DNA of 64,000 nucleotides from positions 1 to 64,000 of the forward strand of contig JANYLK010000071.1 of assembly GCA_025357875.1 (NCBI GenBank), given 5' to 3'. The stretch comes from Granulicella sp. (GTDB lineage: Bacteria; Acidobacteriota; Terriglobia; Terriglobales; Acidobacteriaceae). Of the stretch, positions 1-64,000 are shown in pieces; positions within the stretch are counted from its first letter, which is position 1; each line of letters starts with the position of its first letter. A model generated the notes under the pieces. That model made no database searches. It was not told where the DNA came from and saw nothing but the letters and a program-made list of their open reading frames with translations. The translations under genes were made by a program, and so were the position numbers.

Positions 1-53
1 GTGAGCGTCGACTCCTGCTTTAGAAGGGCGGCGATATCGTCTTGAAGCGGCAT
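1..53 (-). CDS. Start of a divergent gene, cut by the window edge
   Basis: On the minus strand an ATG at 53 opens a frame that runs without a stop to the window edge, giving 17 residues that begin MPLQDDIAALLKQESTL. An AGGGAG sequence sits about 4 bases upstream and would serve as ribosome binding site. The fragment recalls the N-terminus of UPF0303/heme-degrading-domain proteins, but it is far too short to assign a function. It would be transcribed divergently from the amino-acid permease. Confidence 0.35.
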   Translation of the reverse strand, partial: MPLQDDIAALLKQESTL

Positions 54-137
54 GGAGCTCCCTGAGCCGCGAAGTGCGGTCTGGATTAGGATACTCGGAG
101 TAACCCCTTGCCTGATTCTGTTTGCCAACATGTGTAG

Positions 138-1577
138 TTGCGGCATGAAAGATCTTCCGGGCTCGGGCTTCGATACGATCACGGAGCGCGAGAAGGCCTT
201 CATCGCAGTCTTTCTTTGCGGCAGCTCTCGATGATTGCGATCGGCGGCGCGATTGGGACTGGCTTGTCTCTGGGTTCCCGGTTTGCGATTGGATTTGCGG
301 GGCCGGCGGTGCTGCTGAGCTACTTCATCGGAGCCGTGATTGCGTTTCTGCTGATGAGATGCATGGCGGAGATGACGATCGCGCATCCTCCCTCCGGCTC
401 TTTCGGGGCATGGGCGGAGTACTACCTTTCGCCGCTGTGTGGCTTCCTGGTTCGCTTCGCCTACTGGGCCGGCGTGGTCTTTGCGCGGGGCACAGAGATC
501 ACGGCTGTCGCGGTTTACATGCGCTTCTGGTTTCCCGCGGTTGCCGGCTGGATCTGGATCTTCGGCTTCACGCTGGTGCTTGTGCTGGTGAACGCATCCA
601 GCGTAAAGCTGTTCGGCGCGGTGGAGTACTGCTTCTCTGCAATGAAAATCTTCGCGATTGTTGTCTTCCTGATCCTCGGCTCATGGGTCGTATTTGTGGC
701 GCCGCATGCGACTGCTGCGAGTGGTGCCACGTCCATAGGTTTCTCGAATTACACCGCATTCGGGGGCTTCTTCCCAAGGGGAGTTCGGGGCATGTGGGTG
801 GCTGTGCTGGAGTCTCTGTTCAGCTACTTCTCGATTGAGGCGGTTGCAGTTGCTGCGGGCGAAGCGATCGATCCGCGGCGAGCCGTGATGAATGCGTTCC
901 GCGCCACGTTGCTCCGGCTGGTTATGTTTTATCTGCTGACGCTCGCGCTGGTGCTGGCCATCGTGCCGTGGAACGTCATCTCCTCCGGCGCAACCGAGTC
1001 GCCCTTCGTCACCGTGATGGCCCGGACACATATCCTTGGCGCAGCCGGGGTGGTCAACTTTGTAATTCTGATTGCGGCGCTATCAACCATGAACAGCCAG
1101 CTTTACGCGACTACACGGATGATGTTTTCGCTCTCACGTGCGGGTTTCGCGCCTGCTCGTCTGGGCGTGCTCACGCGCAACGGAGTTCCCATCGCGGCGT
1201 TGCTGGTGTCGACTGTGGGCATTGGGATTGCGGCTCTCCTGAACGCTCGATACCATGACCGCTCGTTCATACTCATGCTCGCGATCTCCTTATTTGGACC
1301 GATGTTCGCCTGGCTGATGATCTTCGTGACGCATCTCAGTTTTCGACGGCACCGCGCGAACGCGAAACTTGCATTCCGCATGTGGGGCTATCCGTATACA
1401 AGCCTTCTCGGTGCCGGGTTGATGGCTGCGGCGCTGGTGACTACGCTGTTTGTAAGGGAGTTTCGCCCAACATTGATCTGCGGCATTCCCTTTTTGCTCG
1501 TGCTGATCGTGGCATACAACTTACAACGCAACCGGGCGATTACGATGGCACAGGCCCTAATCGGAGAAGCGCAATAG
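138..1577 (+). CDS. AAT-type amino-acid permease (APC superfamily), 5' end frameshifted
   Basis: Membrane transporter for amino acids. The protein has about 12 hydrophobic segments. It carries the family motif RQLSMIAIGGAIGTGL at the first helix and AEMTIAHPPSGSFGAWAEYY after the second, as in the AAT family of amino acid:proton symporters. The open frame begins at 138, but its first 18 residues do not look like the family. The neighbouring frame from ATG 145 reads MKDLPGSGFDTITEREK, a plausible natural N-terminus, and would join at GLHRSLSLRQ if one G were restored near 195. Real decay and sequencing error cannot be separated here. The next in-frame ATG (231) would cut into helix 1. The kynureninase-like gene follows 2 bases after the stop, so the pair is probably an operon for uptake and breakdown of an amino acid, perhaps tryptophan or kynurenine. 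Confidence 0.88.
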   Translation: MRHERSSGLGLRYDHGAREGLHRSLSLRQLSMIAIGGAIGTGLSLGSRFAIGFAGPAVLLSYFIGAVIAFLLMRCMAEMTIAHPPSGSFGAWAEYYLSPLCGFLVRFAYWAGVVFARGTEITAVAVYMRFWFPAVAGWIWIFGFTLVLVLVNASSVKLFGAVEYCFSAMKIFAIVVFLILGSWVVFVAPHATAASGATSIGFSNYTAFGGFFPRGVRGMWVAVLESLFSYFSIEAVAVAAGEAIDPRRAVMNAFRATLLRLVMFYLLTLALVLAIVPWNVISSGATESPFVTVMARTHILGAAGVVNFVILIAALSTMNSQLYATTRMMFSLSRAGFAPARLGVLTRNGVPIAALLVSTVGIGIAALLNARYHDRSFILMLAISLFGPMFAWLMIFVTHLSFRRHRANAKLAFRMWGYPYTSLLGAGLMAAALVTTLFVREFRPTLICGIPFLLVLIVAYNLQRNRAITMAQALIGEAQ

Positions 1578-1579
1578 AT

Positions 1580-2770
1580 ATGAATATCCTGACGCATCAG
1601 CCAGTTCCGCTTAGCTCCACGCAAGACCCTCTGCTGGTCTGGCGCAAGGAGTTCCCCATTCTTGAGCACACGACTTACATGATCAGCCACTCGCTGGGGC
1701 CGATGCCTCTACGCGCGCAGGCCGCGCTGCTCGAGTTCAGCGAGACCTGGGCAACCCGCGGTATTCGCGCCTGGGAAGAGGGCTGGTGGATGATGCCGAT
1801 TACCTGCGGCGATCTGATCGGCTCCATCATCGGTGCACCCAAAGGCCGTGTAGTCATGCACCAGAACGTCTCCATCTGCCAGACCATCGTCACGTCATGT
1901 TTCGACTGGAGCGGGAGTCGCAACAAGCTGGTCACCGATGGGCTGAACTTCCCCTCGAACGACTACATCTACCACGGGCTGGCACGGCAGGGAGCGGAGA
2001 TCGTCTCGGTCGCTTCGCAGGATGGCATAACCGTTCCGCTGGAGCGAATTCTTGCGGCAATCGACGAGCGTACGCAGCTGGTGAGCATCTCGCACGTCGC
2101 CTTTCGCAGTTCGTACCTGCAGGATCTCGCCGCCATCACCGCACGAGCGCACGAGGTTGGCGCGTACATTATTGCGGACCTCTATCAATCCGCTGGCATT
2201 GTTCCACTGGACGTGACCGCTCTCAACGTGGATTTCGCGACTGGAGGCTCGGTGAAATGGCTGCTTGGCGGACCCGGCGCAGGCTATTTGTATGTGCGCG
2301 AAGGTCTCGATCCGGCGATGAAACCTGCTGCTACCGGCTGGGCCGCCCATGCGCACCCGTTCGAATTCGCCGATGGACCGATCGAGTATGCGCCTGATAT
2401 CCGCCGCTATCTGAATGGAACTCCGAGCGTTCCGGCCATGTACTCGGCTCGCTCCGGTTACGAGATTGTTAGCGAGATTGGAGTAGATGCCATCCGGACG
2501 AAGTCCATGCGTCAGACGCAACTGCTGATCGCTCTGGCTGACGATGCTGGTTTGACGGTGCGCAGTCCTCGCGACGGTGACTCACGCGGCGGCACCATCA
2601 TCCTGGATGTGCCGGGCGGCCGCCACGTCACTGACGAACTGGGTCGTCGCCAGATACTGGTGGACTACAGGCCGGGCGCGGGGATTCGGATTGCTCCGCA
2701 CTTTTATACGTCGGATGACGAGGTATTCCATACCATCGCCGAGCTGAAGTCGATCGTCGAGACTGCCTAG
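1580..2770 (+). CDS. Kynureninase-like PLP-dependent enzyme (aminotransferase class V fold)
   Basis: 396-residue fold-type I PLP enzyme. The cofactor lysine is K226 in GGSVKWLLGGPGAGYLYV, preceded by the PLP-nitrogen aspartate D200 in IIADLYQSAG. The early SHSLGPMP motif and the GGPGAGYLYVR segment after the lysine resemble kynureninases (hydrolysis of kynurenine to anthranilate and alanine), but a related lyase or desulfurase-type activity is possible. The ATG at 1580 is chosen because it follows the permease stop by 2 bases. An upstream extension would overlap the permease in another frame. No kynurenine formamidase or tryptophan dioxygenase gene is nearby, so the substrate is inferred only. 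Confidence 0.82.
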   Translation: MNILTHQPVPLSSTQDPLLVWRKEFPILEHTTYMISHSLGPMPLRAQAALLEFSETWATRGIRAWEEGWWMMPITCGDLIGSIIGAPKGRVVMHQNVSICQTIVTSCFDWSGSRNKLVTDGLNFPSNDYIYHGLARQGAEIVSVASQDGITVPLERILAAIDERTQLVSISHVAFRSSYLQDLAAITARAHEVGAYIIADLYQSAGIVPLDVTALNVDFATGGSVKWLLGGPGAGYLYVREGLDPAMKPAATGWAAHAHPFEFADGPIEYAPDIRRYLNGTPSVPAMYSARSGYEIVSEIGVDAIRTKSMRQTQLLIALADDAGLTVRSPRDGDSRGGTIILDVPGGRHVTDELGRRQILVDYRPGAGIRIAPHFYTSDDEVFHTIAELKSIVETA

Positions 2771-3095
2771 CCTCGCTCTACAGCGGCATTGGAGTGGTGT
2801 CCTGCTCAGCAACGTTTTCTTGACAGGGGGCGAAGGGTTACGCGAGACTTGTAGGGCTGGGCCTGTTCGCAGGCCTTTGGCGGCTTGCTGCGCAGCAGTA
2901 GAGCGTGGCGTGTTCGTGTCGATCGGTCGCTGTCAGCAGCTTTCCCGACAAGGATTCCAGGCCAAAAATGAATGCGCCGGTTTTGGGGCGTGCTCGTTGC
3001 GAAGATGGACGTGCCGCGGTTTGCAAGTGAAGTAAGGATGATCGGCGTGCGGCAGTTAAAAGCACGAGCAGGTGATGGTAAAAGGATGGAGTCTG
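2771..3095. other. Intergenic region before yajC
   Basis: About 325 bases between the kynureninase-like gene and yajC. Short open frames on both strands show no recognisable protein and no convincing ribosome binding site. No tRNA or clear terminator was seen. It presumably holds the promoter of the yajC-secDF operon, but no strong -35/-10 pair could be assigned by eye. Confidence 0.4.
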
Positions 3096-3374
3096 ATGGG
3101 TTCATTGGGTAGTTCGGCACAATTGCTTCTTCCGCTGGTGTTCTTCGCGCTGCTGTATTTTCTGATGATTGCGCCTAACCAGAAGAAGCAGAAAAAGTGG
3201 CAGCAGATGTTGACCGAGTTGAAAAATGGCGACCGCGTTACCACTAACGGTGGCATCCGCGGGACCATTATCTCGGTGAAGGACGACGTGGTGCAGCTGC
3301 GCGTTGCCCCCGACAATATAAAGCTTGAGTTTGTGAAGAGCGCGATTGCGGCAGTGACCACGCCGGACGCGTAA
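3096..3374 (+). CDS. yajC: YajC, accessory subunit of the Sec translocase
   Basis: 92-residue single-pass inner-membrane protein. One N-terminal helix (about residues 9-25) ends in APNQKKQKKWQQML, followed by the soluble motif GDRVTTNGGIRGTI typical of YajC. It associates with SecDF and SecYEG during protein export. The gene lies directly before secD and secF, the standard order. ATG 3096 is chosen because AAGGA sits 9 bases upstream. GTG 3072 or ATG 3075 would add 7-8 residues but lack a spaced binding site. Confidence 0.93.
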   Translation: MGSLGSSAQLLLPLVFFALLYFLMIAPNQKKQKKWQQMLTELKNGDRVTTNGGIRGTIISVKDDVVQLRVAPDNIKLEFVKSAIAAVTTPDA

Positions 3375-3379
3375 AAGAC

Positions 3380-3410
3380 GGTTGATCGTTGCTCGTTGTC
3401 CGTTGTTGGT
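3380..3410 (+). repeat. GTTGNTCGTTG-type intergenic repeat
   Basis: The yajC-secD spacer holds imperfect repeats of a GTTG(C/A)TCGTTG unit (gttgatcgttgctcgttg, then tccgttgttgg). Similar text recurs in the secD-secF spacer at 5074 and upstream of the VWFA gene at 22858. See findings. Confidence 0.6.
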
Positions 3411-3446
3411 AAGGCGGCCGGGCGAAGGGTTTGGGTAAAGGAAGCA

Positions 3447-5069
3447 ATGAGTCAGAATCTGAAGGGCAAGACCATAGCGATCGTCGCGGTCCTGGTGTTT
3501 TTTTTCTACGGTATCTTCGGGATTCCGCATGGCTTAACGCCGTCCGCGCTGAAGCAGGCAATCACGGAGCGCATCAAGCTGGGCCTTGATCTTCAGGGTG
3601 GAATCCACCTTGTGTTGAAGGTCCACGTGGAAGAGGCGATCGGCTACACCACGGATCGCGATCGCCAGCGGCTTGAGGCGGACCTCGAGAAGGCGGGAGT
3701 TACGGGCGCGTCAGTGCATAAGGTTGATCCGATCGGCCATCCTGACCAGATTACGGTCAGTGGGGTTCCGCTGGCCAAGGCGAGCGATGCCCGCACGGTG
3801 CTGACGGGCACGGATTACACCAACTACAACGTGACCACGAATCAGGATGGCAGCGAGACGCTCTCCATGAAGCAGGCCGCCATCCGCGACCTGCAAACGT
3901 CGACGCTGTCGCACACGATTGAGACCATTACCGAGCGCGTGAACGCCCTGGGCGTGAGCGAAGCGCTGGTGCAGCCATATGGACTGGGCGAGAACGAGAT
4001 TCTTGTCGAACTGCCGGGAATTTCCGATCCAAGCAAGGTTGAGGATGCCATCCACAACACGTCGAAGCTGGCCGTATATGCGGTCGTCAGCGGGCCATAC
4101 AGCGATGACCAGGCGGCGATGGCTGCACTGAATGGCGTGGTTCCTCCCGACGATATGCTGGTGCATGGCAACACAACTCCGAATGCTCCCGACCAGGTGT
4201 TCCTTTTGGAGCGCGCTAGCCAGGTGGAGGGCACCGACTTCCGCGATGCGCAGCCGTCGACGGACGTAAATGGCCGTCCGAATCTAACCTTCACGCTGAC
4301 GACGGACGCGGGCAATCGCTTCTATCAATACACGTCCGCGCACTCGAAGGACTCGGCGACGCCGGGTTCTATGGCGATCGTTCTGGGCGGCAAGATCAAA
4401 GAAGTCGCGAGCATCAATTCGGCGATCCGCGACCGCGGCGAGATTGAGGGATCGTTCAGCAAGGACGAGGTGGACAACCTCTCGCTGATGCTGCGCACAG
4501 GCGCTCTGCCGGCGGACGTGGATCCGATCGAGACGCGCACGGTTGGTCCAAGTCTGGGGCTTGCCTCGATCCACCAGGGAATTATCGCGGCCATCGTGGG
4601 CATGCTGGCAGTGATGGCGTTCATGCTGATCTACTACCGCGGTGCGGGCATCAACGCCGACCTGGCGCTGTTCCTGAACCTCGTCATTTTGCTCGGATTC
4701 ATGGGCTTTGTGGGTGGGACGCTGACGCTGCCGGGCATTGCCGGAGTCATCCTGACCATCGGCATGGGCGTTGATTCGAACGTGCTGATCTTCGAGCGCA
4801 TCCGCGAGGAGCTGCGCTCTGGCAAGACGGCCGCTGCGGCGGTGCAGCAGGGATTCGGGCACGCGTGGATCACCATCGTCGATACCCACGTCACGACTAT
4901 TGTTTCGGCGGGGATCCTGTTCCTCTTCGGCACCGGGCCGATCAAGGGATTTGCGGTGACGCTTACGTTTGGATTGCTGGCTAATCTGTTTACCGCCGTG
5001 TTCGTGTCGCGGACGATCTTCGACGCGATTCTTGCAAATAAGGAACGTGGCGCGGAGTTATCAATTTGA
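3447..5069 (+). CDS. secD: SecD, protein-export membrane protein
   Basis: 540-residue inner-membrane RND-type subunit that uses the proton gradient to help pull exported proteins through SecYEG. Visible hallmarks are an N-terminal helix, GLDLQGGIHLVLKV (SecD D1 motif), the large periplasmic P1 region and the C-terminal helix bundle with PGIAGVILTIGMGVDSNVL and IFERIREELRSGKT. ATG 3447 is preceded by AAAGGAAG at a good distance, whereas the open frame from 3396 includes the repeat-rich spacer and is unlikely to be translated. Length is normal for the family. secF follows after a 90-base spacer, so SecD and SecF are separate proteins here. Confidence 0.96.
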   Translation: MSQNLKGKTIAIVAVLVFFFYGIFGIPHGLTPSALKQAITERIKLGLDLQGGIHLVLKVHVEEAIGYTTDRDRQRLEADLEKAGVTGASVHKVDPIGHPDQITVSGVPLAKASDARTVLTGTDYTNYNVTTNQDGSETLSMKQAAIRDLQTSTLSHTIETITERVNALGVSEALVQPYGLGENEILVELPGISDPSKVEDAIHNTSKLAVYAVVSGPYSDDQAAMAALNGVVPPDDMLVHGNTTPNAPDQVFLLERASQVEGTDFRDAQPSTDVNGRPNLTFTLTTDAGNRFYQYTSAHSKDSATPGSMAIVLGGKIKEVASINSAIRDRGEIEGSFSKDEVDNLSLMLRTGALPADVDPIETRTVGPSLGLASIHQGIIAAIVGMLAVMAFMLIYYRGAGINADLALFLNLVILLGFMGFVGGTLTLPGIAGVILTIGMGVDSNVLIFERIREELRSGKTAAAAVQQGFGHAWITIVDTHVTTIVSAGILFLFGTGPIKGFAVTLTFGLLANLFTAVFVSRTIFDAILANKERGAELSI

Positions 5070-5073
5070 GGTG

Positions 5074-5146
5074 CCGTTGACCGTTGCTCGTTCTCCGATG
5101 TTCGATAGGGGAAAACGAGCCACGAAGAACGAAGCACGAACAACGG
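5074..5146 (+). repeat. GTTCGTTG-type repeat with an inverted arm
   Basis: In the secD-secF spacer the direct unit ccgttgaccgttgctcgttc (5074-5093) is followed at 5112-5146 by the complementary style of text (aacgagccacgaagaacg, then aagcacgaacaacgg). The outer CCGTTG and CAACGG can pair, so the spacer could fold into a long imperfect hairpin just before the secF ribosome binding site. Confidence 0.55.
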
Positions 5147-5159
5147 ATAGGAGTTTCAA

Positions 5160-6113
5160 GTGGAACTGTTTCGAGACGCAAAGATCGATTGGCTTGGCAA
5201 GAAGTGGTATTTTCTCGGCTTCTCGCTGATATTTTCCGTGGCGGGCGTGCTGAGCATGGTGTTCTGGCACGGCATTCCACGCGGCGTGGACTTCAAGGGC
5301 GGTACAGAGATGCAGGTGCAGTTTGCGTCGACGCCGAACGAGGAACACATCCGCCAGGCGCTCTCCAGCGCAGGCGTGAAGAACGCCATCGTGTACCCCA
5401 TCAGCGATACCGCCGGCCGCTCCGTCAACACCGAGGTCATCTCGCTGCCTGAGGCGCCGGATACGCAACAGGATGCCGGGCGCGCGGCCGTCGAAGGCGC
5501 GCTGGGCGCGGGCTATCACGACTCCTCCTTCGCCATCCAGAAGGTCGACATCGTAGGCCCGACCGCAGGCAAGCAACTGCAGAAGCAGGCATGGCTGGCG
5601 ACGGGTTATTCGCTGGCCGGGATGCTGATTTATCTCTGGTTCCGGTTTGAACTGATTTACGGTGTTGCGGCTGTGGTTGCGGTGTTTCACGACACGCTGA
5701 TCACGGTGGGCGCGTTCAGCCTGACCAACCAGGAAATTACGCTGACGGTGATTGCGGCCATCCTGACACTGATTGGTTATTCGATGAACGACACCATCGT
5801 CGTCTTTGACCGCATCCGCGAGAACCTGGCGCTATCGCGGCGCGAGTCGCTGACCGATGTGGTTAACCGCAGCATCAACCAGACGCTGAGCCGGACAGTG
5901 ATCTCGTCGGGGCTGACGTTCCTCACCGTGTTGAGTTTGCTGGTGTTTGGCGGGCCTGTGCTCCGGGGCTTCTCGTTCGCACTGACGGTTGGAATTCTGA
6001 TTGGGACTTACTCTTCGATCGCGGTTGCAGCACCCATGCTGGTGGCGTATCAGGATTGGCGAAAGAGTCGCGGTAAGGTTGCGACTCTGCCTGCGAAACG
6101 GGTGCGCGCGTAG
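5160..6113 (+). CDS. secF: SecF, protein-export membrane protein
   Basis: 317-residue partner of SecD in the SecDF-YajC complex. Visible motifs are GVDFKGGTEMQVQF after the first helix and GYSMNDTIVVFDRIRENL in the helix bundle, then the C-terminal segment with SRTVISSGLTFLTVLSLLVF. The start is GTG 5160, with AGGAG 7 bases upstream. Length and motif order match stand-alone SecF. It completes the yajC-secD-secF operon. No obvious terminator follows. Confidence 0.96.
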   Translation: MELFRDAKIDWLGKKWYFLGFSLIFSVAGVLSMVFWHGIPRGVDFKGGTEMQVQFASTPNEEHIRQALSSAGVKNAIVYPISDTAGRSVNTEVISLPEAPDTQQDAGRAAVEGALGAGYHDSSFAIQKVDIVGPTAGKQLQKQAWLATGYSLAGMLIYLWFRFELIYGVAAVVAVFHDTLITVGAFSLTNQEITLTVIAAILTLIGYSMNDTIVVFDRIRENLALSRRESLTDVVNRSINQTLSRTVISSGLTFLTVLSLLVFGGPVLRGFSFALTVGILIGTYSSIAVAAPMLVAYQDWRKSRGKVATLPAKRVRA

Positions 6114-6312
6114 CAAAATTTGTACCCGCTATCCCGGCGCGGATGTTTTCGTATAAGATTTCGGGACTGCGTGATTCGAGTGTTCTGATATCTTCCGGCT
6201 GGCTTCCAATTTGTTCCGATGCATCCTACCGGGGCAGGAATTGCGGACACGGGAACAAAGCCGCCGGTTGCGGTGTCTAAGCTGGGTAGAAGAACTTTGT
6301 GCGAGGCTGTCC

Positions 6313-7056
6313 ATGTTTGAAGACTCAATGATGGAATCCGGCGGGCAACTCAAAACCAACGCTGGAAAGTGGGTTTGGGTGACCGGCACGATGATGCTCT
6401 GCGTTCTGGTCATCATTATCCTGATCCCGCTGATCTATCCGGAGGCTTTGCCGGCTACTGCGATGACGGCACTTCTGACTGCGCCACCGCCTCCTCCGCC
6501 TCCTCCACCTCCTCCACCGCCCGCTCAGGTCATGAAGCCTGTGCATGTGGTGTCGGAGATCGATCAGGGCCTGCACGCGCCCACCAAGATTCCGCATGAC
6601 ATCAAGCAGGTCAAGGATGATGCCCCGCCGCCATCGAGCATGGGCGGTGTCGCGGGTATGGGCGCCATGGGTTCGGGTAGCGCGGGCGGTGTTGCTGGAG
6701 GTCTCGGCCTTGGAATTGGAACGCCGCCACCGGTTGTAGCCAGGGCTGCTCCCAAGCCGGTTGGCCCAGTGCGCGTATCCAGCGGAACGATGGCAGGGTC
6801 GATTATCTCGCGGCCCGACCCGGTGTATCCGCCGATCGCGAAGGCAGCCCACGTTCAGGGCGTCGTTATCCTTCACGCAATCATTTCGAAGCAAGGCACG
6901 ATTGAGCAACTGCAAGTTGTCAGCGGTCCGCCGATGCTACAGACCTCCGCGACCGATGCAGTGCGACGCTGGCGGTATAAGCCTTATCTTTTGAACGGGG
7001 AACCCACCGAGGTGGAGACCACCATTAATGTGAATTTCACCTTCGGGGGCGGCTAG
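6313..7056 (+). CDS. TonB-family energy-transducing protein
   Basis: 247-residue TonB-like protein. The N-terminus is cytoplasmic, one helix spans about residues 21-42, and 13 consecutive prolines follow at 58-70. A Gly-rich linker then leads to a C-terminal TonB domain with RPDPVYPPIAKAAHVQGVV and DAVRRWRYKPYLLNGEP. It should carry proton-motive energy from ExbB/ExbD to outer-membrane receptors such as those at 10480 and 19083. ATG 6313 has GAGG upstream and starts the homologous part, whereas the longer frame from 6211 encodes an uncharacteristic N-terminus. The exbB and three exbD genes follow, although a 198-base gap suggests a second promoter or processing site. Confidence 0.9.
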   Translation: MFEDSMMESGGQLKTNAGKWVWVTGTMMLCVLVIIILIPLIYPEALPATAMTALLTAPPPPPPPPPPPPPAQVMKPVHVVSEIDQGLHAPTKIPHDIKQVKDDAPPPSSMGGVAGMGAMGSGSAGGVAGGLGLGIGTPPPVVARAAPKPVGPVRVSSGTMAGSIISRPDPVYPPIAKAAHVQGVVILHAIISKQGTIEQLQVVSGPPMLQTSATDAVRRWRYKPYLLNGEPTEVETTINVNFTFGGG

Positions 7057-7180
7057 AACAAGGCTGTTTCGCGGAGTTATTCAGGCAACCGTCTTCTGAA
7101 TCACAACTGGACGAGAAGCCTGTGCATCGCATCTGTTGTGGATTGTTTCCGGTTCGTGTTTGTTTCCCGTTTTTGTTGTA

Positions 7181-7216
7181 GATCGGGCTTGATGTTTGAA
7201 CTAGTCCATCCCGATC
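7181..7216 (+). promoter_or_regulatory. Inverted repeat in the exbB leader
   Basis: GATCGGG (7181-7187) and CCCGATC (7210-7216) can pair across a 22-base loop, about 30 bases before the strong exbB ribosome binding site. It could be a leader hairpin or an operator. The role is unknown. Confidence 0.3.
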
Positions 7217-7254
7217 TCGTCTAAAGCTTTCTAATAATCAGGAGGAAAGACCCA

Positions 7255-8004
7255 GTGATTCTCGCTCATATCGCAAACTTCGCTCACGTACCGGCGCCGC
7301 TCGCCATGTATTTTCAGGAAGCCGCTCCCGGTGGCGTCAGCTTCAGCGCGGCCGGCCTGCTCCAGAACATGGGATGGCCTGCCCGCATCATCGCAATCAT
7401 TCTGTTCATTATGTCGATCTGGTCGCTTGCGGTCATGATTGATCGCTGGCTCTACTTCAACGCAGCGCGCAAGCAGTCGCGCGAGTTTGCGCCGAAGGTT
7501 GCCGGAGCCTTGAAGGATGGCCGTCTGGACGAGGCGATCAAGCTTGGCGACCGCAGCAAGAAGTCTCACCTCGCCGAAGTTGTCACGGCCGGCCTGCAGG
7601 AGTTTCGCAGCTTCGGTTCGGGCGGCAACATCACCGATGAACAAGTTGAGAGCTCGCAGCGCGCTCTCGAACGCTCGGAAGCCATCGTTCATGCCAAGCT
7701 GAAGCGCGGCCTTGGCGGTCTGGCGACCATTGGATCGACAGCACCGTTTATCGGTCTGCTCGGCACCGTCATCGGAATTTTGAACGCCTTTCAGGCGATC
7801 GCAACCCAGAAGACTTCGGGAATCGGCGCAGTCGCCGGCGGTATCTCGGAAGCCCTGGTCACGACCGCGTTCGGTCTGTTCGTGGCCATCCCCGCCGTCA
7901 TGACGTTCAACTACTTCACTAACAAGGTGGAAGCATTTGACGTCGAGATGGATAACAGCTCAAGCGAGCTGGTGGACTACTTCATTAAGCAAAGCCACCG
8001 CTAA
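7255..8004 (+). CDS. exbB: ExbB/TolQ/MotA-family proton channel
   Basis: 249-residue inner-membrane protein of the ExbB-ExbD-TonB motor. There are three membrane segments: residues about 41-62, then the paired C-terminal helices marked by GLATIGSTAPFIGLLGTVIG and SEALVTTAFGLFVAIPAVM, the conserved MotA/TolQ/ExbB core. The start is GTG 7255, decided by an excellent AGGAGG sequence 6-12 bases upstream. Three exbD genes follow on the same strand, so it is the channel subunit for that block. Confidence 0.93.
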   Translation: MILAHIANFAHVPAPLAMYFQEAAPGGVSFSAAGLLQNMGWPARIIAIILFIMSIWSLAVMIDRWLYFNAARKQSREFAPKVAGALKDGRLDEAIKLGDRSKKSHLAEVVTAGLQEFRSFGSGGNITDEQVESSQRALERSEAIVHAKLKRGLGGLATIGSTAPFIGLLGTVIGILNAFQAIATQKTSGIGAVAGGISEALVTTAFGLFVAIPAVMTFNYFTNKVEAFDVEMDNSSSELVDYFIKQSHR

Positions 8005-8158
8005 AAGCACTTTGCCGGATATATCCGGCAGGGAAGATTGGGAATCACTGGGACAGCATGGCCTCCGGAGGCCAACAAGCGAACGGCCTCCGGACCCACG
8101 CAAACCTCAATGACTTAGTAACGCAGAAGCCGGAACTTTTGGACTGGAAATCACCTCT

Positions 8159-8605
8159 ATGGGAATCAACAAGCGCGACGAAGGCAAGAAGGTCAACTCC
8201 AACATTAACGTGACGCCCATGGTGGACGTGATGTTGGTACTTCTGATCATCTTCATGGTCATTACGCCGATGTTGAACAACAAGGTCAACGTCGAACTGC
8301 CGCAGGCGAACGCGGCGATCGTGATGGAGAACGCCAACAAGGAAGATGCGGTTACGGTCGCGGTAACGCGCGATGGGCGGGCGTTTCTTGGCGCAGACGT
8401 AGTTCCAAACCTCGACGATCTGGGCGGAAAAATCTCTGCCAAGCTCGAGAACAAGACCGACAAGCATGTGTTTCTGCGCGCCGACATTCGCGCCAATTAC
8501 GGCAAGGTGATGGATGTTGTCGACCAGATCCGCACAGCCGGCGTCAGCAACCTCGGCCTTCTGACCGAGAAGCGCGAAGCCGACGATACAACGGCTAAAA
8601 AGTAA
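8159..8605 (+). CDS. exbD: ExbD/TolR biopolymer transport protein, copy 1
   Basis: 148 residues with one N-terminal helix and a periplasmic domain. The signature INVTPMVDVMLVLLIIFMVI contains the membrane aspartate needed for proton coupling. This copy differs clearly from the next two (MLNNKVNVELPQANAA after the helix, C-terminus TEKREADDTTAKK), so it is an older paralogue. It lies 154 bases after exbB. The ribosome binding site is weak. Confidence 0.92.
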   Translation: MGINKRDEGKKVNSNINVTPMVDVMLVLLIIFMVITPMLNNKVNVELPQANAAIVMENANKEDAVTVAVTRDGRAFLGADVVPNLDDLGGKISAKLENKTDKHVFLRADIRANYGKVMDVVDQIRTAGVSNLGLLTEKREADDTTAKK

Positions 8606-8662
8606 AGTAGCAGCGTCGCTGGAGACGGAAGTCTCGCGGCGAGAAATACAAGGAGATTTGCT

Positions 8663-9100
8663 ATGGGAATGGGCGGTGGTGGCGGTACAGGTAAAGCGGT
8701 TTCAGACATCAACGTAACGCCGCTGATCGATGTTCTTCTGGTACTTCTGATCATCTTCATGGTGATTGTGCCGGTGACGCCGAAAGGGCTCGACACATTG
8801 ATCCCTCAGCCACCCAAGAATCCTCAGCAGGAAGTCGTCAACGATCGCACGATTGTTGTCCAGATCCTGGCCAACGGCAAGGGCGAGCCTTCCTACAAGA
8901 TCAACGAAGACGCGTTCCCCAAGTCGCAGATTGAATCGAAGTTGGCGGAGATTTTCGCTACGCGGCAAGAAAAAGTGATGTTCGTCCAGGGCGGCGCCGA
9001 TCTCGACTTCGGCAAAGTAGCCGAAGTGATCGATATGGGCCACCAAGCTGAGGTAGACAACATTGGCCTGATCACCCCGCGTATCGCAGCGGGCCAGTAA
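8663..9100 (+). CDS. exbD: ExbD/TolR biopolymer transport protein, copy 2
   Basis: 145 residues. The N-terminus is Gly-rich, followed by INVTPLIDVLLVLLIIFMVI with the conserved aspartate and a periplasmic domain ending in RIAAGQ. An AAGGAG site lies 8 bases before ATG 8663. It is closely similar to copy 3 over most of its length, which points to a tandem duplication. Confidence 0.93.
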   Translation: MGMGGGGGTGKAVSDINVTPLIDVLLVLLIIFMVIVPVTPKGLDTLIPQPPKNPQQEVVNDRTIVVQILANGKGEPSYKINEDAFPKSQIESKLAEIFATRQEKVMFVQGGADLDFGKVAEVIDMGHQAEVDNIGLITPRIAAGQ

Positions 9101-9148
9101 AAGGTTTCTGCCGGACTCGCACCGAGCAGCCGTTCAACGGAGGTTGCT

Positions 9149-9577
9149 ATGAGTATAAGGAGCAGTGCGGGCACAGACAAAACCGTTTTTGAGATTAATG
9201 TAACTCCACTAATTGATGTCCTATTGGTGCTGCTGATCATCTTTATGGTGATCGTTCCGGTAGCGCCGAAGGGACTTCACGCGGTGATTCCGCAACCCTC
9301 GAAAGCCGACATTTTGCCAAGCAGCCCAATCGTAGTCGCGGTGCTGGCCAATGGAGCGAGCGAGCCGACCTACCGGATCAACGAGATTGATTTCCCCAAG
9401 TCGCAGGTCGAGCGCAAATTGGCGCAGATCTTTGCCGCCCGGCAAGAGAAAACGATGTTCGTTCAGGCCGATGCCGGGCTTGAATTCAACAAGGTGGCCG
9501 AAGTGATCGATATGGGCCACCAAGCTAAGGTAGAGAACATCGGTTTGATAACCCGGCGCATCGCAGCGGGCCAGTAA
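9149..9577 (+). CDS. exbD: ExbD/TolR biopolymer transport protein, copy 3
   Basis: 142 residues, a tandem paralogue of copy 2. It shares the helix motif INVTPLIDVLLVLLIIFMVI and the tail VAEVIDMGHQAKVENIGLI, which differs from copy 2 in only a few residues. A stretch of about 30 bases near the 3' end (9498-9527) is identical in both genes. CGGAGG lies 7 bases before ATG 9149. It may give the motor mixed ExbD subunits or serve a different TonB receptor set. Confidence 0.92.
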   Translation: MSIRSSAGTDKTVFEINVTPLIDVLLVLLIIFMVIVPVAPKGLHAVIPQPSKADILPSSPIVVAVLANGASEPTYRINEIDFPKSQVERKLAQIFAARQEKTMFVQADAGLEFNKVAEVIDMGHQAKVENIGLITRRIAAGQ

Positions 9578-10015
9578 AACCCACAAGTGCCCAATTTCTC
9601 AAGCTGTCCCGGATCGTTTGTGCTGGATGCATCGGAATGCTGCCACCCAGCCAACGTTCACCTGCCAGTTTTACTGGGCTTAGCGTTGGCATATGCGGGC
9701 GGTGCCCCTTGGATTGTGGGTTGGAGGTTGGGCCAGTAGGGCTAGTTTAAGTTGCGAGCTGTACCATTCGCGACTGCTGGGATCTTAGAAACATTTTGCT
9801 GGGTTCTCTGCAGTAGTTTTGTCCTGCGCCGCAAGCAGCGCCGAGGAGCAAATTCCGATACTGCACAGCACTGCCACCGAAGTGATTGGCTGTCAACCGG
9901 TTAGACTCCGAGATGACAAGAACATGGACTCACCTTTGATGATGTCACGATAACAATTCCTTCTCCGCCTGCCTCGGGGTCACCGTTGGCGGGCTCTGCG
10001 GTATAGTTAAATAGT
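9578..10015. other. Intergenic region after the exbD array
   Basis: About 440 bases with no supported gene. The only clear structure is the nested inverted repeat at 9650-9690. Short minus-strand frames overlap it but have no recognisable product. Confidence 0.4.
9650..9690 (+). terminator. Nested hairpin downstream of the exbD array
   Basis: GCCAACG (9650-9656) pairs with CGTTGGC (9684-9690). Inside the loop CCAGT (9665-9669) pairs with ACTGG (9673-9677). It lies 70 bases after the last exbD stop. There is no T-run, so it is either a factor-independent terminator of poor quality or a stabilising 3' structure. Confidence 0.35.
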
Positions 10016-10333
10016 ATGGTTGCTACTGGCCGAACATACCGAACCAGATCGCCGTGGAGAGTATTCCTGGCTCTGGTCTGCCTCATTCTGGTGGCGGTTT
10101 CTGGCGCTGTACAGGTGGCGCACACTCATGCGGATGGTGCCGTAACCCATTCGGACTGTTCTCTCTGCGCTGCTGCGCACATCTCCGTACATCTGGCTCA
10201 GACTCCGGCGTCGGCACATACCGTAGTTCTTGTGAGACAGCTGGATGTCGTTGTGCCTTGTGTCGTCCCTGTTGCGCTATCTACTTTTGCCCTCTTCACC
10301 CGTCCTCCGCCTGTTGACATCGTTCCTGCCTGA
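10016..10333 (+). CDS. Small exported His/Cys-containing protein of unknown function
   Basis: 105 residues. A hydrophobic segment (about 15-32) is followed by VAHTHADGAVTHSDCSLCAAAHISVH, which clusters histidines with a CxxC pair, then a second hydrophobic stretch and a proline-rich end. The His and Cys spacing suggests metal binding, but no family was recognised with certainty. It lies 146 bases before a TonB-dependent receptor gene on the same strand, so it may take part in the same uptake function, for example for a metal. Confidence 0.6.
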   Translation: MVATGRTYRTRSPWRVFLALVCLILVAVSGAVQVAHTHADGAVTHSDCSLCAAAHISVHLAQTPASAHTVVLVRQLDVVVPCVVPVALSTFALFTRPPPVDIVPA

Positions 10334-10479
10334 GCGTCTCTAGAAGTGCATCACGGCCTGATTGCCGGTACTTCCCTCAAGGAAAAGCTACTTGGCATCT
10401 ACTTTTTGTGGGCTTTTGCATTCGAGATATGCCACTCGAACCCAGTCCAAAGCATAGACAATTGAAAAGGGGTAACTTC

Positions 10480-13248
10480 ATGCACACGTCCCTGAGACGC
10501 GGCATCTCAGCGGTTTTCGCGCTATCGATCTGTTCGGGCACCTTGCAGCGTACCAACGGCGCGTGGGCCCAAGCTGCATCGCAGAGCCATACCGCTCCGT
10601 CGCGTGTTCAATCCGCCGGAAATGCGGGCACAATCACCGGTGTAGTCACCGATCAATCGGGTGCCGTGGTGGCCAACGCCTCGGTCGTCCTCTCGAACAC
10701 GATCAGCGGCTTGACCCGCACCGTGACTACGGACAACTCCGGAACTTACACCCTTCCGAATGTGCCATTCAATACTTACCGGCTTAGCATCACCGCACCC
10801 ACATTGGCGCCGTCGACCCAGACGGTGGAGGTTCACTCCTTTGTGCCGGTGACGCAGAACGTCACGCTGAAGGTCGGTGCGGCTACCACCACCGTCGAAG
10901 TCACAGCCTCCAGTGGCGATCTGGTCGAGACCGACCCCGTCGACCATACCGACATCGACCGCGGCCTGTTTTCCAAGATCCCGCTGAGCGGCACGTCTTC
11001 GGTCAGCGCTCTGGTTACGCTGGCGTCGCCTGGCATCTCCGCCGACTCGAACGGCATGTTTCACAGCATGGGCGACCACGCGTCGAATTCCTTCTCGGTC
11101 GACGGTCAGCCGATCACAGATCAGCAGTCGAAGGTCTTCTCCAACCAGATCCCACTGGATTCAGTGCAATCGCTCGAGGTGATTCCAGGAGCGCCGCCGG
11201 CTGAGTACGGAGGGAAGACTTCGCTGGTGATCGTCGCCACCACGCGCTCCGGCCTGGACAATCCGCAGCCGCATGGTGAGGTTACGGTATCCTACGGGAC
11301 GTTCGGCACGTCCAACACCGGCTTCAATCTTGCCTACGGATCGCAGAAAGTCGGCAACTTCATCTCGGCGAATGTGATGAACACAGGACGCTTCCTCGAC
11401 CCGCCGGAGTTCCACGCCATGCACGACAAAGGCAACGAGGAAAACCTCTTCGACCGCGTGGACTACCAGGTGACACCCGCCGACTCTGTGCGGCTGAACC
11501 TTGGCTACACGCGCTCGTGGTTCCAGACGCCGAACTCGTATGACACGCAGTACGCGACCCAGTGGCCTACGAACTCCGCGGGCGTCGCGATTGGGCCAGA
11601 CGGTCATCCGGTGGGTTCGGCGGATCAGCGCGCCAAGATTCAAACACTGAACTTTGCGCCCAGTTACACGCGCGTCCTCGGCACCTCGTCCGTGTTGACG
11701 ACTAACTATTACTACCGCCGCGACAACTTTCACTATTACCCGAGCAAGAATCCGTTCGCCGACCTGGGTGCGCCCGACCTGCAGCAGGAGTCGATCTCGC
11801 AACAGAGATCGCTGGCCAATACGGGGCTGCGCTCGGACATTACTTACACCCATGGGATGAACAACGTGAAGGCCGGCCTCTCTTACGAGCAGACTTTCTT
11901 GAATGAGAATTTTCAGCTTGGCATCGTCGCTCCCACTCTAGTGACGAACTTAGGATGCGAGACCCCGACCGGCACGCCTATTCCCGGAACCAACTGCGCC
12001 ACGCTCCACCCGTATGACCTGACTCAGGGCGGCACGTACTTTCAATTCCACGGCCACACCGTTGTGAAGGAATTCGCCGCCTACGCGCAGGACGCCATCA
12101 CCGCCGGACCGTGGACCGCCAACCTCGGGCTTCGATTCGACCAGTACAACGGACTTGCCGCTGCGAACCAAGTTCAGCCGCGGCTCGCGCTCAGCTACAA
12201 CATCAAGTTCACGGGTACGGTGTTTCGCTCCTCGTATGCGCGCACGCTGGAGTCGCCCTTCAACGAGAACCTGATCATCTCGTCGAAGGGATGCAATTAC
12301 ACCGTAATAGCCGCGCTGATCCCGTGTACAAGTGCGCCGAATCGCCCAGGCTTCCGCAACGACTTCCACGTTGGCTTCCAGCAACAGATCACCCACTACG
12401 CGGTGCTTTCAGCCGACTACACCTGGAAGTACACGCACAATGCGTTCGACTTTTCCGTGCTCGGTGCGACGCCGATCACGTTCCCCATCGGTTGGTATAG
12501 CTCTAAGGTTCCCGGCTTCGATGGGCGCCTGGACATCCCCCCGGTCCACAACTTTACCGCGCAGATTGTCTTCTCGTCCGTGGCGGCGCGCTTCTTCACC
12601 CCGCAGACGAGCGGCCTGGGAACGGTGCCGATTCCTCCTGGCTCGGGTCACACGCCATTCCGGATCGACCACGACGAGCGCTTCAACCAGACCACCCACG
12701 CGCAGTACCAGATCGGCGCACGCGGGCCGTACGTCGGGTTCAACTGGCGCTTCGACTCCGGCCAAGTCGCCGGTTCCAGCCCCTGTTATGGAACGCTGGA
12801 CTCGAACAATTGCGCGCAGACCACCACACTGAATGGACAGCCCGCCGTTCTTCTGACGGACGCCACCGGCAACCCACTGACGGCGGACCAGCAGGCCCAG
12901 GCTGGCTTCGCCTGCGCGGGAGTTCCTGCCACGCCCAACCGGGCCATCCCCAATGGAGTCTGCCCGGTTTCGCAATTTACTTCGTCCCTGCTCACTCTGG
13001 TCGCTCCAAATACGCAGAATGCAGATCGCCACCCAGGGCGCATCGCATCGCGCAATTTGTTCGACTTATCCATCGGGGAGGACAACCTGTTGCACCGCAA
13101 GACTTCGGACAAGCGAACGCTTTCGGCTTCGCTTACCATCGTCAATCTCGCGAATAAGTACTCGCTATATAACTTTCTTTCGACGTTTTCGGGCACGCAT
13201 TTTGTAAGTCCGAGGGCGATTACTGGGGAGCTGGCTTTTCACTTTTAG
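10480..13248 (+). CDS. TonB-dependent receptor with carboxypeptidase-regulatory domain
   Basis: 922-residue outer-membrane receptor. A signal peptide ends near GAWAQA. A carboxypeptidase-regulatory-like beta-sandwich follows (GTITGVVTDQSGAVVANASV and so on), then a plug with SFSVDGQPITDQQS and SVQSLEVIPGAPPAEYGGKT. The rest is a long beta-barrel ending in LAFHF, a typical C-terminal aromatic outer-membrane signal. Substrate is unknown. ATG 10480 has AAAAGGGG upstream, and the 24 extra codons from 10408 do not look like a signal peptide. The small His/Cys protein lies directly upstream. Confidence 0.9.
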   Translation: MHTSLRRGISAVFALSICSGTLQRTNGAWAQAASQSHTAPSRVQSAGNAGTITGVVTDQSGAVVANASVVLSNTISGLTRTVTTDNSGTYTLPNVPFNTYRLSITAPTLAPSTQTVEVHSFVPVTQNVTLKVGAATTTVEVTASSGDLVETDPVDHTDIDRGLFSKIPLSGTSSVSALVTLASPGISADSNGMFHSMGDHASNSFSVDGQPITDQQSKVFSNQIPLDSVQSLEVIPGAPPAEYGGKTSLVIVATTRSGLDNPQPHGEVTVSYGTFGTSNTGFNLAYGSQKVGNFISANVMNTGRFLDPPEFHAMHDKGNEENLFDRVDYQVTPADSVRLNLGYTRSWFQTPNSYDTQYATQWPTNSAGVAIGPDGHPVGSADQRAKIQTLNFAPSYTRVLGTSSVLTTNYYYRRDNFHYYPSKNPFADLGAPDLQQESISQQRSLANTGLRSDITYTHGMNNVKAGLSYEQTFLNENFQLGIVAPTLVTNLGCETPTGTPIPGTNCATLHPYDLTQGGTYFQFHGHTVVKEFAAYAQDAITAGPWTANLGLRFDQYNGLAAANQVQPRLALSYNIKFTGTVFRSSYARTLESPFNENLIISSKGCNYTVIAALIPCTSAPNRPGFRNDFHVGFQQQITHYAVLSADYTWKYTHNAFDFSVLGATPITFPIGWYSSKVPGFDGRLDIPPVHNFTAQIVFSSVAARFFTPQTSGLGTVPIPPGSGHTPFRIDHDERFNQTTHAQYQIGARGPYVGFNWRFDSGQVAGSSPCYGTLDSNNCAQTTTLNGQPAVLLTDATGNPLTADQQAQAGFACAGVPATPNRAIPNGVCPVSQFTSSLLTLVAPNTQNADRHPGRIASRNLFDLSIGEDNLLHRKTSDKRTLSASLTIVNLANKYSLYNFLSTFSGTHFVSPRAITGELAFHF

Positions 13249-13371
13249 TGAGTTAGCTATCATGGCCACATGAACATGGCGATAGTAGCTTCGCGGGCTG
13301 GCTTTACCGTTCTGCGGCCGTGAATTTTAGTGACGGTATCAGATTTGCAGCAGAGAACGGGTGGCTAAACC

Positions 13372-14661
13372 TTAATCCACGCGGAGGATGATGCATTTCA
13401 GGTAGCTGGTTTCAGGCAGTGTGAGGATGGCGGGATGGTCGGGTGCGGCGCCGCGCGTCTCGATGAGCTGGACGCGGCGGCCGGCGTCGATTGCGGCTGA
13501 GCGTATGACTTCAAGAAAATCCTTGAGGCCGACGTGGTGGGAGCAGGAGCAGGTAATCAATGTGCCGCCGCCCTCCGTGTTGCCATTTGCCCTAGGTGCG
13601 AGCATCTTCATGGCTCGCAAATTCAACTCCTTGTATCCGCGCAATGCGCCCTCGGCCGTGCGCTTTGACTTCGCGAAGGCTGGCGGATCGAGCACGATGG
13701 TGTCGAAGTGCTCGCCTGCATCGGCGAAGTCACGCATTAGTTCGAAGGCGTCAGCCTCGATCCAGTCAACCTTCGCGGTGAGGCCGGGATTCAGTTCGAC
13801 GTTGCGGTCGGCAACCTCGAGCGCAGCACGGCTGGCATCGACTCCCGTCACCCGATCGCAGGCACGTGCAAGATGCAGCGCAAATCCGCCCTGATAGGTG
13901 CAAACATCGAGCGCACGGCCACCTGCGTAGTGGGCTGCGGCTTCATAGTTTAGTCGCTGGTCGAGGAACGCCCCGGTCTTCTGGCCCGCAGCGGCGTCAA
14001 AGTGGAACCGCACGCCATTGATGGTGAAGATGGTTTGGAGGGTGGGGTTCGAGCCGTCGCGCACGAACAAAGGCGCATCCGGTGTTGGGTCAAGATGCTC
14101 CAGTTCGCGCACACGAGCATCCGGCCGTTCGACGACGGTGTGCACCCAGGTCTGCTGCGATAGAACTTCAACCAGCACATGGCGGACATCCTCCTGCGCT
14201 GTGCCTTGGGTCAGCAACTGCAGGACAACCAGCCCGTTGTAGCGATCGGCGATAATTCCCGGCAGGCCGTCGGCCTCGGAGAAGAAGAGGCGGCAGGCGT
14301 TTGTCGCTGCGTTATCTTCGCTTGGTTCCGTTAGCGAGAAGGCTTGGGGCACCAAAGACTGGCGCAATTTCAAAGCGGCGAAGAGCCGTTCGCGCAGTTC
14401 GCCGAGATACCCGATTCGACTGACCCTGGCCTGACGAGAAACGATGCGCAATCCAATCTCCGACGCACCACTATAGAGAGCGGTGCCCAGCGGAATTCCG
14501 CGCGAGTCAACCACGCTGACGAGTGCGCCGCCGGGAATCTCGGCCGGCGTAAGCCGCTCTACGTCGGAGCGATAGACCCAAAGGTGCCCGGCGCGCAACC
14601 GATCTGCTGCGCGGCGCGTGATGGAGGCGACGGCTCCAGTTCCGCTTGTCTCAAGACTCAT
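13372..14661 (-). CDS. rlmI: RlmI-type 23S rRNA (cytosine) methyltransferase
   Basis: 429-residue class I SAM-dependent methyltransferase of the RlmI family, which makes 5-methylcytosine in 23S rRNA (position 1962 in E. coli). A PUA-like N-terminal domain (AGHLWVYRSDVE) is followed by a linker domain. The methyltransferase core has VCTYQGGFALHLARA as motif I, DPPAFAKSK as motif IV and CSCSHH holding the likely catalytic cysteine. It ends convergently with the TonB receptor, with 123 bases between them and no strong terminator. Confidence 0.9.
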   Translation of the reverse strand: MSLETSGTGAVASITRRAADRLRAGHLWVYRSDVERLTPAEIPGGALVSVVDSRGIPLGTALYSGASEIGLRIVSRQARVSRIGYLGELRERLFAALKLRQSLVPQAFSLTEPSEDNAATNACRLFFSEADGLPGIIADRYNGLVVLQLLTQGTAQEDVRHVLVEVLSQQTWVHTVVERPDARVRELEHLDPTPDAPLFVRDGSNPTLQTIFTINGVRFHFDAAAGQKTGAFLDQRLNYEAAAHYAGGRALDVCTYQGGFALHLARACDRVTGVDASRAALEVADRNVELNPGLTAKVDWIEADAFELMRDFADAGEHFDTIVLDPPAFAKSKRTAEGALRGYKELNLRAMKMLAPRANGNTEGGGTLITCSCSHHVGLKDFLEVIRSAAIDAGRRVQLIETRGAAPDHPAILTLPETSYLKCIILRVD

Positions 14662-14711
14662 CTGGTAATGGTCGCACAGCGGAGCAATCGAACGTGCAGT
14701 TCAACAAACAG

Positions 14712-14744
14712 CGGGCCCACGTCGAGAGTTCCGGCGCGGGCCCG
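14712..14744. terminator. GC-rich inverted repeat between rlmI and a PEP-CTERM gene
   Basis: CGGGCCC (14712-14718) and GGGCCCG (14738-14744) can pair with a 19-base loop. The repeat lies upstream of rlmI and about 180 bases past the stop of the PEP-CTERM gene that points toward it. It may end that transcript, but a U-tract is lacking. Confidence 0.3.
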
Positions 14745-14759
14745 TTCAGAACATCGGAT

Positions 14760-14834
14760 CAATGGTTCGAAGATTGATGCTTCAGAGCAACAATGGTTCA
14801 AAGGAACAAAAAATCAGGGCAACAAAAATCAGGG
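14760..14834. repeat. Short direct repeats in the rlmI/PEP-CTERM spacer
   Basis: CAATGGTTC occurs at 14760 and 14791. AACAAAAAATCAGGG at 14805-14819 is followed one base later by AACAAAAATCAGGG at 14821-14834. The spacer therefore looks like degenerate tandem text rather than coding sequence. Confidence 0.55.
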
Positions 14835-14921
14835 AATAGAGTTCAGAAGAGCAGTGATTCAGACGTTCCTGGAACTAGCCGGCCAATGGTAAGAAAACAG
14901 AACAGCAGGGAAGCAAGGTCG

Positions 14922-15617
14922 TTACGCCTTCAGCTTGCGGCGCATGGCTCCCACCGTGCCAATCAGACCGGTTCCAAGCAGGATCAGGCTGCTGGGTTCG
15001 GGCGTGACCGACGAAGGTGGCGGGTCAACCATGAAGATCTGGGGTGTGCCATTGGTCCATCCGGCCTTATTGGTCAGATCGGGAAGAAAGACCTCATCGC
15101 TGGCGAAGTTGATGGCCGAGGCAGTACCCGCATTGGCCAGAGCCGCTGACGCGAGCGACTGCGCGGTTGCATCGAAAGCTCCCGCGCCGTTATAGCTGGG
15201 GTTTGCGGAGTTGATGTCGGTGGGATCCATAATGCTCCAGATCGCAAACTGGATCTCGGACGTCAGGGTCGCGTTGCCGGTGGCGGCAGCGTACTGGTTA
15301 TAGAGCAGGGCGTCGGCGCGAAACTGGTTCTGAGTGAAACCCTGTAGTTTGCTGGTGGGGATGCTCAGGACGTTGTAAGCATCGACCGTCCAAGTCTCTC
15401 CAACGCTGACCTCGCGATCGAAGTTCAGGCAGGACATGAAGACATTCGTATTGGTGCCGCCGGGCCCGGTGACGGTGAAGCTGTAGGGGTAGGTATAGAC
15501 ACCGTCGGTATTCGCGCCGCCAACACCGGTGAGGGTGAGGGTGTCGGCAAAGGAGACACGGGGAACAAGACAGACAAGGGAGAGGGACAGGGAAACAATG
15601 GCTGATTTCAATCGCAT
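14922..15617 (-). CDS. PEP-CTERM sorted surface protein
   Basis: 231-residue secreted protein. A signal peptide ends near VPRVSFA. A middle domain of unknown fold carries the sequence YNQYAAATGNATLTSEIQFA, similar to other exported PEP-CTERM proteins. The C-terminal tail has TPEPSSLILLGTGLIGTVGA followed by basic residues. Such tails are recognised by exosortase, which anchors or processes the protein at the cell surface. ATG 15617 has CGGAG about 10 bases upstream and starts the signal peptide, so the longer open frame from 15839 is not used. No exosortase gene is in the window. Confidence 0.88.
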   Translation of the reverse strand: MRLKSAIVSLSLSLVCLVPRVSFADTLTLTGVGGANTDGVYTYPYSFTVTGPGGTNTNVFMSCLNFDREVSVGETWTVDAYNVLSIPTSKLQGFTQNQFRADALLYNQYAAATGNATLTSEIQFAIWSIMDPTDINSANPSYNGAGAFDATAQSLASAALANAGTASAINFASDEVFLPDLTNKAGWTNGTPQIFMVDPPPSSVTPEPSSLILLGTGLIGTVGAMRRKLKA

Positions 15618-15736
15618 GGCCGAATTACTCCGAGGAGGTTTGAGTTGCGCAATGGTAGAAGCACTTGGAAGGCCAATCGGGCAAATGCTCTCCTGCTTAG
15701 GGGTACGCCCTTGGATGGCACGTTTTGAGTTTAGGA

Positions 15737-16534
15737 TCAGACCGAAGTGTGTGCAAAGTACGCGCAAATGACAGGAAAACATTTGCACACTAGGAAAAAC
15801 ATTGCATACAACGAAAGCGGTAAATGGTAATAAAAACAATAGGTTACCCGGTCACGCGGGCGGTTACCCGTGGGTGAATGGGTGGTTACTTTTAGGTGAG
15901 TGGGCCACCTTACTATAAGTAAGAGGCCGACGGTAGAGAAAAGAGTGGAGCGAAAAGAAATACACTCTGGGCGCTCCATTGAACGGTACCTAGAGTCCTG
16001 CAAACCGCCTCGCGCCGCGCCGGCCAGAATCATCATCCCGCTACCGACCAGCAGCAAAGACGAGGGCTCCGGAGTCAGATTTACTGCACCTTTGTCGTTC
16101 AAGGTCCAATTGCCACCGAACATCCCGTATCCGGGAGCGTCGGGTTCGTTCGAGAAGAGGCCGACACCTTGGCCTGCGCCCATCTGGAACAGGAAAAGAC
16201 CGTTATTGCCGATCAACTGACTGGCAAATGGATAAAGAAGACTGTCGGTACCTGCCAGGGTCAGTTGCGTGCCGCCGCCGGTCTGGAAGACACCCGTGCC
16301 GAGATTCGGAACGAATACTCCGGTTCCACTCAACGATCCGGCGCCAGTCAGATCAATGGTGCCGCTTGTGATCAGGTAGGCGCCTGGAGCGGAAAGGTTG
16401 CCGGTAAGCATTCCGGTGGCGACTACTCCGTCGCCGTTGCCGGTATAGGTGTACCCGAAGGTTTCGGCGGATGCGGTGGAGGATGCAAGGGTGACGGCCA
16501 TCGCCATCGTTAGAGCGAAGATTTGCTTTTTCAT
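15737..16534 (-). CDS. PEP-CTERM protein with frameshifted, run-on C-terminus
   Basis: The secreted protein starts at ATG 16534 with signal peptide MKKQIFALTMAMAVTLAS (about 23 residues). A Gly/Thr-rich domain follows, then LTPEPSSLLLVGSGMMILAG, a PEP-CTERM anchor. After AGAAR the frame continues for about 84 unrelated residues to a stop at 15737. In the +2 frame at the same place the DNA reads RFAGL and a stop at 15990-15992. One extra base near 16008 would give the ordinary ending AARRRFAGL. The native gene is therefore probably 15990-16534, and the tail is an artefact of a one-base deletion, either real or a sequencing error. Confidence 0.8.
   Translation of the reverse strand: MKKQIFALTMAMAVTLASSTASAETFGYTYTGNGDGVVATGMLTGNLSAPGAYLITSGTIDLTGAGSLSGTGVFVPNLGTGVFQTGGGTQLTLAGTDSLLYPFASQLIGNNGLFLFQMGAGQGVGLFSNEPDAPGYGMFGGNWTLNDKGAVNLTPEPSSLLLVGSGMMILAGAARGGLQDSRYRSMERPECISFRSTLFSTVGLLLIVRWPTHLKVTTHSPTGNRPRDRVTYCFYYHLPLSLYAMFFLVCKCFPVICAYFAHTSV
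15749..15790 (-). promoter_or_regulatory. Dyad GTGTGCAAA-N24-TTTGCACAC upstream of the PEP-CTERM gene
   Basis: Perfect 9-base inverted repeat with half-sites at 15749-15757 and 15782-15790. A related GCGCAAATG lies between them. It sits about 130 bases upstream of the PEP-CTERM start at 15617, so it may be an operator. The cognate regulator is unknown. Confidence 0.4.
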
Positions 16535-17065
16535 TGAATAAATAGACCTCATGGCAGAAACGGGAATTTGCAGCGTTGGGACAAATGGATCCGGGTACGT
16601 CAATTTCGGGGACTCAGGAAAACCCTCAAAATTGCGAGGGGCGTTATGTACAAAAGACATGCAAACGAGTACGACTCAAGATGGCTATTGAAGCCGTGAG
16701 TGATCGCAATCGCTCCGACGATGGGTTCGGATCAATAAAGGGTTGCGGAGAGGATCGAGGGGAAGTAAACACGCTTGCTACAAACTTCGGGCCCAAAGTA
16801 CAAACTCCAACGGCGTCACGGCCCGAATGAAGATGTAAAAGGCCCGCAGGCTCCCGCTTCTCAGGATCGGTTCTGATTGACCGGCTTTACCGCTGTGGCA
16901 TGCCAAGGTCGGAACAAATCTAAAGCGTGAGCTTCGAATGTGAAGCGTCGTGCTGCACTATAGGCGGACTTAGCCCTTTAGAAACATATATTTGCAATCT
17001 ATTTTAACGTTACGTTTTGGTTGCCGCTGCCCATTGGAATCGGTTACGAGCTTGAGTATGGAGTT
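16535..17065. other. Intergenic region between a PEP-CTERM gene and the VIT transporter
   Basis: About 530 bases. It must hold the promoter of the PEP-CTERM gene at 16534 and the 3' region of the VIT gene. An 84-codon plus-strand frame (16576-16830) has no ribosome binding site and no recognisable product. The part near 16980-17010 is markedly AT-rich. Confidence 0.4.
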
Positions 17066-17833
17066 TCAGACGCGATTGAGTAGTTGGGCGAGAGTATAGG
17101 CTGCAGCCGCTGCTGCACCCCCGATGAGCGATGTTTGCAGTGCGCTGCGCAGCGCTCCGGTGCCAAGCAGTCGGCCTTTGAGCGCGCCAAAGAGGGCAAG
17201 CGCGAGGATGGTGACCACTACGGAAACTTTGAGGCCGGCGGCAGTGTCCGGAATGAGGAACGTGCGGACCGCTGCAACATCACCGTGGGCCGGATGAACG
17301 AACATATACGGGAGTAGCGGGACCATTCCGCCCGCTATATACGATGCGGCGATTGTCAGCGCGGAGCGGTGGGCGCGGCTGGCTGCGGGGCGTTCCAGGC
17401 CAAGTTCGAAGCGCATCATGAAGTCGACGTAGGCGGGATGGTTCTGCTGCAGCGCTGCGAGCACCGGTGCGGCCGCCTCGCGGGGCACCGCATACTGGGC
17501 GAATATTTCGTAGATCTCCTCGGCCTCGTCGTCGGGGCGGGTGATGACTTCGGTCTGTTCGCGCTTCAATTCGGAGGCGTAGTGCTCGGCGTCGCCACGG
17601 GCGGCGAGATATCCGCCAAGGCCCATGGCGATGGAGCCGGCAGCGATCTCGGCCAGGCCTGCAAGCACGATGATGTGGGCGCTTGATACTGCTCCGGAGA
17701 GTCCGGCAGCCAGCGCGAAGGGGACAGTCAGGCCGTCGGAGAGGCCAATCACCACGTCGCGAACGGATTCGCTGGACTCGAAGTGTCCTTCGATGTGCGG
17801 GTGATGGTGGGCGTGGTGGGCGATCTCATGCAT
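17066..17833 (-). CDS. VIT1/CCC1-family iron/manganese transporter
   Basis: 255-residue membrane protein. The N-terminus is His-rich (HEIAHHAHHHPHIEGHF). The first helix motif is VRDVVIGLSDGLTVPFALAAG, typical of the VIT1/CCC1 family, with GSIAMGLGGYLAARGDAEHY after the second helix. The middle part is an acidic cytoplasmic region (about residues 85-150) corresponding to the metal-binding domain of plant and bacterial VITs, followed by three more helices. It probably exports or stores Fe(II) or Mn(II). Confidence 0.92.
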   Translation of the reverse strand: MHEIAHHAHHHPHIEGHFESSESVRDVVIGLSDGLTVPFALAAGLSGAVSSAHIIVLAGLAEIAAGSIAMGLGGYLAARGDAEHYASELKREQTEVITRPDDEAEEIYEIFAQYAVPREAAAPVLAALQQNHPAYVDFMMRFELGLERPAASRAHRSALTIAASYIAGGMVPLLPYMFVHPAHGDVAAVRTFLIPDTAAGLKVSVVVTILALALFGALKGRLLGTGALRSALQTSLIGGAAAAAAYTLAQLLNRV

Positions 17834-18018
17834 GGCGGGAGTTTATCGCAAGTGCCGTGAAACACGCCGGGAACGAACGCGGAATCCGTCGGGGACAGAC
17901 GAGTCCGGATCACGCCCTAGGGTGAAATTATTCCTACCCGCCCGCGTCCTTTCAACTCGGCCTCCCGTCTGTACTAGTAGATTCCCGCTGATTTTGACGG
18001 TGTGCGGAAGGATAAGCA

Positions 18019-18897
18019 ATGAGATATTTTGCATGGGCCGGTGTAGTTGCAATGGCGAGTTTATTGCCTGGTTCAGTGGCGCGGATGCAGGCCCAAACCG
18101 GCGACCAAACGAGTGGCCAGGGTGCCGGGCAGGGTCAGGGGCGAGGCGGTTTCGGCGGCGGTCCGTCGGGTTCGTGGGTGCAGGGCATTGTCACCGCCGC
18201 GTCTGCGACCAAGCTGACCATCAAGACCGCTGCGGGCGACTCCTACGAAGTCACGGTCACCGACTCTTCGCGCATCATGGAGAATCGTCAGGCGATCAAG
18301 CTCACCGACATCAAGGCGGGTGACAGCGTGATGGCCATGGGCCAGATCGACGCGACCGCGAAGACCGTGCAGGCCATGATGGTGAATGCAACCGACGCCG
18401 CCACTATTGCGAAGGCAAAAGAGAATCTCGGCAAGACGTACATCACCGGCAAGATCACGGCCGTCGATGCGGACAACTTGAAGCTCATCGTGATGCGCAT
18501 GGATAATGTTAGCCAGGTCATCGCGGTCGATGACGGCACATCGTTTCAGCGCGGCATGCGCGGAGTTGCAGCCGATGTAACTGCTGCCGGCGGATTGACG
18601 ATGGGCGGCGGATTCGGTGGCGGCAGAGGCATGGGTGGCGGCAGACAGGGTGGCGGAACGCAGGCCGCTCCGCGCACGCCCGAGAGCATTACTCTCGCCG
18701 ATATCAAGGCAGGCGATTCCATTATGGCGACCGGCGCTATGAAGGGTGGAGCGTTTACCGCGTTGAAGATGGGCGTGTCGACGCCGGGAGTTGGTCCAGG
18801 TGGCGGAGCGAGACGCCGCGGAATCGATGGCCCTGTGCCACAAGGTTCTATGCCACAGGCTACTGTTCCGCAGGGTACCGTCGCCACTCCGCAGTAG
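18019..18897 (+). CDS. Secreted DUF5666-like protein with Gly-rich linkers
   Basis: 292 residues. A signal peptide is followed by a Gln/Gly-rich stretch. The first beta-rich unit runs WVQGIVTAASATKLTIKTAA and ends LTDIKAGDSVMAMG. A second unit starts ITGKITAVDADNLKLIVMRM. A Gly/Arg-rich linker (about residues 194-215) leads to a repeat of the closing motif, LADIKAGDSIMATG. The end is rich in Pro, Gln and Thr. This matches small OB-like DUF5666 repeats. Function is unknown. It precedes the Gly-rich TonB receptor and VWFA genes on the same strand and may be part of the same surface assembly. Confidence 0.75.
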   Translation: MRYFAWAGVVAMASLLPGSVARMQAQTGDQTSGQGAGQGQGRGGFGGGPSGSWVQGIVTAASATKLTIKTAAGDSYEVTVTDSSRIMENRQAIKLTDIKAGDSVMAMGQIDATAKTVQAMMVNATDAATIAKAKENLGKTYITGKITAVDADNLKLIVMRMDNVSQVIAVDDGTSFQRGMRGVAADVTAAGGLTMGGGFGGGRGMGGGRQGGGTQAAPRTPESITLADIKAGDSIMATGAMKGGAFTALKMGVSTPGVGPGGGARRRGIDGPVPQGSMPQATVPQGTVATPQ

Positions 18898-19082
18898 TAG
18901 CGCGATTGCGCGAAAACATCCGGACCTGATCGCCGCTTCGGTCTCCGCTGGAAAAATTGGTGGGCGGAGCGGCGAGTCGATCTGCTAGCGGCCTGTATCT
19001 CTGAGGGTGCTCAAGTGAGCTGCTCGTGTGTCATTGTCTCTGTCTCTGCCGGTTCGGCCAGTGCTGTTATGGGAGGGTGTTT

Positions 19083-22000
19083 GTGCAGCAAGTGAATGGT
19101 ATGAAGCGGTTTGCTGTTGTGGTGATGGGCGTGGCGGTGCTTGCCGGAGTTGGCGCGATGGCGCGGGCCCAGGTGGCCGATCCTGCCGCGACTCCAGCCG
19201 CTCCGGCTGTGCAAACTTCTCCCGCTGCACAAACTGTTCCTACGCCTTTGCCGGTCACAGCGCCAACGGTCGCCGCCGCTCCGCAGGGTGGAACTATCAA
19301 GGGCTCGGCGAATGCAGGTGGCGTGCCGCTGCCCGGTGTTGCGGTGACGGCGACCAACACGCTGACTGGCAAGAAGTATGCGACCAGCACAGATGTAGAC
19401 GGCTTGTTCCAGATGGCGGTGCCGCGCAATGGACGCTTTGTGCTGAAGACAGAGCTGGCGGGATTTGCGTCCACGACCCAGGAAGTGATGGTGAATGCAG
19501 CCAGCGAGAACGGCGGCCTGCCGATGCAGACGGCGCAGTTCAAGATGGAGCTTGCATCGCGGGTTACACCGGACGCCGGTGCGACTGCGACCAAAGCAAG
19601 CGCGGGTGTTACTGGCGTCGCCCCTGGGGGCACCATTGCGGGCGCGGTGGCTCGCGTAGGCAGAGGCACGCAGGCCCTGACGGTGACGGACCATCAGAAC
19701 GCCGACACCTCCGACGCGACCGCAGGCCAGAGCAACACTGGGACACAGTTGCCGTCTCTGGCTAACTCATCCGGAGATTCGACCGTGTCGAGCGATTCCA
19801 TCGCAGTCAGCGGACAGCAGGGCCAGATCAACGGGCTTGCGAGTTTCAGCGAGGACGATCTGCGCAACCGCATTCAGGATATGCAGCGCAACGGTTTCAA
19901 CAATGGCGACATTGCCTCCACGCTTGGCGGCGTGATGCAGAGCGGAACTTTTGGCCCCGGCGGACCTGGTGGTGGCGGACCTGGTGGTGGTGGAGGGTTT
20001 GGCGGTGGTGGGTTTGGCGGTGGTGGCTTCGGTGGTCGCGGCGGTGGCGGAGGAGGATTTGGTGGTCGCGGCTTTCGCGGGCAGAATCCCAATGCGTGGC
20101 ACGGCACAGCGGGCTACACCGGATCGAACAGCGTGCTCAATGCGAACAGCTATTCGGTCACGGGAATCCCGATTCCGAAGCCGCAGTCGGATCACAATTC
20201 GCTGGTCATCAGTCTTACCGGAACGCCGTACATTCCTCATCTGACGACGCCAAACCCGAAGCAGTTCGTCTTCCTCACGGTCTCCGAGTCGCGCAACACA
20301 CAGCCCTCGGCGCAACAGCTTATTGTTCCCACGCAAGCGCAGCGCTACGGCGATCTGACACCTGCTTACCAGGCCGGACAAGTAATCTCTGGAACGGTCT
20401 ACGATCCCAGTACAGGAAAGCCGTACGGCAACACCAACTGCCTGCCCGCCTTGCTCGCGATCGATCCGACGCCGTCTGCGTGCATTCCGCAGAATGAACT
20501 GAACCCAGCCGCGCAGGCATTGCTGAACTACTATCCTCTACCCAACGTGAATTCGGCGCAGACTCTGGACAACTATCAAGCCAACTTTCCCGGCTCGTCG
20601 CATTCGTCTCAAGTCTCGGGACGATATAACCGCAGCTTCGGCGCAGCTCCAGTTCGTGGACAGCGCGGCGCTGGCGGCGGACGTGGCGGCGGTGGAGAGG
20701 GCCAAGGTCAGAATCAGAACGGTCCCCCGGTTCTGCGTCAGAGCATCGCGGAGAACTTTGCTTACTCGCATTCGGCGAGCGCGAACTCCAACTTCTCGCC
20801 TGCGCTTGGCGGATCTTCTGTCAGCAACGGTTACAGCTTTATGAGTTCGTACACAGTAGGCTACGGTCGGCTTAACAGCACGGCTTCGCTCGGATGGAAT
20901 CGTTCACGCAGCATCTCGACGAACTACTTCACCAACGGTGGTTTGAACCCCGCGCAGAGTGCGGGCATTAATGTGGGCAATCCCACGATCTACGGCAACC
21001 CGTTTTACTTCGGCGTGCCGTCGGTCAGCATTACGGGTGGCATCCAGGGGCTCAACGACGCGACACCGACCAACCAAGTAAATCAGACGATCACTTTCTC
21101 GGACTTTGTAAGCTGGAGCCATAAGCGCCACAACATGCGCTTCGGGCTCGATTTTCACCGCATCCACGCAGATTCGATTGGCACCGGCGGCGACCTCGGC
21201 TCGTTCAGCTTCTCGGGATTCGCGACGGAGAATCCGCTGTCGCAGACCTGCGTTGGCGCAGCCTGCAACGGGATCGCGGCTTCAGGATCGTCGATAGCCG
21301 ACTTTCTCATCGGCCTCCCGCAGCAAACTGGCATCACCGCAGGCTTGAACAAGATCTACCTCCGCGGCAACTCGTGGGACTGGTATGCGCAGGATGACTG
21401 GCGCGCCAAGTCCAACCTCACCCTCAGCTACGGACTGCGCTGGGAGTACTTCTCGCCTTACTCAGAGAAGTACAACCGGCTGGTCAACCTGAACGTCACT
21501 GGAGTGGGCCAAAGTCTGGCAGTCTCGACAGTGTGCGGAACTGCAGCGCCGGCCGGGACGACCGCAGGTGTCTGTGCGGCGATCGCGCCGGGAGCGCTCG
21601 TCAATCCCGATAAGGCCCTCTACTCTCCGCGCGTAGCGATCGCCTGGTCGCCGAAGTTCAAGTGGGCGAAGAGCATGGTGGTGCGTTCGGGCTACGGCAT
21701 TAACTACAACACCGGGCAGTATTCGCGCTTCGCTACCAACCTCGCATTCCAGCAGCCGTTCTCGGTCACGCAGAAGAATGTGCAAAGCTCGGGTGCCACA
21801 CACAACGGATGCACGCTGGCCAATATGACGCTGAACAACGGCTTCAACTGCGACCAGCAATTGACGCAGAGCAGCTTCGCTGTCAATCCGAACTACCGCC
21901 TCGGCCTGGTGCAGGTCTATAACCTCGGCATTCAGCGGTCGTTGCCGCAGGGCATCGTCCTCAACGTTGATTACACCGGATCCTACGCGGGCAACCTGGA

Positions 22001-22853
22001 TATTGTGCGCGCGCCGAATCGCACGCCTTCAGGGCTGATCGTTCAGTCGGTCGGTCAGTTCAATTATGAGGACTCGCTTGGCTACCTGCGCAGCAACGCA
22101 TTGGCGATCAATGCGCGCCAGCGAATGCACAAGGGCGTCTCGTTGCAAGGGACGTACACCTATTCGCACTCCATCGACGACGCATCTTCGGTGGGCGGCA
22201 GCGGCAATTCCATCGCCCAGAATGATCAGAACCTCAGCGCAGAGGAGAGTAACTCGAGCTTCGATCGCAGGCATACGCTCAACGGCAATTTTGTAATCGA
22301 GCCGCCCTTCGGACCCAATCGCGCCTTCTTCAACAAGGGTGGCGTGATGGCGAAGATTCTCGACGGCTACTCGATCTCCGGCAACTTCACATTCGGGTCA
22401 GGTGGCTTCGCGACGCCTTCGTATGCGCTCACCTCGCAGGAGATTGCGGCAGGCGCGCCCGGCTCGCTTCGCCCAAACCGTGTGCCTGGTGTGCCGATTC
22501 AGGGTGTCGGCTCGCACACGCGTTGGTTCAACACGGGCGCGTTCGCGGGACTCTGCAGCGCAACGCCTATCGGTCAGACGCCATCGCCCTACTGCCTTGC
22601 CGATGGCACGTACGGCAACGCTTCGCGCAACTCAATCCAGCTGCCCGGAACAGTGTCCATCAATGGATCGCTCTCGCGCACGGTTTCGTTCGGCGAGACG
22701 CGCAGCCTGGAGGTGCGCCTCTCGGCCAACAACGCGCTGAACACGGTGCAGTATTCGGGCGTCAGCACGCAACTCAATTCGCCGACGTACGGACAGGTAA
22801 CCTCGGCCGCGAGCATGCGGTCATTCACCTACAACGCGCGCTACAGGTTCTAA
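19083..22853 (+). CDS. TonB-dependent receptor, Oar-like, with Gly-rich insert
   Basis: About 1256-residue outer-membrane receptor. A signal peptide ends near GAMARAQ, followed by an Ala/Pro/Thr-rich segment. The carboxypeptidase-regulatory domain has GGTIKGSANAGGVPLPGVAV. A long low-complexity glycine/phenylalanine/arginine region (about residues 290-333) precedes a barrel with KFKWAKSMVVRSGYGINYNT and a C-terminal YNARYRF. Receptors of this type are abundant in Acidobacteriota and often lie with VWFA proteins. GTG 19083 is chosen because GGGAGG lies 6 bases upstream. ATG 19101 is an alternative. Substrate is unknown. Confidence 0.88.
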   Translation: MQQVNGMKRFAVVVMGVAVLAGVGAMARAQVADPAATPAAPAVQTSPAAQTVPTPLPVTAPTVAAAPQGGTIKGSANAGGVPLPGVAVTATNTLTGKKYATSTDVDGLFQMAVPRNGRFVLKTELAGFASTTQEVMVNAASENGGLPMQTAQFKMELASRVTPDAGATATKASAGVTGVAPGGTIAGAVARVGRGTQALTVTDHQNADTSDATAGQSNTGTQLPSLANSSGDSTVSSDSIAVSGQQGQINGLASFSEDDLRNRIQDMQRNGFNNGDIASTLGGVMQSGTFGPGGPGGGGPGGGGGFGGGGFGGGGFGGRGGGGGGFGGRGFRGQNPNAWHGTAGYTGSNSVLNANSYSVTGIPIPKPQSDHNSLVISLTGTPYIPHLTTPNPKQFVFLTVSESRNTQPSAQQLIVPTQAQRYGDLTPAYQAGQVISGTVYDPSTGKPYGNTNCLPALLAIDPTPSACIPQNELNPAAQALLNYYPLPNVNSAQTLDNYQANFPGSSHSSQVSGRYNRSFGAAPVRGQRGAGGGRGGGGEGQGQNQNGPPVLRQSIAENFAYSHSASANSNFSPALGGSSVSNGYSFMSSYTVGYGRLNSTASLGWNRSRSISTNYFTNGGLNPAQSAGINVGNPTIYGNPFYFGVPSVSITGGIQGLNDATPTNQVNQTITFSDFVSWSHKRHNMRFGLDFHRIHADSIGTGGDLGSFSFSGFATENPLSQTCVGAACNGIAASGSSIADFLIGLPQQTGITAGLNKIYLRGNSWDWYAQDDWRAKSNLTLSYGLRWEYFSPYSEKYNRLVNLNVTGVGQSLAVSTVCGTAAPAGTTAGVCAAIAPGALVNPDKALYSPRVAIAWSPKFKWAKSMVVRSGYGINYNTGQYSRFATNLAFQQPFSVTQKNVQSSGATHNGCTLANMTLNNGFNCDQQLTQSSFAVNPNYRLGLVQVYNLGIQRSLPQGIVLNVDYTGSYAGNLDIVRAPNRTPSGLIVQSVGQFNYEDSLGYLRSNALAINARQRMHKGVSLQGTYTYSHSIDDASSVGGSGNSIAQNDQNLSAEESNSSFDRRHTLNGNFVIEPPFGPNRAFFNKGGVMAKILDGYSISGNFTFGSGGFATPSYALTSQEIAAGAPGSLRPNRVPGVPIQGVGSHTRWFNTGAFAGLCSATPIGQTPSPYCLADGTYGNASRNSIQLPGTVSINGSLSRTVSFGETRSLEVRLSANNALNTVQYSGVSTQLNSPTYGQVTSAASMRSFTYNARYRF
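19951..20080 (+). repeat. Gly-rich tandem codon repeat inside the TonB receptor
   Basis: The DNA consists of imperfect repeats of GGTGGTGG(C/G)TTTGGC units encoding GGGGFGG-type peptide repeats. It probably forms a flexible linker in the mature receptor and is a likely site of length variation between strains. Confidence 0.7.
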
Positions 22854-22857
22854 AACA

Positions 22858-22887
22858 GGTTGCTGGTTGTTCGTTGCTGGTTGTCCG
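22858..22887 (+). repeat. GTTGCTGGTTGTTCGTTG-type intergenic repeat
   Basis: The short spacer between the TonB receptor stop and the VWFA gene contains ggttgctggttgttcgttg followed by ctggttgtccg, the same style of repeat as at 3380 and 5074. It again lies just before a ribosome binding site. Confidence 0.55.
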
Positions 22888-22909
22888 AAACAAATTGAAG
22901 GAGATGCGG

Positions 22910-25099
22910 ATGCGCAGAGTGATAGCGGCGGTTCTGGTGGCAGGGATGGCGATTTCGCCTGTTGGGATTCCGGCTGTGGCGCAGGACTCCGGCCAGATCG
23001 CGACCATTAAGGTCAACGTCGATCGCGTGCTGACCAATGTCGTCGTGCGCGACCGGAAAACCGGAGCTCTCATCAAGGGGCTGAAGCCGAGCGATTTCCA
23101 AGTCCTTGAAGACAAGAAGCCTCAGTCCATCACCACCTTCGACTACCAGAGTGTCGACGAGGCAGTGTCGCTGGCGGAAGCCTCGACCGTCTCCGGCATA
23201 TCGACCACGAAGAAGAAAACCATTGCCGACCTTGTGAACAACCAATTTGCCGCGGCCCCGGCAGAGTTGAAGGACCACCGCTTGATCGTAATGTTCTTCG
23301 ACCTCAGCAGCATGCAGCCGGAAGACATCACGCGCGCGGTGGACGCGGCCAAGGATTACATCAACAACCATATGGCCCCGGCGGATCTTGCGGCATCGGT
23401 CAGCCTGGTGTCCGGACTCAGCATGGACCAGGACTTTACGTCCGACAAGAAGTCCCTACTGGCCGCGGTGAGCAAGTATGACGGCAGCCAGAGCACCGGC
23501 TTCGACACAGGAGGCGAAGGCGGCGGGACGGACTCGACCTCGGACGATTCGTCGAGCTTCGTCGCCGACGACAGCGAGTTCAACGCGCTCAACACCGATC
23601 GCCAGCTCTACGCGATCCGCACCATCTGCAAGTCCATCGAGAAGGTCGATCAGAAGAAGAGCATGCTCTACTTCTCCGGCGGTCTGACGCGGCAGGGCAT
23701 CGAGAATCAGGCCAGCGTCCGCTCGGCTACCAACGAGTGCGTGAAGGCGAACACCGCAATGTACGCGGTCGATACGCGCGGCCTGCAGGCGCTGAATCCA
23801 GTGGGCGATGCATCCAGCGGAAGCAAGCGCGGCACTGGAGCGTATAGCGGCAAGTCGATGCAGGGCCAACTGAATTCGAACTTTAGCTCGCAGGAGACGC
23901 TGGGCACTCTGGCCACCGATACTGGAGGCAAGCTGTTCACCGATTCCAACGACTTCGGCCCGGCCTTCCAGCAGGTGCAGCATGATACCGAGGCGTACTA
24001 CATCGTCGGCTTCCGCTCCAGCAATCCTGCGCGCGACGGCGGATATCGCCACCTCACCATCAACCTGCTCGGCCACCCCGAGGCGAAGCTCGAATACCAG
24101 CCCGGCTACTACGCGCCTGCGGACTTCCAGCACGCGAAGAACGAGGACCGCGAGCTTGCCCTGACCGAACAGATGCGCAGCGACGTCCCCGCATCTGACG
24201 TCGCGGTGTACCTGCAAGCACTCTATTTCCGGCTGGAAGACGGCAAGTTCTACATCCCGATTTCGGTCGTGGTTCCCGGATCGCAGATCCACGCAACGAC
24301 GGTGAAGGATAAAGATAAGGCCACCATCGATTTCCTCGGCCAGGTGAAGAACGCGCAAGGCATCGCGGTCGGCCAGGTACGCCAGACCGTACCGCTCGCC
24401 ATCGACGCCAACCAGCAGTTGCAGAAGAGGAACATTCAGTACTCCACCGGCTTCACGCTGGCGCCGGGCAAGTATCACGTCAAGTTTGTGGTCCGAGAGA
24501 ACCAGTCTGGCAACATGGGCAGCTTCGAAACCGACATCCAGGTTCCGGACATGAAGAAGACGCCGCTGAAGTTGAGTTCGATTGTGATGTCGAGCCAGCG
24601 AACGCCGAATGCTGCGAAGAAGGTGGTCGATCCGCTGGTGCGCGATGGGCTGGAGTGGGTGCCGAATGTGCCGCACGTCTTCCGCCAGGATCAGCACCTG
24701 TTCTTCCTGTACGAGGTCTACTCGCCCACGAAGGATAAGGATGCGCCCACCCAAGCCGCTGCTCCGGGCCTGACGCGGCGCGAGGGCGGAGCGGTGCGCG
24801 TGCTCACCAGCATCGAGTTTCTGCTCGGCGGCGTGAAGGTCTACGAGACGCCGCTGGTAGAGGCGACCGCGATCAACATTCCCGAGCGCGATGCGGTGGC
24901 GTTCCAGTTCGACGTGCCGCTTACCGGTTTGAAGACGGGAAGTTACGTCTGCCAGGTCAACGTAATCGACGATGCCGGCGGCAACTTCAGCTTCCCGAGG
25001 ATGGCGCTGCGCATCACGCCGCCGCTTGGCCCTGCCGCTCCGGGAACGACCCCAGTGGCTGCAGCTTCAAGCGCCGCGAAGACGGGTCCAGGGATGTAA
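22910..25099 (+). CDS. VWFA-related secreted protein of acidobacterial type
   Basis: 729 residues. The signal peptide ends near GIPAVAQ. The N-terminal part has LTNVVVRDRKTGALIKGLKP and DFQVLEDKKPQSITTF, the hallmark start of the acidobacterial VWFA-related family (TIGR03436). The metal-site motif is FFDLSSM with D131. A von Willebrand A fold follows, with LYFSGG and YAVDTRGL. The C-terminal half is predicted beta-rich and not recognised. ATG 22910 is used because AAGGAG lies 6 bases before it, whereas ATG 22904 abuts the site. The TonB receptor lies directly upstream, suggesting a cell-surface partner. Confidence 0.88.
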   Translation: MRRVIAAVLVAGMAISPVGIPAVAQDSGQIATIKVNVDRVLTNVVVRDRKTGALIKGLKPSDFQVLEDKKPQSITTFDYQSVDEAVSLAEASTVSGISTTKKKTIADLVNNQFAAAPAELKDHRLIVMFFDLSSMQPEDITRAVDAAKDYINNHMAPADLAASVSLVSGLSMDQDFTSDKKSLLAAVSKYDGSQSTGFDTGGEGGGTDSTSDDSSSFVADDSEFNALNTDRQLYAIRTICKSIEKVDQKKSMLYFSGGLTRQGIENQASVRSATNECVKANTAMYAVDTRGLQALNPVGDASSGSKRGTGAYSGKSMQGQLNSNFSSQETLGTLATDTGGKLFTDSNDFGPAFQQVQHDTEAYYIVGFRSSNPARDGGYRHLTINLLGHPEAKLEYQPGYYAPADFQHAKNEDRELALTEQMRSDVPASDVAVYLQALYFRLEDGKFYIPISVVVPGSQIHATTVKDKDKATIDFLGQVKNAQGIAVGQVRQTVPLAIDANQQLQKRNIQYSTGFTLAPGKYHVKFVVRENQSGNMGSFETDIQVPDMKKTPLKLSSIVMSSQRTPNAAKKVVDPLVRDGLEWVPNVPHVFRQDQHLFFLYEVYSPTKDKDAPTQAAAPGLTRREGGAVRVLTSIEFLLGGVKVYETPLVEATAINIPERDAVAFQFDVPLTGLKTGSYVCQVNVIDDAGGNFSFPRMALRITPPLGPAAPGTTPVAAASSAAKTGPGM

Positions 25100-25177
25100 G
25101 AAAGGCAGTTCGCGGGATGTGTGGTTTAGCTTAAGTCCTTTTCTCGAACCTCGAACCGAGTAACTCGAATCTGCTAC

Positions 25178-26170
25178 CTAGCGCAGGTAATCCGAGAAAC
25201 GCGGCGGAGGTTTCAGGATAAAGGTGAACGAAAATCCAGCCAAGTCAACGCGATCGCGCAGGCTTCGGCTGTAGAAGCCCGACATCGTCACATGGCGCGA
25301 GAGCGGGATATCCAGCGACGTAATAAAGCCGTTATCCTCACTGGGATCCTGATTGTATGAGGTCGTGACTTTCTTTTTACCCTTTCCGGTAGTGGAGTAG
25401 ACGAGGTCCTTCGCCAGCGGAAGTTCCTCGTAGGCATTGGCTTCGAAGGTCATCGACCACGGCAACTCGACGGACATTCCGGCCTGGAAATGCGCCATCG
25501 GTCCCACCGAAATGTAACTCTTCAGCACGCGTTGATCGACCAGAATGCTGGTGTCGCCGAACCCGATTTCGATGTCCGGAGCAAATATACCTATACCCCG
25601 CTCAAAGTGATTATTGAAGTTGTATGTGACCTGTCCAGCGCCGAGGCCGTAGCCGGTGTTGCCCGATGGTAGGCCCAGCGTAAAGGTCCCGTTGTAGTCG
25701 ACCGTCCACTTGTTCGCATCACCCTCGAACGAAAGCGAGGTATCGCCAAACACAAACTTCTTAGGGACGTATTGATAATGCGGCTTGGCTTTGGTGCCCA
25801 GGTTTTCATCAATATTGATATAGAGGAAGATCGGAACCGAAGCATCAACGCTGAAGTACCGGTTCAGCCGGTAGGCAACGGTGGGGTTCAGGATCGTCGA
25901 CCATCCATTGGTGGAATCGTGCTGCGAGCTCGTGCCCAGTGCAAGGTTGAATCCGCGCGCGGCGGGGACGATGCCCTCGGGTCCGCTGTTGTTGATCGAC
26001 GCGGTCGCGCTGAGGACTGCAAGTTCGTCCATCTCTGCCGAAGCTGTTGTGGCCTGCGCCTGAAGTATCGGCGTCAGGGTACACGAAAAAATGAGGCCGG
26101 AAGCAGCGGACAGCAATAGTCCGCGGGTGGCCTGAGAGAGGTACAAATCAAACGCTCCTAAACGACACAT
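25178..26170 (-). CDS. Predicted outer-membrane beta-barrel protein, function unknown
   Basis: 330 residues from ATG 26170. A signal peptide (about residues 15-38) ends near LQAQA. Alternating hydrophobic and polar strands are spaced as in a barrel, for example FVFGDTSLSFEGDANKW and DYNGTFTLGLPSG, with an aromatic end GFSFTFILKPPPRFSDYLR. No family was recognised. A longer start at 26215 exists. It is followed on the same strand by no close gene and preceded by citrate synthase convergently in expression order (27379 to 26243, then this gene). Confidence 0.6.
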   Translation of the reverse strand: MCRLGAFDLYLSQATRGLLLSAASGLIFSCTLTPILQAQATTASAEMDELAVLSATASINNSGPEGIVPAARGFNLALGTSSQHDSTNGWSTILNPTVAYRLNRYFSVDASVPIFLYINIDENLGTKAKPHYQYVPKKFVFGDTSLSFEGDANKWTVDYNGTFTLGLPSGNTGYGLGAGQVTYNFNNHFERGIGIFAPDIEIGFGDTSILVDQRVLKSYISVGPMAHFQAGMSVELPWSMTFEANAYEELPLAKDLVYSTTGKGKKKVTTSYNQDPSEDNGFITSLDIPLSRHVTMSGFYSRSLRDRVDLAGFSFTFILKPPPRFSDYLR

Positions 26171-26242
26171 CAAGGCTAGCTGAACGAGTGGCACCTGCGG
26201 AACGACTTGGCGCATGGGCAGGAGTTCACTTCCGTCCGGGGG

Positions 26243-27379
26243 CTAGCGTTCGGCGATGGGGGTGTAGGGCTCCGGATACGGCGGCCCGATGTAGTCTGCG
26301 CGAGGGCGAATCAGGCGATTGTCGTCGAGCTGCTCGATCACGTGTGCAGCCCATCCCGCAATTCGGCTGATCGCGAATATCGGCGTGAACAGATCGATCT
26401 CCACACCCAGAGTGGTGTAGGTCGAGGCGGAGTAGAAGTCCACGTTGGCGTTCAGCTTCTTCTCCTTGTTCACAAACAGCTCGATGGTGCGAGACATGTC
26501 GAACCACTTCGACTTGCCGGATGACTTGCCCAGGTCCTCGGACATCCTGCGCAGGTGGGTGGCGCGCGGGTCTTCAGTGACGTACACGCGGTGGCCGAAG
26601 CCGGAGATTTTCTTCTTCTGCGCGAACATCTGGCGTACATACTCCACCGGATCGGTGCCCGACTCATCGATGGCAATCAGAAGCTTCATCGTCTCGGCAT
26701 TTGCGCCGCCATGCAGCGGCCCCTTAAGCGCGCCGATCGCGCCCACAATCGCCGAGTGCATGTCCGAGAGTGTCGACGCAATCACGCGTGCAGCGAACGT
26801 GCTGGCGTTCAGTTCGTGGTCGGCCTGCAGAATCAGCGCTACATCCAGCGCTCGGGTCGCTGTCTCCGTCGGATTGACTCCGTTTAACATTCTCAGGAAG
26901 TTCGCCGAGTGCGACAGCGTACGGTCCGGATCGACAATCGATTTGCCCTTGCGAATGCGGTCAAAGATGGCCACGATCATGGCGATCTGCGAGGTCAGCC
27001 GGTAGCTCTTGCGCACGTTGCTGTCGTGAGTTGAGTCTTTTTCGTCCGGGTCGTACAGCGACAGCAGGCTAACCGCCGTGCGCAGGACCTCCATCGGCGT
27101 CGACTCATACGGAACGCTGCGCAGAAAATCGTAGATGCGCCAATTCATGGTGCGAGCGGCCGCCAGCTCCCTGCTGAATTCGGCAAGCTGCGACTCGGTT
27201 GGAAGCACGCCAAACCACAGAAGATACGTGGTCTCCTCAAAGTTCGAGTGGTTCGCGAGATCGTGGATGTCAATGCCGCGATAAGCGAGCACGCCTGCTT
27301 CTCCGTCGATCCAGCAGATGGACGACTTGGTGGCGATGATGCCTTCAAGACCCTTGATGGGGAGAACTGCGGATGCCAT
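26243..27379 (-). CDS. gltA: Citrate synthase
   Basis: 378-residue enzyme condensing acetyl-CoA and oxaloacetate in the TCA cycle. Active-site residues are visible: H188 in ADHELNASTF, H223 in GPLHGGANAE, H263 in GFGHRVYVTEDPR and D314 in NVDFYSA. The length fits the short bacterial citrate synthase group, which also contains 2-methylcitrate synthases. No propionate genes are nearby, so citrate synthase is preferred. A GAGGG site lies upstream of ATG 27379. Confidence 0.93.
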   Translation of the reverse strand: MASAVLPIKGLEGIIATKSSICWIDGEAGVLAYRGIDIHDLANHSNFEETTYLLWFGVLPTESQLAEFSRELAAARTMNWRIYDFLRSVPYESTPMEVLRTAVSLLSLYDPDEKDSTHDSNVRKSYRLTSQIAMIVAIFDRIRKGKSIVDPDRTLSHSANFLRMLNGVNPTETATRALDVALILQADHELNASTFAARVIASTLSDMHSAIVGAIGALKGPLHGGANAETMKLLIAIDESGTDPVEYVRQMFAQKKKISGFGHRVYVTEDPRATHLRRMSEDLGKSSGKSKWFDMSRTIELFVNKEKKLNANVDFYSASTYTTLGVEIDLFTPIFAISRIAGWAAHVIEQLDDNRLIRPRADYIGPPYPEPYTPIAER

Positions 27380-27720
27380 AGACGAACCCTCTTCGCGGAA
27401 TGAGACGAACCTTACATACGGTTATAGCGCAGCAGCGAAACGCTTGTCACCAAAATGGGTTAAAGACGGCGTGGCCAGGTTGAACTGTCCGGAAACGCGA
27501 TGGCAGCGGGCTTGAGCGATAATCGCCGCGGACGGGTGTGTGCGTTTCGATCCTGATGATTCAAAGAACCCGTCGCGTCGAAAAATCGTGCCCAGCAATT
27601 ATTCCTACAGCCTCGGCCAACCTCGTTTCGGTGAGCTATATTCGTTATCTGGAGCTTACCCACTGCAGCCAGTAGCAAAACACGCATTTGGGGCAAGCGT
27701 TCCATGGAGGAAGAACGTCA
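27380..27720. other. Divergent promoter region, citrate synthase / coiled-coil protein
   Basis: About 340 bases between two divergent genes. No further gene is supported. The promoters of both genes must lie here, but no motif could be assigned with confidence. Confidence 0.4.
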
Positions 27721-28548
27721 ATGAGTGATACCGAACCAGTCATAGTAGCCGAGCGGTCCGCCTCGGGAGCCTTCATCGCAGCTGTCATTGTGGCCTGCCT
27801 TCTGGGTTTAGGCGCGCTGATCTGGTGCTATGGGCTGCAGAATCACATCACCGCTGCGGAACAGAAGCTCGCCGCCTCCGATAAGCGCAACGACCAACTC
27901 ACCGAACAGCTTGAGGCCACCAAGGCTCGGCTGAGCGCGACCACACAGACGCTGAGTCAGAACGTGGGCGCCACCCAAAAGCAGATTGACGCTCGCACAG
28001 ACACCATCATGGCCGCGCAGAGAGCGCAGAATGCCGCAACCGCAAAGCTTGCGCAGGAGCAACAGGCGGCTGAGAAGCAGATCGGCGCCGTGTCGAACGA
28101 TGTTGCCAGCGTCAAGACCGATGTCGGCGGCGTAAAGACCGATGTGGCGACCACACGAAGCGACCTTGAGACGACCAAGTCGCAACTGCAGCGCGTAGTC
28201 GGCGACGCCGGAGTGATGAGCGGCCTGATCGCCACCAACCACGATGAGCTTGAAGTGCTGAAGCATAAGGGCGATCGCAACTACGTCGAGTTCACACTGC
28301 AGAAGGGTGCCAAACCAACTTTGATGTCGACCATCACCCTGCAATTGAAGAAGGTGGACAACAAGCATTCGCGCTACACCCTCAACGTCAGCGCTGACGA
28401 TCGCAACATCGAGAAGAAGGATAAGAACCTCGATGAGCCGGTGCAGTTTTATACCGGCAAGAATCCCGTTCTGTTCGAACTGGTCGTCAACAACATCGAA
28501 AAGAACAAGGTCTCCGGTTACCTCTCCACGCCCAAGGGCACGCAATAA
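27721..28548 (+). CDS. Single-pass membrane protein with long coiled coil
   Basis: 275 residues. One transmembrane helix (about residues 17-38, FIAAVIVACLLGLGALIW) is followed by a heptad-like coiled coil of roughly 140 residues rich in Ala, Gln, Thr and Lys (for example TEQLEATKARLSATTQTLSQ). A C-terminal globular domain has VEFTLQKGAKPTLMSTITL and YTGKNPVLFELVV. The domain resembles nothing I can name. ATG 27721 is preceded by GGAGGAAG at a good distance. It may be a periplasmic scaffold. A strong terminator follows. Confidence 0.75.
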   Translation: MSDTEPVIVAERSASGAFIAAVIVACLLGLGALIWCYGLQNHITAAEQKLAASDKRNDQLTEQLEATKARLSATTQTLSQNVGATQKQIDARTDTIMAAQRAQNAATAKLAQEQQAAEKQIGAVSNDVASVKTDVGGVKTDVATTRSDLETTKSQLQRVVGDAGVMSGLIATNHDELEVLKHKGDRNYVEFTLQKGAKPTLMSTITLQLKKVDNKHSRYTLNVSADDRNIEKKDKNLDEPVQFYTGKNPVLFELVVNNIEKNKVSGYLSTPKGTQ

Positions 28549-28591
28549 GCGTGTAGCTGCAGCTTGATCGCGATTGAAGTATCGCACCAAC

Positions 28592-28638
28592 GCAGAACGG
28601 GGGACGCTTGACGCGTCCCCCGTTCTGCTTTGCCTTTT
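28592..28638 (+). terminator. Strong bidirectional terminator
   Basis: A perfect 16-base-pair stem, GCAGAACGGGGGACGC (28592-28607) with its complement at 28613-28628, closes a 5-base loop and is followed by a T-rich stretch (tttgcctttt). It lies 44 bases after the coiled-coil protein gene and also just past the lysine-rich peptide gene on the other strand, so it can serve both. Confidence 0.88.
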
Positions 28639-28646
28639 GGGTTGAA

Positions 28647-28703
28647 TTACTTCTTCTTCGCTGCCTTCTTAGCTACCTTTTTGGCTGCCTTCTTCGTTGC
28701 CAT
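28647..28703 (-). CDS. Very small lysine-rich peptide (histone-like tail)
   Basis: 18 codons from ATG 28703 encode MATKKAAKKVAKKAAKKK, the kind of AAKK-repeat peptide found in histone H1-like bacterial proteins, here reduced to the tail alone. AGGGAG lies about 10 bases upstream. A longer frame would extend it by 54 residues with no basic character, so the short start is preferred. The 3' end runs directly into the strong terminator. DNA or RNA binding is plausible but not shown. Confidence 0.6.
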   Translation of the reverse strand: MATKKAAKKVAKKAAKKK

Positions 28704-28736
28704 TTTGCCTATTCTCCCTATCGATGATTTATCGAC

Positions 28737-28759
28737 GCTGCAACCAAGAAAGTTGCAGC
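28737..28759 (-). promoter_or_regulatory. Leader hairpin of the lysine-rich peptide gene
   Basis: GCTGCAAC (28737-28744) and GTTGCAGC (28752-28759) form a perfect 8-base-pair stem around a 7-base loop, about 35 bases upstream of the peptide start on its own strand. An RNA regulatory role is possible. Confidence 0.4.
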
Positions 28760-28974
28760 TAACGAAGGTATAGTTTTGATGAAATTCAGTGTCAAGAAAA
28801 ATCGAACTATTCACGCAATTATTTTTGCACGAGGGAGGCACCTGGATGCGCTCACTCGACTGCAAACGTCGTCGATAAATTACCGTGACGCGCAGATTTT
28901 TGGAATCGTGGTGGCCTCGATGCCATCTACGTCACGCAAAACGTATACTACGGCGTCTATGAAGTGAGGTTGCC

Positions 28975-30198
28975 ATGTTGGATGAATCACAAGCGGTCGT
29001 CATCGTCTCCGCGGCACGCACGCCGGTCGGAAAGTTCCAGGGCGCACTGTCAAGCTTCTCCGCAACCGAGCTCGGTGCGATGGCAGTGCGCGAGGCAATC
29101 GCACGCGCGACCATCGATCCGGCCAGCGTTGACGAGTGCCTGATGGGATGCGTGCTCTCGGCAGGCCTGGGCCAAAACCCCGCGCGCCAAGCGGCTTTGC
29201 GCGGTGGCCTCGCGGATACCGTCTCCTCCATGACGCTCAACATGGTGTGCGGCTCCGGCCTGAAAGCAGTCGCGCTCGCATCGCAATCCATCGCAACCGG
29301 CAACGCCGAGATCGTCGTCGCTGGCGGAATGGAATCAATGTCGAACGCGCCGTATCTCCTCCCCGCCGCGCGAAAAGGATTTCGCCTGGGCGATTCGGTC
29401 GCCGTTGATTCCATGATTCGCGACGGCCTGTGGTGCGCGTGCGAAGACTTTCACATGGGCATGACCGCCGAACTCGTTGCGGAAAAATTCTCCGTCACGC
29501 GGGCTCAGCAGGATGCGTACGCGTTGGAGTCGCATCGTCGCGCTGCCACCGCACAACGCGAAGGACGCTTCGCTGTGGAAATCGCGTCCGTAACTTTGCC
29601 CGCAAAGTCCTCGAGCAACCGCTCCGCGACGCCCGTCGTCATCTCTCGAGATGAGAGCGTACGCGATGAGGCGGTCGACAACCCTGCTGCTGCACTTGAG
29701 GCGCTCGCCGCACTTCGCCCCGCGTTTAGGTCCGATGGCACAGTCACCGCAGGCAACGCTCCCGGCGTCAACGATGCGGCCGCGGCCGTCGTCGTCATGT
29801 CAGCCGCCAAGGCCGCATCGCTCGGACTCAAGCCGCTCGCCACCATTCGCGCACAAGCCACCAGCGGCATCGCGCCGAAGTGGGTGATGATGGCGCCAGT
29901 GATCGGCGTGCAGAGAGTCCTCGCTAAGGCCGGGTGGAGCAGTGACAACGTGGATCTGTTTGAACTCAACGAAGCGTTCAGCGTGCAGGCGCTCGCAGTC
30001 ATGCGTGAACTCTCGCTCACCTCCGACCGCGTGAACGTCAATGGCGGCTCAGTCGCCATCGGCCATCCCATCGGAGCCTCCGGCGTGCGCATCCTCGTCA
30101 CTCTCATCCACGAGATGATTCGCCGAGATGTCCATCGTGGAGTGGCTGCGCTCTGCCTGGGCGGCGGTAACTCGGTCGTGCTCGCCATCGAACGCTAG
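28975..30198 (+). CDS. Acetyl-CoA acetyltransferase (thiolase)
   Basis: 407-residue thiolase that joins or splits acyl-CoA units (acetoacetyl-CoA thiolase type by length and motif). The acyl-accepting cysteine is C92 in [12 protein letters not shown]364 lies in [14 protein letters not shown] and the second catalytic cysteine is C394 in ALCLGGGNS. The N-terminal motif [19 protein letters not shown] is typical of AtoB/PhaA-like enzymes. No partner beta-oxidation gene lies next to it. Confidence 0.92.
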
Positions 30199-30285
30199 CG
30201 GCTGCTGTTCGTTGGTAACGTCGTAATTCGCGCTACCGCATGTGCATATTATTTCCAACGCAAACCAGATTCGTCAGGAGCTCGT

Positions 30286-30576
30286 TCAGGCTGCCCTGTT
30301 GGAATTTCTAGGCGACTTGATACTGCAGGCAGGATTGTTACCCATTGAACTCTTCTGGCTGACCCGACTCGCGTCTGATCGTTTCTGCGAAACATTGTCG
30401 ATCTGATCCTGCTGATCCGTTGCCGTCCCGTACCGCGCGTAGAAGCGCTTGTTGCATGTCAGACAACGGGCCGGCCGCAGCCCAATCCAGGACATCACCC
30501 AATCGAAACCCTTACGGTGCAATGCATAACAGGCCTGACATTCGCAGCGTGGGCACATGTAATCTGACGGCAACAT
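30286..30576 (-). CDS. Small zinc-ribbon protein, function unknown
   Basis: 96 residues from ATG 30576. The N-terminal part has CPRCECQAC and then RCLTCNKRFYARYG, giving two CxxC pairs with the spacing of a zinc ribbon around GFDWVMSWIGLRPA. The C-terminal half is low in hydrophobics. The start is uncertain because ATG 30558 and a TTG at 30648 are also open. Similar short proteins occur in Acidobacteriota, but no function is known to me. Confidence 0.55.
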   Translation of the reverse strand: MLPSDYMCPRCECQACYALHRKGFDWVMSWIGLRPARCLTCNKRFYARYGTATDQQDQIDNVSQKRSDASRVSQKSSMGNNPACSIKSPRNSNRAA

Positions 30577-30672
30577 TCCGTATAAGATGCAAAAGTGTGC
30601 AGATGCGTTACCCCAATGAATACGCGGCTTGATCTTATTGAAGTGCAAGGATTTGGCTATCGAATCGCGCCC

Positions 30673-31422
30673 CTAGCCGCGCAGACGCAGATATAGATAC
30701 ACGCCTGTGATCGCGTCTTGAAAAAAATGCGCAATCATCACGTGGCGCAAGTTGCCACGTCGGACTGCGATGATCGCGTAGAACGCACCGAGTCCGCCAA
30801 TCTGGATTACTGCTGCGCTGCCTTCGTAGAAATGCATGCAGGCAAAGATCAACGTGCTCAAGCCAATCGCCGGAGCAAAGCCTCCAAACCACCGCCCGAA
30901 TTGCCGCAGCAGGTATCCGCGAAAGAGGAACTCTTCGCATACCCCCGCAGTGAGGCTCACCAGAATCCACACCGGAAGTTCGAAGAAGTTGTGCGGCGCG
31001 ATGGACGATACGGCGGTCTGCCTATGACTCAAATGGGTGGGTCGGAGCAGTAGCCCGAGCACGAGGGCTACTCCCATTCCACCGAGATAAACCAGAAAAC
31101 CCCTCCCAACATCGGCGAAGATATTTCCAGTTCGCAGGTTACCGAATGCTGCCACGATGAACTGCCGCCGATGATAGAGCCCTGCGATCGTCGATCCGAC
31201 CAGCAGATACATCATCACCATCTGGAATAGGTAGATGACCGCGCGTGGCGCCCTCTCCATCATGGCAGCCGGCGAATGCAGCGCTCCATACGTCGCCCAC
31301 AGCGCGAGCACGGCGAGGATGAATACGGTATGCGGCCAAGGTGCAACCGCATCCGGCCGCAACAATACACCAGCAGCAGTTTCGAACGCAGGCTCGGACT
31401 CGGATTCCACCAATTCAGGCAT
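30673..31422 (-). CDS. CPBP-family intramembrane metalloprotease (CAAX protease)
   Basis: 249-residue membrane protein with several helices. The CPBP/Abi motifs are in order: CEEFLFRGYLLRQF (EExxxR), then FACMHFY with the histidine, and MIAHFFQD near the C-terminus. These residues bind the metal in Rce1-like proteases. Target proteins are unknown. It follows sdaA by 47 bases on the same strand. Confidence 0.9.
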   Translation of the reverse strand: MPELVESESEPAFETAAGVLLRPDAVAPWPHTVFILAVLALWATYGALHSPAAMMERAPRAVIYLFQMVMMYLLVGSTIAGLYHRRQFIVAAFGNLRTGNIFADVGRGFLVYLGGMGVALVLGLLLRPTHLSHRQTAVSSIAPHNFFELPVWILVSLTAGVCEEFLFRGYLLRQFGRWFGGFAPAIGLSTLIFACMHFYEGSAAVIQIGGLGAFYAIIAVRRGNLRHVMIAHFFQDAITGVYLYLRLRG

Positions 31423-31468
31423 GAACGTATGCTACGTCCGATGTTGCTCAATCAACACGGAGATTCCG

Positions 31469-32968
31469 TCAGCACTCGATCACATTCAACGCCAGCCCAG
31501 CCAGGCTTGTCTCTTTATACCGCGACTGCATATCCATCCCGGTTTGATACATCGTCTTGATGATCTGATCGAGTGACAACTTATGCTCTTCCGTCTCATG
31601 CATCGCGATGCGGCTGGCGTTGATCGCCTTCACCGCTCCCATGCCATTGCGCTCGATGCACGGGATCTGCACCAGCCCGCCGATGGGGTCGCACGTCATC
31701 CCAAGGTTGTGTTCCATCGCAATCTCGGCGGCGTGTTCGACCTGGCCATTCGTCCCATTCTGCGCGGCGACCAGGCCACCTGCAGCCATCGAGCAGGCCA
31801 CGCCCACTTCGCCCTGGCAGCCCACCTCCGCGCCGGATATACTCGCGTTTTCCTTATATAAGATCCCGATCGCTGCCGCCGTCAGCAAGTAGCGCAGCAG
31901 CCCTGCCTCCTTTTCCGCATCACTGCGACCCTCGCACAGGAAGTGCAGATAGTAGAGGGCAATCGCCGGAATGACGCCCGCCGCGCCGTTCGTCGGCGCC
32001 GTTACTACACGCCCGCCGGCGGCGTTCTCCTCATTCACCGCCATGGCCCACATGGTCACCCAGTCCAACGCAGCCAGCGGATCTGGTTTGTAGATTGAGG
32101 CATTCTTGCCACCCAGCTCCTGTTCGCGAAGTCTTTTCGCCAAGCCGGGAGCACGCCTCCGGACCTTCAACCCGCCCGGCAAAATTCCTTCGACCTCCAT
32201 CCCTCGCTGAGCGCAAGCCTTCATTGCATGCCACAACATCCTTATCGAGCCGCGCACGCGATCTTCACTCGACGGCGCGACAACCTCCGCTACCGGCCTG
32301 AGGATGTGCACGCGCTCGTCGGCCAGCAACGCGCACTCATTTGCCAGAACCAATCCTGCAATTGTCAACTGATGCTCTCCAGCGACCCGCAACAACTCCG
32401 CCGCATTGCGATATGGATACGGCACTACCCGCGTCGAAACTGAACCACTCGCATTCGTAATTCGCTCGGCCTCCGACACAATAAATCCGCCACCGACGGA
32501 ATAGAACACATCGGTCGCAAGGTCGGTCCCCTCTGCATCGAACGCCGTAAACCGCATTCCGTTCGGATGGGACACAACGCCAGCGTCCGGATACATCTGG
32601 CTCCGCCGAAACCTCAGGTCCGATTCGTCGCCCGACCCCACCTCGCGAAACGGAATCTCCAGGCGTCCACCAAGCCGCAGCAGCGACGTCGCCCGCACCT
32701 CGTGGATCTTCACCTCCACCGTCGACGGGTCCACCGAATCTGGAGCTTCACCCATTAACCCCAGCAGCACCGCACGATCCGTGCCATGCCCAATCCCCGT
32801 CAGCGCCAGCGAACCGTAAAGGTCCACTGTCAACCGCGCCGTTCTATCCAGCACACCCTCCGCGTCGATCTGCCGCACAAATCGCAGAGCTGCCCGCATC
32901 GGCCCCACAGTATGCGAGCTCGACGGCCCAATCCCTATCTTGAATAGCTCAAACAGGCTCGTATTCAC
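31469..32968 (-). CDS. sdaA: L-serine dehydratase, single-chain iron-sulfur type
   Basis: 499-residue enzyme that deaminates L-serine to pyruvate. The alpha and beta domains are fused. The N-terminus carries [20 protein letters not shown]. The C-terminal catalytic domain has [17 protein letters not shown] and the cysteines of the iron-sulfur cluster in [12 protein letters not shown] and [17 protein letters not shown] 32968 is chosen because the family usually begins right before this serine-leucine motif. ATG 33025 would add 19 residues, overlaps the previous stop as TAATG and is an alternative. Confidence 0.92.
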
Positions 32969-33024
32969 GTTGCTATTGTAGGCCGTTGTACAAAGAGGCA
33001 CCCACACGCTGCGGAGGCTTTGCA

Positions 33025-34062
33025 TTATTTAGGGATCGCAGGCATCTTGGTCGAATCTGGCGTAGTCAACCGCTTCCCTTTGCGCTTGGGGGTGACTGCG
33101 TTTGTAGTCTGTGGCTCCGGCCCAGGCGTTCCCGTCGTGCGCAGATACGCCGCCGCTGCAGTTAGCCGCACCGGCTGTTTAGGGTCCGCCAGCAGCGCAT
33201 ACACTGCCATGGAAGTTGCATTGTCGTGGTAGCCCGCCATCGCCTTCGCCGATGCCGCGCGCACCGTTTGGTCCCTATCTTTCAGCGCTGCCATCAACTC
33301 GTTGTGGATCGGCGCCGTCTTCTCCTGCGAAATCTGCTCAATCGCCGACGCGCGCGACAGATCGCCACCGTTCTGACGAACATATTCATACGCCGTGATT
33401 CCGTAGCCGAACGGTCCCAGCATCATCGCCGCGCCCTGCATCGCGCCCACCCGCGCCAACATCACCGGGTCATGCAGATCTTTGCTGATCTTGTGCCTGG
33501 CCCCTTTCATCATCGTAGGACCCGCGCTGCGCTCTCCATCCACCACCGACATCAGAATGTCCTCGCCGGATCTGTCCCCCATCTTCCACAGCGTCATCGC
33601 CGCGGTGAAGGCCACCTGCGGCTCCTTGTCGTCCAGCAGGTTGCGCACGCCCGTGGTCAAGTTGCGATTCTTCGACTGGCCCGCGGCCAGCACTGCCGCC
33701 GTACGCACATCCAGGTCCGCATCAGCCATCGCGTCGGCGATCATCTTCTCCGAGGTGGAATTGCGCAGCAGTTCCAGCGCTGCCAGCGCCTGAATCCGAG
33801 TCTGCGGATGTTTCGCATCGGCCATCGCGTCCGCCAGCATCTTCCACGCCAGGCGGTCCCGCTCCTCGAGAGTGGCTGCTGCCGGCGTCGTTACCGCAGG
33901 TGCATCCGCGTCCCCAACCACCGCGGCGTCCGCCTTGGTCGTGTTCACCGGATCCTGCGCGTGAGCGGCCACGTTCCCCATGGAGACAAAAGTAAGCAGA
34001 AGGACGGCACTCCATGTTCCACAACAAAGTTTTCTGGGCCAGCAATTCGTCTCGACGTTCAT
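33025..34062 (-). CDS. Secreted HEAT-repeat protein
   Basis: 345 residues. A signal peptide (about residues 15-36) ends near NVAAHAQ. An alpha-helical repeat domain follows, with units such as MADAKHPQTRIQALAALELL, MADADLDVRTAAVLAAGQSK and LLDDKEPQVAFTAAMTLWKM, the HEAT pattern. The C-terminus is Pro/Lys-rich. ATG 34062 has AGGGAG 7 bases upstream. Its stop overlaps the longer sdaA start. Function is unknown, and protein-protein scaffolding is usual for such repeats. Confidence 0.8.
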   Translation of the reverse strand: MNVETNCWPRKLCCGTWSAVLLLTFVSMGNVAAHAQDPVNTTKADAAVVGDADAPAVTTPAAATLEERDRLAWKMLADAMADAKHPQTRIQALAALELLRNSTSEKMIADAMADADLDVRTAAVLAAGQSKNRNLTTGVRNLLDDKEPQVAFTAAMTLWKMGDRSGEDILMSVVDGERSAGPTMMKGARHKISKDLHDPVMLARVGAMQGAAMMLGPFGYGITAYEYVRQNGGDLSRASAIEQISQEKTAPIHNELMAALKDRDQTVRAASAKAMAGYHDNATSMAVYALLADPKQPVRLTAAAAYLRTTGTPGPEPQTTNAVTPKRKGKRLTTPDSTKMPAIPK

Positions 34063-34203
34063 ATCGTTCTCCCTGTTCCGTTCGACATCCATCTATTACT
34101 ACCGCAAGTGGATGCGAAACCGAGAGCGTGCAAGAAAAGTATGTGCAGGAAAGATGCTGATGCCCGATTGAACCCCGAACACACACTCCGGTGTGCTGGT
34201 CTT

Positions 34204-34902
34204 CTACGGGAATCCATACTGTGCGGCCTGCGTTTGCAACTCGCCCCACTTCTCGCCCAAACCTGCAGGACTGGCATCGCTTCCGCTCTTCGCGGTGCTA
34301 AAGATTCCGTGTGCATTCTGGAAGCACGGCACCGCAATCGCTGGCGCGAACGGCGTAGGCAAACTCGGAACCGCGGTCTGCGGCTGACTGAAGTTCAGCG
34401 CATAGGCCAGGTTGCTGATGTCGCTGCTGGCATCGCGCGGCGTCAGCGGAGCTAGACCCCAGCGCCACTTAATCATCTTCAGCACCGACGTGCGGTCGTA
34501 GACCAGCGAACGGATCCGCGGATTCTTCGCATCGCCTCGCGCAAAAGGAAAAGCAATCACAACCGGTAGCCAAAACCCGAGCAGCGCCTTTCCGCCAACA
34601 ACGTCTGCATCCACCAAATTGGGAGCCGTAGCACGCGGCGGCGCAACGTGATCGAAGAAACCTCCCCATTCATCGAAAGTGAAGACGATGACCGTGCTTG
34701 ACCAGCCAGCCCCATTTGCTACGGCCTGGAACAAGTTATGCAGAAAGAGAACGTGCTCGCGAATATCTGCGTGCGGATGGTCGTCATTGCCCGTTCCATC
34801 ATCGAGCACGGTGTAGAACGGATCGACAAACGAGGCCGCAGGCAGCGTGCCATTCGCGGCCTGTGTCAGAAATTCGCTGTGCAGCTTCGATATCCCAACA
34901 TA
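34204..34902 (-). pseudogene. Phosphoesterase, C-terminal part only
   Basis: The minus strand encodes the middle and C-terminal parts of an alkaline-phosphatase-fold phosphoesterase. Visible pieces are ISKLHSEFLTQAANGTLPA, DDGTGNDDHPHADIR, VFTFDEWGGFFDHVAPP, SVLKMIKWRWGLAPLTPRDA and the end SLPTPFAPAIAVPCFQ. The homologous sequence stops at about 34902, where no start codon for a full-length enzyme exists and the catalytic N-terminal domain is missing. The first GTG in frame is 34809. The break coincides with the start of another phosphoesterase fragment on the opposite strand. Confidence 0.75.
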
Positions 34903-34904
34903 CT

Positions 34905-35156
34905 GTGCTTCTAATCGTCTCGCCCTACGCGAAACACAATTACACCGACCATCGCGTAACCGATCAGTCGCCCATACTCCGCTTCATTGAAGACAACTGG
35001 AACTTTGGCAGAATCGGCAACGGCTCCACAGACGCGATCGCGGGCACGCTCAACGGCATGTTTGACTTCGACGACCACGAGCAATCCAACACCAAGCTGA
35101 TCCTCAACCCAACCACCGGCCAGCCGGTAGGCCACGATAATGGCGACGATTGCTAG
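34905..35156 (+). pseudogene. Second phosphoesterase, extreme C-terminal part only
   Basis: From 34905 the plus strand reads VLLIVSPYAKHNYTDHRVTD, SPILRFIEDNWNFGRIGNG and TDAIAGTLNGMFDF, then NPTTGQPVG and a stop at 35156. This is the C-terminal end of a different phosphoesterase subfamily. No upstream domain is present in this frame (34698-34904 gives unrelated text). The fragment begins where the minus-strand phosphoesterase is cut, so both halves meet at about 34903. Confidence 0.72.
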
Positions 35157-35876
35157 TTCCGACCAGCATTGCTCCATCTCGCCTCTGCCGCTTCTCGTCT
35201 CATGAGTTGCGTCAGAGGCTTTCTTCTTTAATGCGATGCCTGATCCACTCCAATCCCCGGAGAGCGTGGAGGAGAGATTGCCGCCGAGGGCTGTGCTGCG
35301 GTCGCTCCACGATACTCGGCGATCCGGTTCATTCTGCTCCTGGGCCGAGAGTATGCCTGCATGGAGTTCAATAGGCGACGGTGCGCCCGGTCATCCAAAC
35401 CAGGCAAATGGCGGATATCAACCTCTATCAAAGGCTGCGCGGCTTAGCTCTTGTGATTCTTGCCGGCATCGCTGAGTGGGGAGTCGCCACCGTGACGGGC
35501 GGCATTGACGTTGATTATCTGGATCATTGGCTGCGTCCAGATAATTCTTCTGGCCGGGGGGGGAACAATCTGTTGCTCGTTCATCGGGACGTGTCCATTC
35601 CCAGCAGCGGATGTGGTTCTCCGCGGAATCATGGCAATGGAATATCGCTTCTAATAGAGGAGCAGTGACGACTCAATCGCGTGGATGATCAATTTTGATC
35701 GTCCCAAGCGTACCACGTCTTAGTCGGCCGGATGTTCCCTAATGAGTAAACACACTTTCAAAACCAACGCCTCTATTTCAGTCCGGCAAAAACGATTTAT
35801 CCGAGCGGATGCGCACGTCGACGAATCAGAGCGATGAACCTAAAGCGCAATTCAAACTTATCGAGCTGCTATTCGC
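35157..35876. other. Gene-poor region after the phosphoesterase fragments
   Basis: About 720 bases. A 95-codon plus-strand frame (35381-35668) has a hydrophobic start but no recognisable family and no good ribosome binding site. Also seen are a run of eight G (about 35554-35561) and a short palindrome GATCAA-TT-TTGATC (35687-35700). It may be degenerate coding sequence left by the same rearrangement. Confidence 0.4.
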
Positions 35877-35904
35877 AAAAAACCGCCCCCGATTAAGGGG
35901 GCGG
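35877..35904 (-). terminator. Intrinsic terminator of the TIGR03118 gene
   Basis: Read on the minus strand, CCGCCCC pairs with GGGGCGG (35898-35904 and 35883-35889) and is followed by six T (35877-35882 complement). It lies 24 bases past the stop at 35929. Confidence 0.88.
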
Positions 35905-35928
35905 GGAGGAAGGGAGGCACTTACAACC

Positions 35929-37629
35929 TTATTTGACCGTCATCGCGACGATAGTCGATTGCGTAATGTTTGCCGACGTCGCAGTGACGGTCACATTCGT
36001 TGTGCCGACCGGTGTAGCAAGGATGCCCGGCGTGCTCCCGCAGCCCACCACCAGGCTGACGGAAGCGAACAGTATGATGACGACTCCCAGGATTCGCAGG
36101 CTCGCAAACTGTCTCCGGCGACGGAACGCCAGCAGCGAACCGAACGGTAGCATCATCGCTGAGGCGATTACCAGAAGCCCATGATGCGTACTTGCGATGT
36201 AGTTGCGTGCTGCGCTGCCGCTTGAGGTTTGCAACGTCAGAGTCGTAGTCGCCGGTGCATTGGCGGAAACCGTCAGTTGCGGATTGACGAAGATGCATGA
36301 CGTGCTAACCGGTAAGCCCGTACAGCCTAGTGTCACCGTCCCCGTAAAGCCGGTCGAGGGCGCGACGCTGATCTTCAACGTCGAGGTCGCTCCTACGCCC
36401 ACGTTGATGACTTTGGTCGATGTGCTCACGTTGAAGGTCGGGGTGGAAGCCGCTGTGGTCGAGTTCGTGATGACACCGAATAGTCCGTGGGTCTCTCCGC
36501 TCGTCCCTGCTGTGAAGTAGATAGAGTTCGGAATGGCAGCCGTCGCGGTCGATATGAAGATGTCCCACAGCCCCGGGTAGGCGATGGCTTTGCCCGTCCC
36601 GTCGGCGACCGTCCCGAGAAAGTCGTAGGTGGTGGGGTTATATGCCGTAATCAGGCCGTCGCCGAAGTTGCCGATCAGCAGGTCGCCGCCGTAGATGCCA
36701 AAGTTGGCCGGAGCGATGGCCACTCCCCAGGGCGCGTTGAGATTGCCTCCGGTAACCGCGCGGGCAACGAAATTTCCGTTGATGTCGAAGACTGAAACGA
36801 AGCCGGTATTGGTGCCGAGGATCTCCTGGTACGTACCCGCTCCAGCGGCGAAGGGCGGGGTAGTACGCAACATGTAGGTGACGAAGACCTGCGTGCCGAG
36901 GACTTTGATCGCATAAGGCGCGTAGCCGACAGGAGTGCTTGGATCGGCAAATGAGCCTGCCAGGGTCGCTGGTTTAAAGGTAGTGTCGTAGGCCTCAACC
37001 TTGGCGCCCTGACCGAAGTTCGGGACTAGTACAAAGGTGCCGGTCGCGTTGGTGACCAGGGCCATGTCGGTGTAGACCGCGTTGGTCGCGCTGTTATTCA
37101 CTTGAATGAGTGCGTGATTGCCACCGGCGATCTGAGCGCCATTCCAACCGGAGATGGTGCCATCGAGCGTGGCAAACAAGAAGGATGCCCTAGCGCCGTT
37201 CGAAAGGATGAACCCGGTGGTGGGATTCTGGATCGTGCCTGTCGGCTGTCCTATCCCCGTGCCGCTGGCGGCCGGGATGACTGCCTTGATCGTCGGGTTG
37301 ATTACCCCGGCAACGGAGCTGAGGTAGCTGAATCCAGTGACGGCCGTATCGATCCACAACGTGTTGCCGCCCGAGACGCCCCACGGGTCAATGAATCCCG
37401 GGTCGATGGTGGGGGTCGCGCCTGGGATCGCTACGTCTGAAATGATGGGGGTTACTTGATAGGTGCCCGCGGTCTGCGCCAGCAGGCTGGAGGAAGCCAT
37501 TGCCGCGACCAGCAGGCCGGCCATCCGCAGGGTTGCTGGCTTAGGTTGCCGGAGGGAAGTGCGGTGGCCGAGTTGGAGAGGATGTCCGCAGGCCTCTGCC
37601 GTGTCCATGTGCGTCGCTGACTGTAGCAT
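35929..37629 (-). CDS. TIGR03118-family secreted protein with Ig-like domain and C-terminal membrane segments
   Basis: 566 residues. A signal-like segment (about residues 36-52) ends SSLLAQ. The main domain starts with TPIISDVAIPGATPTIDPGF and contains NAPWGVAIAPANFGIYGGDLL and GLWDIF, the pattern of TIGR03118 beta-propeller-like proteins. A C-terminal Ig-like unit has SVAPSTGFTGTVTLGCTGLP, followed by two hydrophobic segments (HHGLLVIASAMMLPFGSLLAF and LGVVIILFASVSLVVGCG). The ending STPGILATPVGTTNVTVTAT is typical of exported acidobacterial proteins. Function is unknown. ATG 37608 is an alternative start. Confidence 0.8.
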   Translation of the reverse strand: MLQSATHMDTAEACGHPLQLGHRTSLRQPKPATLRMAGLLVAAMASSSLLAQTAGTYQVTPIISDVAIPGATPTIDPGFIDPWGVSGGNTLWIDTAVTGFSYLSSVAGVINPTIKAVIPAASGTGIGQPTGTIQNPTTGFILSNGARASFLFATLDGTISGWNGAQIAGGNHALIQVNNSATNAVYTDMALVTNATGTFVLVPNFGQGAKVEAYDTTFKPATLAGSFADPSTPVGYAPYAIKVLGTQVFVTYMLRTTPPFAAGAGTYQEILGTNTGFVSVFDINGNFVARAVTGGNLNAPWGVAIAPANFGIYGGDLLIGNFGDGLITAYNPTTYDFLGTVADGTGKAIAYPGLWDIFISTATAAIPNSIYFTAGTSGETHGLFGVITNSTTAASTPTFNVSTSTKVINVGVGATSTLKISVAPSTGFTGTVTLGCTGLPVSTSCIFVNPQLTVSANAPATTTLTLQTSSGSAARNYIASTHHGLLVIASAMMLPFGSLLAFRRRRQFASLRILGVVIILFASVSLVVGCGSTPGILATPVGTTNVTVTATSANITQSTIVAMTVK

Positions 37630-37986
37630 GATGATCTGGCTCCGCTACTCTCGCCTTCACCAGGCCAGAGTAGTTTACCGGTTGGGAGTTTCTGCCGGCT
37701 AGATGGAGCCTAGGGTGTCCGCCCAGGCGAAATGTCAGCAAATTGTCATCCCATGGTTATTTACTTGTCTCCGAGGATCAACAGGAATGTGGCTCACTCC
37801 CGTTCTTTCTGGAGCAACGGCCAACATCTACCCCGCAAGTGATTGCCGGGAATCACTTGCAACGGTCCCGATCGCAGCTCATTCGACCTAGCGTAACTAG
37901 CTTCTTTGACGCTTCGCAGGAAAAGACGATGACGCGGAATGAAAATGAATCTGCGGACTGAACCTTAGGCTAAAAAAGGTTCGGCG
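37630..37986. other. Intergenic region upstream of the TIGR03118 gene
   Basis: About 357 bases with two hairpins and no gene. The stem 37835-37844/37851-37860 is described separately. A weaker stem, GAACCTT (37960-37966) with AAGGTTC (37976-37982), lies right after the stop of the small gene at 37987 and may act in its 3' end. Confidence 0.4.
37835..37860. promoter_or_regulatory. Perfect 10-base-pair hairpin
   Basis: GCAAGTGATT (37835-37844) and AATCACTTGC (37851-37860) flank a 6-base loop. It lies about 200 bases upstream of the TIGR03118 start, without a T-run. It could be an operator or RNA structure. Confidence 0.45.
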
Positions 37987-38250
37987 CTACGCTACATTGC
38001 GCAGCAGGTCCATCGCGCGCGATCGCAGTAGCATCTTCTTCTCCACGATCGACAGCGCACGTTCCTGCGGTCCAGCGAGCGCTACAATGCCTAGTCGCTC
38101 CGAAGTCCTATTGTTCCAGATAAGCCAGCGATCCACATCGGCGAAGTCGGGCCGATGGTCAGCGCGGTACGGCTCAAAGGATTCAACAACCCCTTGAATC
38201 GCGCTCGTAAGCTCATCGGTGATAGCGACGATTTGTTCTTGATGGCTCAT
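37987..38250 (-). CDS. Small soluble protein, function unknown
   Basis: 87 residues. An acidic N-terminal half (EQIVAITDELTSAIQGVVESF) is followed by a Trp-containing motif VDRWLIWNNRTSERLGI and a basic C-terminus (EKKMLLRSRAMDLLRNVA). TAGGAG lies 9 bases upstream of ATG 38250, which supports translation. No family was recognised. It lies 125 bases after the cutA gene on the same strand. Confidence 0.55.
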   Translation of the reverse strand: MSHQEQIVAITDELTSAIQGVVESFEPYRADHRPDFADVDRWLIWNNRTSERLGIVALAGPQERALSIVEKKMLLRSRAMDLLRNVA

Positions 38251-38375
38251 GATGCACGCTCCTACATTCAGAATAAGATGCAGGACGCTGATTGGGAGTG
38301 GTCGTGCACAAAAGATATGTTGACCTTATGAGCACTCCCAGCGGGCACTGCGGTTGCTCACCGCGGCGACCTTCG

Positions 38376-38708
38376 TCAGTCCACTTCGCCTGACCCAACG
38401 GACTCGGCGATCCAGCCTATATATTCGCGCGAGCCCCCGGCAGTGGGTATACGGACTATTTCAGGCGTTTCATAGGAGTGGTTCGCCTTGATGTGCTGCT
38501 CTAGTTCCGCATATCTCTGTTGCGTTGTTTTGATGGCCAAGAGCCACTCCGGTTCGGAGCGAACCTCACCCTTCCAGCGATACACGCTATCAACTGATTG
38601 AATCTGCACACAAGCAGCCAGCCGCGCAGCCACGACCGAACGCGCAAGGTCATGGGCAAACTGCTTTGTTCCCACTGTAGTCAGCACGACAATGTAGTCA
38701 TCTTCCAT
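38376..38708 (-). CDS. cutA: CutA divalent-cation tolerance protein
   Basis: 110-residue trimeric CutA1-fold protein. Characteristic segments are VVAARLAACVQIQSVDSVYRWKGEV, EPEWLLAIKTTQQRY, HSYETPEIVRIPTAGGSREYIGWI. Linked in E. coli to copper and other divalent-cation tolerance. The exact role is unclear in most bacteria. It lies between the rplQ terminator and the small gene at 37987. Confidence 0.92.
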   Translation of the reverse strand: MEDDYIVVLTTVGTKQFAHDLARSVVAARLAACVQIQSVDSVYRWKGEVRSEPEWLLAIKTTQQRYAELEQHIKANHSYETPEIVRIPTAGGSREYIGWIAESVGSGEVD

Positions 38709-38748
38709 GGTGAATTCACTCCACCCTCAAAATACCTCAAGCGCAAAC

Positions 38749-38783
38749 AAGCCCGCCGCAGGCGAGGATCCTGCGGCGGGCTT
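38749..38783 (-). terminator. Terminator after rplQ
   Basis: A 13-base-pair perfect stem, AAGCCCGCCGCAG (38749-38761) with its complement at 38771-38783, lies 29 bases past the rplQ stop and just upstream of cutA. The T-run is short, so it may leak into cutA. Confidence 0.8.
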
Positions 38784-38811
38784 CTGATTTCTAAAATTAT
38801 TTGGCTTGACT

Positions 38812-39291
38812 CTACGGCTCGGCGTTCGGATCAGGAGCTTCGCCTGGCTTTTCTTCTTCGAGTTGCTTGGCCATCTCCTCACGCTTCTTGGCGCGGGCTT
38901 CTTCACGCTTCTGGCGCTTCTCGTCCAGCTCATGCTCTGCGCCGAGAAGTTCAATGAACGCCATCTCAGCAGCATCGCCCTTGCGCGCGCCGCTGCGTGT
39001 GATGCGTGTGTAACCGCCCTTGCGGTCCGAGTAGCGCGGAGCTACAACGTTGAACAGCCGATCGACCGACTCTGGCGTCATCATGAACGCGAGCGCCTGA
39101 CGACGAGCATGAACTGTGCCCCGCTTGCCCAGCGTGATCATCTTTTCAACCAGCGGCTGGGTCGCCTTGCACTTGGTGACAGTGGTCTCCACGCGATCCA
39201 TCAGCAGAATCGAGGTGACGAGGTTGCGCAGAAGTGCGCGGCGGTGGCTGGGATTGCGGCCAAGTTTGAATCCTGCATTGCGATGACGCAT
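38812..39291 (-). CDS. rplQ: Ribosomal protein L17
   Basis: 159-residue 50S subunit protein. The start MRHRNAGFKLGRNPSHRRALLRNL and the later KCKATQPLVEKMITLGKRG are diagnostic. It carries a C-terminal charged extension of about 40 residues (EKRQKREEARAKKREE and so on) beyond the roughly 120-residue core. AAGGAG lies 8 bases before ATG 39291. Unusually, rpoA, its normal upstream neighbour, is absent. The next gene on this strand is an unrelated membrane protein. Confidence 0.95.
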   Translation of the reverse strand: MRHRNAGFKLGRNPSHRRALLRNLVTSILLMDRVETTVTKCKATQPLVEKMITLGKRGTVHARRQALAFMMTPESVDRLFNVVAPRYSDRKGGYTRITRSGARKGDAAEMAFIELLGAEHELDEKRQKREEARAKKREEMAKQLEEEKPGEAPDPNAEP

Positions 39292-39675
39292 GGTAAGTCT
39301 CCTTCGACCCGGCTTGTGCCGTCGGTCGGACTACAGTAATTTCGCGATAAGCGAGTGTTGATCCGCAAGCACCGACAGCGACTCGAATACACGGGCAGCC
39401 CAGTACCAGCTTCTTGTGATGGGAAACTGACGAAATCCATATCTTTTCAAAGGATTGGCATTGCCGACAATGAAAAGTTCCCGACTCAAGCCAAGTCCTG
39501 CGCCCGAATCGCGACTTCATCCATTGTAGCGTGCCGTGCCGCAGACGTGTCAACCCATGCCGATGTTCGCTAATGGATCAATTTGAGGTCAATCATTAGC
39601 GGTTCCGACAACTGGACCTCTTAGGCACGACGCACGGCCCGGCCTTGCCATAAGAGCGGGCCGATGCCAACGCCG
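39292..39675. other. Region upstream of rplQ
   Basis: About 380 bases that replace the usual rpoA gene. No protein is supported on either strand. It must hold the rplQ promoter, but no certain motif was found. A stem, CGGCCCG (39635-39641) with CGGGCCG (39657-39663), follows the stop of the membrane-protein gene and is a weak terminator candidate. Confidence 0.45.
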
Positions 39676-40662
39676 CTATTGTCCCTTGGGAATGGCGGGA
39701 TACCACGTGAATGCCCGGAAATTTGATTGTTCACCCAGCTTCACGCGGCCGCCATCATAGTGAGGATCTGTTCCGGGTTTCACAGTCAAGGTGCGCTTGT
39801 CCTTTTGCATGACGGATGGATGCGCAGTCCAAGATCCATTTTTCAGAACATAGATAACGTTGCCGGTATTCGGAATTGCGAGTCTCGTCTCTTTCATGAT
39901 CGGTTCGAGTGCAATCAGCTCAATGTCGATGGGCGGCGCATTTTGACCGGAGCCTCCACCCCCGCCACCAATGCCGCCGTGGGTGTCGCCTCGCAAATCA
40001 AGGACAGCTAAGCCTGCCGCAAACTCCGATCCGAGGAATGCGGTAGCAGTCACAGCCTTCTCTCCGGGAGTGACACGTATTAGGTCATAGTTGACATCTG
40101 GAACTGGGCGTTTCGAAAGGAACGGAGAAGCGATCCAATAAAGGAACAAGGCCGTAGCGCAGGAGACTGCGCTTATCCGCATCCATGTGGTAATCGGTTG
40201 AGTCCGCGGCTGAATAAAGCGGGGGAAAAGGAAGACACCATACAGCAGGCCAAGGACAAATGCCGCGTCAGGACCGATCGAAGAAAGTGCAAGAATCCAC
40301 CCGGCTCCCATAACGGCGAGACCAGCAGCAGCGGCTGCAATCGCACCTCCTAGAAGGCGATTGAGCCAACGAGGAGTGGAGGCGACGCCAAGCACTAAGC
40401 TCAGTCCGAAGAATCCACAGCCGAAATACAAACAGAAGTAGGCGAACCAAGGCGCAAATCCGATATAGGTGGCAGTCTCTGCCCACGACGGCCAGTGAAC
40501 TCGCCACCACCACCCAGGACCGGGCCGGTCGCTGTACGGCAGGTAGCCGAAGGAACTACAGAGCAAAAGAACAACACTTGTCCCAACACCTACGATGCCA
40601 CTAAACAGCAGAGCCGTTCCGGCGAACCTACGCCCTAAGGACTTCAGAACTTGCGATTTCAT
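39676..40662 (-). CDS. Multi-pass membrane protein with extracytoplasmic domain, function unknown
   Basis: 328 residues. Hydrophobic segments include VGTSVVLLLCSSFGYL, TATYIGFAPWFAYFCLYFGC, AIAAAAAGLAVMGAGWILAL and RISAVSCATALFLYWIA. The last 150 residues are soluble and contain a Gly-rich loop and DIELIALEPIMKETRLAIPN. No family is recognised. Confidence 0.6.
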   Translation of the reverse strand: MKSQVLKSLGRRFAGTALLFSGIVGVGTSVVLLLCSSFGYLPYSDRPGPGWWWRVHWPSWAETATYIGFAPWFAYFCLYFGCGFFGLSLVLGVASTPRWLNRLLGGAIAAAAAGLAVMGAGWILALSSIGPDAAFVLGLLYGVFLFPRFIQPRTQPITTWMRISAVSCATALFLYWIASPFLSKRPVPDVNYDLIRVTPGEKAVTATAFLGSEFAAGLAVLDLRGDTHGGIGGGGGGSGQNAPPIDIELIALEPIMKETRLAIPNTGNVIYVLKNGSWTAHPSVMQKDKRTLTVKPGTDPHYDGGRVKLGEQSNFRAFTWYPAIPKGQ

Positions 40663-40880
40663 TGGACTCTCGCTTCGGCATTACATCACACGATTCCGTC
40701 GAGCCGATCTTGGCATTGTTGTCGTGCTTTGAAAACGGGGTGACAGGTAACTTCGTTTGCCTTCCAGCTTCAAACGGACCCTTTACCCGCGCCTCTGCGT
40801 GGCATGGGCCAAGAGTGCTATAGACCATGCCCCAATGCCCACTGCTAAACTGGGTCGTCCCATATTCGCTAACCATATCT

Positions 40881-41858
40881 ATGTCCATCGTTCAGCTTGA
40901 CCATGTCCGCAAGGTGTACGACACCAAGGTCGCGGTCGAAGATCTCTCCTTCACGGTCGAAGCGGGCACCATGTTTGGCCTGCTCGGACCCAATGGCTCG
41001 GGCAAGACCAGTTCCATCCGCATGATGATCGGCATCACTGTCCCCGACTCGGGCTCCGTCTCTCTCTTCGGCAAGCCGTTTGCCCGCAGCATGTTAGGCC
41101 GCGTCGGCTATCTGCCCGAGGAGCGCGGACTTTACAAAAAGATGAACGTCCTCGACCAGCTCGTCTTCCTCGGTCGGCTCCACTATCTCAGCGCGGCGTT
41201 GGCGGAGAAGAGAGCCCGCACCTGGTGCGAAAAGCTGCAAATCTCCGAAGCGCTGCCCAAAAAGACTGAAGACCTCTCCAAAGGCATGCAGCAAAAGATC
41301 CAGTTCATCGCTTCGCTACTCCATGATCCTGACCTCATCATTATGGACGAGCCCTTCAGTGGACTTGACCCCGTCAACGCGGCCTTATTGATGGACACGC
41401 TGCTTGAACTTCGCAGCGAGGGTAAAGCGGTGCTCTTCTCCACCCACCGCATGGATCAGGTGGAAAAGCTCTGCGATCACATCGCCCTCATCCATCGCGG
41501 GCGCCTTGTTCTCTCGGGCTCCATGCGGGACGTCAAGTCGAGCTATCCTCGCAACCGCGTTCACATCACGTTCGAGGGCGACGATGCCTTCCTCCACCAT
41601 CCCAGCGTGGAAAGTGTTACCCGTTATCCCGGGCAGGCGGAGATCAAACTTCGTCCATCCGCAACCCTTGCCGACGATGCGCAGGCGATTTTAATTAGCG
41701 CCCTTCAAAATGCGCACGTCACTCGTTTTGAGGTGACCGAACCTACTCTCGAGGAGATTTTCATCGAAAAGGTTCAGGAGTCATCTCCCGGAGAGAAGTC
41801 ACAGGACCTCGCTGTGAACAAGATCGAAGCGCCTGAAGGGAGCTACCTCGATGCCTAA
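40881..41858 (+). CDS. ABC transporter ATP-binding subunit, NatA-like
   Basis: 325 residues. Walker A is GPNGSGKTS at about residues 36-44. The signature is LSKGMQQKIQ. Walker B is LIIMDEPFSGLDP and the switch histidine is in LFSTHRMDQV. The C-terminal end VTEPTLEEIFIEKV is typical of the DrrA/NatA group. With the permease that overlaps it by 8 bases (ATGCCTAA), it forms a two-gene exporter related to NatAB sodium or drug export systems. ATG 40881 is the first start fitting the family. Confidence 0.92.
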   Translation: MSIVQLDHVRKVYDTKVAVEDLSFTVEAGTMFGLLGPNGSGKTSSIRMMIGITVPDSGSVSLFGKPFARSMLGRVGYLPEERGLYKKMNVLDQLVFLGRLHYLSAALAEKRARTWCEKLQISEALPKKTEDLSKGMQQKIQFIASLLHDPDLIIMDEPFSGLDPVNAALLMDTLLELRSEGKAVLFSTHRMDQVEKLCDHIALIHRGRLVLSGSMRDVKSSYPRNRVHITFEGDDAFLHHPSVESVTRYPGQAEIKLRPSATLADDAQAILISALQNAHVTRFEVTEPTLEEIFIEKVQESSPGEKSQDLAVNKIEAPEGSYLDA

Positions 41859-43176
41859 GTTGGGAGCTGTCTCCATGCGCAATGTCTGGCTGATTGCGCA
41901 CCGCGAATACGCCGAGCGCATCGGCACCCGCGGCTTCATGATTACCACCATCATGATCCCTCTTATCATGGCGGGTTTCGTCTTTGGCAGCATGTTCCTC
42001 GGCTCCAAGACAACCAGCGAAATCCACATAGCGGTCGTCTCCTCCGACACCCAGCTAGTTCTCGATCTGCAGTCCGAATTGCTCCGTCAGCAAGAGCAAC
42101 GGGAAGCGACTCAGGCCGAGACGGAAGGGGGCCAACCGACTCCGAATTCCGCGAAGAAGCAGCCTCACATTCTCGTCGACGCGATGAACGCAGGCCCTGA
42201 CACGCGCGCCCAACTGGACCAGGATCTTGATTCCAACGATCTCGACGGTTACCTCTGGATTACGCCAGCCACTGCAGGGGCCAATCGGCCGGCATTCACC
42301 TACACCCCAAGAAAAAAGGGTGATGCCTCGGTCAAGAATCTTCTCGCCAGTGCCCTGGAAAAAGTTTTGATTCGGGAACAGCTCACCCATCGCGGAGTTG
42401 TCGCTGCCGATGAAGATACTATGCTGCAACCTGTGGTGGTCGTGGCCTCGCGCGCCCCCCATCGCGAGGATCCCGAGTCCGCCCAGATCAGCGTCTCCGT
42501 GCTCTTCTTCGTCATGTACCTGGTAATCATGCTTTACGGGATGAACGTGGCTCGGTCCATTATTGAAGAGAAGACCTCGCGCATCTTCGAGGTTCTGCTG
42601 GCCACGATCCGGCCCGAAGCGATGATGGCCGGTAAGATCATCGGGGTTGGCTCGGTCGGGCTGACTCAGGTAGGCATTTGGCTCGCAGCGGCGTTGCTTT
42701 TAGTCGGCGTCTCTTCGGTCCTGCATCTCGGCGGAGGCCTCTTTCACATCTCGCTCACCGCGACGCAAGTTATCTTTTTCTTCGTCTATTTCATTCTCGG
42801 ATACCTCTTCTACGCCTCCATCGCCGCCGCACTCGGCGCCATGACCAATTCCGAACAGGAACTACAGCAGCTCAACATGTTCCTTGTTCTTCCTCTCCTG
42901 TTCTGTTTCGTGATGCTCGGCTCGCTGTTGACCACTCCCGACAGCACCCTCGCCCGCGTCCTCGCGCTGATCCCACCGTTCACACCTCTACTGATGTACT
43001 TCCGAGTCTCGCTCGGCCATCCAGCAGCATGGGAGGTCGCCCTCTCCCTTGTGCTTACATCGGCCAGCATTTGCGGGATCATCTGGGTCACCAGCCGTAT
43101 CTACCGCATCGGTGTGTTGATGTACGGCAAACGCCCTAACCTTACCGAAATCCTCCGCTGGCTGAAATATAGCTAG
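41851..43176 (+). CDS. ABC-2 type permease, NatB-like
   Basis: 441 residues. An N-terminal helix has GFMITTIMIPLIMAGFVFGS, followed by a large external domain and a C-terminal five-helix ABC-2 domain with SVLFFVMYLVIMLYGMNVA and IIEEKTSRIFEVLLATIRPE. The start at 41851 overlaps the ATPase gene. ATG 41875 is also preceded by GGGAG. The substrate is unknown. Confidence 0.9.
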   Translation: MPKLGAVSMRNVWLIAHREYAERIGTRGFMITTIMIPLIMAGFVFGSMFLGSKTTSEIHIAVVSSDTQLVLDLQSELLRQQEQREATQAETEGGQPTPNSAKKQPHILVDAMNAGPDTRAQLDQDLDSNDLDGYLWITPATAGANRPAFTYTPRKKGDASVKNLLASALEKVLIREQLTHRGVVAADEDTMLQPVVVVASRAPHREDPESAQISVSVLFFVMYLVIMLYGMNVARSIIEEKTSRIFEVLLATIRPEAMMAGKIIGVGSVGLTQVGIWLAAALLLVGVSSVLHLGGGLFHISLTATQVIFFFVYFILGYLFYASIAAALGAMTNSEQELQQLNMFLVLPLLFCFVMLGSLLTTPDSTLARVLALIPPFTPLLMYFRVSLGHPAAWEVALSLVLTSASICGIIWVTSRIYRIGVLMYGKRPNLTEILRWLKYS

Positions 43177-43243
43177 TACGTAGTGGGATCACAGTTCTGA
43201 GTGAATACCACCAACGAGGGATGCACAAACTTGCAGTCGAAAC

Positions 43244-44734
43244 ATGATCATTTGTAAGATCATGCCACCCACCTCCGCGACGTACAACAATCAGGCTGAA
43301 GCCAACCAACCGTCTCTCCAGGAGATTCTGGTCGCGCTGTCATTCGCCCTCGACCTGACTGAGGGAGCGGTCCCTGGCCATGCAATCCGTTCTTGTCTGC
43401 TGGCTGTTCGTCTGGCCATGGCGACCGGTCTGGAGCAGGACTTTATCTCCGACCTCTATTACGCCTGCCTTCTCAAAGATGTGGGCTGTAGCAACAACTC
43501 CGCCCGCATGTGTCAGATTGTTGGCGGAGACGACCGGGCAGTCAAAGCCGGCGCCAAGCTCGCGGACTGGACGCGGCCGCTCAGACCCCAATTCTCGACC
43601 GTAAAAATGCTGTGGCAGCAGGTTCTGCCCGGCGCTTCCATTTTGGAGAAAGGCGCGCGCATCGCCAAAATCGCTGCCACCCAGCACACCAACCATCGCG
43701 ATCTGATCGAGCTCCGGTGCGACCGCGGAGCCATCATCATTCGCAAACTCGGTCTTGGCAATCGGGTCGCTGTCGGTGTCCGTTATCTCGCCGAACATTG
43801 GAACGGAGGCGGCTATCCAAGCGGCCTCAAGGGAGCGGACATTCCCGTCATCTCCCGGTTGATGGGCATTGCTCAGCATCTCGACGCCTTCTGCATGGCG
43901 CAAGGCCCCCAGGTCGCCATGGATACGCTGGTCGGGCGTTCGGGCCGCTGGTTTGATCCCGATCTTACCGCCGCAGCCGTGACGCTCGATAAGTCGCGCC
44001 GGCTCTGGCAGAACTGCCTGCCCAACGATCCCGTCGAGGAGACTCGAGCCGCGATTCTTCGTCTCAACCCCGAAAGGCAGGCGCAGCTTTCCGCCCTCGA
44101 CATCGACGCCATATGCGAGACCTTCGCCGGCGTCGTCGATGCAAAATCTCCCTTCACCTACCGTCATTCAGTCGGAGTCATGGACGCTGCTGTCGCAATC
44201 GGAAACGTGATGGGGCTCGCCCCGGACCGCATGCAGTTGCTTCGCCGAGCAGCGCTGCTTCATGACGTTGGCAAGCTCAGCATCTCCAACACGATTCTCG
44301 ACAAGCCTACAAAACTGACCGAAGCCGAACTTGGGATCATCCAGATACATCCAGGCCTAAGCGCCGAAATCCTCGGCCACATAACCGCCTTCCGCGAGAT
44401 CGCCGTAGTCACTGGCGAGCACCACGAGAAGCTCGATGGCTCCGGCTATCCTCACGGTCTTCGCCGCAACGAACTCTCGCTCGAGTCCAGGCTGCTCGCG
44501 GTCGCAGATATCTACGGTGCGCTCTCCGAGAAGCGGCCTTACCGAGAAGCCCTCCTGCCCTCACGAATCACCGCAATCATGGACCGCGACGTTCCCGCGA
44601 AGCTCGACGGCAAATGTTACGAAGCTCTCCGCAGCATCATGGTCGACCTCAGCCAGCCCTTCGAAGGCTTTCCCGACCCTTCAACCGACCTCTGGTTCCT
44701 TCCCGCCTTCGATGGAGTCGAGGCCTTCATCTAG
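43244..44734 (+). CDS. Tandem HD-GYP domain protein, one degenerate and one canonical
   Basis: 496 residues. The C-terminal half is a canonical HD-GYP phosphodiesterase: LLHDVGKLSIS with H340 and D341, HHEKLDGSGYP at 393-403 and ESRLLAVADIYGAL. It should hydrolyse cyclic di-GMP or a related dinucleotide. The first half repeats the plan with LLKDVG (K78 in place of the metal-binding histidine) and EHWNGGGYPSGLKG at 184-197, so it is likely inactive and regulatory. No membrane segment is present. It lies after the NatAB genes and converges with the MacA-like gene, with 6 bases between their stops. Confidence 0.9.
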   Translation: MIICKIMPPTSATYNNQAEANQPSLQEILVALSFALDLTEGAVPGHAIRSCLLAVRLAMATGLEQDFISDLYYACLLKDVGCSNNSARMCQIVGGDDRAVKAGAKLADWTRPLRPQFSTVKMLWQQVLPGASILEKGARIAKIAATQHTNHRDLIELRCDRGAIIIRKLGLGNRVAVGVRYLAEHWNGGGYPSGLKGADIPVISRLMGIAQHLDAFCMAQGPQVAMDTLVGRSGRWFDPDLTAAAVTLDKSRRLWQNCLPNDPVEETRAAILRLNPERQAQLSALDIDAICETFAGVVDAKSPFTYRHSVGVMDAAVAIGNVMGLAPDRMQLLRRAALLHDVGKLSISNTILDKPTKLTEAELGIIQIHPGLSAEILGHITAFREIAVVTGEHHEKLDGSGYPHGLRRNELSLESRLLAVADIYGALSEKRPYREALLPSRITAIMDRDVPAKLDGKCYEALRSIMVDLSQPFEGFPDPSTDLWFLPAFDGVEAFI

Positions 44735-44740
44735 CTTTCC

Positions 44741-45946
44741 TTATTGCTGCAACACCACCTGCTGCCCTTCGGTCAGTCCGCTCACGATCTCTGTCAGCGA
44801 GCCGTTGGAAAGTCCTGCCTTCACCTGCACCGTCCGCGTCCCATCCTTCTGCTTGCTATCTGGAACCTGGACTGACGCGTTCTTCTGCGCGTCGTAACTC
44901 ACGGCGTTCTCCGGAACCGTCAGCACACCTTTATGCTCGTCCAGTAGGATCTCGGCGTTGGCCGTCATATTGGCCTTTAGTTCGCCCCCAGGATTGTCGA
45001 TTGAGACTCGCACCTCGAACGTCGTAACGTTGTCTTTTTCCACCCCCAGCGGCGCGATTTTGGTCACCTTGCCGTTGAAACTCCGGTCGCGAAAGCTCTC
45101 CACTTTAATGCGCGCCGGCTGACCCATATACACGTGCGCAATATCCGCTTCGTCTACCTTGCCCTGTACATACACCTTGTTGATGTCCCCTTCGGTCATC
45201 ACCAGGGTGGCCGTCGAACCCAGCACCAAGATCGAACTTACCGCCGCGCCGACCTCAACGTCGCGAGACAGGATTACGCCATCCATCGGCGCCACAATTG
45301 TCGTGTAACTAAGCTGCTCCTCAGATTGCTTCAAGCTCGCCTGGCTCTGCAGTACCTGCGCCCGCGCCTGCTTCAACTTGGCGGTATCCACGCCGACTTG
45401 CGCGCGGGACGAGTCGCGTCGTGTGAGCGCGGCGAGATATTCCTTGTTGGTGTCGTCCAACGCCTGCTGACTGACCAGGCCCTCTTTTCTCATCGTGATA
45501 TTGCGATCAAGAGTGGCTTTATACATCGGCAGGTCGGGGGCTGCGGCATTGACCCTGTCCTGTTCAATATTCGCCTGAAACGTAGCCACGTTTGCTTCAG
45601 CGGACGCAAGTTGCGCTCGCTGGGCTTCCACTTGCGCCAATATTTCCTGCTCGTCAAGTTGCGCCAATTGCTGGCCCTTGGTCACGTGGGTATTGATGTC
45701 GACGAACAACTTTTCGACGATACCCGAAGCTTTGCTCTTAACCTCTACCTTGGTGATTGGCTGAATCTTTCCTGTAGCCACCACAGACCGCGCCACATCG
45801 CCGCGGGTAACCTTCGCCATTCGGTTGGCGTCGATCGATGAACCCTTTACCATCCGTGCCAGCCCGAATCCGGCCACCGTCAAAAAAAGGATCACCCCGA
45901 CGCTTAGCAAGATCCAGAATCGTTTTCTCTTTCGCGACCCAGCCAC
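44741..45946 (-). CDS. HlyD/MacA-like periplasmic adaptor
   Basis: 401-residue membrane-fusion protein. An N-terminal helix (FWILLSVGVILFLTVAGFGLA) is followed by a lipoyl/barrel-sandwich domain (GKIQPITKVEVKSKASGIVE), a long coiled-coil hairpin with alternating Gln and Ala (QVEAQRAQLASAEANVATFQ) and a beta-barrel domain with VYMGQPARIKVESFRDRSFN. The start GTG 45946 is preferred because GGGAGG lies 5 bases upstream, while TTG 45949 abuts it. It is divergent from two MacB-like permease genes, separated by 230 bases. Confidence 0.88.
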   Translation of the reverse strand: MAGSRKRKRFWILLSVGVILFLTVAGFGLARMVKGSSIDANRMAKVTRGDVARSVVATGKIQPITKVEVKSKASGIVEKLFVDINTHVTKGQQLAQLDEQEILAQVEAQRAQLASAEANVATFQANIEQDRVNAAAPDLPMYKATLDRNITMRKEGLVSQQALDDTNKEYLAALTRRDSSRAQVGVDTAKLKQARAQVLQSQASLKQSEEQLSYTTIVAPMDGVILSRDVEVGAAVSSILVLGSTATLVMTEGDINKVYVQGKVDEADIAHVYMGQPARIKVESFRDRSFNGKVTKIAPLGVEKDNVTTFEVRVSIDNPGGELKANMTANAEILLDEHKGVLTVPENAVSYDAQKNASVQVPDSKQKDGTRTVQVKAGLSNGSLTEIVSGLTEGQQVVLQQ

Positions 45947-46178
45947 CAAAACCTCCCTTTACGCCAAGAAAGCCGCAGCCATTCCTCGCGCAATCCATCG
46001 ATGCAATAAGAAATATCAACTCTCGCCCGCAAGCGATGTCTTCGCCTACTTCTGTTATGTACGCACTCCGCCCCCGCCCGGTTCCACGCGTGTACGTGGT
46101 TATCCTCGAAGTGGAACCGCAGCCCATCCAGCCGCGTATCATTCACCTGGGCGCCCTCCCCTCGTTCTCAAAACCGCT

Positions 46179-47432
46179 ATGCAGAGCTTCTCCGACATCC
46201 TCGTCCAGGTCTTCCGCGCCATCGCAGCCAACAAGCTGCGCAGCGTCCTCACCATGTTCGGAATCGCCTGGGGAGTAGGCTCGTTGCTGGTCCTCGTGGG
46301 CCTGGGAGAAGGGTTTCGCTCCGGGCAACATAAGCAGTTGTCCACGTTGGGCAATGACATCATCATGATGTTTAACGGAACGATCCCCGCGGTGGCCAAC
46401 CAGCACACCGGAATGCGTCCCTACCAATTAACCTCAGGCGACGAAGCAGCGTTGAGTCACCTGCCCGAAATCCGCGCCGTCACCGTCGAGTTGGGCAGGT
46501 CCGATCTCTACGAAGTAAGCCAGTGGAGCAACACGTCCAGCCGTGTCATCGGAGTCCAACCCAACTACTCCACTGTAAAGTTTCTTCCCATCGTCCAGGG
46601 CCGCTTCCTCAATGAGGATGATGAATCCGAGCGCCGCCGCGTTGCCGTGCTTGGTTTGAAAGCCGCAAAACTCATGTTCCCGGGACGTCCCATTCTTGGA
46701 GAGACTGTAACCATCAACGGCACCAGCTTCACCGTCATCGGCGTGGCCGGGAAGATTAGTCGTGGGGACAACGACGGCAACGACCAAAGGCTCTACATCC
46801 CCATCACCACAATGCAGGAACTGTTTGCGTTGAAGGGAGACAACGTCGCCCACGACGCCCTGACGTCGATCCAGTACCAACCAACCCTGAGAGGCGAGTC
46901 TGTGGCCGCAGTTGCCGCCGCCGATCGAGTTATCGCGGAGCGCCATGGCTTCGACCCGTCGCTCACAGACGCCTTCAACCAGTTCAATACCATCGAGGAA
47001 GAGAGGATGGTGGGCGCAATCTTCAACGCGATGGACATCTTTCTCGGCGGAGTGGGAATCGTGACCTTGGGACTGGGCGCCGTAGGCATCGTCAACATCA
47101 TGCTCGTCTCTGTCACCGAACGCACCCGGGAGATTGGCGTGCTCAAAGCTATCGGAGCTACTAAACGTAGTATCATCGCCCAGTTTTTCTGGGAAGGTTT
47201 GCTGCTGACCGGCATCAGCGGGCTTATTGGAATTGGCGGCTCCGCGGGCTTGATGTGGCTTCTTCAGCAGGTTCTCACCGACAAGATGCCGGGCTTCGAT
47301 CCGCCGCGATTAGTCCCCTGGTCGGCAGCGCTCGCCATGGGATCCCTGGTGCTGTGCGGCGTGGCCGCAGGCCTCTATCCCGCCAACAAAGCCGCGCAAA
47401 TGGATCCCATCGAGGCACTTCGGCGAGAGTGA
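46179..47432 (+). CDS. MacB/FtsX-type ABC permease, first of a pair
   Basis: 417 residues. An N-terminal helix has KLRSVLTMFGIAWGVGSLLV, followed by a periplasmic MacB-like core with RPILGETVTINGTSFTVIGV and IYIPITTMQELF-like text, then three helices with GIVNIMLVSVTERTREIGVLK. ATG 46179 matches the family start. An upstream open frame (from 45825) overlaps the divergent adaptor and is not used. The protein lacks the ATPase domain that MacB normally carries at its N-terminus. It precedes a paralogue after 68 bases. Confidence 0.88.
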   Translation: MQSFSDILVQVFRAIAANKLRSVLTMFGIAWGVGSLLVLVGLGEGFRSGQHKQLSTLGNDIIMMFNGTIPAVANQHTGMRPYQLTSGDEAALSHLPEIRAVTVELGRSDLYEVSQWSNTSSRVIGVQPNYSTVKFLPIVQGRFLNEDDESERRRVAVLGLKAAKLMFPGRPILGETVTINGTSFTVIGVAGKISRGDNDGNDQRLYIPITTMQELFALKGDNVAHDALTSIQYQPTLRGESVAAVAAADRVIAERHGFDPSLTDAFNQFNTIEEERMVGAIFNAMDIFLGGVGIVTLGLGAVGIVNIMLVSVTERTREIGVLKAIGATKRSIIAQFFWEGLLLTGISGLIGIGGSAGLMWLLQQVLTDKMPGFDPPRLVPWSAALAMGSLVLCGVAAGLYPANKAAQMDPIEALRRE

Positions 47433-47500
47433 GATTCTGGACCCCGGGTCTTTGGACCTCGAACGTCAAACGTCGAAAATGGCACTAAGAGGCACCTCAT

Positions 47501-48739
47501 ATGTTCAAAGATATTCTCGGGCAATCCTGGGAGGCGATGCTGTTCAACCGCCGCCGCACCATGATCACCATGGTCGGAATGGCCTGGGGAGTTGCAACCG
47601 TGGTGCTGCTGCTTGCCTACGGCGCAGGCTTCAGCCACGCCATCGAGGCAATCTTTGAACAATTCGGCACTCACACCATCGGCGTTTTTCCCGGCCGCAC
47701 CAGTCAGCAGGCAGGTGGCGATAAAGCGGGCGTCAAGGTTCGCTTCACACTTGACGACATCGATCGCGCCATCGCCGGCGTTCCAGGAGTCGGCCAGATC
47801 TCCCCCGCCGCCTACAAAGATGTGCCCGTGCAGAATGATCTCCACACCTACACCTGGAGCGTGGTTGGCGTGCGGCCGCCCTACCAGGACATTATGAAGC
47901 TGGGCACCGATCAGGGACGATTCTTCAATGGCTCAGAAGACCAACAGCGCGCCCACGTCTGCGTCATCGGATCAGAGGCGAAGACCAAGCTCTTCTCCGG
48001 AGGATGGGCGCTTGGCGAACCAATTCGCCTCAATGGGGAGATGTTCACTATCATCGGTGTGCTCAGCCCCAAAATGCAGGAAGGCGACAATGATATTAAT
48101 CGCCAGATTTATATTCCATTCAACACCATGGGTGACATCAAAGACACGCAATACATCGACGGCATGTGGTTCAGTTACACCGGCGATAATGAACTTGCCG
48201 AGAAGGGCTTGCGCAGTACCCTGGCCGCCGCGCACCACTTCCGGCCATCCGACCACAACGCCATCTACGTTGCCAACCTGATGACGGAGCTGCGCCAGTT
48301 TAAAATTCTTGCGATAGCTCTTCAGGTCCTGCTCTCTCTGGTCGGAGCGCTGACCCTCGGCATCGCCGGCATCGGCCTCATGAACATCATGCTGGTCGCC
48401 GTCCAGCAACGCACTCGCGAGATCGGCATCGAAAAAGCCCTTGGGGCACGCAGAAAACACATCCTGCTGCAATTCCTCGCCGAGGCCATGGCTATCACCG
48501 GCGTTGGCGGAGCCTCCGGAATAGCGCTCGCGTATCTCATCTCCAACTTGGTTGGGAGGATCACGTTTTACAGCGCGCTGGCCAAACACGCTGAGGCCGC
48601 CGACATCCGTCTTCTGATCTCGCCCACATCAGTTGTCGTCGCCAGCGTTATTCTCGCCCTCACGGGGCTGGTCAGCGGCATGATTCCCGCCATCCGCGCT
48701 GCCAACCTCGACCCTATCGAGGCCCTCCGCTGCGAGTAG
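47501..48739 (+). CDS. MacB/FtsX-type ABC permease, second of a pair
   Basis: 412 residues with the same plan as the preceding permease: RRRTMITMVGMAWGVATVVLL at the first helix, a periplasmic MacB core with GEPIRLNGEMFTIIGVLSPK, and GLMNIMLVAVQQRTREIGIEK in the C-terminal helices. Again there is no fused or adjacent ATPase. Together with the divergent HlyD-type adaptor it would make an efflux or lipoprotein-release-like complex if an ATPase is supplied from elsewhere. Confidence 0.88.
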   Translation: MFKDILGQSWEAMLFNRRRTMITMVGMAWGVATVVLLLAYGAGFSHAIEAIFEQFGTHTIGVFPGRTSQQAGGDKAGVKVRFTLDDIDRAIAGVPGVGQISPAAYKDVPVQNDLHTYTWSVVGVRPPYQDIMKLGTDQGRFFNGSEDQQRAHVCVIGSEAKTKLFSGGWALGEPIRLNGEMFTIIGVLSPKMQEGDNDINRQIYIPFNTMGDIKDTQYIDGMWFSYTGDNELAEKGLRSTLAAAHHFRPSDHNAIYVANLMTELRQFKILAIALQVLLSLVGALTLGIAGIGLMNIMLVAVQQRTREIGIEKALGARRKHILLQFLAEAMAITGVGGASGIALAYLISNLVGRITFYSALAKHAEAADIRLLISPTSVVVASVILALTGLVSGMIPAIRAANLDPIEALRCE

Positions 48740-48786
48740 GTCCAGTCCGAAGCCAGGCCGGTGAGCGTGGGTCTATCATCCTCTGG

Positions 48787-49266
48787 ATGGTGCCAGCGAA
48801 TAAGTTTGAGCGGTTGATGATCGACGCGCAGGAGTGGGGTCTCGGTCGCCTGGATTTTTTGCGAACGAGGCGTGGACGCGCTTCAACGACTGCTCCGCAT
48901 CTGGAAACAGGTCTGCGCGGAGAACGGGCAGCGCTCTTCGAACTGCGGCGGCGCGGTGTCATCGTGGTGGCGCGACGCTGGACCAGTACGAAGATGCGCG
49001 GCGATGTCGACCTAATCGGCTGGGCCGACGACCGGCTGTGCTTCATCGAAGTGAAGACGCGAACGGCACGCGACATGAAGCCCGCTGAATCTGCCGTCGA
49101 TGAGGACAAGCGCGATATGGTGCGCAGGCTGGCGGCAATGTACCTGCAAAGCTTTCCCGAACGGGAACGCCGCTCGATCCCGGTGCGGTTCGACGTCGCT
49201 TCGGTTTACGTTATCGACGGCTCCACGGACATCGAGTTCTTCGAGGGAGCGTTCGGGTGGCGATAA
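48787..49266 (+). CDS. yraN: YraN-family protein (UPF0102), predicted nuclease fold
   Basis: 159 residues. The family core has GLRGERAALFELRRRGVIVV, then DVDLIGWADDRLCFIEVKTR with the D-(x)n-E-x-K pattern of the PD-(D/E)XK nuclease fold. The N-terminal 40 residues are longer than usual. The cellular role of YraN proteins is not settled. Confidence 0.85.
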   Translation: MVPANKFERLMIDAQEWGLGRLDFLRTRRGRASTTAPHLETGLRGERAALFELRRRGVIVVARRWTSTKMRGDVDLIGWADDRLCFIEVKTRTARDMKPAESAVDEDKRDMVRRLAAMYLQSFPERERRSIPVRFDVASVYVIDGSTDIEFFEGAFGWR

Positions 49267-49341
49267 AGCGTCAGAATTCGGGCACTTCGCGGTTGGCTTC
49301 GGTGTCTAATAGGTAAGGGTTCGGGACGGAGGTCCAAGGCA

Positions 49342-49821
49342 ATGACGTTGCTCAATGCACCGGAGTTCGATGAGCAAAAGGAAAACCGCAAGCGCAATAT
49401 CCTGGTCGGGTCGGGCATTACGGCGGCTCTCCTTGTGGTGATTGCGGTCGCTGGATTTCTGATGGGACACGGGTGGTTTTTTATGAACCTGCCGGTGGAG
49501 CATAAGGTTAGCGGCTTCCTGTCGGCGCTGCAGGCTAAGGACTATTCCAAAGCGTACGGGATCTTCTACAACGATGCGGACTGGCAACAGCACCCGCAGA
49601 AATATAAGGACTACCCGTTGCAACGCTTTACAGAGGACTTCACGACGGAGAGCAATTGGAAAGCTCCCGTGAGCTCTTTTCACGTCGGATGCTCGAAGCG
49701 CGACAACTCGGGAACGGCGGTCGCAGCAACTGTGAACGGTAGCACCAACCTGACTCTTAAATATCAGCGGGCGGACGGGACGCTATCGTTTTTCCCATTT
49801 GATCTGTCCTGCGGGCTTTGA
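49342..49821 (+). CDS. Single-pass membrane protein with a small extracytoplasmic domain, function unknown
   Basis: 159 residues. One helix (ILVGSGITAALLVVIAVAGF, about residues 20-42) is followed by a compact domain with SGFLSALQAKDYSKAYGIFY that recalls NTF2-like or periplasmic lipoprotein folds. GGAGG lies about 11 bases upstream of ATG 49342. Its stop lies 9 bases from the convergent araB stop. Confidence 0.6.
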   Translation: MTLLNAPEFDEQKENRKRNILVGSGITAALLVVIAVAGFLMGHGWFFMNLPVEHKVSGFLSALQAKDYSKAYGIFYNDADWQQHPQKYKDYPLQRFTEDFTTESNWKAPVSSFHVGCSKRDNSGTAVAATVNGSTNLTLKYQRADGTLSFFPFDLSCGL

Positions 49822-49830
49822 TTCCCGTCG

Positions 49831-51429
49831 TTATCCGGATGCGGCGGTAGCGTCGCGGCGTATAGCTTGCAACTCTGGCAGAATGTGGCCCAGCGATGTG
49901 GGTTGGGCGTTGGGCGTTCCCAACGCGAAGTAAGCATCGCGGAATAGCTTGAAGAGGCGGTCGTAGCGCGCAGCCTCGGCCGGCTCTGGCGTGTACGTCT
50001 TGAACGGGGGGCACAGCGCGTTCTGCGCCTCTTCAATGGACGTAAAATCGCCGGCGGCCAGAAACGCGACGATAACCGAGCCGAGTGACGTTACATCGCC
50101 TTCAGGCACCAGCACAGGCTTGCGCAGTACGTTGGCGTAGATCTGATTCAGCTTCGGATTGCGCTTCGGAATTCCTCCGCCGTTGATGACGCGGCGGATC
50201 GGCGCGTCGTTCTCCTCCATGCGGTCGAAGATGATGCGTGTGTGCAGCGCGGAGCCTTCGACCGCGGCGTGCAACTCATCCGCAGCGGTGTGGTGCAGAT
50301 TCCACCCGAACGTGACACCTCCGAGCGCCGGATTAACCAACACGGTGCGATCGCCGTTGTCCCAGGTGAGACGCAGCAGGCCGGTTTGGCCGGCCTTAAG
50401 GTGTTCGCCTGCTTCCGACAGCGCTGCGACAGTGGTTCCGGCGCGCGCCGCGATGGCGGCGAAGACGTCGCCGACAGCGGACATGCCCGCTTCGATGCCA
50501 ACCTGCTTCGGATCGACCGAGCCTGGAACGACGCCGCAGACTCCGGGCACCAGGGTCTGCTTGTCGCTGAGCCCGATGATGCAGGTCGAGGTGCCGATGA
50601 CGTTCACGACATCACCGAGGCGGATGTTGGCTCCAATCGCGTCCCAATGAGCATCGAACGCGCCGGTCGGGATCGGAATGCCGGCGGTGAGGCCGAGCGC
50701 ATCCGCCCACTTTGCGGACAGATGACCCGCGATTACATCCGACGTGTTGTAGTGGCCGGTGATCTTGTCGCGCACGCCGGCGAGCAGCGGATCGACAGCA
50801 GTGAGAAATTCCTCCGGCGGCAGGCCTCCCCAGCGCGGATTCCACATCCACTTGTGTCCCATGGCGCAGATGCTGCGCGGAATTTCTGCCGGATCGGTGA
50901 CACCGCAAAGTGTTGCCGCAACCATGTCGCAGTGTTCGAGCGCGGTAACGAACTTCGGGCGCAGCTCTGGGTTGTGGCGAAGCCAATGCAGCAGCTTCGA
51001 CCAGCCCCATTCGGACGAGTAGACACCGCCGCACCAGTCGATTCCCTCAAAGCCCGTGCCACCGTGGAAGGCATGCGCAGCTTTGGTAATCTCGGCTGCT
51101 TCGCCTGCGGCGCGGTGGTCGCACCACAGGTAGTATTCGCCAAGTGGGACGAGGCCCTCGCCGACAACGATGACGCTGGAGCCGGTGGTATCGAGCGCAA
51201 TCGACTTGATCACTTTGCCGTCGATCCGGCTGACGCGAACTGCCTCGTGCATGGCACGGACGAGCGCATCCATCTGGTCATCGTGACTCTGCGTTTTTTG
51301 GTGCGGATCCGAAGCGGAACTGTGCAGCGGATACTCTGCGACGGCCGATCCGAGTTTGCCGCGTTCCTTGTCGAAGATGGAGATGCGCACGCTCAGCGTG
51401 CCGAAGTCGACTCCTGCTACTACGCCCAC
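49831..51429 (-). CDS. araB: Ribulokinase
   Basis: 532-residue FGGY-family kinase that phosphorylates L-ribulose. The N-terminal phosphate-binding motif is VAGVDFGTLSVRISIFD. Later motifs include DTTGSS, YYLWCDHRA, GIPIPTGAFDAHWDAIGANI and the C-terminal VINGGGIPKRNPKLNQI. GTG 51429 is chosen because AAAGGAG lies 7 bases upstream. An upstream GTG at 51450 also exists. It is divergent from the arabinose isomerase, with about 110 bases between starts. The ribulose-phosphate epimerase gene is not in the window. Confidence 0.92.
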   Translation of the reverse strand: MGVVAGVDFGTLSVRISIFDKERGKLGSAVAEYPLHSSASDPHQKTQSHDDQMDALVRAMHEAVRVSRIDGKVIKSIALDTTGSSVIVVGEGLVPLGEYYLWCDHRAAGEAAEITKAAHAFHGGTGFEGIDWCGGVYSSEWGWSKLLHWLRHNPELRPKFVTALEHCDMVAATLCGVTDPAEIPRSICAMGHKWMWNPRWGGLPPEEFLTAVDPLLAGVRDKITGHYNTSDVIAGHLSAKWADALGLTAGIPIPTGAFDAHWDAIGANIRLGDVVNVIGTSTCIIGLSDKQTLVPGVCGVVPGSVDPKQVGIEAGMSAVGDVFAAIAARAGTTVAALSEAGEHLKAGQTGLLRLTWDNGDRTVLVNPALGGVTFGWNLHHTAADELHAAVEGSALHTRIIFDRMEENDAPIRRVINGGGIPKRNPKLNQIYANVLRKPVLVPEGDVTSLGSVIVAFLAAGDFTSIEEAQNALCPPFKTYTPEPAEAARYDRLFKLFRDAYFALGTPNAQPTSLGHILPELQAIRRDATAASG

Positions 51430-51541
51430 GGTTCTGCTCCTTTGCCGCACATTTGCTGCTTCCGAATTCTAGCTGACCTCTGCCTGTTGCGCGCAGAGTA
51501 AGATGTTGGCGCGGGGCGTTGAGCCGCTAATTGAGGATAGA

Positions 51542-52987
51542 ATGGCCGAGGGTGGAACGCTTCGCGTTGGGTTGTTCGGGATCGGGCTGGCTGCTTACTG
51601 GAGCCAGTTTGCAGGCCTCGAAGAGCGATTACAGGGCTACTTGGAACGAGTAGCGGACAAACTCGCGGCACCGGGTCGCGAGATCGTCAACTTCGGACTG
51701 GTCGATTCAGCGGAAAAGGCATTTGCGGTTGGGCACGAGGCGCGGCGGCAGGATGTCGATCTGCTAGTGCTTTACGTGACGACGTACGCGCTCTCGTCGA
51801 CTGTGCTGCCAGTGGTGCGACGCGCGAAGGTTCCAGTGCTTGTGTTGAATCTACAGCCTGAGGCGGCAATCGATTATGCGCGCTTCAACGCGCTGCCTGA
51901 TCGCACGGCGATGACTGGCGACTGGCTTGCGTTCTGCTCGGCGTGTCCGGTGCCGGAGATCGCGAATGTATTTGCACGCTCGGGCGTGCCATTTCATCAG
52001 GTGACGGGCGTGCTCGACGGCGATCCTGAATGCTGGCGCGAGATCGGGGACTGGATTGAGGCGGCGCAGGTAGTCGAGACGCTGAGCCACATGCGGCTCG
52101 GCCTGATGGGGCATTATTACGGCGGCATGCTCGACATCGCGACCGATCTGACTGCGGTATCGAGCGTGTTCGGCACGCACATCGAGATGCTGGAGATCGA
52201 CGAGCTTGGCGCGCTGCGCGCCGAGGTGACGGACGTTGCGGTCGCTGCGAAGCTTGCCGAGTTCCAGAGCGAGTTCGACGTGCAGGCAGATTGCTCCGCT
52301 GACGAGCTTGCGCGGGCTGCGAGGACGGCGACGGCGCTGGATGAGTTGGTCGCGCGACACTCGCTGGGCGCGCTGGCTTACTTCTACAGCGGAACGGGCT
52401 GCGCGATGAACGAAGACACGATCACGTCGATCATTGTTGGGACTTCGATGCTGACGCGACGCGGCGTTCCCGTCGCCGGCGAGTACGAGGTGAAGAACGC
52501 GCTTGCGATGAAGATTCTGGACTCGCTCGGTGCCGGCGGCTCGTTTACCGAGTATTACGCAGTCGATTTCAAGGATGATGTTGTGCTGATGGGCCACGAT
52601 GGTCCGGGCCACTCCGGCATCGCCGAGGGCAAAACCAAGGTGAAGCCGCTCGCCGTGTTTCACGGTAAGGTTGGCCGTGGGCTTTCGGTCGAGATGAGCG
52701 TGAAGAATGGTCCGGTGACGCTGCTCTCGGTCGTGGAATCGAAATCGGCGAACGGCCGAGGCGGATTTAAACTACTGGTTGCCGAAGGAGCGTCCGAGGC
52801 GGGGCCGATTCTCGAGATCGGGAACACCAACAGCCGCTACCGCTTCCCGATCGGCGCCCGCGGATTTGTTCAGCGGTGGAACGATCAAGCTCCCGCGCAC
52901 CATTGCGCGGTCGGGCTTGGACACGTGGGCGACAAGTTGGACAAACTGGGCAAGTTGCTCGGCATCGATGTGGTACGGGTGTGCTGA
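51542..52987 (+). CDS. L-arabinose/L-fucose isomerase family protein
   Basis: 481 residues. The start LRVGLFGIGLAAYW and the segment LLVLYVTTYALSSTVLPVVR match the arabinose isomerase group found in Bacteroidota and Actinobacteria, distinct from the E. coli AraA. The active-site region has EYEVKNALAMKILDSLGAGG and MGHDGPGH. The pairing with ribulokinase supports L-arabinose to L-ribulose conversion. ATG 51542 has GAGG 5 bases upstream, and ATG 51503 would add 13 residues without a spaced site. Confidence 0.88.
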   Translation: MAEGGTLRVGLFGIGLAAYWSQFAGLEERLQGYLERVADKLAAPGREIVNFGLVDSAEKAFAVGHEARRQDVDLLVLYVTTYALSSTVLPVVRRAKVPVLVLNLQPEAAIDYARFNALPDRTAMTGDWLAFCSACPVPEIANVFARSGVPFHQVTGVLDGDPECWREIGDWIEAAQVVETLSHMRLGLMGHYYGGMLDIATDLTAVSSVFGTHIEMLEIDELGALRAEVTDVAVAAKLAEFQSEFDVQADCSADELARAARTATALDELVARHSLGALAYFYSGTGCAMNEDTITSIIVGTSMLTRRGVPVAGEYEVKNALAMKILDSLGAGGSFTEYYAVDFKDDVVLMGHDGPGHSGIAEGKTKVKPLAVFHGKVGRGLSVEMSVKNGPVTLLSVVESKSANGRGGFKLLVAEGASEAGPILEIGNTNSRYRFPIGARGFVQRWNDQAPAHHCAVGLGHVGDKLDKLGKLLGIDVVRVC

Positions 52988-53530
52988 CGGGCGTTGCCTC
53001 CCAGTATGCTAGCGCATAATTCCAGATCGACCTCAATAGTTGATCCGGCCCGCCCTTGGTAGAACCAACAGGATTTAAGAGACACACCCTAGTCGAATTC
53101 TTTTTCACCAAAACGGTCCAGATTCCATGTCCAGCATTCACAACCGCGAGATTTGCGCTAATTCGCTCGTCCTCATACGTTTGGGCCAAATATATCTGCA
53201 AGTTGGTGTACCAAGAGACTTAACCGTATATACCCTGGGGGGAGGCGGTCGTAGTGCGACGACCGTCAGAAACCAGTGGCGATGGGTTTTGTACAGGCCA
53301 CGGCACAGCGCGCAAGCTTGACGCCGATCAACCGGGCATTGACCATGATTTCGTTGTGTCGAGATTGGGTGGGGGTGGGGTTTCGAGCGGTGTCAGTGCT
53401 ATGGGCGAAATGCGGAATTCTTCGCGGTGCTGAGAATGACAAGAGCACTTATAGTTCGACCGACGGGGTTGATCAATAAGGTTATTGACTTTAGCTTTTT
53501 CGTTCCGTAGATTCGTGTTCGAGGAACGGT
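52988..53530. other. Intergenic region upstream of the surface-protein cluster
   Basis: About 540 bases with no supported gene. The stem CGGTCGT (53246-53252) with ACGACCG (53259-53265) is the clearest structure. The end of the arabinose operon and the promoter of the PExPT-CTERM gene lie here. Confidence 0.4.
53246..53265. promoter_or_regulatory. Short hairpin, possible operator
   Basis: A 7-base-pair stem with a 6-base loop (agtgcg), about 265 bases upstream of the PExPT-CTERM gene. No T-run follows. Confidence 0.3.
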
Positions 53531-53725
53531 ATGAACAAAGCATCGCAGATTATTTTGTGGTCCGCGGCAGTTCTGCTGGTGGCTGTACCGCTTCATGCGC
53601 AGACTGGCTGCACCGATTCTCCTGAGAATCCTACGGTTGTGCTCGCACTTGTGGGTTCGGCGGGCGCTCTATTTTCTACATTTCGCTCGCGGCTAAAAGC
53701 TCGCCGGAAAATCTCCGGCCGCTAG
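53531..53725 (+). CDS. PExPT-CTERM-type small surface protein
   Basis: 64 residues. A signal peptide ends near PLHAQ, and the mature part is almost only the sorting signal SPENPTVVLALVGSAGALFS plus basic RSRLKARRK. This matches the PExPT-CTERM variant of exosortase targeting, known mainly from Acidobacteriota. With so little mature sequence it may be a linker or a carrier for the anchor. GAGG lies about 9 bases upstream. The first NHL lipoprotein gene begins 81 bases downstream. Confidence 0.75.
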   Translation: MNKASQIILWSAAVLLVAVPLHAQTGCTDSPENPTVVLALVGSAGALFSTFRSRLKARRKISGR

Positions 53726-53806
53726 CTTCCACGCACGGGTGCTATCGTGGCAAATCGAGGTTCGGAGCCGGGTCCCCAGCACGGCCGCTGCACCAACCTG
53801 ACCCCC

Positions 53807-55669
53807 ATGCGTCTTCCAGTTCTCAATTTGCTCAACGCCGCCGCCACCATCTCGGTGGCGAGTTTGTTGATAGTAGGAACAAGCGGATGCGGCAGCCTAA
53901 TCTCCGATGTGCGCGTGCCACTCGCTAGTTATTCTGGAAACGGATTTAATGGGAGGGCGATGGCAGGGAAGCAGCCTGTCATCGGGGCGTCGGTGCAGTT
54001 GTATGCGGCAGGCACCGGCGGCAACGGTTCAGCCGCTACTTCACTTCTCACCAGCGGGCTGACGACGGATGCGAATGGAGTGTTTACTGTTCCGGCTGGC
54101 TATACCTGTCCGCTCTCTTCGTCGCAGGTCTACGTGGTGGCGCGAGGGGGCAAGCCGGGGCTGGCGGCTGCCTCCGCAAATGACGCCTTAGTCTTGCTGA
54201 CAGTCATGGGGGATTGCAATCACGTTGCGGCTGCCAGCCAGATCGTGGTGAACGAGGTGACGACGGTTGCAGCGACGTACGCGCTGTCGCAGTTCCTTTC
54301 GGCGGGCGGCAATCTCGGCGCGAGTTCCACTAACCTGCTTGGCTTGCAAACAGCGGTTGCTACTGCTTCCGCGCTGGCTGATGTTGTAGCGGGTAGCAGT
54401 CCGGGCCTGACGTTTGCGGCGAATGGAAGTTCACCGGCGGCGAAGATTGATTCGGTTGCGAACCTGCTGAACGCCTGCGCGACGTCGACTCCAAGTGGAA
54501 GGGCTTGCGGAATGCTGTTCGCTGCGACCACGCCGATTGGAAGCAGTTCACCGGCCAATACATTGGACGCGGCTCTAAATCTGGTTCGCAATCCGGCGAC
54601 GAAGGTCGCGCCGCTTTATGCGTTGTCTTTGAGTAGCTCCGCGTTTGTGCCGGTGCTGGCTGCAGCGCCCTCTGATTGGACATTGTTTGTCACGTACACG
54701 GGTGGCGGGATGAGCTCGCCATCGCGGCTCGGCATCGATAGTCTGGGCGATGTGTGGGTGGCGAACTATTTCAATGTAGCGTCGCTGTTTTCGCCACTGG
54801 GCAAGCCGTTCTTGCCGCAGGGAATCAGAGGATTCGGACTGAGCGCGTCCTACGGGCTTGCGGTGGACGCAAACGATAATGCTTGGATTCCCAATGAGCC
54901 AAGCACTGGCGTTCGAGGCAATAGTGTAAGCGTTTTAACCGCGACCGGACAATCGGCTGCAGGAAGTGGAGGGTTCACGGCGGGCGGACTGGACTATCCG
55001 ACCGGCGTCGCGATCGACACGGATACGACGGTGTGGGTCGTTGATTATGGGAACTCTCATCTTACCCACCTCTCGAGTTCGGGTCAGGCGCTGTCGGGCG
55101 CATCGGGATATACGTCCCCCTTATTTGCGTTTCCTGTATTCGCCGCAATTGATGCAAGTCATAAGGTGTGGGTTGCGAACCAGAGCGGCTCGAGTGTGAC
55201 CAAGGTGGCCCCGGACGGCTCGCAATTCACCGATTACGCCTGCTGCAATGGCCCGTCGACATTGGCGATTGACCGGCTTGGGAACGTGTGGGTGGCGAAT
55301 TATTACGGCGACAGCATCAGCGAGATCTCCAGCGCGGGTGTGGTTCTGTCGAACGGATCGTATACGGGTGGGGGTCTCAACCATCCGCAGGGAATCGCTA
55401 TCGACGGCGCGGGAAATGTGTGGGTAACGAACTTCCGGAGTGTATCGATTACTGAATTGGCGGGTGCGGGCGCTAGTGTTCCGGGAGCGGCTCTGTCGCC
55501 GCCGGGTGGATTGGGCGCAGACGCGGGGCTGCTGGAGGCGTACTCGATCGCGGTGGATGCGAGTGGCAATCTGTGGATCAGCAACTTTGGCAGCAGTACG
55601 CTGACGCAGTTTGTCGGCCTGGCTGCGCCGGTGCGGACTCCGCTGCTGGTCCTTCCGGTCGAGCCCTGA
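53807..55669 (+). CDS. NHL-repeat lipoprotein, copy 1
   Basis: 620 residues. The lipobox is GTSGC with C28. A beta-sandwich domain follows (KQPVIGASVQLYAAGTGGNG), then an alpha-helical middle with VNEVTTVAATYALSQFL. The C-terminal half is an NHL beta-propeller with repeats such as IDSLGDVWVANYFN, IDRLGNVWVANYYGDSISEI and VDASGNLWISNFGSSTLTQF. The end is GLAAPVRTPLLVLPVEP. Probably an outer-surface binding protein. Two paralogues follow at 59552 and 61441. ATG 53807 starts the lipoprotein signal and is preferred over the open frame from 53747. Confidence 0.85.
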   Translation: MRLPVLNLLNAAATISVASLLIVGTSGCGSLISDVRVPLASYSGNGFNGRAMAGKQPVIGASVQLYAAGTGGNGSAATSLLTSGLTTDANGVFTVPAGYTCPLSSSQVYVVARGGKPGLAAASANDALVLLTVMGDCNHVAAASQIVVNEVTTVAATYALSQFLSAGGNLGASSTNLLGLQTAVATASALADVVAGSSPGLTFAANGSSPAAKIDSVANLLNACATSTPSGRACGMLFAATTPIGSSSPANTLDAALNLVRNPATKVAPLYALSLSSSAFVPVLAAAPSDWTLFVTYTGGGMSSPSRLGIDSLGDVWVANYFNVASLFSPLGKPFLPQGIRGFGLSASYGLAVDANDNAWIPNEPSTGVRGNSVSVLTATGQSAAGSGGFTAGGLDYPTGVAIDTDTTVWVVDYGNSHLTHLSSSGQALSGASGYTSPLFAFPVFAAIDASHKVWVANQSGSSVTKVAPDGSQFTDYACCNGPSTLAIDRLGNVWVANYYGDSISEISSAGVVLSNGSYTGGGLNHPQGIAIDGAGNVWVTNFRSVSITELAGAGASVPGAALSPPGGLGADAGLLEAYSIAVDASGNLWISNFGSSTLTQFVGLAAPVRTPLLVLPVEP

Positions 55670-55895
55670 GCGTGTCCCGCGCGCGCATGGTGTTGATGTT
55701 GGAATAAAAGGTTGCTTCTGGTGTAAACTTTCCCGGTGGGGCTGAACGATCCGCGCGCATTCGCGGGATTTCCTTGGTTTACTCAGTGTGCAAGCGGACC
55801 TGTGCGTCTCTCCCTTGCTTGGTTTGATCTGGCTCAAGAAGCTGTTGCAGGTCCGCTGTACGCGCACGTCCAATCTAAAAGTTGCTGGTAGTTTT

Positions 55896-58800
55896 ATGAT
55901 CCGCTCTGCCACGCGTGGGCGCAGTCCCCAGTTGTTTTCCGCCGGGGGCAATGCACGCGTCGATTTATGTCTTGCGATAGCGACACGGGGTGGGTGCCGG
56001 TGGACTTTTGCCGTGTTGGGTGTCCTGTTCGCGGCTACGCTGAGCGGTGCGGCTGCGGCGCAGACACCCGAGCCGACAGTTCGCGCGGAGTTTCGCACGG
56101 TGCAGCGGCGGGTGGTGACGCAGGTCGTCGATCGCAGCCGCATGGTGCGCGCGGAGGTGGCCATGCCACGGGAGTTAGCGACCGCTCAGGATCTTGGCGC
56201 ACGCGATCCGTCGGCGGCGATGGAGAAGATTCAGTTGGTGCTGCAGCGGCCGCAGGAGCGGCAAGCGGCCTTCGATGCCGAAGTTGCGGCGTTGCATCAG
56301 CGCGGCAATCTCAGCTATCACAGATGGCTTACGCCGGAGATGGTGGGAGCGGAATTTGGTCCATCACCCTCGGACATCGGGGCGCTTACCACCTACCTTC
56401 AGTCGGAAGGATTCACGGTGAATGCGGTTGGCAAAAGCGGGATGTTCGTTGAATTTTCGGGAACTGTTGCGCAGGTTGAGCAGAGCTTCCATCCGGAAAT
56501 CCACACGGTGCGACTGACGACAGGAGAGGTGCATTACGCGGCGGTCGGCGAAGCGCAGCTTCCTGAAGCGATTGCACCCCTGGTCGCGGGATTTCTCTCG
56601 CTGAGCGATATCCCTTCGATCCATCCACAGCTGCGCAAGTCGGTCCCGGTGTCAGCCCGTGCGTTGGGGGTTAATCCTCTGGACACGGTGAGTTTGACGA
56701 ACTATGCGGTTGGACCTCAGGACTTCTACACCATCTATAACGAGAACCCCCTCTTGACAGCTACGACGCCGATCGATGGCAGAGGCGTAACGATTGCCTT
56801 GCTAGAGGAGAGTGCTATCACCACCGGGGATGTTGCGTTCTTTCGCGGGCTTTTCGGCGTAAATCCTGCCACGCCCGTATCGCTGGTAACGGACACTGGT
56901 TTTGGCGGCAACTGTGCGGCTCCTGCGAAGCTAAAGGCGAATGGGGAAGAGGGCGAGGCAGTTCTGGATATTGAATGGGCAGGTGCGGTGGCTCCCGGCG
57001 CGAACCTGCTCTTCATGCAGTGCGCATCGACCGGCAGCACGGCAGGAATCTTTCTTTCGGCCGAGGCGGTAATCGATAATAACCTCGCTGACATCATGAG
57101 CTTGAGTTACGGCGACTACGAAGGGCAGTCTCCGACTCAAGACACTCTGGTCAACAACCTGTGGGAGCAGGCGGCGTCCCAAGGCCAGACTGTCGTGGTC
57201 TCTTCTGGGGACAACGGCGCTGCCACGGAGGACGCAATCTTTGGGAGGAATGTCGCGAGCTCAGGCATCACATCGAATTCCTTCTCGACGACTGCGTGGA
57301 ATGTCTCTGCCGGCGGCACAGATTTTCAGGATACGTATAACCAGAATCAGGGCGACACAGCCTTCGGCATCAGCACCTTTTGGAACAGCACCAACACGCC
57401 TTCTCTGGGTTCTGCGAAGAGTTACGTTCCAGAAATGACGTGGAACGATACCTGCGCCAGTAGTATCTATAACGCTGCCAAGGAGGGATCCTCCGCAGAC
57501 GGAGCTACCTTGTGCGGAGCGACCCTAACCGCCAACCTATATATGGTCGCCGGGGGTGGAGGGCCGAGCAAGCTGCACCCGCGGCCTTCCTGGCAGACGG
57601 GAACTGTGTTTGGTTTGCCCACGCTTGCGGCTTATCCGAATCGGCTGCAGCCGGACGTATCGCTGTTCGCCGCAAACGGCTTCTGGAACCACGATCTGCC
57701 GGCGTACCAGTCGGACCAAGCAACGCCAATCTCCTACGCGGGAGGAACATCCTTTGTCGCTCCACAACTTGCGGGCCTGTTTGCCCTGATTCAGCAAAGG
57801 ACCGGTGAGCGGCTCGGCCAGCCCAACTACGTGCTATACAGCATGGCGGGACAGGCGTTCGGCGTTGGCAGCTTTACCGGGGCTGCGTGCAATGGGAGTG
57901 GAGCGTCGGGAATCGGCACGACGAGTTCATCGCCGGCTTCGAGCTGTATTTTTTACGATGTTCAGACCGGCAATATTTCGGTCGATTGCGTGGCAGGTAC
58001 GCCGAATTGTTACACGCTGTCAGGGAAATCCTACGGGATCCTGTCGACCAGTAATACTGTGGAATCGCCGGCGTTTCCGACGAACCAAGGATGGGACCAG
58101 GCGACGGGCATCGGTTCGGTCAACATCACCAACCTGGTGAACAACTGGCAGAATGCGGCTGCGGGAGGCGTCCTTTACACGCCGACGGTTGCAGTGACGG
58201 CGACGTCGGCTTCATACATCTACGGATTACCCTCGGCGATCACATACACGGCGACCGTGTCGGGACCGGGAAGCTATCCGACGGGGTCAGTGACTTTCTC
58301 CGGTACGCCGACGATTTTGACGATCGGAAATGCTCCGCTGAAGGGAAGTGCTGGTTGCTCGACTGGCTCGACGTGCACCGAGTTCGCGACGCAGGCATTT
58401 ACTGCTGCAGGGACGCTGGCCGCGGGGAGCTATACGATCACCGGAGCGTACTTGAGTACCAATGAGAATTATGCGAGCAGCTCGGGCACTACAGCGCTTA
58501 CTGTGACGGCTCAAACTCCTACCGTGACGGTGACGGCCGTGAGCATTGGAGTCGGAGTTGCCACGGCCAACTTGTCGGCGCGGATTGCTTATGCCGGGAC
58601 CGGAAATGCACCTGCGGGCGGCCTTACTTTTCGGGTCGATTCGGGCGTGACGGTTACGGCGACCTGCTCAGGCTCGTCGAGTCCGCTGACCTGTACGTAC
58701 ACCGGCTACGACACTTCGGGGCTTGCTTCTGGATCGCATACCATCACCGCCACTACGATTGCCGACGTGAATTACGCGGTAGCGACGGGGACAAATACAC

Positions 58801-59555
58801 TGATGATAATGCCGCTGCCTACGATTGTGTTCAGCGTGCCAAACCATCACACGCAAGATTCGGCGTTCACGGTGACAGCGACGTCGAACTCCTCCGGTGC
58901 GATTACTTACTCGGTTATAAGTGGGCCAGCGACGATTGCCGGCAACACCGTAACGCTGACTGGCGTGGCCGGCACGGTAACGCTGCAGGCCTCGCAGGCG
59001 GCGAGCGGGAGCTTTCCGGCCGGAACGCAGAATACGGGTTTCCTGGCCATCGCAGGAAGCGTGTGGCTGGGCAACGGGACGGGTAGCCTCAGTAGCTTCG
59101 ATTTGACTGGTCTCGCGATCACCGGTGCAGGCGGTTATACGGGTGGAGGCGTGGGGACAATTGCCAGTGCACTTGGGTTGGCTTTCGATTCTTCGGGCAA
59201 TGTGTGGGTTGCGAGTAGCAACGGCGTCAGCGAGTTTAGCCGGCAGGGAATCGCCGTCATCTCGACGCCCTTCACCGTTGGCGGAATCAACAAGCCGCTT
59301 GCAATCGCCGTGGACGGCGCCGGTAAGGTGTGGGTTGCCAACCTGGCGGGAACGGTGAGTGTGCTGAGCAACAGCGGCGTGGCGGTGTCGCCATCGACCG
59401 GCTACTCCGGCCCTGGCAGCAAGCCCGCCGGCATTGCAATCGACATCTCTGGCAGCGTCTGGATTCCAAGCAGCACCGCGAACACTGTGACCAGGATTCT
59501 GGGCGCGGCGGCGCCGGTCGTTCCACTTGCCAGCGGAACAGGAGTGAAGCCATGA
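55896..59555 (+). CDS. Sedolisin (S53) protease with Ig-like and NHL domains
   Basis: 1219 residues from ATG 55896. A signal peptide ends near GAAAAQ. A pro-kumamolisin activation domain (about 60-230) has SYHRWLTPEMVGAEFGPS. The catalytic domain shows E354 and D358 in EGEAVLDIEW, D439 in SSGDNGA and S619 in AGGTSFVAPQL, the complete sedolisin set. Then come bacterial Ig-like repeats (YGLPSAITYTATVSGPGSYP, TPTVTVTAVSIGVG) and an NHL propeller (FDSSGNVWVASSNGVSEF) that ends in GAAAPVVPLASGTGVKP, like the lipoproteins nearby. It overlaps the next gene by 4 bases (ATGA). Confidence 0.88.
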   Translation: MIRSATRGRSPQLFSAGGNARVDLCLAIATRGGCRWTFAVLGVLFAATLSGAAAAQTPEPTVRAEFRTVQRRVVTQVVDRSRMVRAEVAMPRELATAQDLGARDPSAAMEKIQLVLQRPQERQAAFDAEVAALHQRGNLSYHRWLTPEMVGAEFGPSPSDIGALTTYLQSEGFTVNAVGKSGMFVEFSGTVAQVEQSFHPEIHTVRLTTGEVHYAAVGEAQLPEAIAPLVAGFLSLSDIPSIHPQLRKSVPVSARALGVNPLDTVSLTNYAVGPQDFYTIYNENPLLTATTPIDGRGVTIALLEESAITTGDVAFFRGLFGVNPATPVSLVTDTGFGGNCAAPAKLKANGEEGEAVLDIEWAGAVAPGANLLFMQCASTGSTAGIFLSAEAVIDNNLADIMSLSYGDYEGQSPTQDTLVNNLWEQAASQGQTVVVSSGDNGAATEDAIFGRNVASSGITSNSFSTTAWNVSAGGTDFQDTYNQNQGDTAFGISTFWNSTNTPSLGSAKSYVPEMTWNDTCASSIYNAAKEGSSADGATLCGATLTANLYMVAGGGGPSKLHPRPSWQTGTVFGLPTLAAYPNRLQPDVSLFAANGFWNHDLPAYQSDQATPISYAGGTSFVAPQLAGLFALIQQRTGERLGQPNYVLYSMAGQAFGVGSFTGAACNGSGASGIGTTSSSPASSCIFYDVQTGNISVDCVAGTPNCYTLSGKSYGILSTSNTVESPAFPTNQGWDQATGIGSVNITNLVNNWQNAAAGGVLYTPTVAVTATSASYIYGLPSAITYTATVSGPGSYPTGSVTFSGTPTILTIGNAPLKGSAGCSTGSTCTEFATQAFTAAGTLAAGSYTITGAYLSTNENYASSSGTTALTVTAQTPTVTVTAVSIGVGVATANLSARIAYAGTGNAPAGGLTFRVDSGVTVTATCSGSSSPLTCTYTGYDTSGLASGSHTITATTIADVNYAVATGTNTLMIMPLPTIVFSVPNHHTQDSAFTVTATSNSSGAITYSVISGPATIAGNTVTLTGVAGTVTLQASQAASGSFPAGTQNTGFLAIAGSVWLGNGTGSLSSFDLTGLAITGAGGYTGGGVGTIASALGLAFDSSGNVWVASSNGVSEFSRQGIAVISTPFTVGGINKPLAIAVDGAGKVWVANLAGTVSVLSNSGVAVSPSTGYSGPGSKPAGIAIDISGSVWIPSSTANTVTRILGAAAPVVPLASGTGVKP

Positions 59556-60886
59556 GGAATTTACGACAGCTGAATTTTATTCTGGTTACCTATGCGGCGC
59601 TGGCGATGGCTGTCTTGACTGGTTGCGGGACGGGCGTGATCTTCGACGCTGTGAAACCTGCCGCGACGCCCGCTACGGCTTCCCTCCAGGGAGTCGTCAT
59701 GGGCGGGCAGCAGCCGGTCGCGGGCGTAACCGTCCAACTTTACCAGGCGGGCACGACAGGATATGGTTCGGCGGCGACTCCACTGGGACCTACGGTGAAG
59801 ACCAACGCGGGTGGGAATTTTAATCTGCCGAGTTACACTTGCGCTCCAGGCTCGCAGGTATATCTGGTGGGCACAGGCGGTATGCCCACATCCTTGCTAA
59901 CGAATAACAACCTGGCCATGATGTCAGGCCTAGGTACATGCGGCGGAACTTACCTCTCCAGCTTTATCAACGTGAACGAACTCACGACCGTGGCGACGGC
60001 GTGGGCGCTTGCACCATTCATGACGGGAATTGCGAACATCGGAAGCAGTTCGACGAATGCTGCCGGACTCACGGACGCGTTTGCGGCAATCAATCAGATT
60101 GTGACAACCGCGAATGGGACCCTACCTGGTCCTACGCTGCCTGCGGGCGCAACATTGCCGCTCGCTGAGATCAATACACTGGGGGAGATACTGCTGCAGT
60201 GTGTCAATTCTGGTGGCGGCACGGCGGGCGATCCGAGCTTATGCGGCAAGCTCTTCAACCTCGCCCCTAATGCAGCGGGGACGGTGTTTCCAACGGACAC
60301 GATTACTGCGGCTATGAATATTGCGCAGTCACCGCAGAGAAACATTGCGGCCATCAACTCGCTGCGCACCGGTACGCCGCAGTTCGTGCCGGTGCTGGAT
60401 GTGAACTCTCCGCCAAATGACTGGACGATCGCGATCACGTATACGGGTGGCGGCCTGAACGCGCCGACCTCGATTGCGGCAGATGCAGCGGGCGCAGTTT
60501 GGGTGACGAACGGCGGTAATGCTAGCGTGACCAAGCTGGACAAAACGGGCGCTGCGGTCTCGGGTGTGAATGGATTCACTGCGGGTGGCTTCAGCGCTCC
60601 TTCGGCGGTCGCTATCGACGTCAGCGGCAATGCGTGGGTTGCGAACTCTGGCAACAACACTGTGACCGAATTGAATGCAACTGGCACGACCGGCACCGTG
60701 TACCACGGCAATGGCCTTAGCTCGCCGGCGAGCATTGCGATCGATGGCTCGGGCAACGTGTGGGTGAGCAATGGCGGATCTAACGCAGTCAGCGCATTCA
60801 CCAGCAGCGGCGGTGTTTTGGCTGGCTCGCCTTACACCGGTGCGGGGTCTACTGCACCCGTCAGCATCGCGATCACGGCGAAGTAG
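59552..60886 (+). CDS. NHL-repeat lipoprotein, copy 2
   Basis: 444 residues. Lipobox LTGC with C25, beta-sandwich GGQQPVAGVTVQLYQAGTTG, middle VNELTTVATAWALAPF, then NHL repeats (VDVSGNAWVANSGNNTVTEL-like) ending in TAPVSIAITAK. It is shorter than copies 1 and 3 and lacks the TPLL tail. The start ATG 59552 overlaps the sedolisin stop as ATGA and has AGGAG upstream, so translation is coupled to the protease. Confidence 0.87.
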   Translation: MRNLRQLNFILVTYAALAMAVLTGCGTGVIFDAVKPAATPATASLQGVVMGGQQPVAGVTVQLYQAGTTGYGSAATPLGPTVKTNAGGNFNLPSYTCAPGSQVYLVGTGGMPTSLLTNNNLAMMSGLGTCGGTYLSSFINVNELTTVATAWALAPFMTGIANIGSSSTNAAGLTDAFAAINQIVTTANGTLPGPTLPAGATLPLAEINTLGEILLQCVNSGGGTAGDPSLCGKLFNLAPNAAGTVFPTDTITAAMNIAQSPQRNIAAINSLRTGTPQFVPVLDVNSPPNDWTIAITYTGGGLNAPTSIAADAAGAVWVTNGGNASVTKLDKTGAAVSGVNGFTAGGFSAPSAVAIDVSGNAWVANSGNNTVTELNATGTTGTVYHGNGLSSPASIAIDGSGNVWVSNGGSNAVSAFTSSGGVLAGSPYTGAGSTAPVSIAITAK

Positions 60887-60917
60887 CCGGAACGAATCTG
60901 AGGAAAGGAGAATGTCC

Positions 60918-61418
60918 ATGAGCAGTACCGAAGCAACTTACAGCGTACGGCAAGACTTCTCCATCCAGCAGATTGGTACGGAGACCTTGGTGTATGACGC
61001 GCGGCGGCACACAGCTTATTGCCTGAATGAGAGCTCGTCGACCATCTGGAATCTCGCAGACGGCGAGCGTACGATTGCTGAGTTAGCTGCGGCCGCATCG
61101 CTTCAGCTGGGCCTTGAGGTCAGCGAAGAATTTGTGCAGTTTGCTCTGGCGCAGTTGTGCGAAGACGGCTTGGTGGAAGCGTCCACTTCAGTTGCCGAGG
61201 TGCGGCCTACAATTTCGCGGCGTGCGATGCTGCAAAGGCTTGGGGTAGGTGGTGCGCTGCTGCTGCCTGCGATTGCTGCGATCGTTGCACCAACCGCGGC
61301 TCAGGCATACAACGGATGCTTCGACTGCACCACACCTTCGCCGAGCCGGGCGGCCAGAAGACAACAGTTCAGCCGAACGCGGACGGGAAGCACTCCCTTA
61401 AGCACGCCGCAGAAGTAG
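60918..61418 (+). CDS. PqqD-family protein fused to a twin-arginine-like signal and Cys tail
   Basis: 166 residues. Residues about 10-90 are a PqqD-like domain (ETLVYDARRHTAYCLNESSS, STIWNLADGERTIAEL, EEFVQFALAQLCEDGLVEA), a fold that binds leader peptides in RiPP pathways. Next is ISRRAMLQRL with R101-R102, a hydrophobic stretch to about 124 and TAAQA at 126-130, like a Tat signal with a signal-peptidase site. The tail YNGCFDCTTPSPSRAARRQQ has two Cys and is basic. This internal order is strange for an exported protein. ATG 60918 has GGAG 7 bases upstream, while ATG 60912 abuts it. It begins 31 bases after the copy 2 stop. Confidence 0.82.
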   Translation: MSSTEATYSVRQDFSIQQIGTETLVYDARRHTAYCLNESSSTIWNLADGERTIAELAAAASLQLGLEVSEEFVQFALAQLCEDGLVEASTSVAEVRPTISRRAMLQRLGVGGALLLPAIAAIVAPTAAQAYNGCFDCTTPSPSRAARRQQFSRTRTGSTPLSTPQK

Positions 61419-61440
61419 CAGGTCCGAAGTTGCGAATCGT

Positions 61441-63324
61441 ATGAGAGAGACCGTGTTCATTGCGCGCCGAACCTCCCTGAGAAAAGATGTACGGTTGCGC
61501 GCGCTCATGATGAGCGCTGGGATGATGTTGGGGATGGTGTGGCTGTCGGGCTGCGGTATATCGCGTGACCCTGTGTCGACGAGCGAGCGCGAAATCGCAC
61601 TTGAAGGCCGGGTGCAAGGCGGGCAGCAGCCAGTGAGTGGAGCGTCGATTTACTTGTACGCTGCGGGCTTTGCGGGCGCTGGTGCAAAAGCGACCGATCT
61701 ACTTGCGCCGCACATCGTGCTGACGGATTCCTTCGGAAATTTCAGTATTACCGGCGACTATGTATGTCCCGCTGCAACCACCCAGATTTACATTGTCGCG
61801 CGGGGCGGCAATCCGGGGCTCACTTCTGGAGCGAATAATCCCGCGCTGACGATGATGGCTGCACTTGGAAACTGCGGAGATCTGACAAGTTCGACGAACA
61901 TCGTGGTCAATGAGGTAGCGACCGTCAGCTCGGTGTGGGCGTTATCGCAGTTCATGAGCCCCGGTGCAATCGTTGGATCGACGGCCACGAATGTCCTTGG
62001 GCTCAAGAATGCTTTTGCGACGGCAAACAATCTCGTCGACACGAGCAGGGGATTAACTCCAGGCGCCGCGTTGCCTGCTGGTGCGGTAATTGAATCGGCG
62101 AAGCTCTACACGTTGGCGGATGTGCTTGCGGCGTGCGTCAACTCCGATGGAGGCTCGGCCTGCACGCCCCTGTTTGCCGCCGCAACCACAGCGCAGGGCG
62201 TCCCAATGAACACGCTCGATGCGGCGCTGAACATTGTGCGGCACCCGGGGAACAATGTGTTGGCTGTGTTTAATGCGAGCCCTGCGCAGGGACCGTTTCA
62301 GCCGACGCTCAGCACGGTGCCCAACGATTGGACGATGTCGGTGACGTATGGAGGATGTACGCCGGCATGTGGAGGCCTGAACTTTCCGGGGTCGATTGCG
62401 ATCGATTCCGAAGGCAATGTTCTAGTTGCGAACCACTCCGCCGGAGTGCTGTCGAAGTTTTTGCCAACCGGCATACCTGCTGTGGCGGCAGGCATCGCCG
62501 GGGTTGGGCTGCGTGCCTCGTACGGGATCGCAATCGACGGTTTCGACAATGTGTGGGTTACAAATACGCAAAGCGTGACCGCGGCCAACAATCACCATAA
62601 CGGAAGCGTCAGCGAGTTTTCTTCGACTGGCATCGAACTCTCCGGCAACGGTTATACAGCTGGAGGCGTCTTCTTTCCTTTGGCGGTCGCGGCTGATTCT
62701 ACGGGGGCGATCTGGATCGCGGACTATGGAAGCTCGTCGGCGAGTTTGTTGGCTAGTGACGGGACTGCGATCTCCGGAGGCAGCGGCTACGCAAACTCGG
62801 CGCTTCCCTTCACCTCCGCGGTTGCGGTGGATGCGAGTCACAATGCATGGTTCGCCGTGCAGGGCGCGGCGGTGCGTGTTACGCCAACAGGCGTGTTCAG
62901 CAGCTTCCCGTGTTGCGACGGGCCGGCTGGAATTGCGATCGATCTTGCAGGAGATGTGTGGATTGCGGACTATGGCGCTTCGGCTGTAGTGGAGCTTGCG
63001 CCGACGGGGATGGTGTCGTATCGGACCACCGTACTCGGCGGAAATGGCGGGCCGCAAGGCATTGCGATCGACGGGGTCGGAAATGTCTGGGCGGGGAATT
63101 ACCTGGGTAATTCGCTGGTTGAACTCGGTGGCTCGTCTGCGGCGGTCATTTCACCTTCGCAGGGGTATGGTCTTGATGCGCGACTCAGCGAGCCGTATGG
63201 ATTGGGAATTGATGCGGGCGGCAACGTCTGGATTGCGAACGCAGGCAGCAATACTCTCACTCAATTTGTAGGGCTTGCGAGTCCGATCAAGACGCCGCTG
63301 CTCGGGCCGCCGGTGCAGCCATGA
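61441..63324 (+). CDS. NHL-repeat lipoprotein, copy 3
   Basis: 627 residues. Lipobox LSGC with C38, beta-sandwich GGQQPVSGASIYLYAAGFAG, middle VNEVATVSSVWALSQF, then NHL repeats including IDGVGNVWAGNYLGNSLVEL and IDAGGNVWIANAGSNTLTQF. The end is GLASPIKTPLLGPPVQP, almost the same as copy 1, so copies 1 and 3 are close paralogues. It begins 22 bases after the PqqD stop, and its own stop overlaps the kinase start as ATGA. Confidence 0.86.
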   Translation: MRETVFIARRTSLRKDVRLRALMMSAGMMLGMVWLSGCGISRDPVSTSEREIALEGRVQGGQQPVSGASIYLYAAGFAGAGAKATDLLAPHIVLTDSFGNFSITGDYVCPAATTQIYIVARGGNPGLTSGANNPALTMMAALGNCGDLTSSTNIVVNEVATVSSVWALSQFMSPGAIVGSTATNVLGLKNAFATANNLVDTSRGLTPGAALPAGAVIESAKLYTLADVLAACVNSDGGSACTPLFAAATTAQGVPMNTLDAALNIVRHPGNNVLAVFNASPAQGPFQPTLSTVPNDWTMSVTYGGCTPACGGLNFPGSIAIDSEGNVLVANHSAGVLSKFLPTGIPAVAAGIAGVGLRASYGIAIDGFDNVWVTNTQSVTAANNHHNGSVSEFSSTGIELSGNGYTAGGVFFPLAVAADSTGAIWIADYGSSSASLLASDGTAISGGSGYANSALPFTSAVAVDASHNAWFAVQGAAVRVTPTGVFSSFPCCDGPAGIAIDLAGDVWIADYGASAVVELAPTGMVSYRTTVLGGNGGPQGIAIDGVGNVWAGNYLGNSLVELGGSSAAVISPSQGYGLDARLSEPYGLGIDAGGNVWIANAGSNTLTQFVGLASPIKTPLLGPPVQP

Positions 63325-64000
63325 CCCGAAACCCGCGCTCGCTCAACTGCATTTCGTTTGGAGTTTCATTTCAACTCATGGCCGACTCCGACGTGCTGCT
63401 GACAGCGATGCAGAAATTTATGCCTGTGGGTACGCAGGTCAGCACAGTGACCTCCAGGGACGCACGAAACTTTACTCTGCGGTGTATGCGCGGCGATGCT
63501 GGGTATCGGCTTGATGTTGATGGTGACGTGGTTGTTGAAGGCAGTACTCTGCAACCCATCCTCGACAAGCTCTCATGCGACTTGATCGTCCATGTTGCTA
63601 ATTTTGCGCCTGATCTTCTGTTCGTACATGCGGGCGTAGTTGGGTGGCAAGGGCAGGCGTTGCTTCTTCCCGGCGCAAGCTTTGCCGGTAAGACGACGCT
63701 GGTTGCGGAGTTGGTGCGCGCAGGCGCGACGTACTATTCAGATGAGTACGCTGTGCTCGATGAGTGTGGGCACGTTCATCCCTATGCCCGCGACTTGCAG
63801 ATGCGCGAACATCGTGGGGCGACGCAAAGTTCTGTTGGAGTCGCCCTGCTTGGTGGCGCGGAAGGAACCGAGCCTCTTGCGGTGTCACGTGTTGTGTTTA
63901 CGGAGTTTGTCGAGTCTGGACATTGGAATCCGGAGCCGGTATCGGCAGGATTGGCTGTGCTCGAGATGCTACAACATTCGATTCCGGTGCAGCGCACGCC
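63321..64000 (+). CDS. HPr-kinase-like protein, cut by the window end
   Basis: 226 residues are visible from ATG 63321, which overlaps the stop of NHL copy 3 (ATGA). Walker A is GASFAGKTTL at 118-127, followed by YYSDEYAVLDECGHVHPYAR, the acid-rich block typical of HPr kinase homologues. The sequence lacks an obvious HPr partner in this window. HprK-like proteins with PqqD-type partners occur in natural-product and peptide-modification cassettes, where some phosphorylate Ser or Thr of a peptide. Here a PqqD fusion lies two genes upstream. The full end and neighbours beyond 64,000 are not visible. Confidence 0.85.
   Translation, partial: MTRNPRSLNCISFGVSFQLMADSDVLLTAMQKFMPVGTQVSTVTSRDARNFTLRCMRGDAGYRLDVDGDVVVEGSTLQPILDKLSCDLIVHVANFAPDLLFVHAGVVGWQGQALLLPGASFAGKTTLVAELVRAGATYYSDEYAVLDECGHVHPYARDLQMREHRGATQSSVGVALLGGAEGTEPLAVSRVVFTEFVESGHWNPEPVSAGLAVLEMLQHSIPVQRT

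Follow-up and report, generated by a model that had tools for sequence, protein, structure and literature searches.

A PqqD-domain protein with a twin-arginine-type signal and a variable core is a probable peptide precursor accompanied by an HprK-like kinase and a nucleotidyltransferase in Acidobacteriota

In a 64,000-nucleotide stretch of Granulicella sp. DNA (the window), we identified a cassette of a PqqD fusion protein, an HprK-like kinase and an NTP_transf_5 nucleotidyltransferase with the appearance of a system for the modification of an exported peptide. The PqqD protein carries its own Tat-type signal and a variable core, which argues that it is most likely the precursor itself, beyond being a mere recogniser of another peptide. 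We give a probability of about two in three to the reading in which a one-piece precursor has its core modified by the kinase and the nucleotidyltransferase, is exported by a Tat-like route and is then cleaved; the modification, its site, the route and the role of the peptide we infer. The domain order, the RR pair, the variable core, the cysteine parity, the linkage to the two enzymes and their intact catalytic motifs can be read directly from the aligned sequences.

The cassette lies in a tight gene run. Its ORFs lie where the original prediction placed them, all on the plus strand; 25 and 22 bases separate the PqqD fusion from its two neighbours, and ORFs overlap by ATGA at 59552 and 63321. 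An NHL lipoprotein paralogue lies upstream (53747..55669), followed by a sedolisin with an Ig-like and NHL tail (55788..59555, alternative start 55896), an NHL lipoprotein 5' of the fusion (59552..60886), the fusion (60912..61418), a further NHL lipoprotein between fusion and kinase (61441..63324) and the putative peptide kinase (63321..64000, reaching its stop at contig position 64130). Pfam calls in the run were Pro-kuma_activ, NHL and PqqD (27 bits; cut-off 23.4). The contig extends 2,825 bases beyond 64,000, where an asparagine-synthetase-like or transglutaminase-like gene had been suggested. Neither was present; instead, a third ATGA overlap joins the kinase to a 619-aa ORF with NTP_transf_5 and cytochrome b561 domains (64127-65986), and the last feature before the contig end is a molybdopterin-oxidoreductase fragment. 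Cytochrome b561 and molybdopterin domains occurred in none of the other 85 regions and were set aside.

The fusion, which has a purine-rich AGGAAAGGAG shortly before its ATG, was divided into three parts by its PF05402 match and by alignment with relatives. The RRE (PqqD) domain spans residues 25-88 (60984..61175); its profile found LppB (9x8z) as the best solved match (E 8e-5). An AlphaFold model built from four sequences was weak (mean pLDDT 53); its best Foldseek match was TbiB1 (E 0.03), with none below 0.001, so that the model supports the RRE fold mildly. Then comes a predicted internal twin-arginine-type signal (61215..61307), which contains SRRAMLQRLG and ends in an A-x-A site, APTAAQA. 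It is unusual for such a signal to come only after some 93 aligned residues. The 36-residue tail, which starts YNGCFDCTTPS and has one CxxC pair, is the predicted exported core (61308..61415). TatC is encoded in this genome.

Relatives were collected with a profile that hit 95 ORFs in 86 regions. The full-length rule was passed by 87, one of which (L112) was then removed by hand for its missing RR and low-complexity tail, leaving 86 full-length fusions, which come from 79 regions in genomes of relatives. The cassette is spread patchily over many families of Acidobacteriota; one fusion lies in Gemmatimonadota, and Gemmatirosa has the same trio of fusion, HprK-like kinase and NTP_transf_5. The fusions found last (L166-L170, G149 and G178) stand outside all tail counts. 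Pattern scans returned no relatives, neither in the 484 stretches of a first scan of genome contigs with the window protein nor in the 12 stretches of a scan of viral contigs with a knottin-bearing relative.

All 86 fusions match PqqD (PF05402), and RR is present in every one, an invariance that is partly by construction, since the sequences behind the profile bore RR and partial hits were discarded (split or partial hits were mostly left out of the fetched regions). The motif [STN]RRx## was found in 79/86, AxA in 66/86 and the relaxed (AVSTG)xA in 79/86. The NCBIfam Tat signal model matched only two of the 86, and a formate-dehydrogenase Tat-target model four, at E up to 0.01. The RRE-binding motif [YW]xxPx[LVIAFY] was rejected as a leader feature: it occurred in 0/86 leaders, and four sequences had it once 40 upstream residues and the core were counted.

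We then compared the tails, whose statistics are not independent draws because the sequences are related. The number of tail cysteines was bimodal (0-2 or 6-12; the boundary of one tail, L070, was set by hand), and the count was even in 55 of the 56 tails with four or more. Cysteine made up 12.1% of tail residues, compared to 1.6% in the leader. A cystine-knot peptide pattern is a six-cysteine spacing with adjacent CC. This pattern was observed in 19/86 tails, compared to a mean of 2.3 and a maximum of 9 in 2000 rounds of shuffling. Moreover, a few fusions matched venom-type cystine-knot Pfam families, and one of three fusions scanned singly against Pfam had such a match above cut-off. The cores of some relatives are candidate cystine-knot peptides; the window's own tail lies outside the pattern. 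Cores were less similar than leaders in all eight pairs from within one region and, over 334 pairs, in 94-100% of each identity band. Ser/Thr was assessed with tail boundaries re-derived by rule, which shifted 20 of them, and with omission of a fusion with a two-residue tail (n=85). Ser or Thr fell within core positions 1-5 in 83/85 tails, compared to 67% of 58 other signal proteins, and at position 2 in 64% compared to 19%. The window's tail has no Ser/Thr at positions 1-5, with Asn at position 2 and Thr8 as the first; its two orthologues have Ser or Thr at position 2.

The enzymes recur with the fusion. Within 3 kb, an HprK-like kinase was found near 65/86 fusions, NTP_transf_5 near 59/86 and either of them near 74/86; the 12 fusions with neither in this range include some near contig ends. 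The kinase H, GK[ST] and D were intact in 65/65 aligned homologues, as were R and DxD in 59/59 nucleotidyltransferases. The window's kinase had no Pfam match and no phmmer match in the PDB, and its assignment rests on the NCBIfam model HprK_rel_A (49.4 bits, cut-off 200) and this kept motif. Among 300 genomes of the family, HprK occurred in 19 of 21 with the fusion and in none of 22 with a PqqD hit but lacking a full-length fusion. The original prediction of a PqqD fusion and HprK cassette apparently suited to modifying an exported peptide is thus supported, and the two enzymes probably modify the fused peptide, with a chemistry that we infer.

In the mechanism that we propose, the RRE domain would act in cis as a folded leader; behind it come the twin-arginine-type signal, a signal-peptidase site and the variable core, which is short. 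The HprK-like kinase encoded next to it would dock on the tethered RRE and phosphorylate a Ser/Thr near the core start, after which NTP_transf_5 would attach a sugar or a nucleotidyl group or elaborate the phosphate in some other way. The modified core would then cross the membrane, most likely through Tat, and a cut after AxA would free a disulfide-bonded, proline-rich or CxxC peptide. Tat exports folded proteins, and disulfides usually form outside. Sec may serve as the route instead of Tat.

The original prediction had also tied the sedolisin and the NHL lipoproteins to the cassette, and the tight run with its ATGA overlaps fits a joint unit acting on one exported target. The order NHL-PqqD-NHL-HprK-NTP_transf_5 is indeed shared by three genomes from two genera, Granulicella paludicola among them. 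However, both lipoproteins flanking the fusion have the same place in two relatives only, and in most relatives fusion and kinase occur without the lipoproteins, the outcome that the prediction had itself set against the link: of the 86 fetched regions, 3 had the NHL lipoprotein N-domain and 2 the catalytic part of the sedolisin, once only convergent. The sedolisin is not conserved with the cassette, and the two closest relatives have a TIG/NHL protein in its slot. NHL paralogues sit on other contigs of this genome, including paralogues of the lipoprotein between fusion and kinase, and of 150 genomes, 6 others carry strong NHL homologues, all of them outside the 44 PqqD-positive ones. The headline NHL/sedolisin link is therefore clade-specific; a general partnership of either kind was rejected on these counts, and the joint unit, contradicted as a general rule, we regard as highly improbable.

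Two other readings compete with the one-piece precursor. An uncut signal could anchor the PqqD domain as a membrane-bound chaperone that presents other peptides to HprK and NTP_transf_5, with an incidental tail. An internal hydrophobic segment can serve as an anchor, discrete RREs work in trans (PMC7470986), and no signal peptidase was recognised among recurrent neighbours. We nevertheless consider this reading unlikely, since the cysteine parity and bimodality and the 19 knot-like tails argue against an incidental tail, several regions hold 2-3 fusions with leaders alike and tails different, and the RRE-binding motif is missing from all leaders. Alternatively, the two enzymes could act on envelope polysaccharide or its export, with the peptide as a structural or regulatory part. 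Polysacc_synt_2, Glycos_transf_4/1 and Epimerase_2 genes were each present at about 20 of 54 loci in a range of 7 kb, and LPP clusters, discussed below, likewise often sit in capsule loci (PMC13381572). In contrast, glycosyltransferase clusters lay within 4 kb of 20 of the 79 loci, compared to 52 for the kinase and 51 for the nucleotidyltransferase, and HprK-like kinases of such type are known peptide kinases (PMC10368454); this makes the polysaccharide reading the less probable of the two, though it outranks the joint NHL/sedolisin unit.

The one-piece precursor remains our preferred reading. Whether it defines a separate ribosomal peptide class, with a precursor that has its own recognition element and with phosphorylated or nucleotidylated knottins and proline-rich peptides from Acidobacteriota into Gemmatimonadota, is a possibility to which we give slightly less than even odds. 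If so, the RRE-Tat leader would make any core a substrate of one kinase and nucleotidyltransferase, and since it would suffice without a leader-recognition motif, cores would be freely swappable in evolution. In this simple modular design, modification and secretion would await any peptide that follows the leader. Genome mining could use it to find many small peptides that soil bacteria secrete, bacterial scaffolds of the cystine-knot-like kind would have a natural source, and the roles of the HprK-like kinases and of NTP_transf_5, an uncharacterised family, could be put to the test. RREs are described as separate proteins or enzyme parts (PMC7470986). A literature search found nothing joining HprK with PqqD and nucleotidyltransferase; titles and abstract openings on knottins and PqqD held nothing on such fusions, and titles on RiPPs or RREs combined with Tat gave no lead.

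The nearest characterised system is the LPP family of Bacillota, linear polyphosphorylated peptide RiPPs (Popov et al. 2026, PMC13381572). LPP clusters likewise combine an RRE, an HprK-like kinase and an NTP transferase with variable C-terminal cores and have no macrolactam cyclase, and LppK phosphorylates core Ser3 (PMC13381572). In LPP, however, the RRE is a protein apart from the precursor and the two join via a YxxP motif, and the clusters encode an SpI-like peptidase and an MsbA-like exporter of their own (PMC13381572), whereas here RRE, signal and core form one chain in 86 fusions, the corresponding leader motif is missing, and some cores are cystine-knot-like. Neither an SpI-like peptidase nor an MsbA-like exporter was recognised in the clusters recurring within 4 kb of three or more of the 79 loci, which were labelled by our own HMMs, labelled by Pfam on 15 representatives or left unlabelled; a C25 peptidase recurs in four loci.

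Phosphorylated lasso peptides share an HprK-like kinase, a predicted nucleotidyltransferase and an RRE; in the paeninodin-type Bsf cluster of Bradymonas, BsfK phosphorylates core Ser3, a reaction that the RRE strongly boosts (PMC10368454). Such systems have a separate precursor, B2 peptidase, macrolactam cyclase and ABC exporter, and we recognised none of these among the recurrent neighbours. Cyclase and B2 were also absent from the 10 proteins scanned between 50242 and the end of the contig, a short distance away, and a lasso cluster was rejected. HPr-rel-A (TIGR04352/TIGR04353) resembles the cassette through weak matches; membership was rejected at 49.4 bits against 200 for the kinase and 19.8 against 35 for the PqqD protein. 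TIGR04353 matched 30/86 fusions at E up to 0.01, and this 74-position model covers neither their signal nor their core. Finally, cystine-knot (ICK) mini-proteins resemble the 19 tails in cysteine spacing and a few fusions in Pfam matches, whereas the peptides predicted here are bacterial and carried on an RRE leader.

The simplest account of the PqqD protein encoded at 60912-61418 (+) is that it is a precursor with a built-in RRE. The protein has 168 residues, with the RRE domain at residues 25-88 (Pfam) followed by a linker, the sequence SRRAMLQRLG with a hydrophobic stretch, APTAAQA and 36 residues containing CxxC. This domain order is common to the relatives, the tails of which are quite different. 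As a single query, the window protein matched in 11 of 300 family genomes. A sequence profile built from RR-bearing fusions (A2) matched in 83 of 396 phylum-sample, 33 of 399 class-sample and 44 of 300 family genomes, matches that also take in PqqD proteins without a signal; full-length fusions, counted from listings, were present in 42/396 phylum-sample and 21/300 family genomes. Thus, the fusion system is widespread yet patchy. We fetched 86 regions, more than one from some genomes, and 79 of them held 86 full-length fusions. All 86 matched the PqqD domain, and the RR pair was invariant in their alignment, an invariance that is partly by construction. One region (L030:9234-9739, +) contains an apparently frame-split fusion, in which the PqqD part is cut short and the sequence for a cystine-knot-like tail is found in a different frame. 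Another (L083:1677-3763, -) contains three tandem fusions whose cysteine-rich cores differ greatly; the fetched region, which starts at a contig end, has neither a kinase nor a nucleotidyltransferase gene.

The leaders were more conserved than the cores, with a mean identity over 334 pairs of 0.58 versus 0.34 (shuffled-core baseline, 0.19), and the leader was the more alike in all 8 within-region pairs. Cysteines numbered 0 in 22 tails, 1 in 2, 2 in 6, 6 in 33, 7 in 1, 8 in 16, 10 in 5 and 12 in 1, the number being even in 55 of the 56 tails with at least four. A loose cystine-knot regular expression fitted 19 tails versus a mean of 2.3 and a maximum of 9 in 2000 rounds of shuffling, and the strict C6C5CC3C form occurred in 9 tails versus 0.013 in shuffles, although related tails share ancestry and the draws are hence not independent. 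Venom-type cystine-knot Pfam families were matched by a few fusion members, and one of three singly scanned fusions scored above a gathering score for a cystine-knot Pfam family. Proline and basic residues were abundant in several tails without cysteine pairs. In three regions (L158, L160 and L161), the cassettes have cysteine-free cores containing His/Lys and are flanked by large lipoproteins that fall into a single BLAST cluster; Ig-like ASH/DUF1573 domains were identified in the lipoprotein of L161.

Re-examination of the ORFs and domains bore out the genes, coordinates and overlaps of the original prediction. The full contig measures 66,825 bases, of which the window covers 1-64000. Beyond 64,000 the kinase gene ends, and a third ATGA overlap leads into a gene (contig 64127-65986, or 14128-15987 of L002, the region fetched around this locus) in which a domain scan detected NTP_transf_5 (PF14907, 153 bits) and cytochrome b561 domains in one frame. 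A molybdopterin oxidoreductase fragment follows and reaches the contig end; neither this domain nor cytochrome b561 was present in the other 85 fetched regions. None of the ten proteins scanned between 50242 and the end of the contig was an asparagine synthetase or a transglutaminase, the maturation genes originally suggested as targets of a downstream search. A PExPT-CTERM protein of 64 amino acids is encoded at 53531-53722 (+) (TIGR04200, targ_of_XrtJ, 93 bits for a cut-off of 40), directly upstream of the first NHL lipoprotein.

Within 3 kb of the fusion, an HprK-like kinase was found in 65 of 86 cases and an NTP_transf_5 protein in 59 (both in 50, either in 74, neither in 12). When non-overlapping ORFs of 100 or more amino acids within 4 kb of 79 loci were clustered by BLAST, the kinase was present at 52 loci and the nucleotidyltransferase at 51; the next families, glycosyltransferases and then TsaD-family, beta-propeller and GNAT acetyltransferase proteins, reached at most 20. 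A secreted C25 peptidase cluster lay near 4 of the 79 loci. In L070 (5018-9388, -) this peptidase adjoins two fusion genes, and the same cluster recurs near L066, L067 and L085. As an independent check of linkage, 300 family genomes were searched with the window kinase and, separately, with profile A2. The kinase was detected in 21 genomes, a full-length fusion in 21 and both in 19 (Fisher p 8e-26, uncorrected for relatedness). Two genomes (G149 and G178) had the fusion only and one (G241) the kinase only, whereas in G014 the kinase accompanies a fusion that is split between frames. The window-kinase search returned no kinase in any of the 22 family genomes with a PqqD match but no full-length fusion, one of which (G024) has a weak match with three stops. 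The kinase motif, scored as reported for BsfK of the phosphorylated lasso peptide cluster Bsf (PMC10368454), was kept (H 65/65, G 57, G 65, K 65, S/T 65, D 65, E/D 63), except that most fusion-linked kinases have Glu at the second Asp position of BsfK. The R and DxD of the nucleotidyltransferase were kept in 59/59.

The trio also occurs in a second phylum, on the 1.1-Mb plasmid of Gemmatirosa kalamazoonensis (NZ_CP007129.1, a record without annotation; region L165, 1032830-1049321). It comprises an HprK kinase (216 bits), a fusion whose tail has six cysteines, and, on the opposite strand, an NTP_transf_5 protein (143 bits).

The NHL lipoproteins, proposed originally as part of the cassette, did not hold as a general rule, their N-terminal domain being found in only 3 of 86 regions: the window, a genome of the same genus (G264) and Granulicella paludicola (G188). 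Gene order around the fusion is identical in these three except for the sedolisin slot, which is occupied in G264 and G188 by a TIG/NHL protein. The sedolisin fared no better as a partner, since its catalytic part matched in one other region, L029, where it is convergent toward the kinase. Further NHL paralogues lie on other contigs of the window's genome. Because Ig-domain lipoproteins adjoin some other same-family cassettes, a loose tie of the cassette to surface lipoproteins within the family is possible.

Ser/Thr directly preceded the first cysteine in 40 of 56 tails versus 13.5 expected; for each later cysteine, from the second up to the sixth, the count was between 6 and 15 of 56. Of the 85 tails with 12 or more residues, 83 contained Ser/Thr at positions 1-5 past the predicted cut. 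For comparison, a simple rule selected 58 further signal proteins with AxA from these regions, of which 67% did so; among the 11 of them that carry RR the share was 64%. The values at position 2 were 64% for fusion tails versus 19% for other signal proteins. Among 11 hand-picked cysteine-poor fusions, 10 had Ser at position 5 under the cleavage rule applied, as would the eleventh if cut one residue later. Published kinases of the HprK-like kind modify core Ser3 (PMC10368454, PMC13381572), and other lasso kinases target a C-terminal Ser (PMC10368454). Judging from the tail sequences, a Ser/Thr near the core start is a possible modification site; the window's own tail, YNGCFDCT, counts against this prediction, being one of two exceptions at positions 1-5 (relatives have YSGC and YTGC).

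In a precursor of this kind, tethering of the RRE would make leader recognition needless, in agreement with the missing [YW]xxPx[LVIAFY] motif in the leaders (absent in 86/86; 4 have it when 40 residues upstream and the core are counted). Export could proceed via Tat, with cleavage by the housekeeping signal peptidase in place of a dedicated peptidase and exporter. Searches of open PMC papers, with PMC12710340, PMC7470986, PMC13381572 and PMC10368454 among those compared, turned up no report in which an RRE is fused to its own precursor or to a Tat signal; this absence is weak evidence, as the searches covered mostly open-access work. A separate RRE greatly stimulates the kinase in the Bsf system (PMC10368454), and the RRE is required for leader cleavage in the LPP system of linear polyphosphorylated peptides of Bacillota (PMC13381572). 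The best solved match of the fusion RRE profile was LppB of the latter system (9x8z, E 8e-5).
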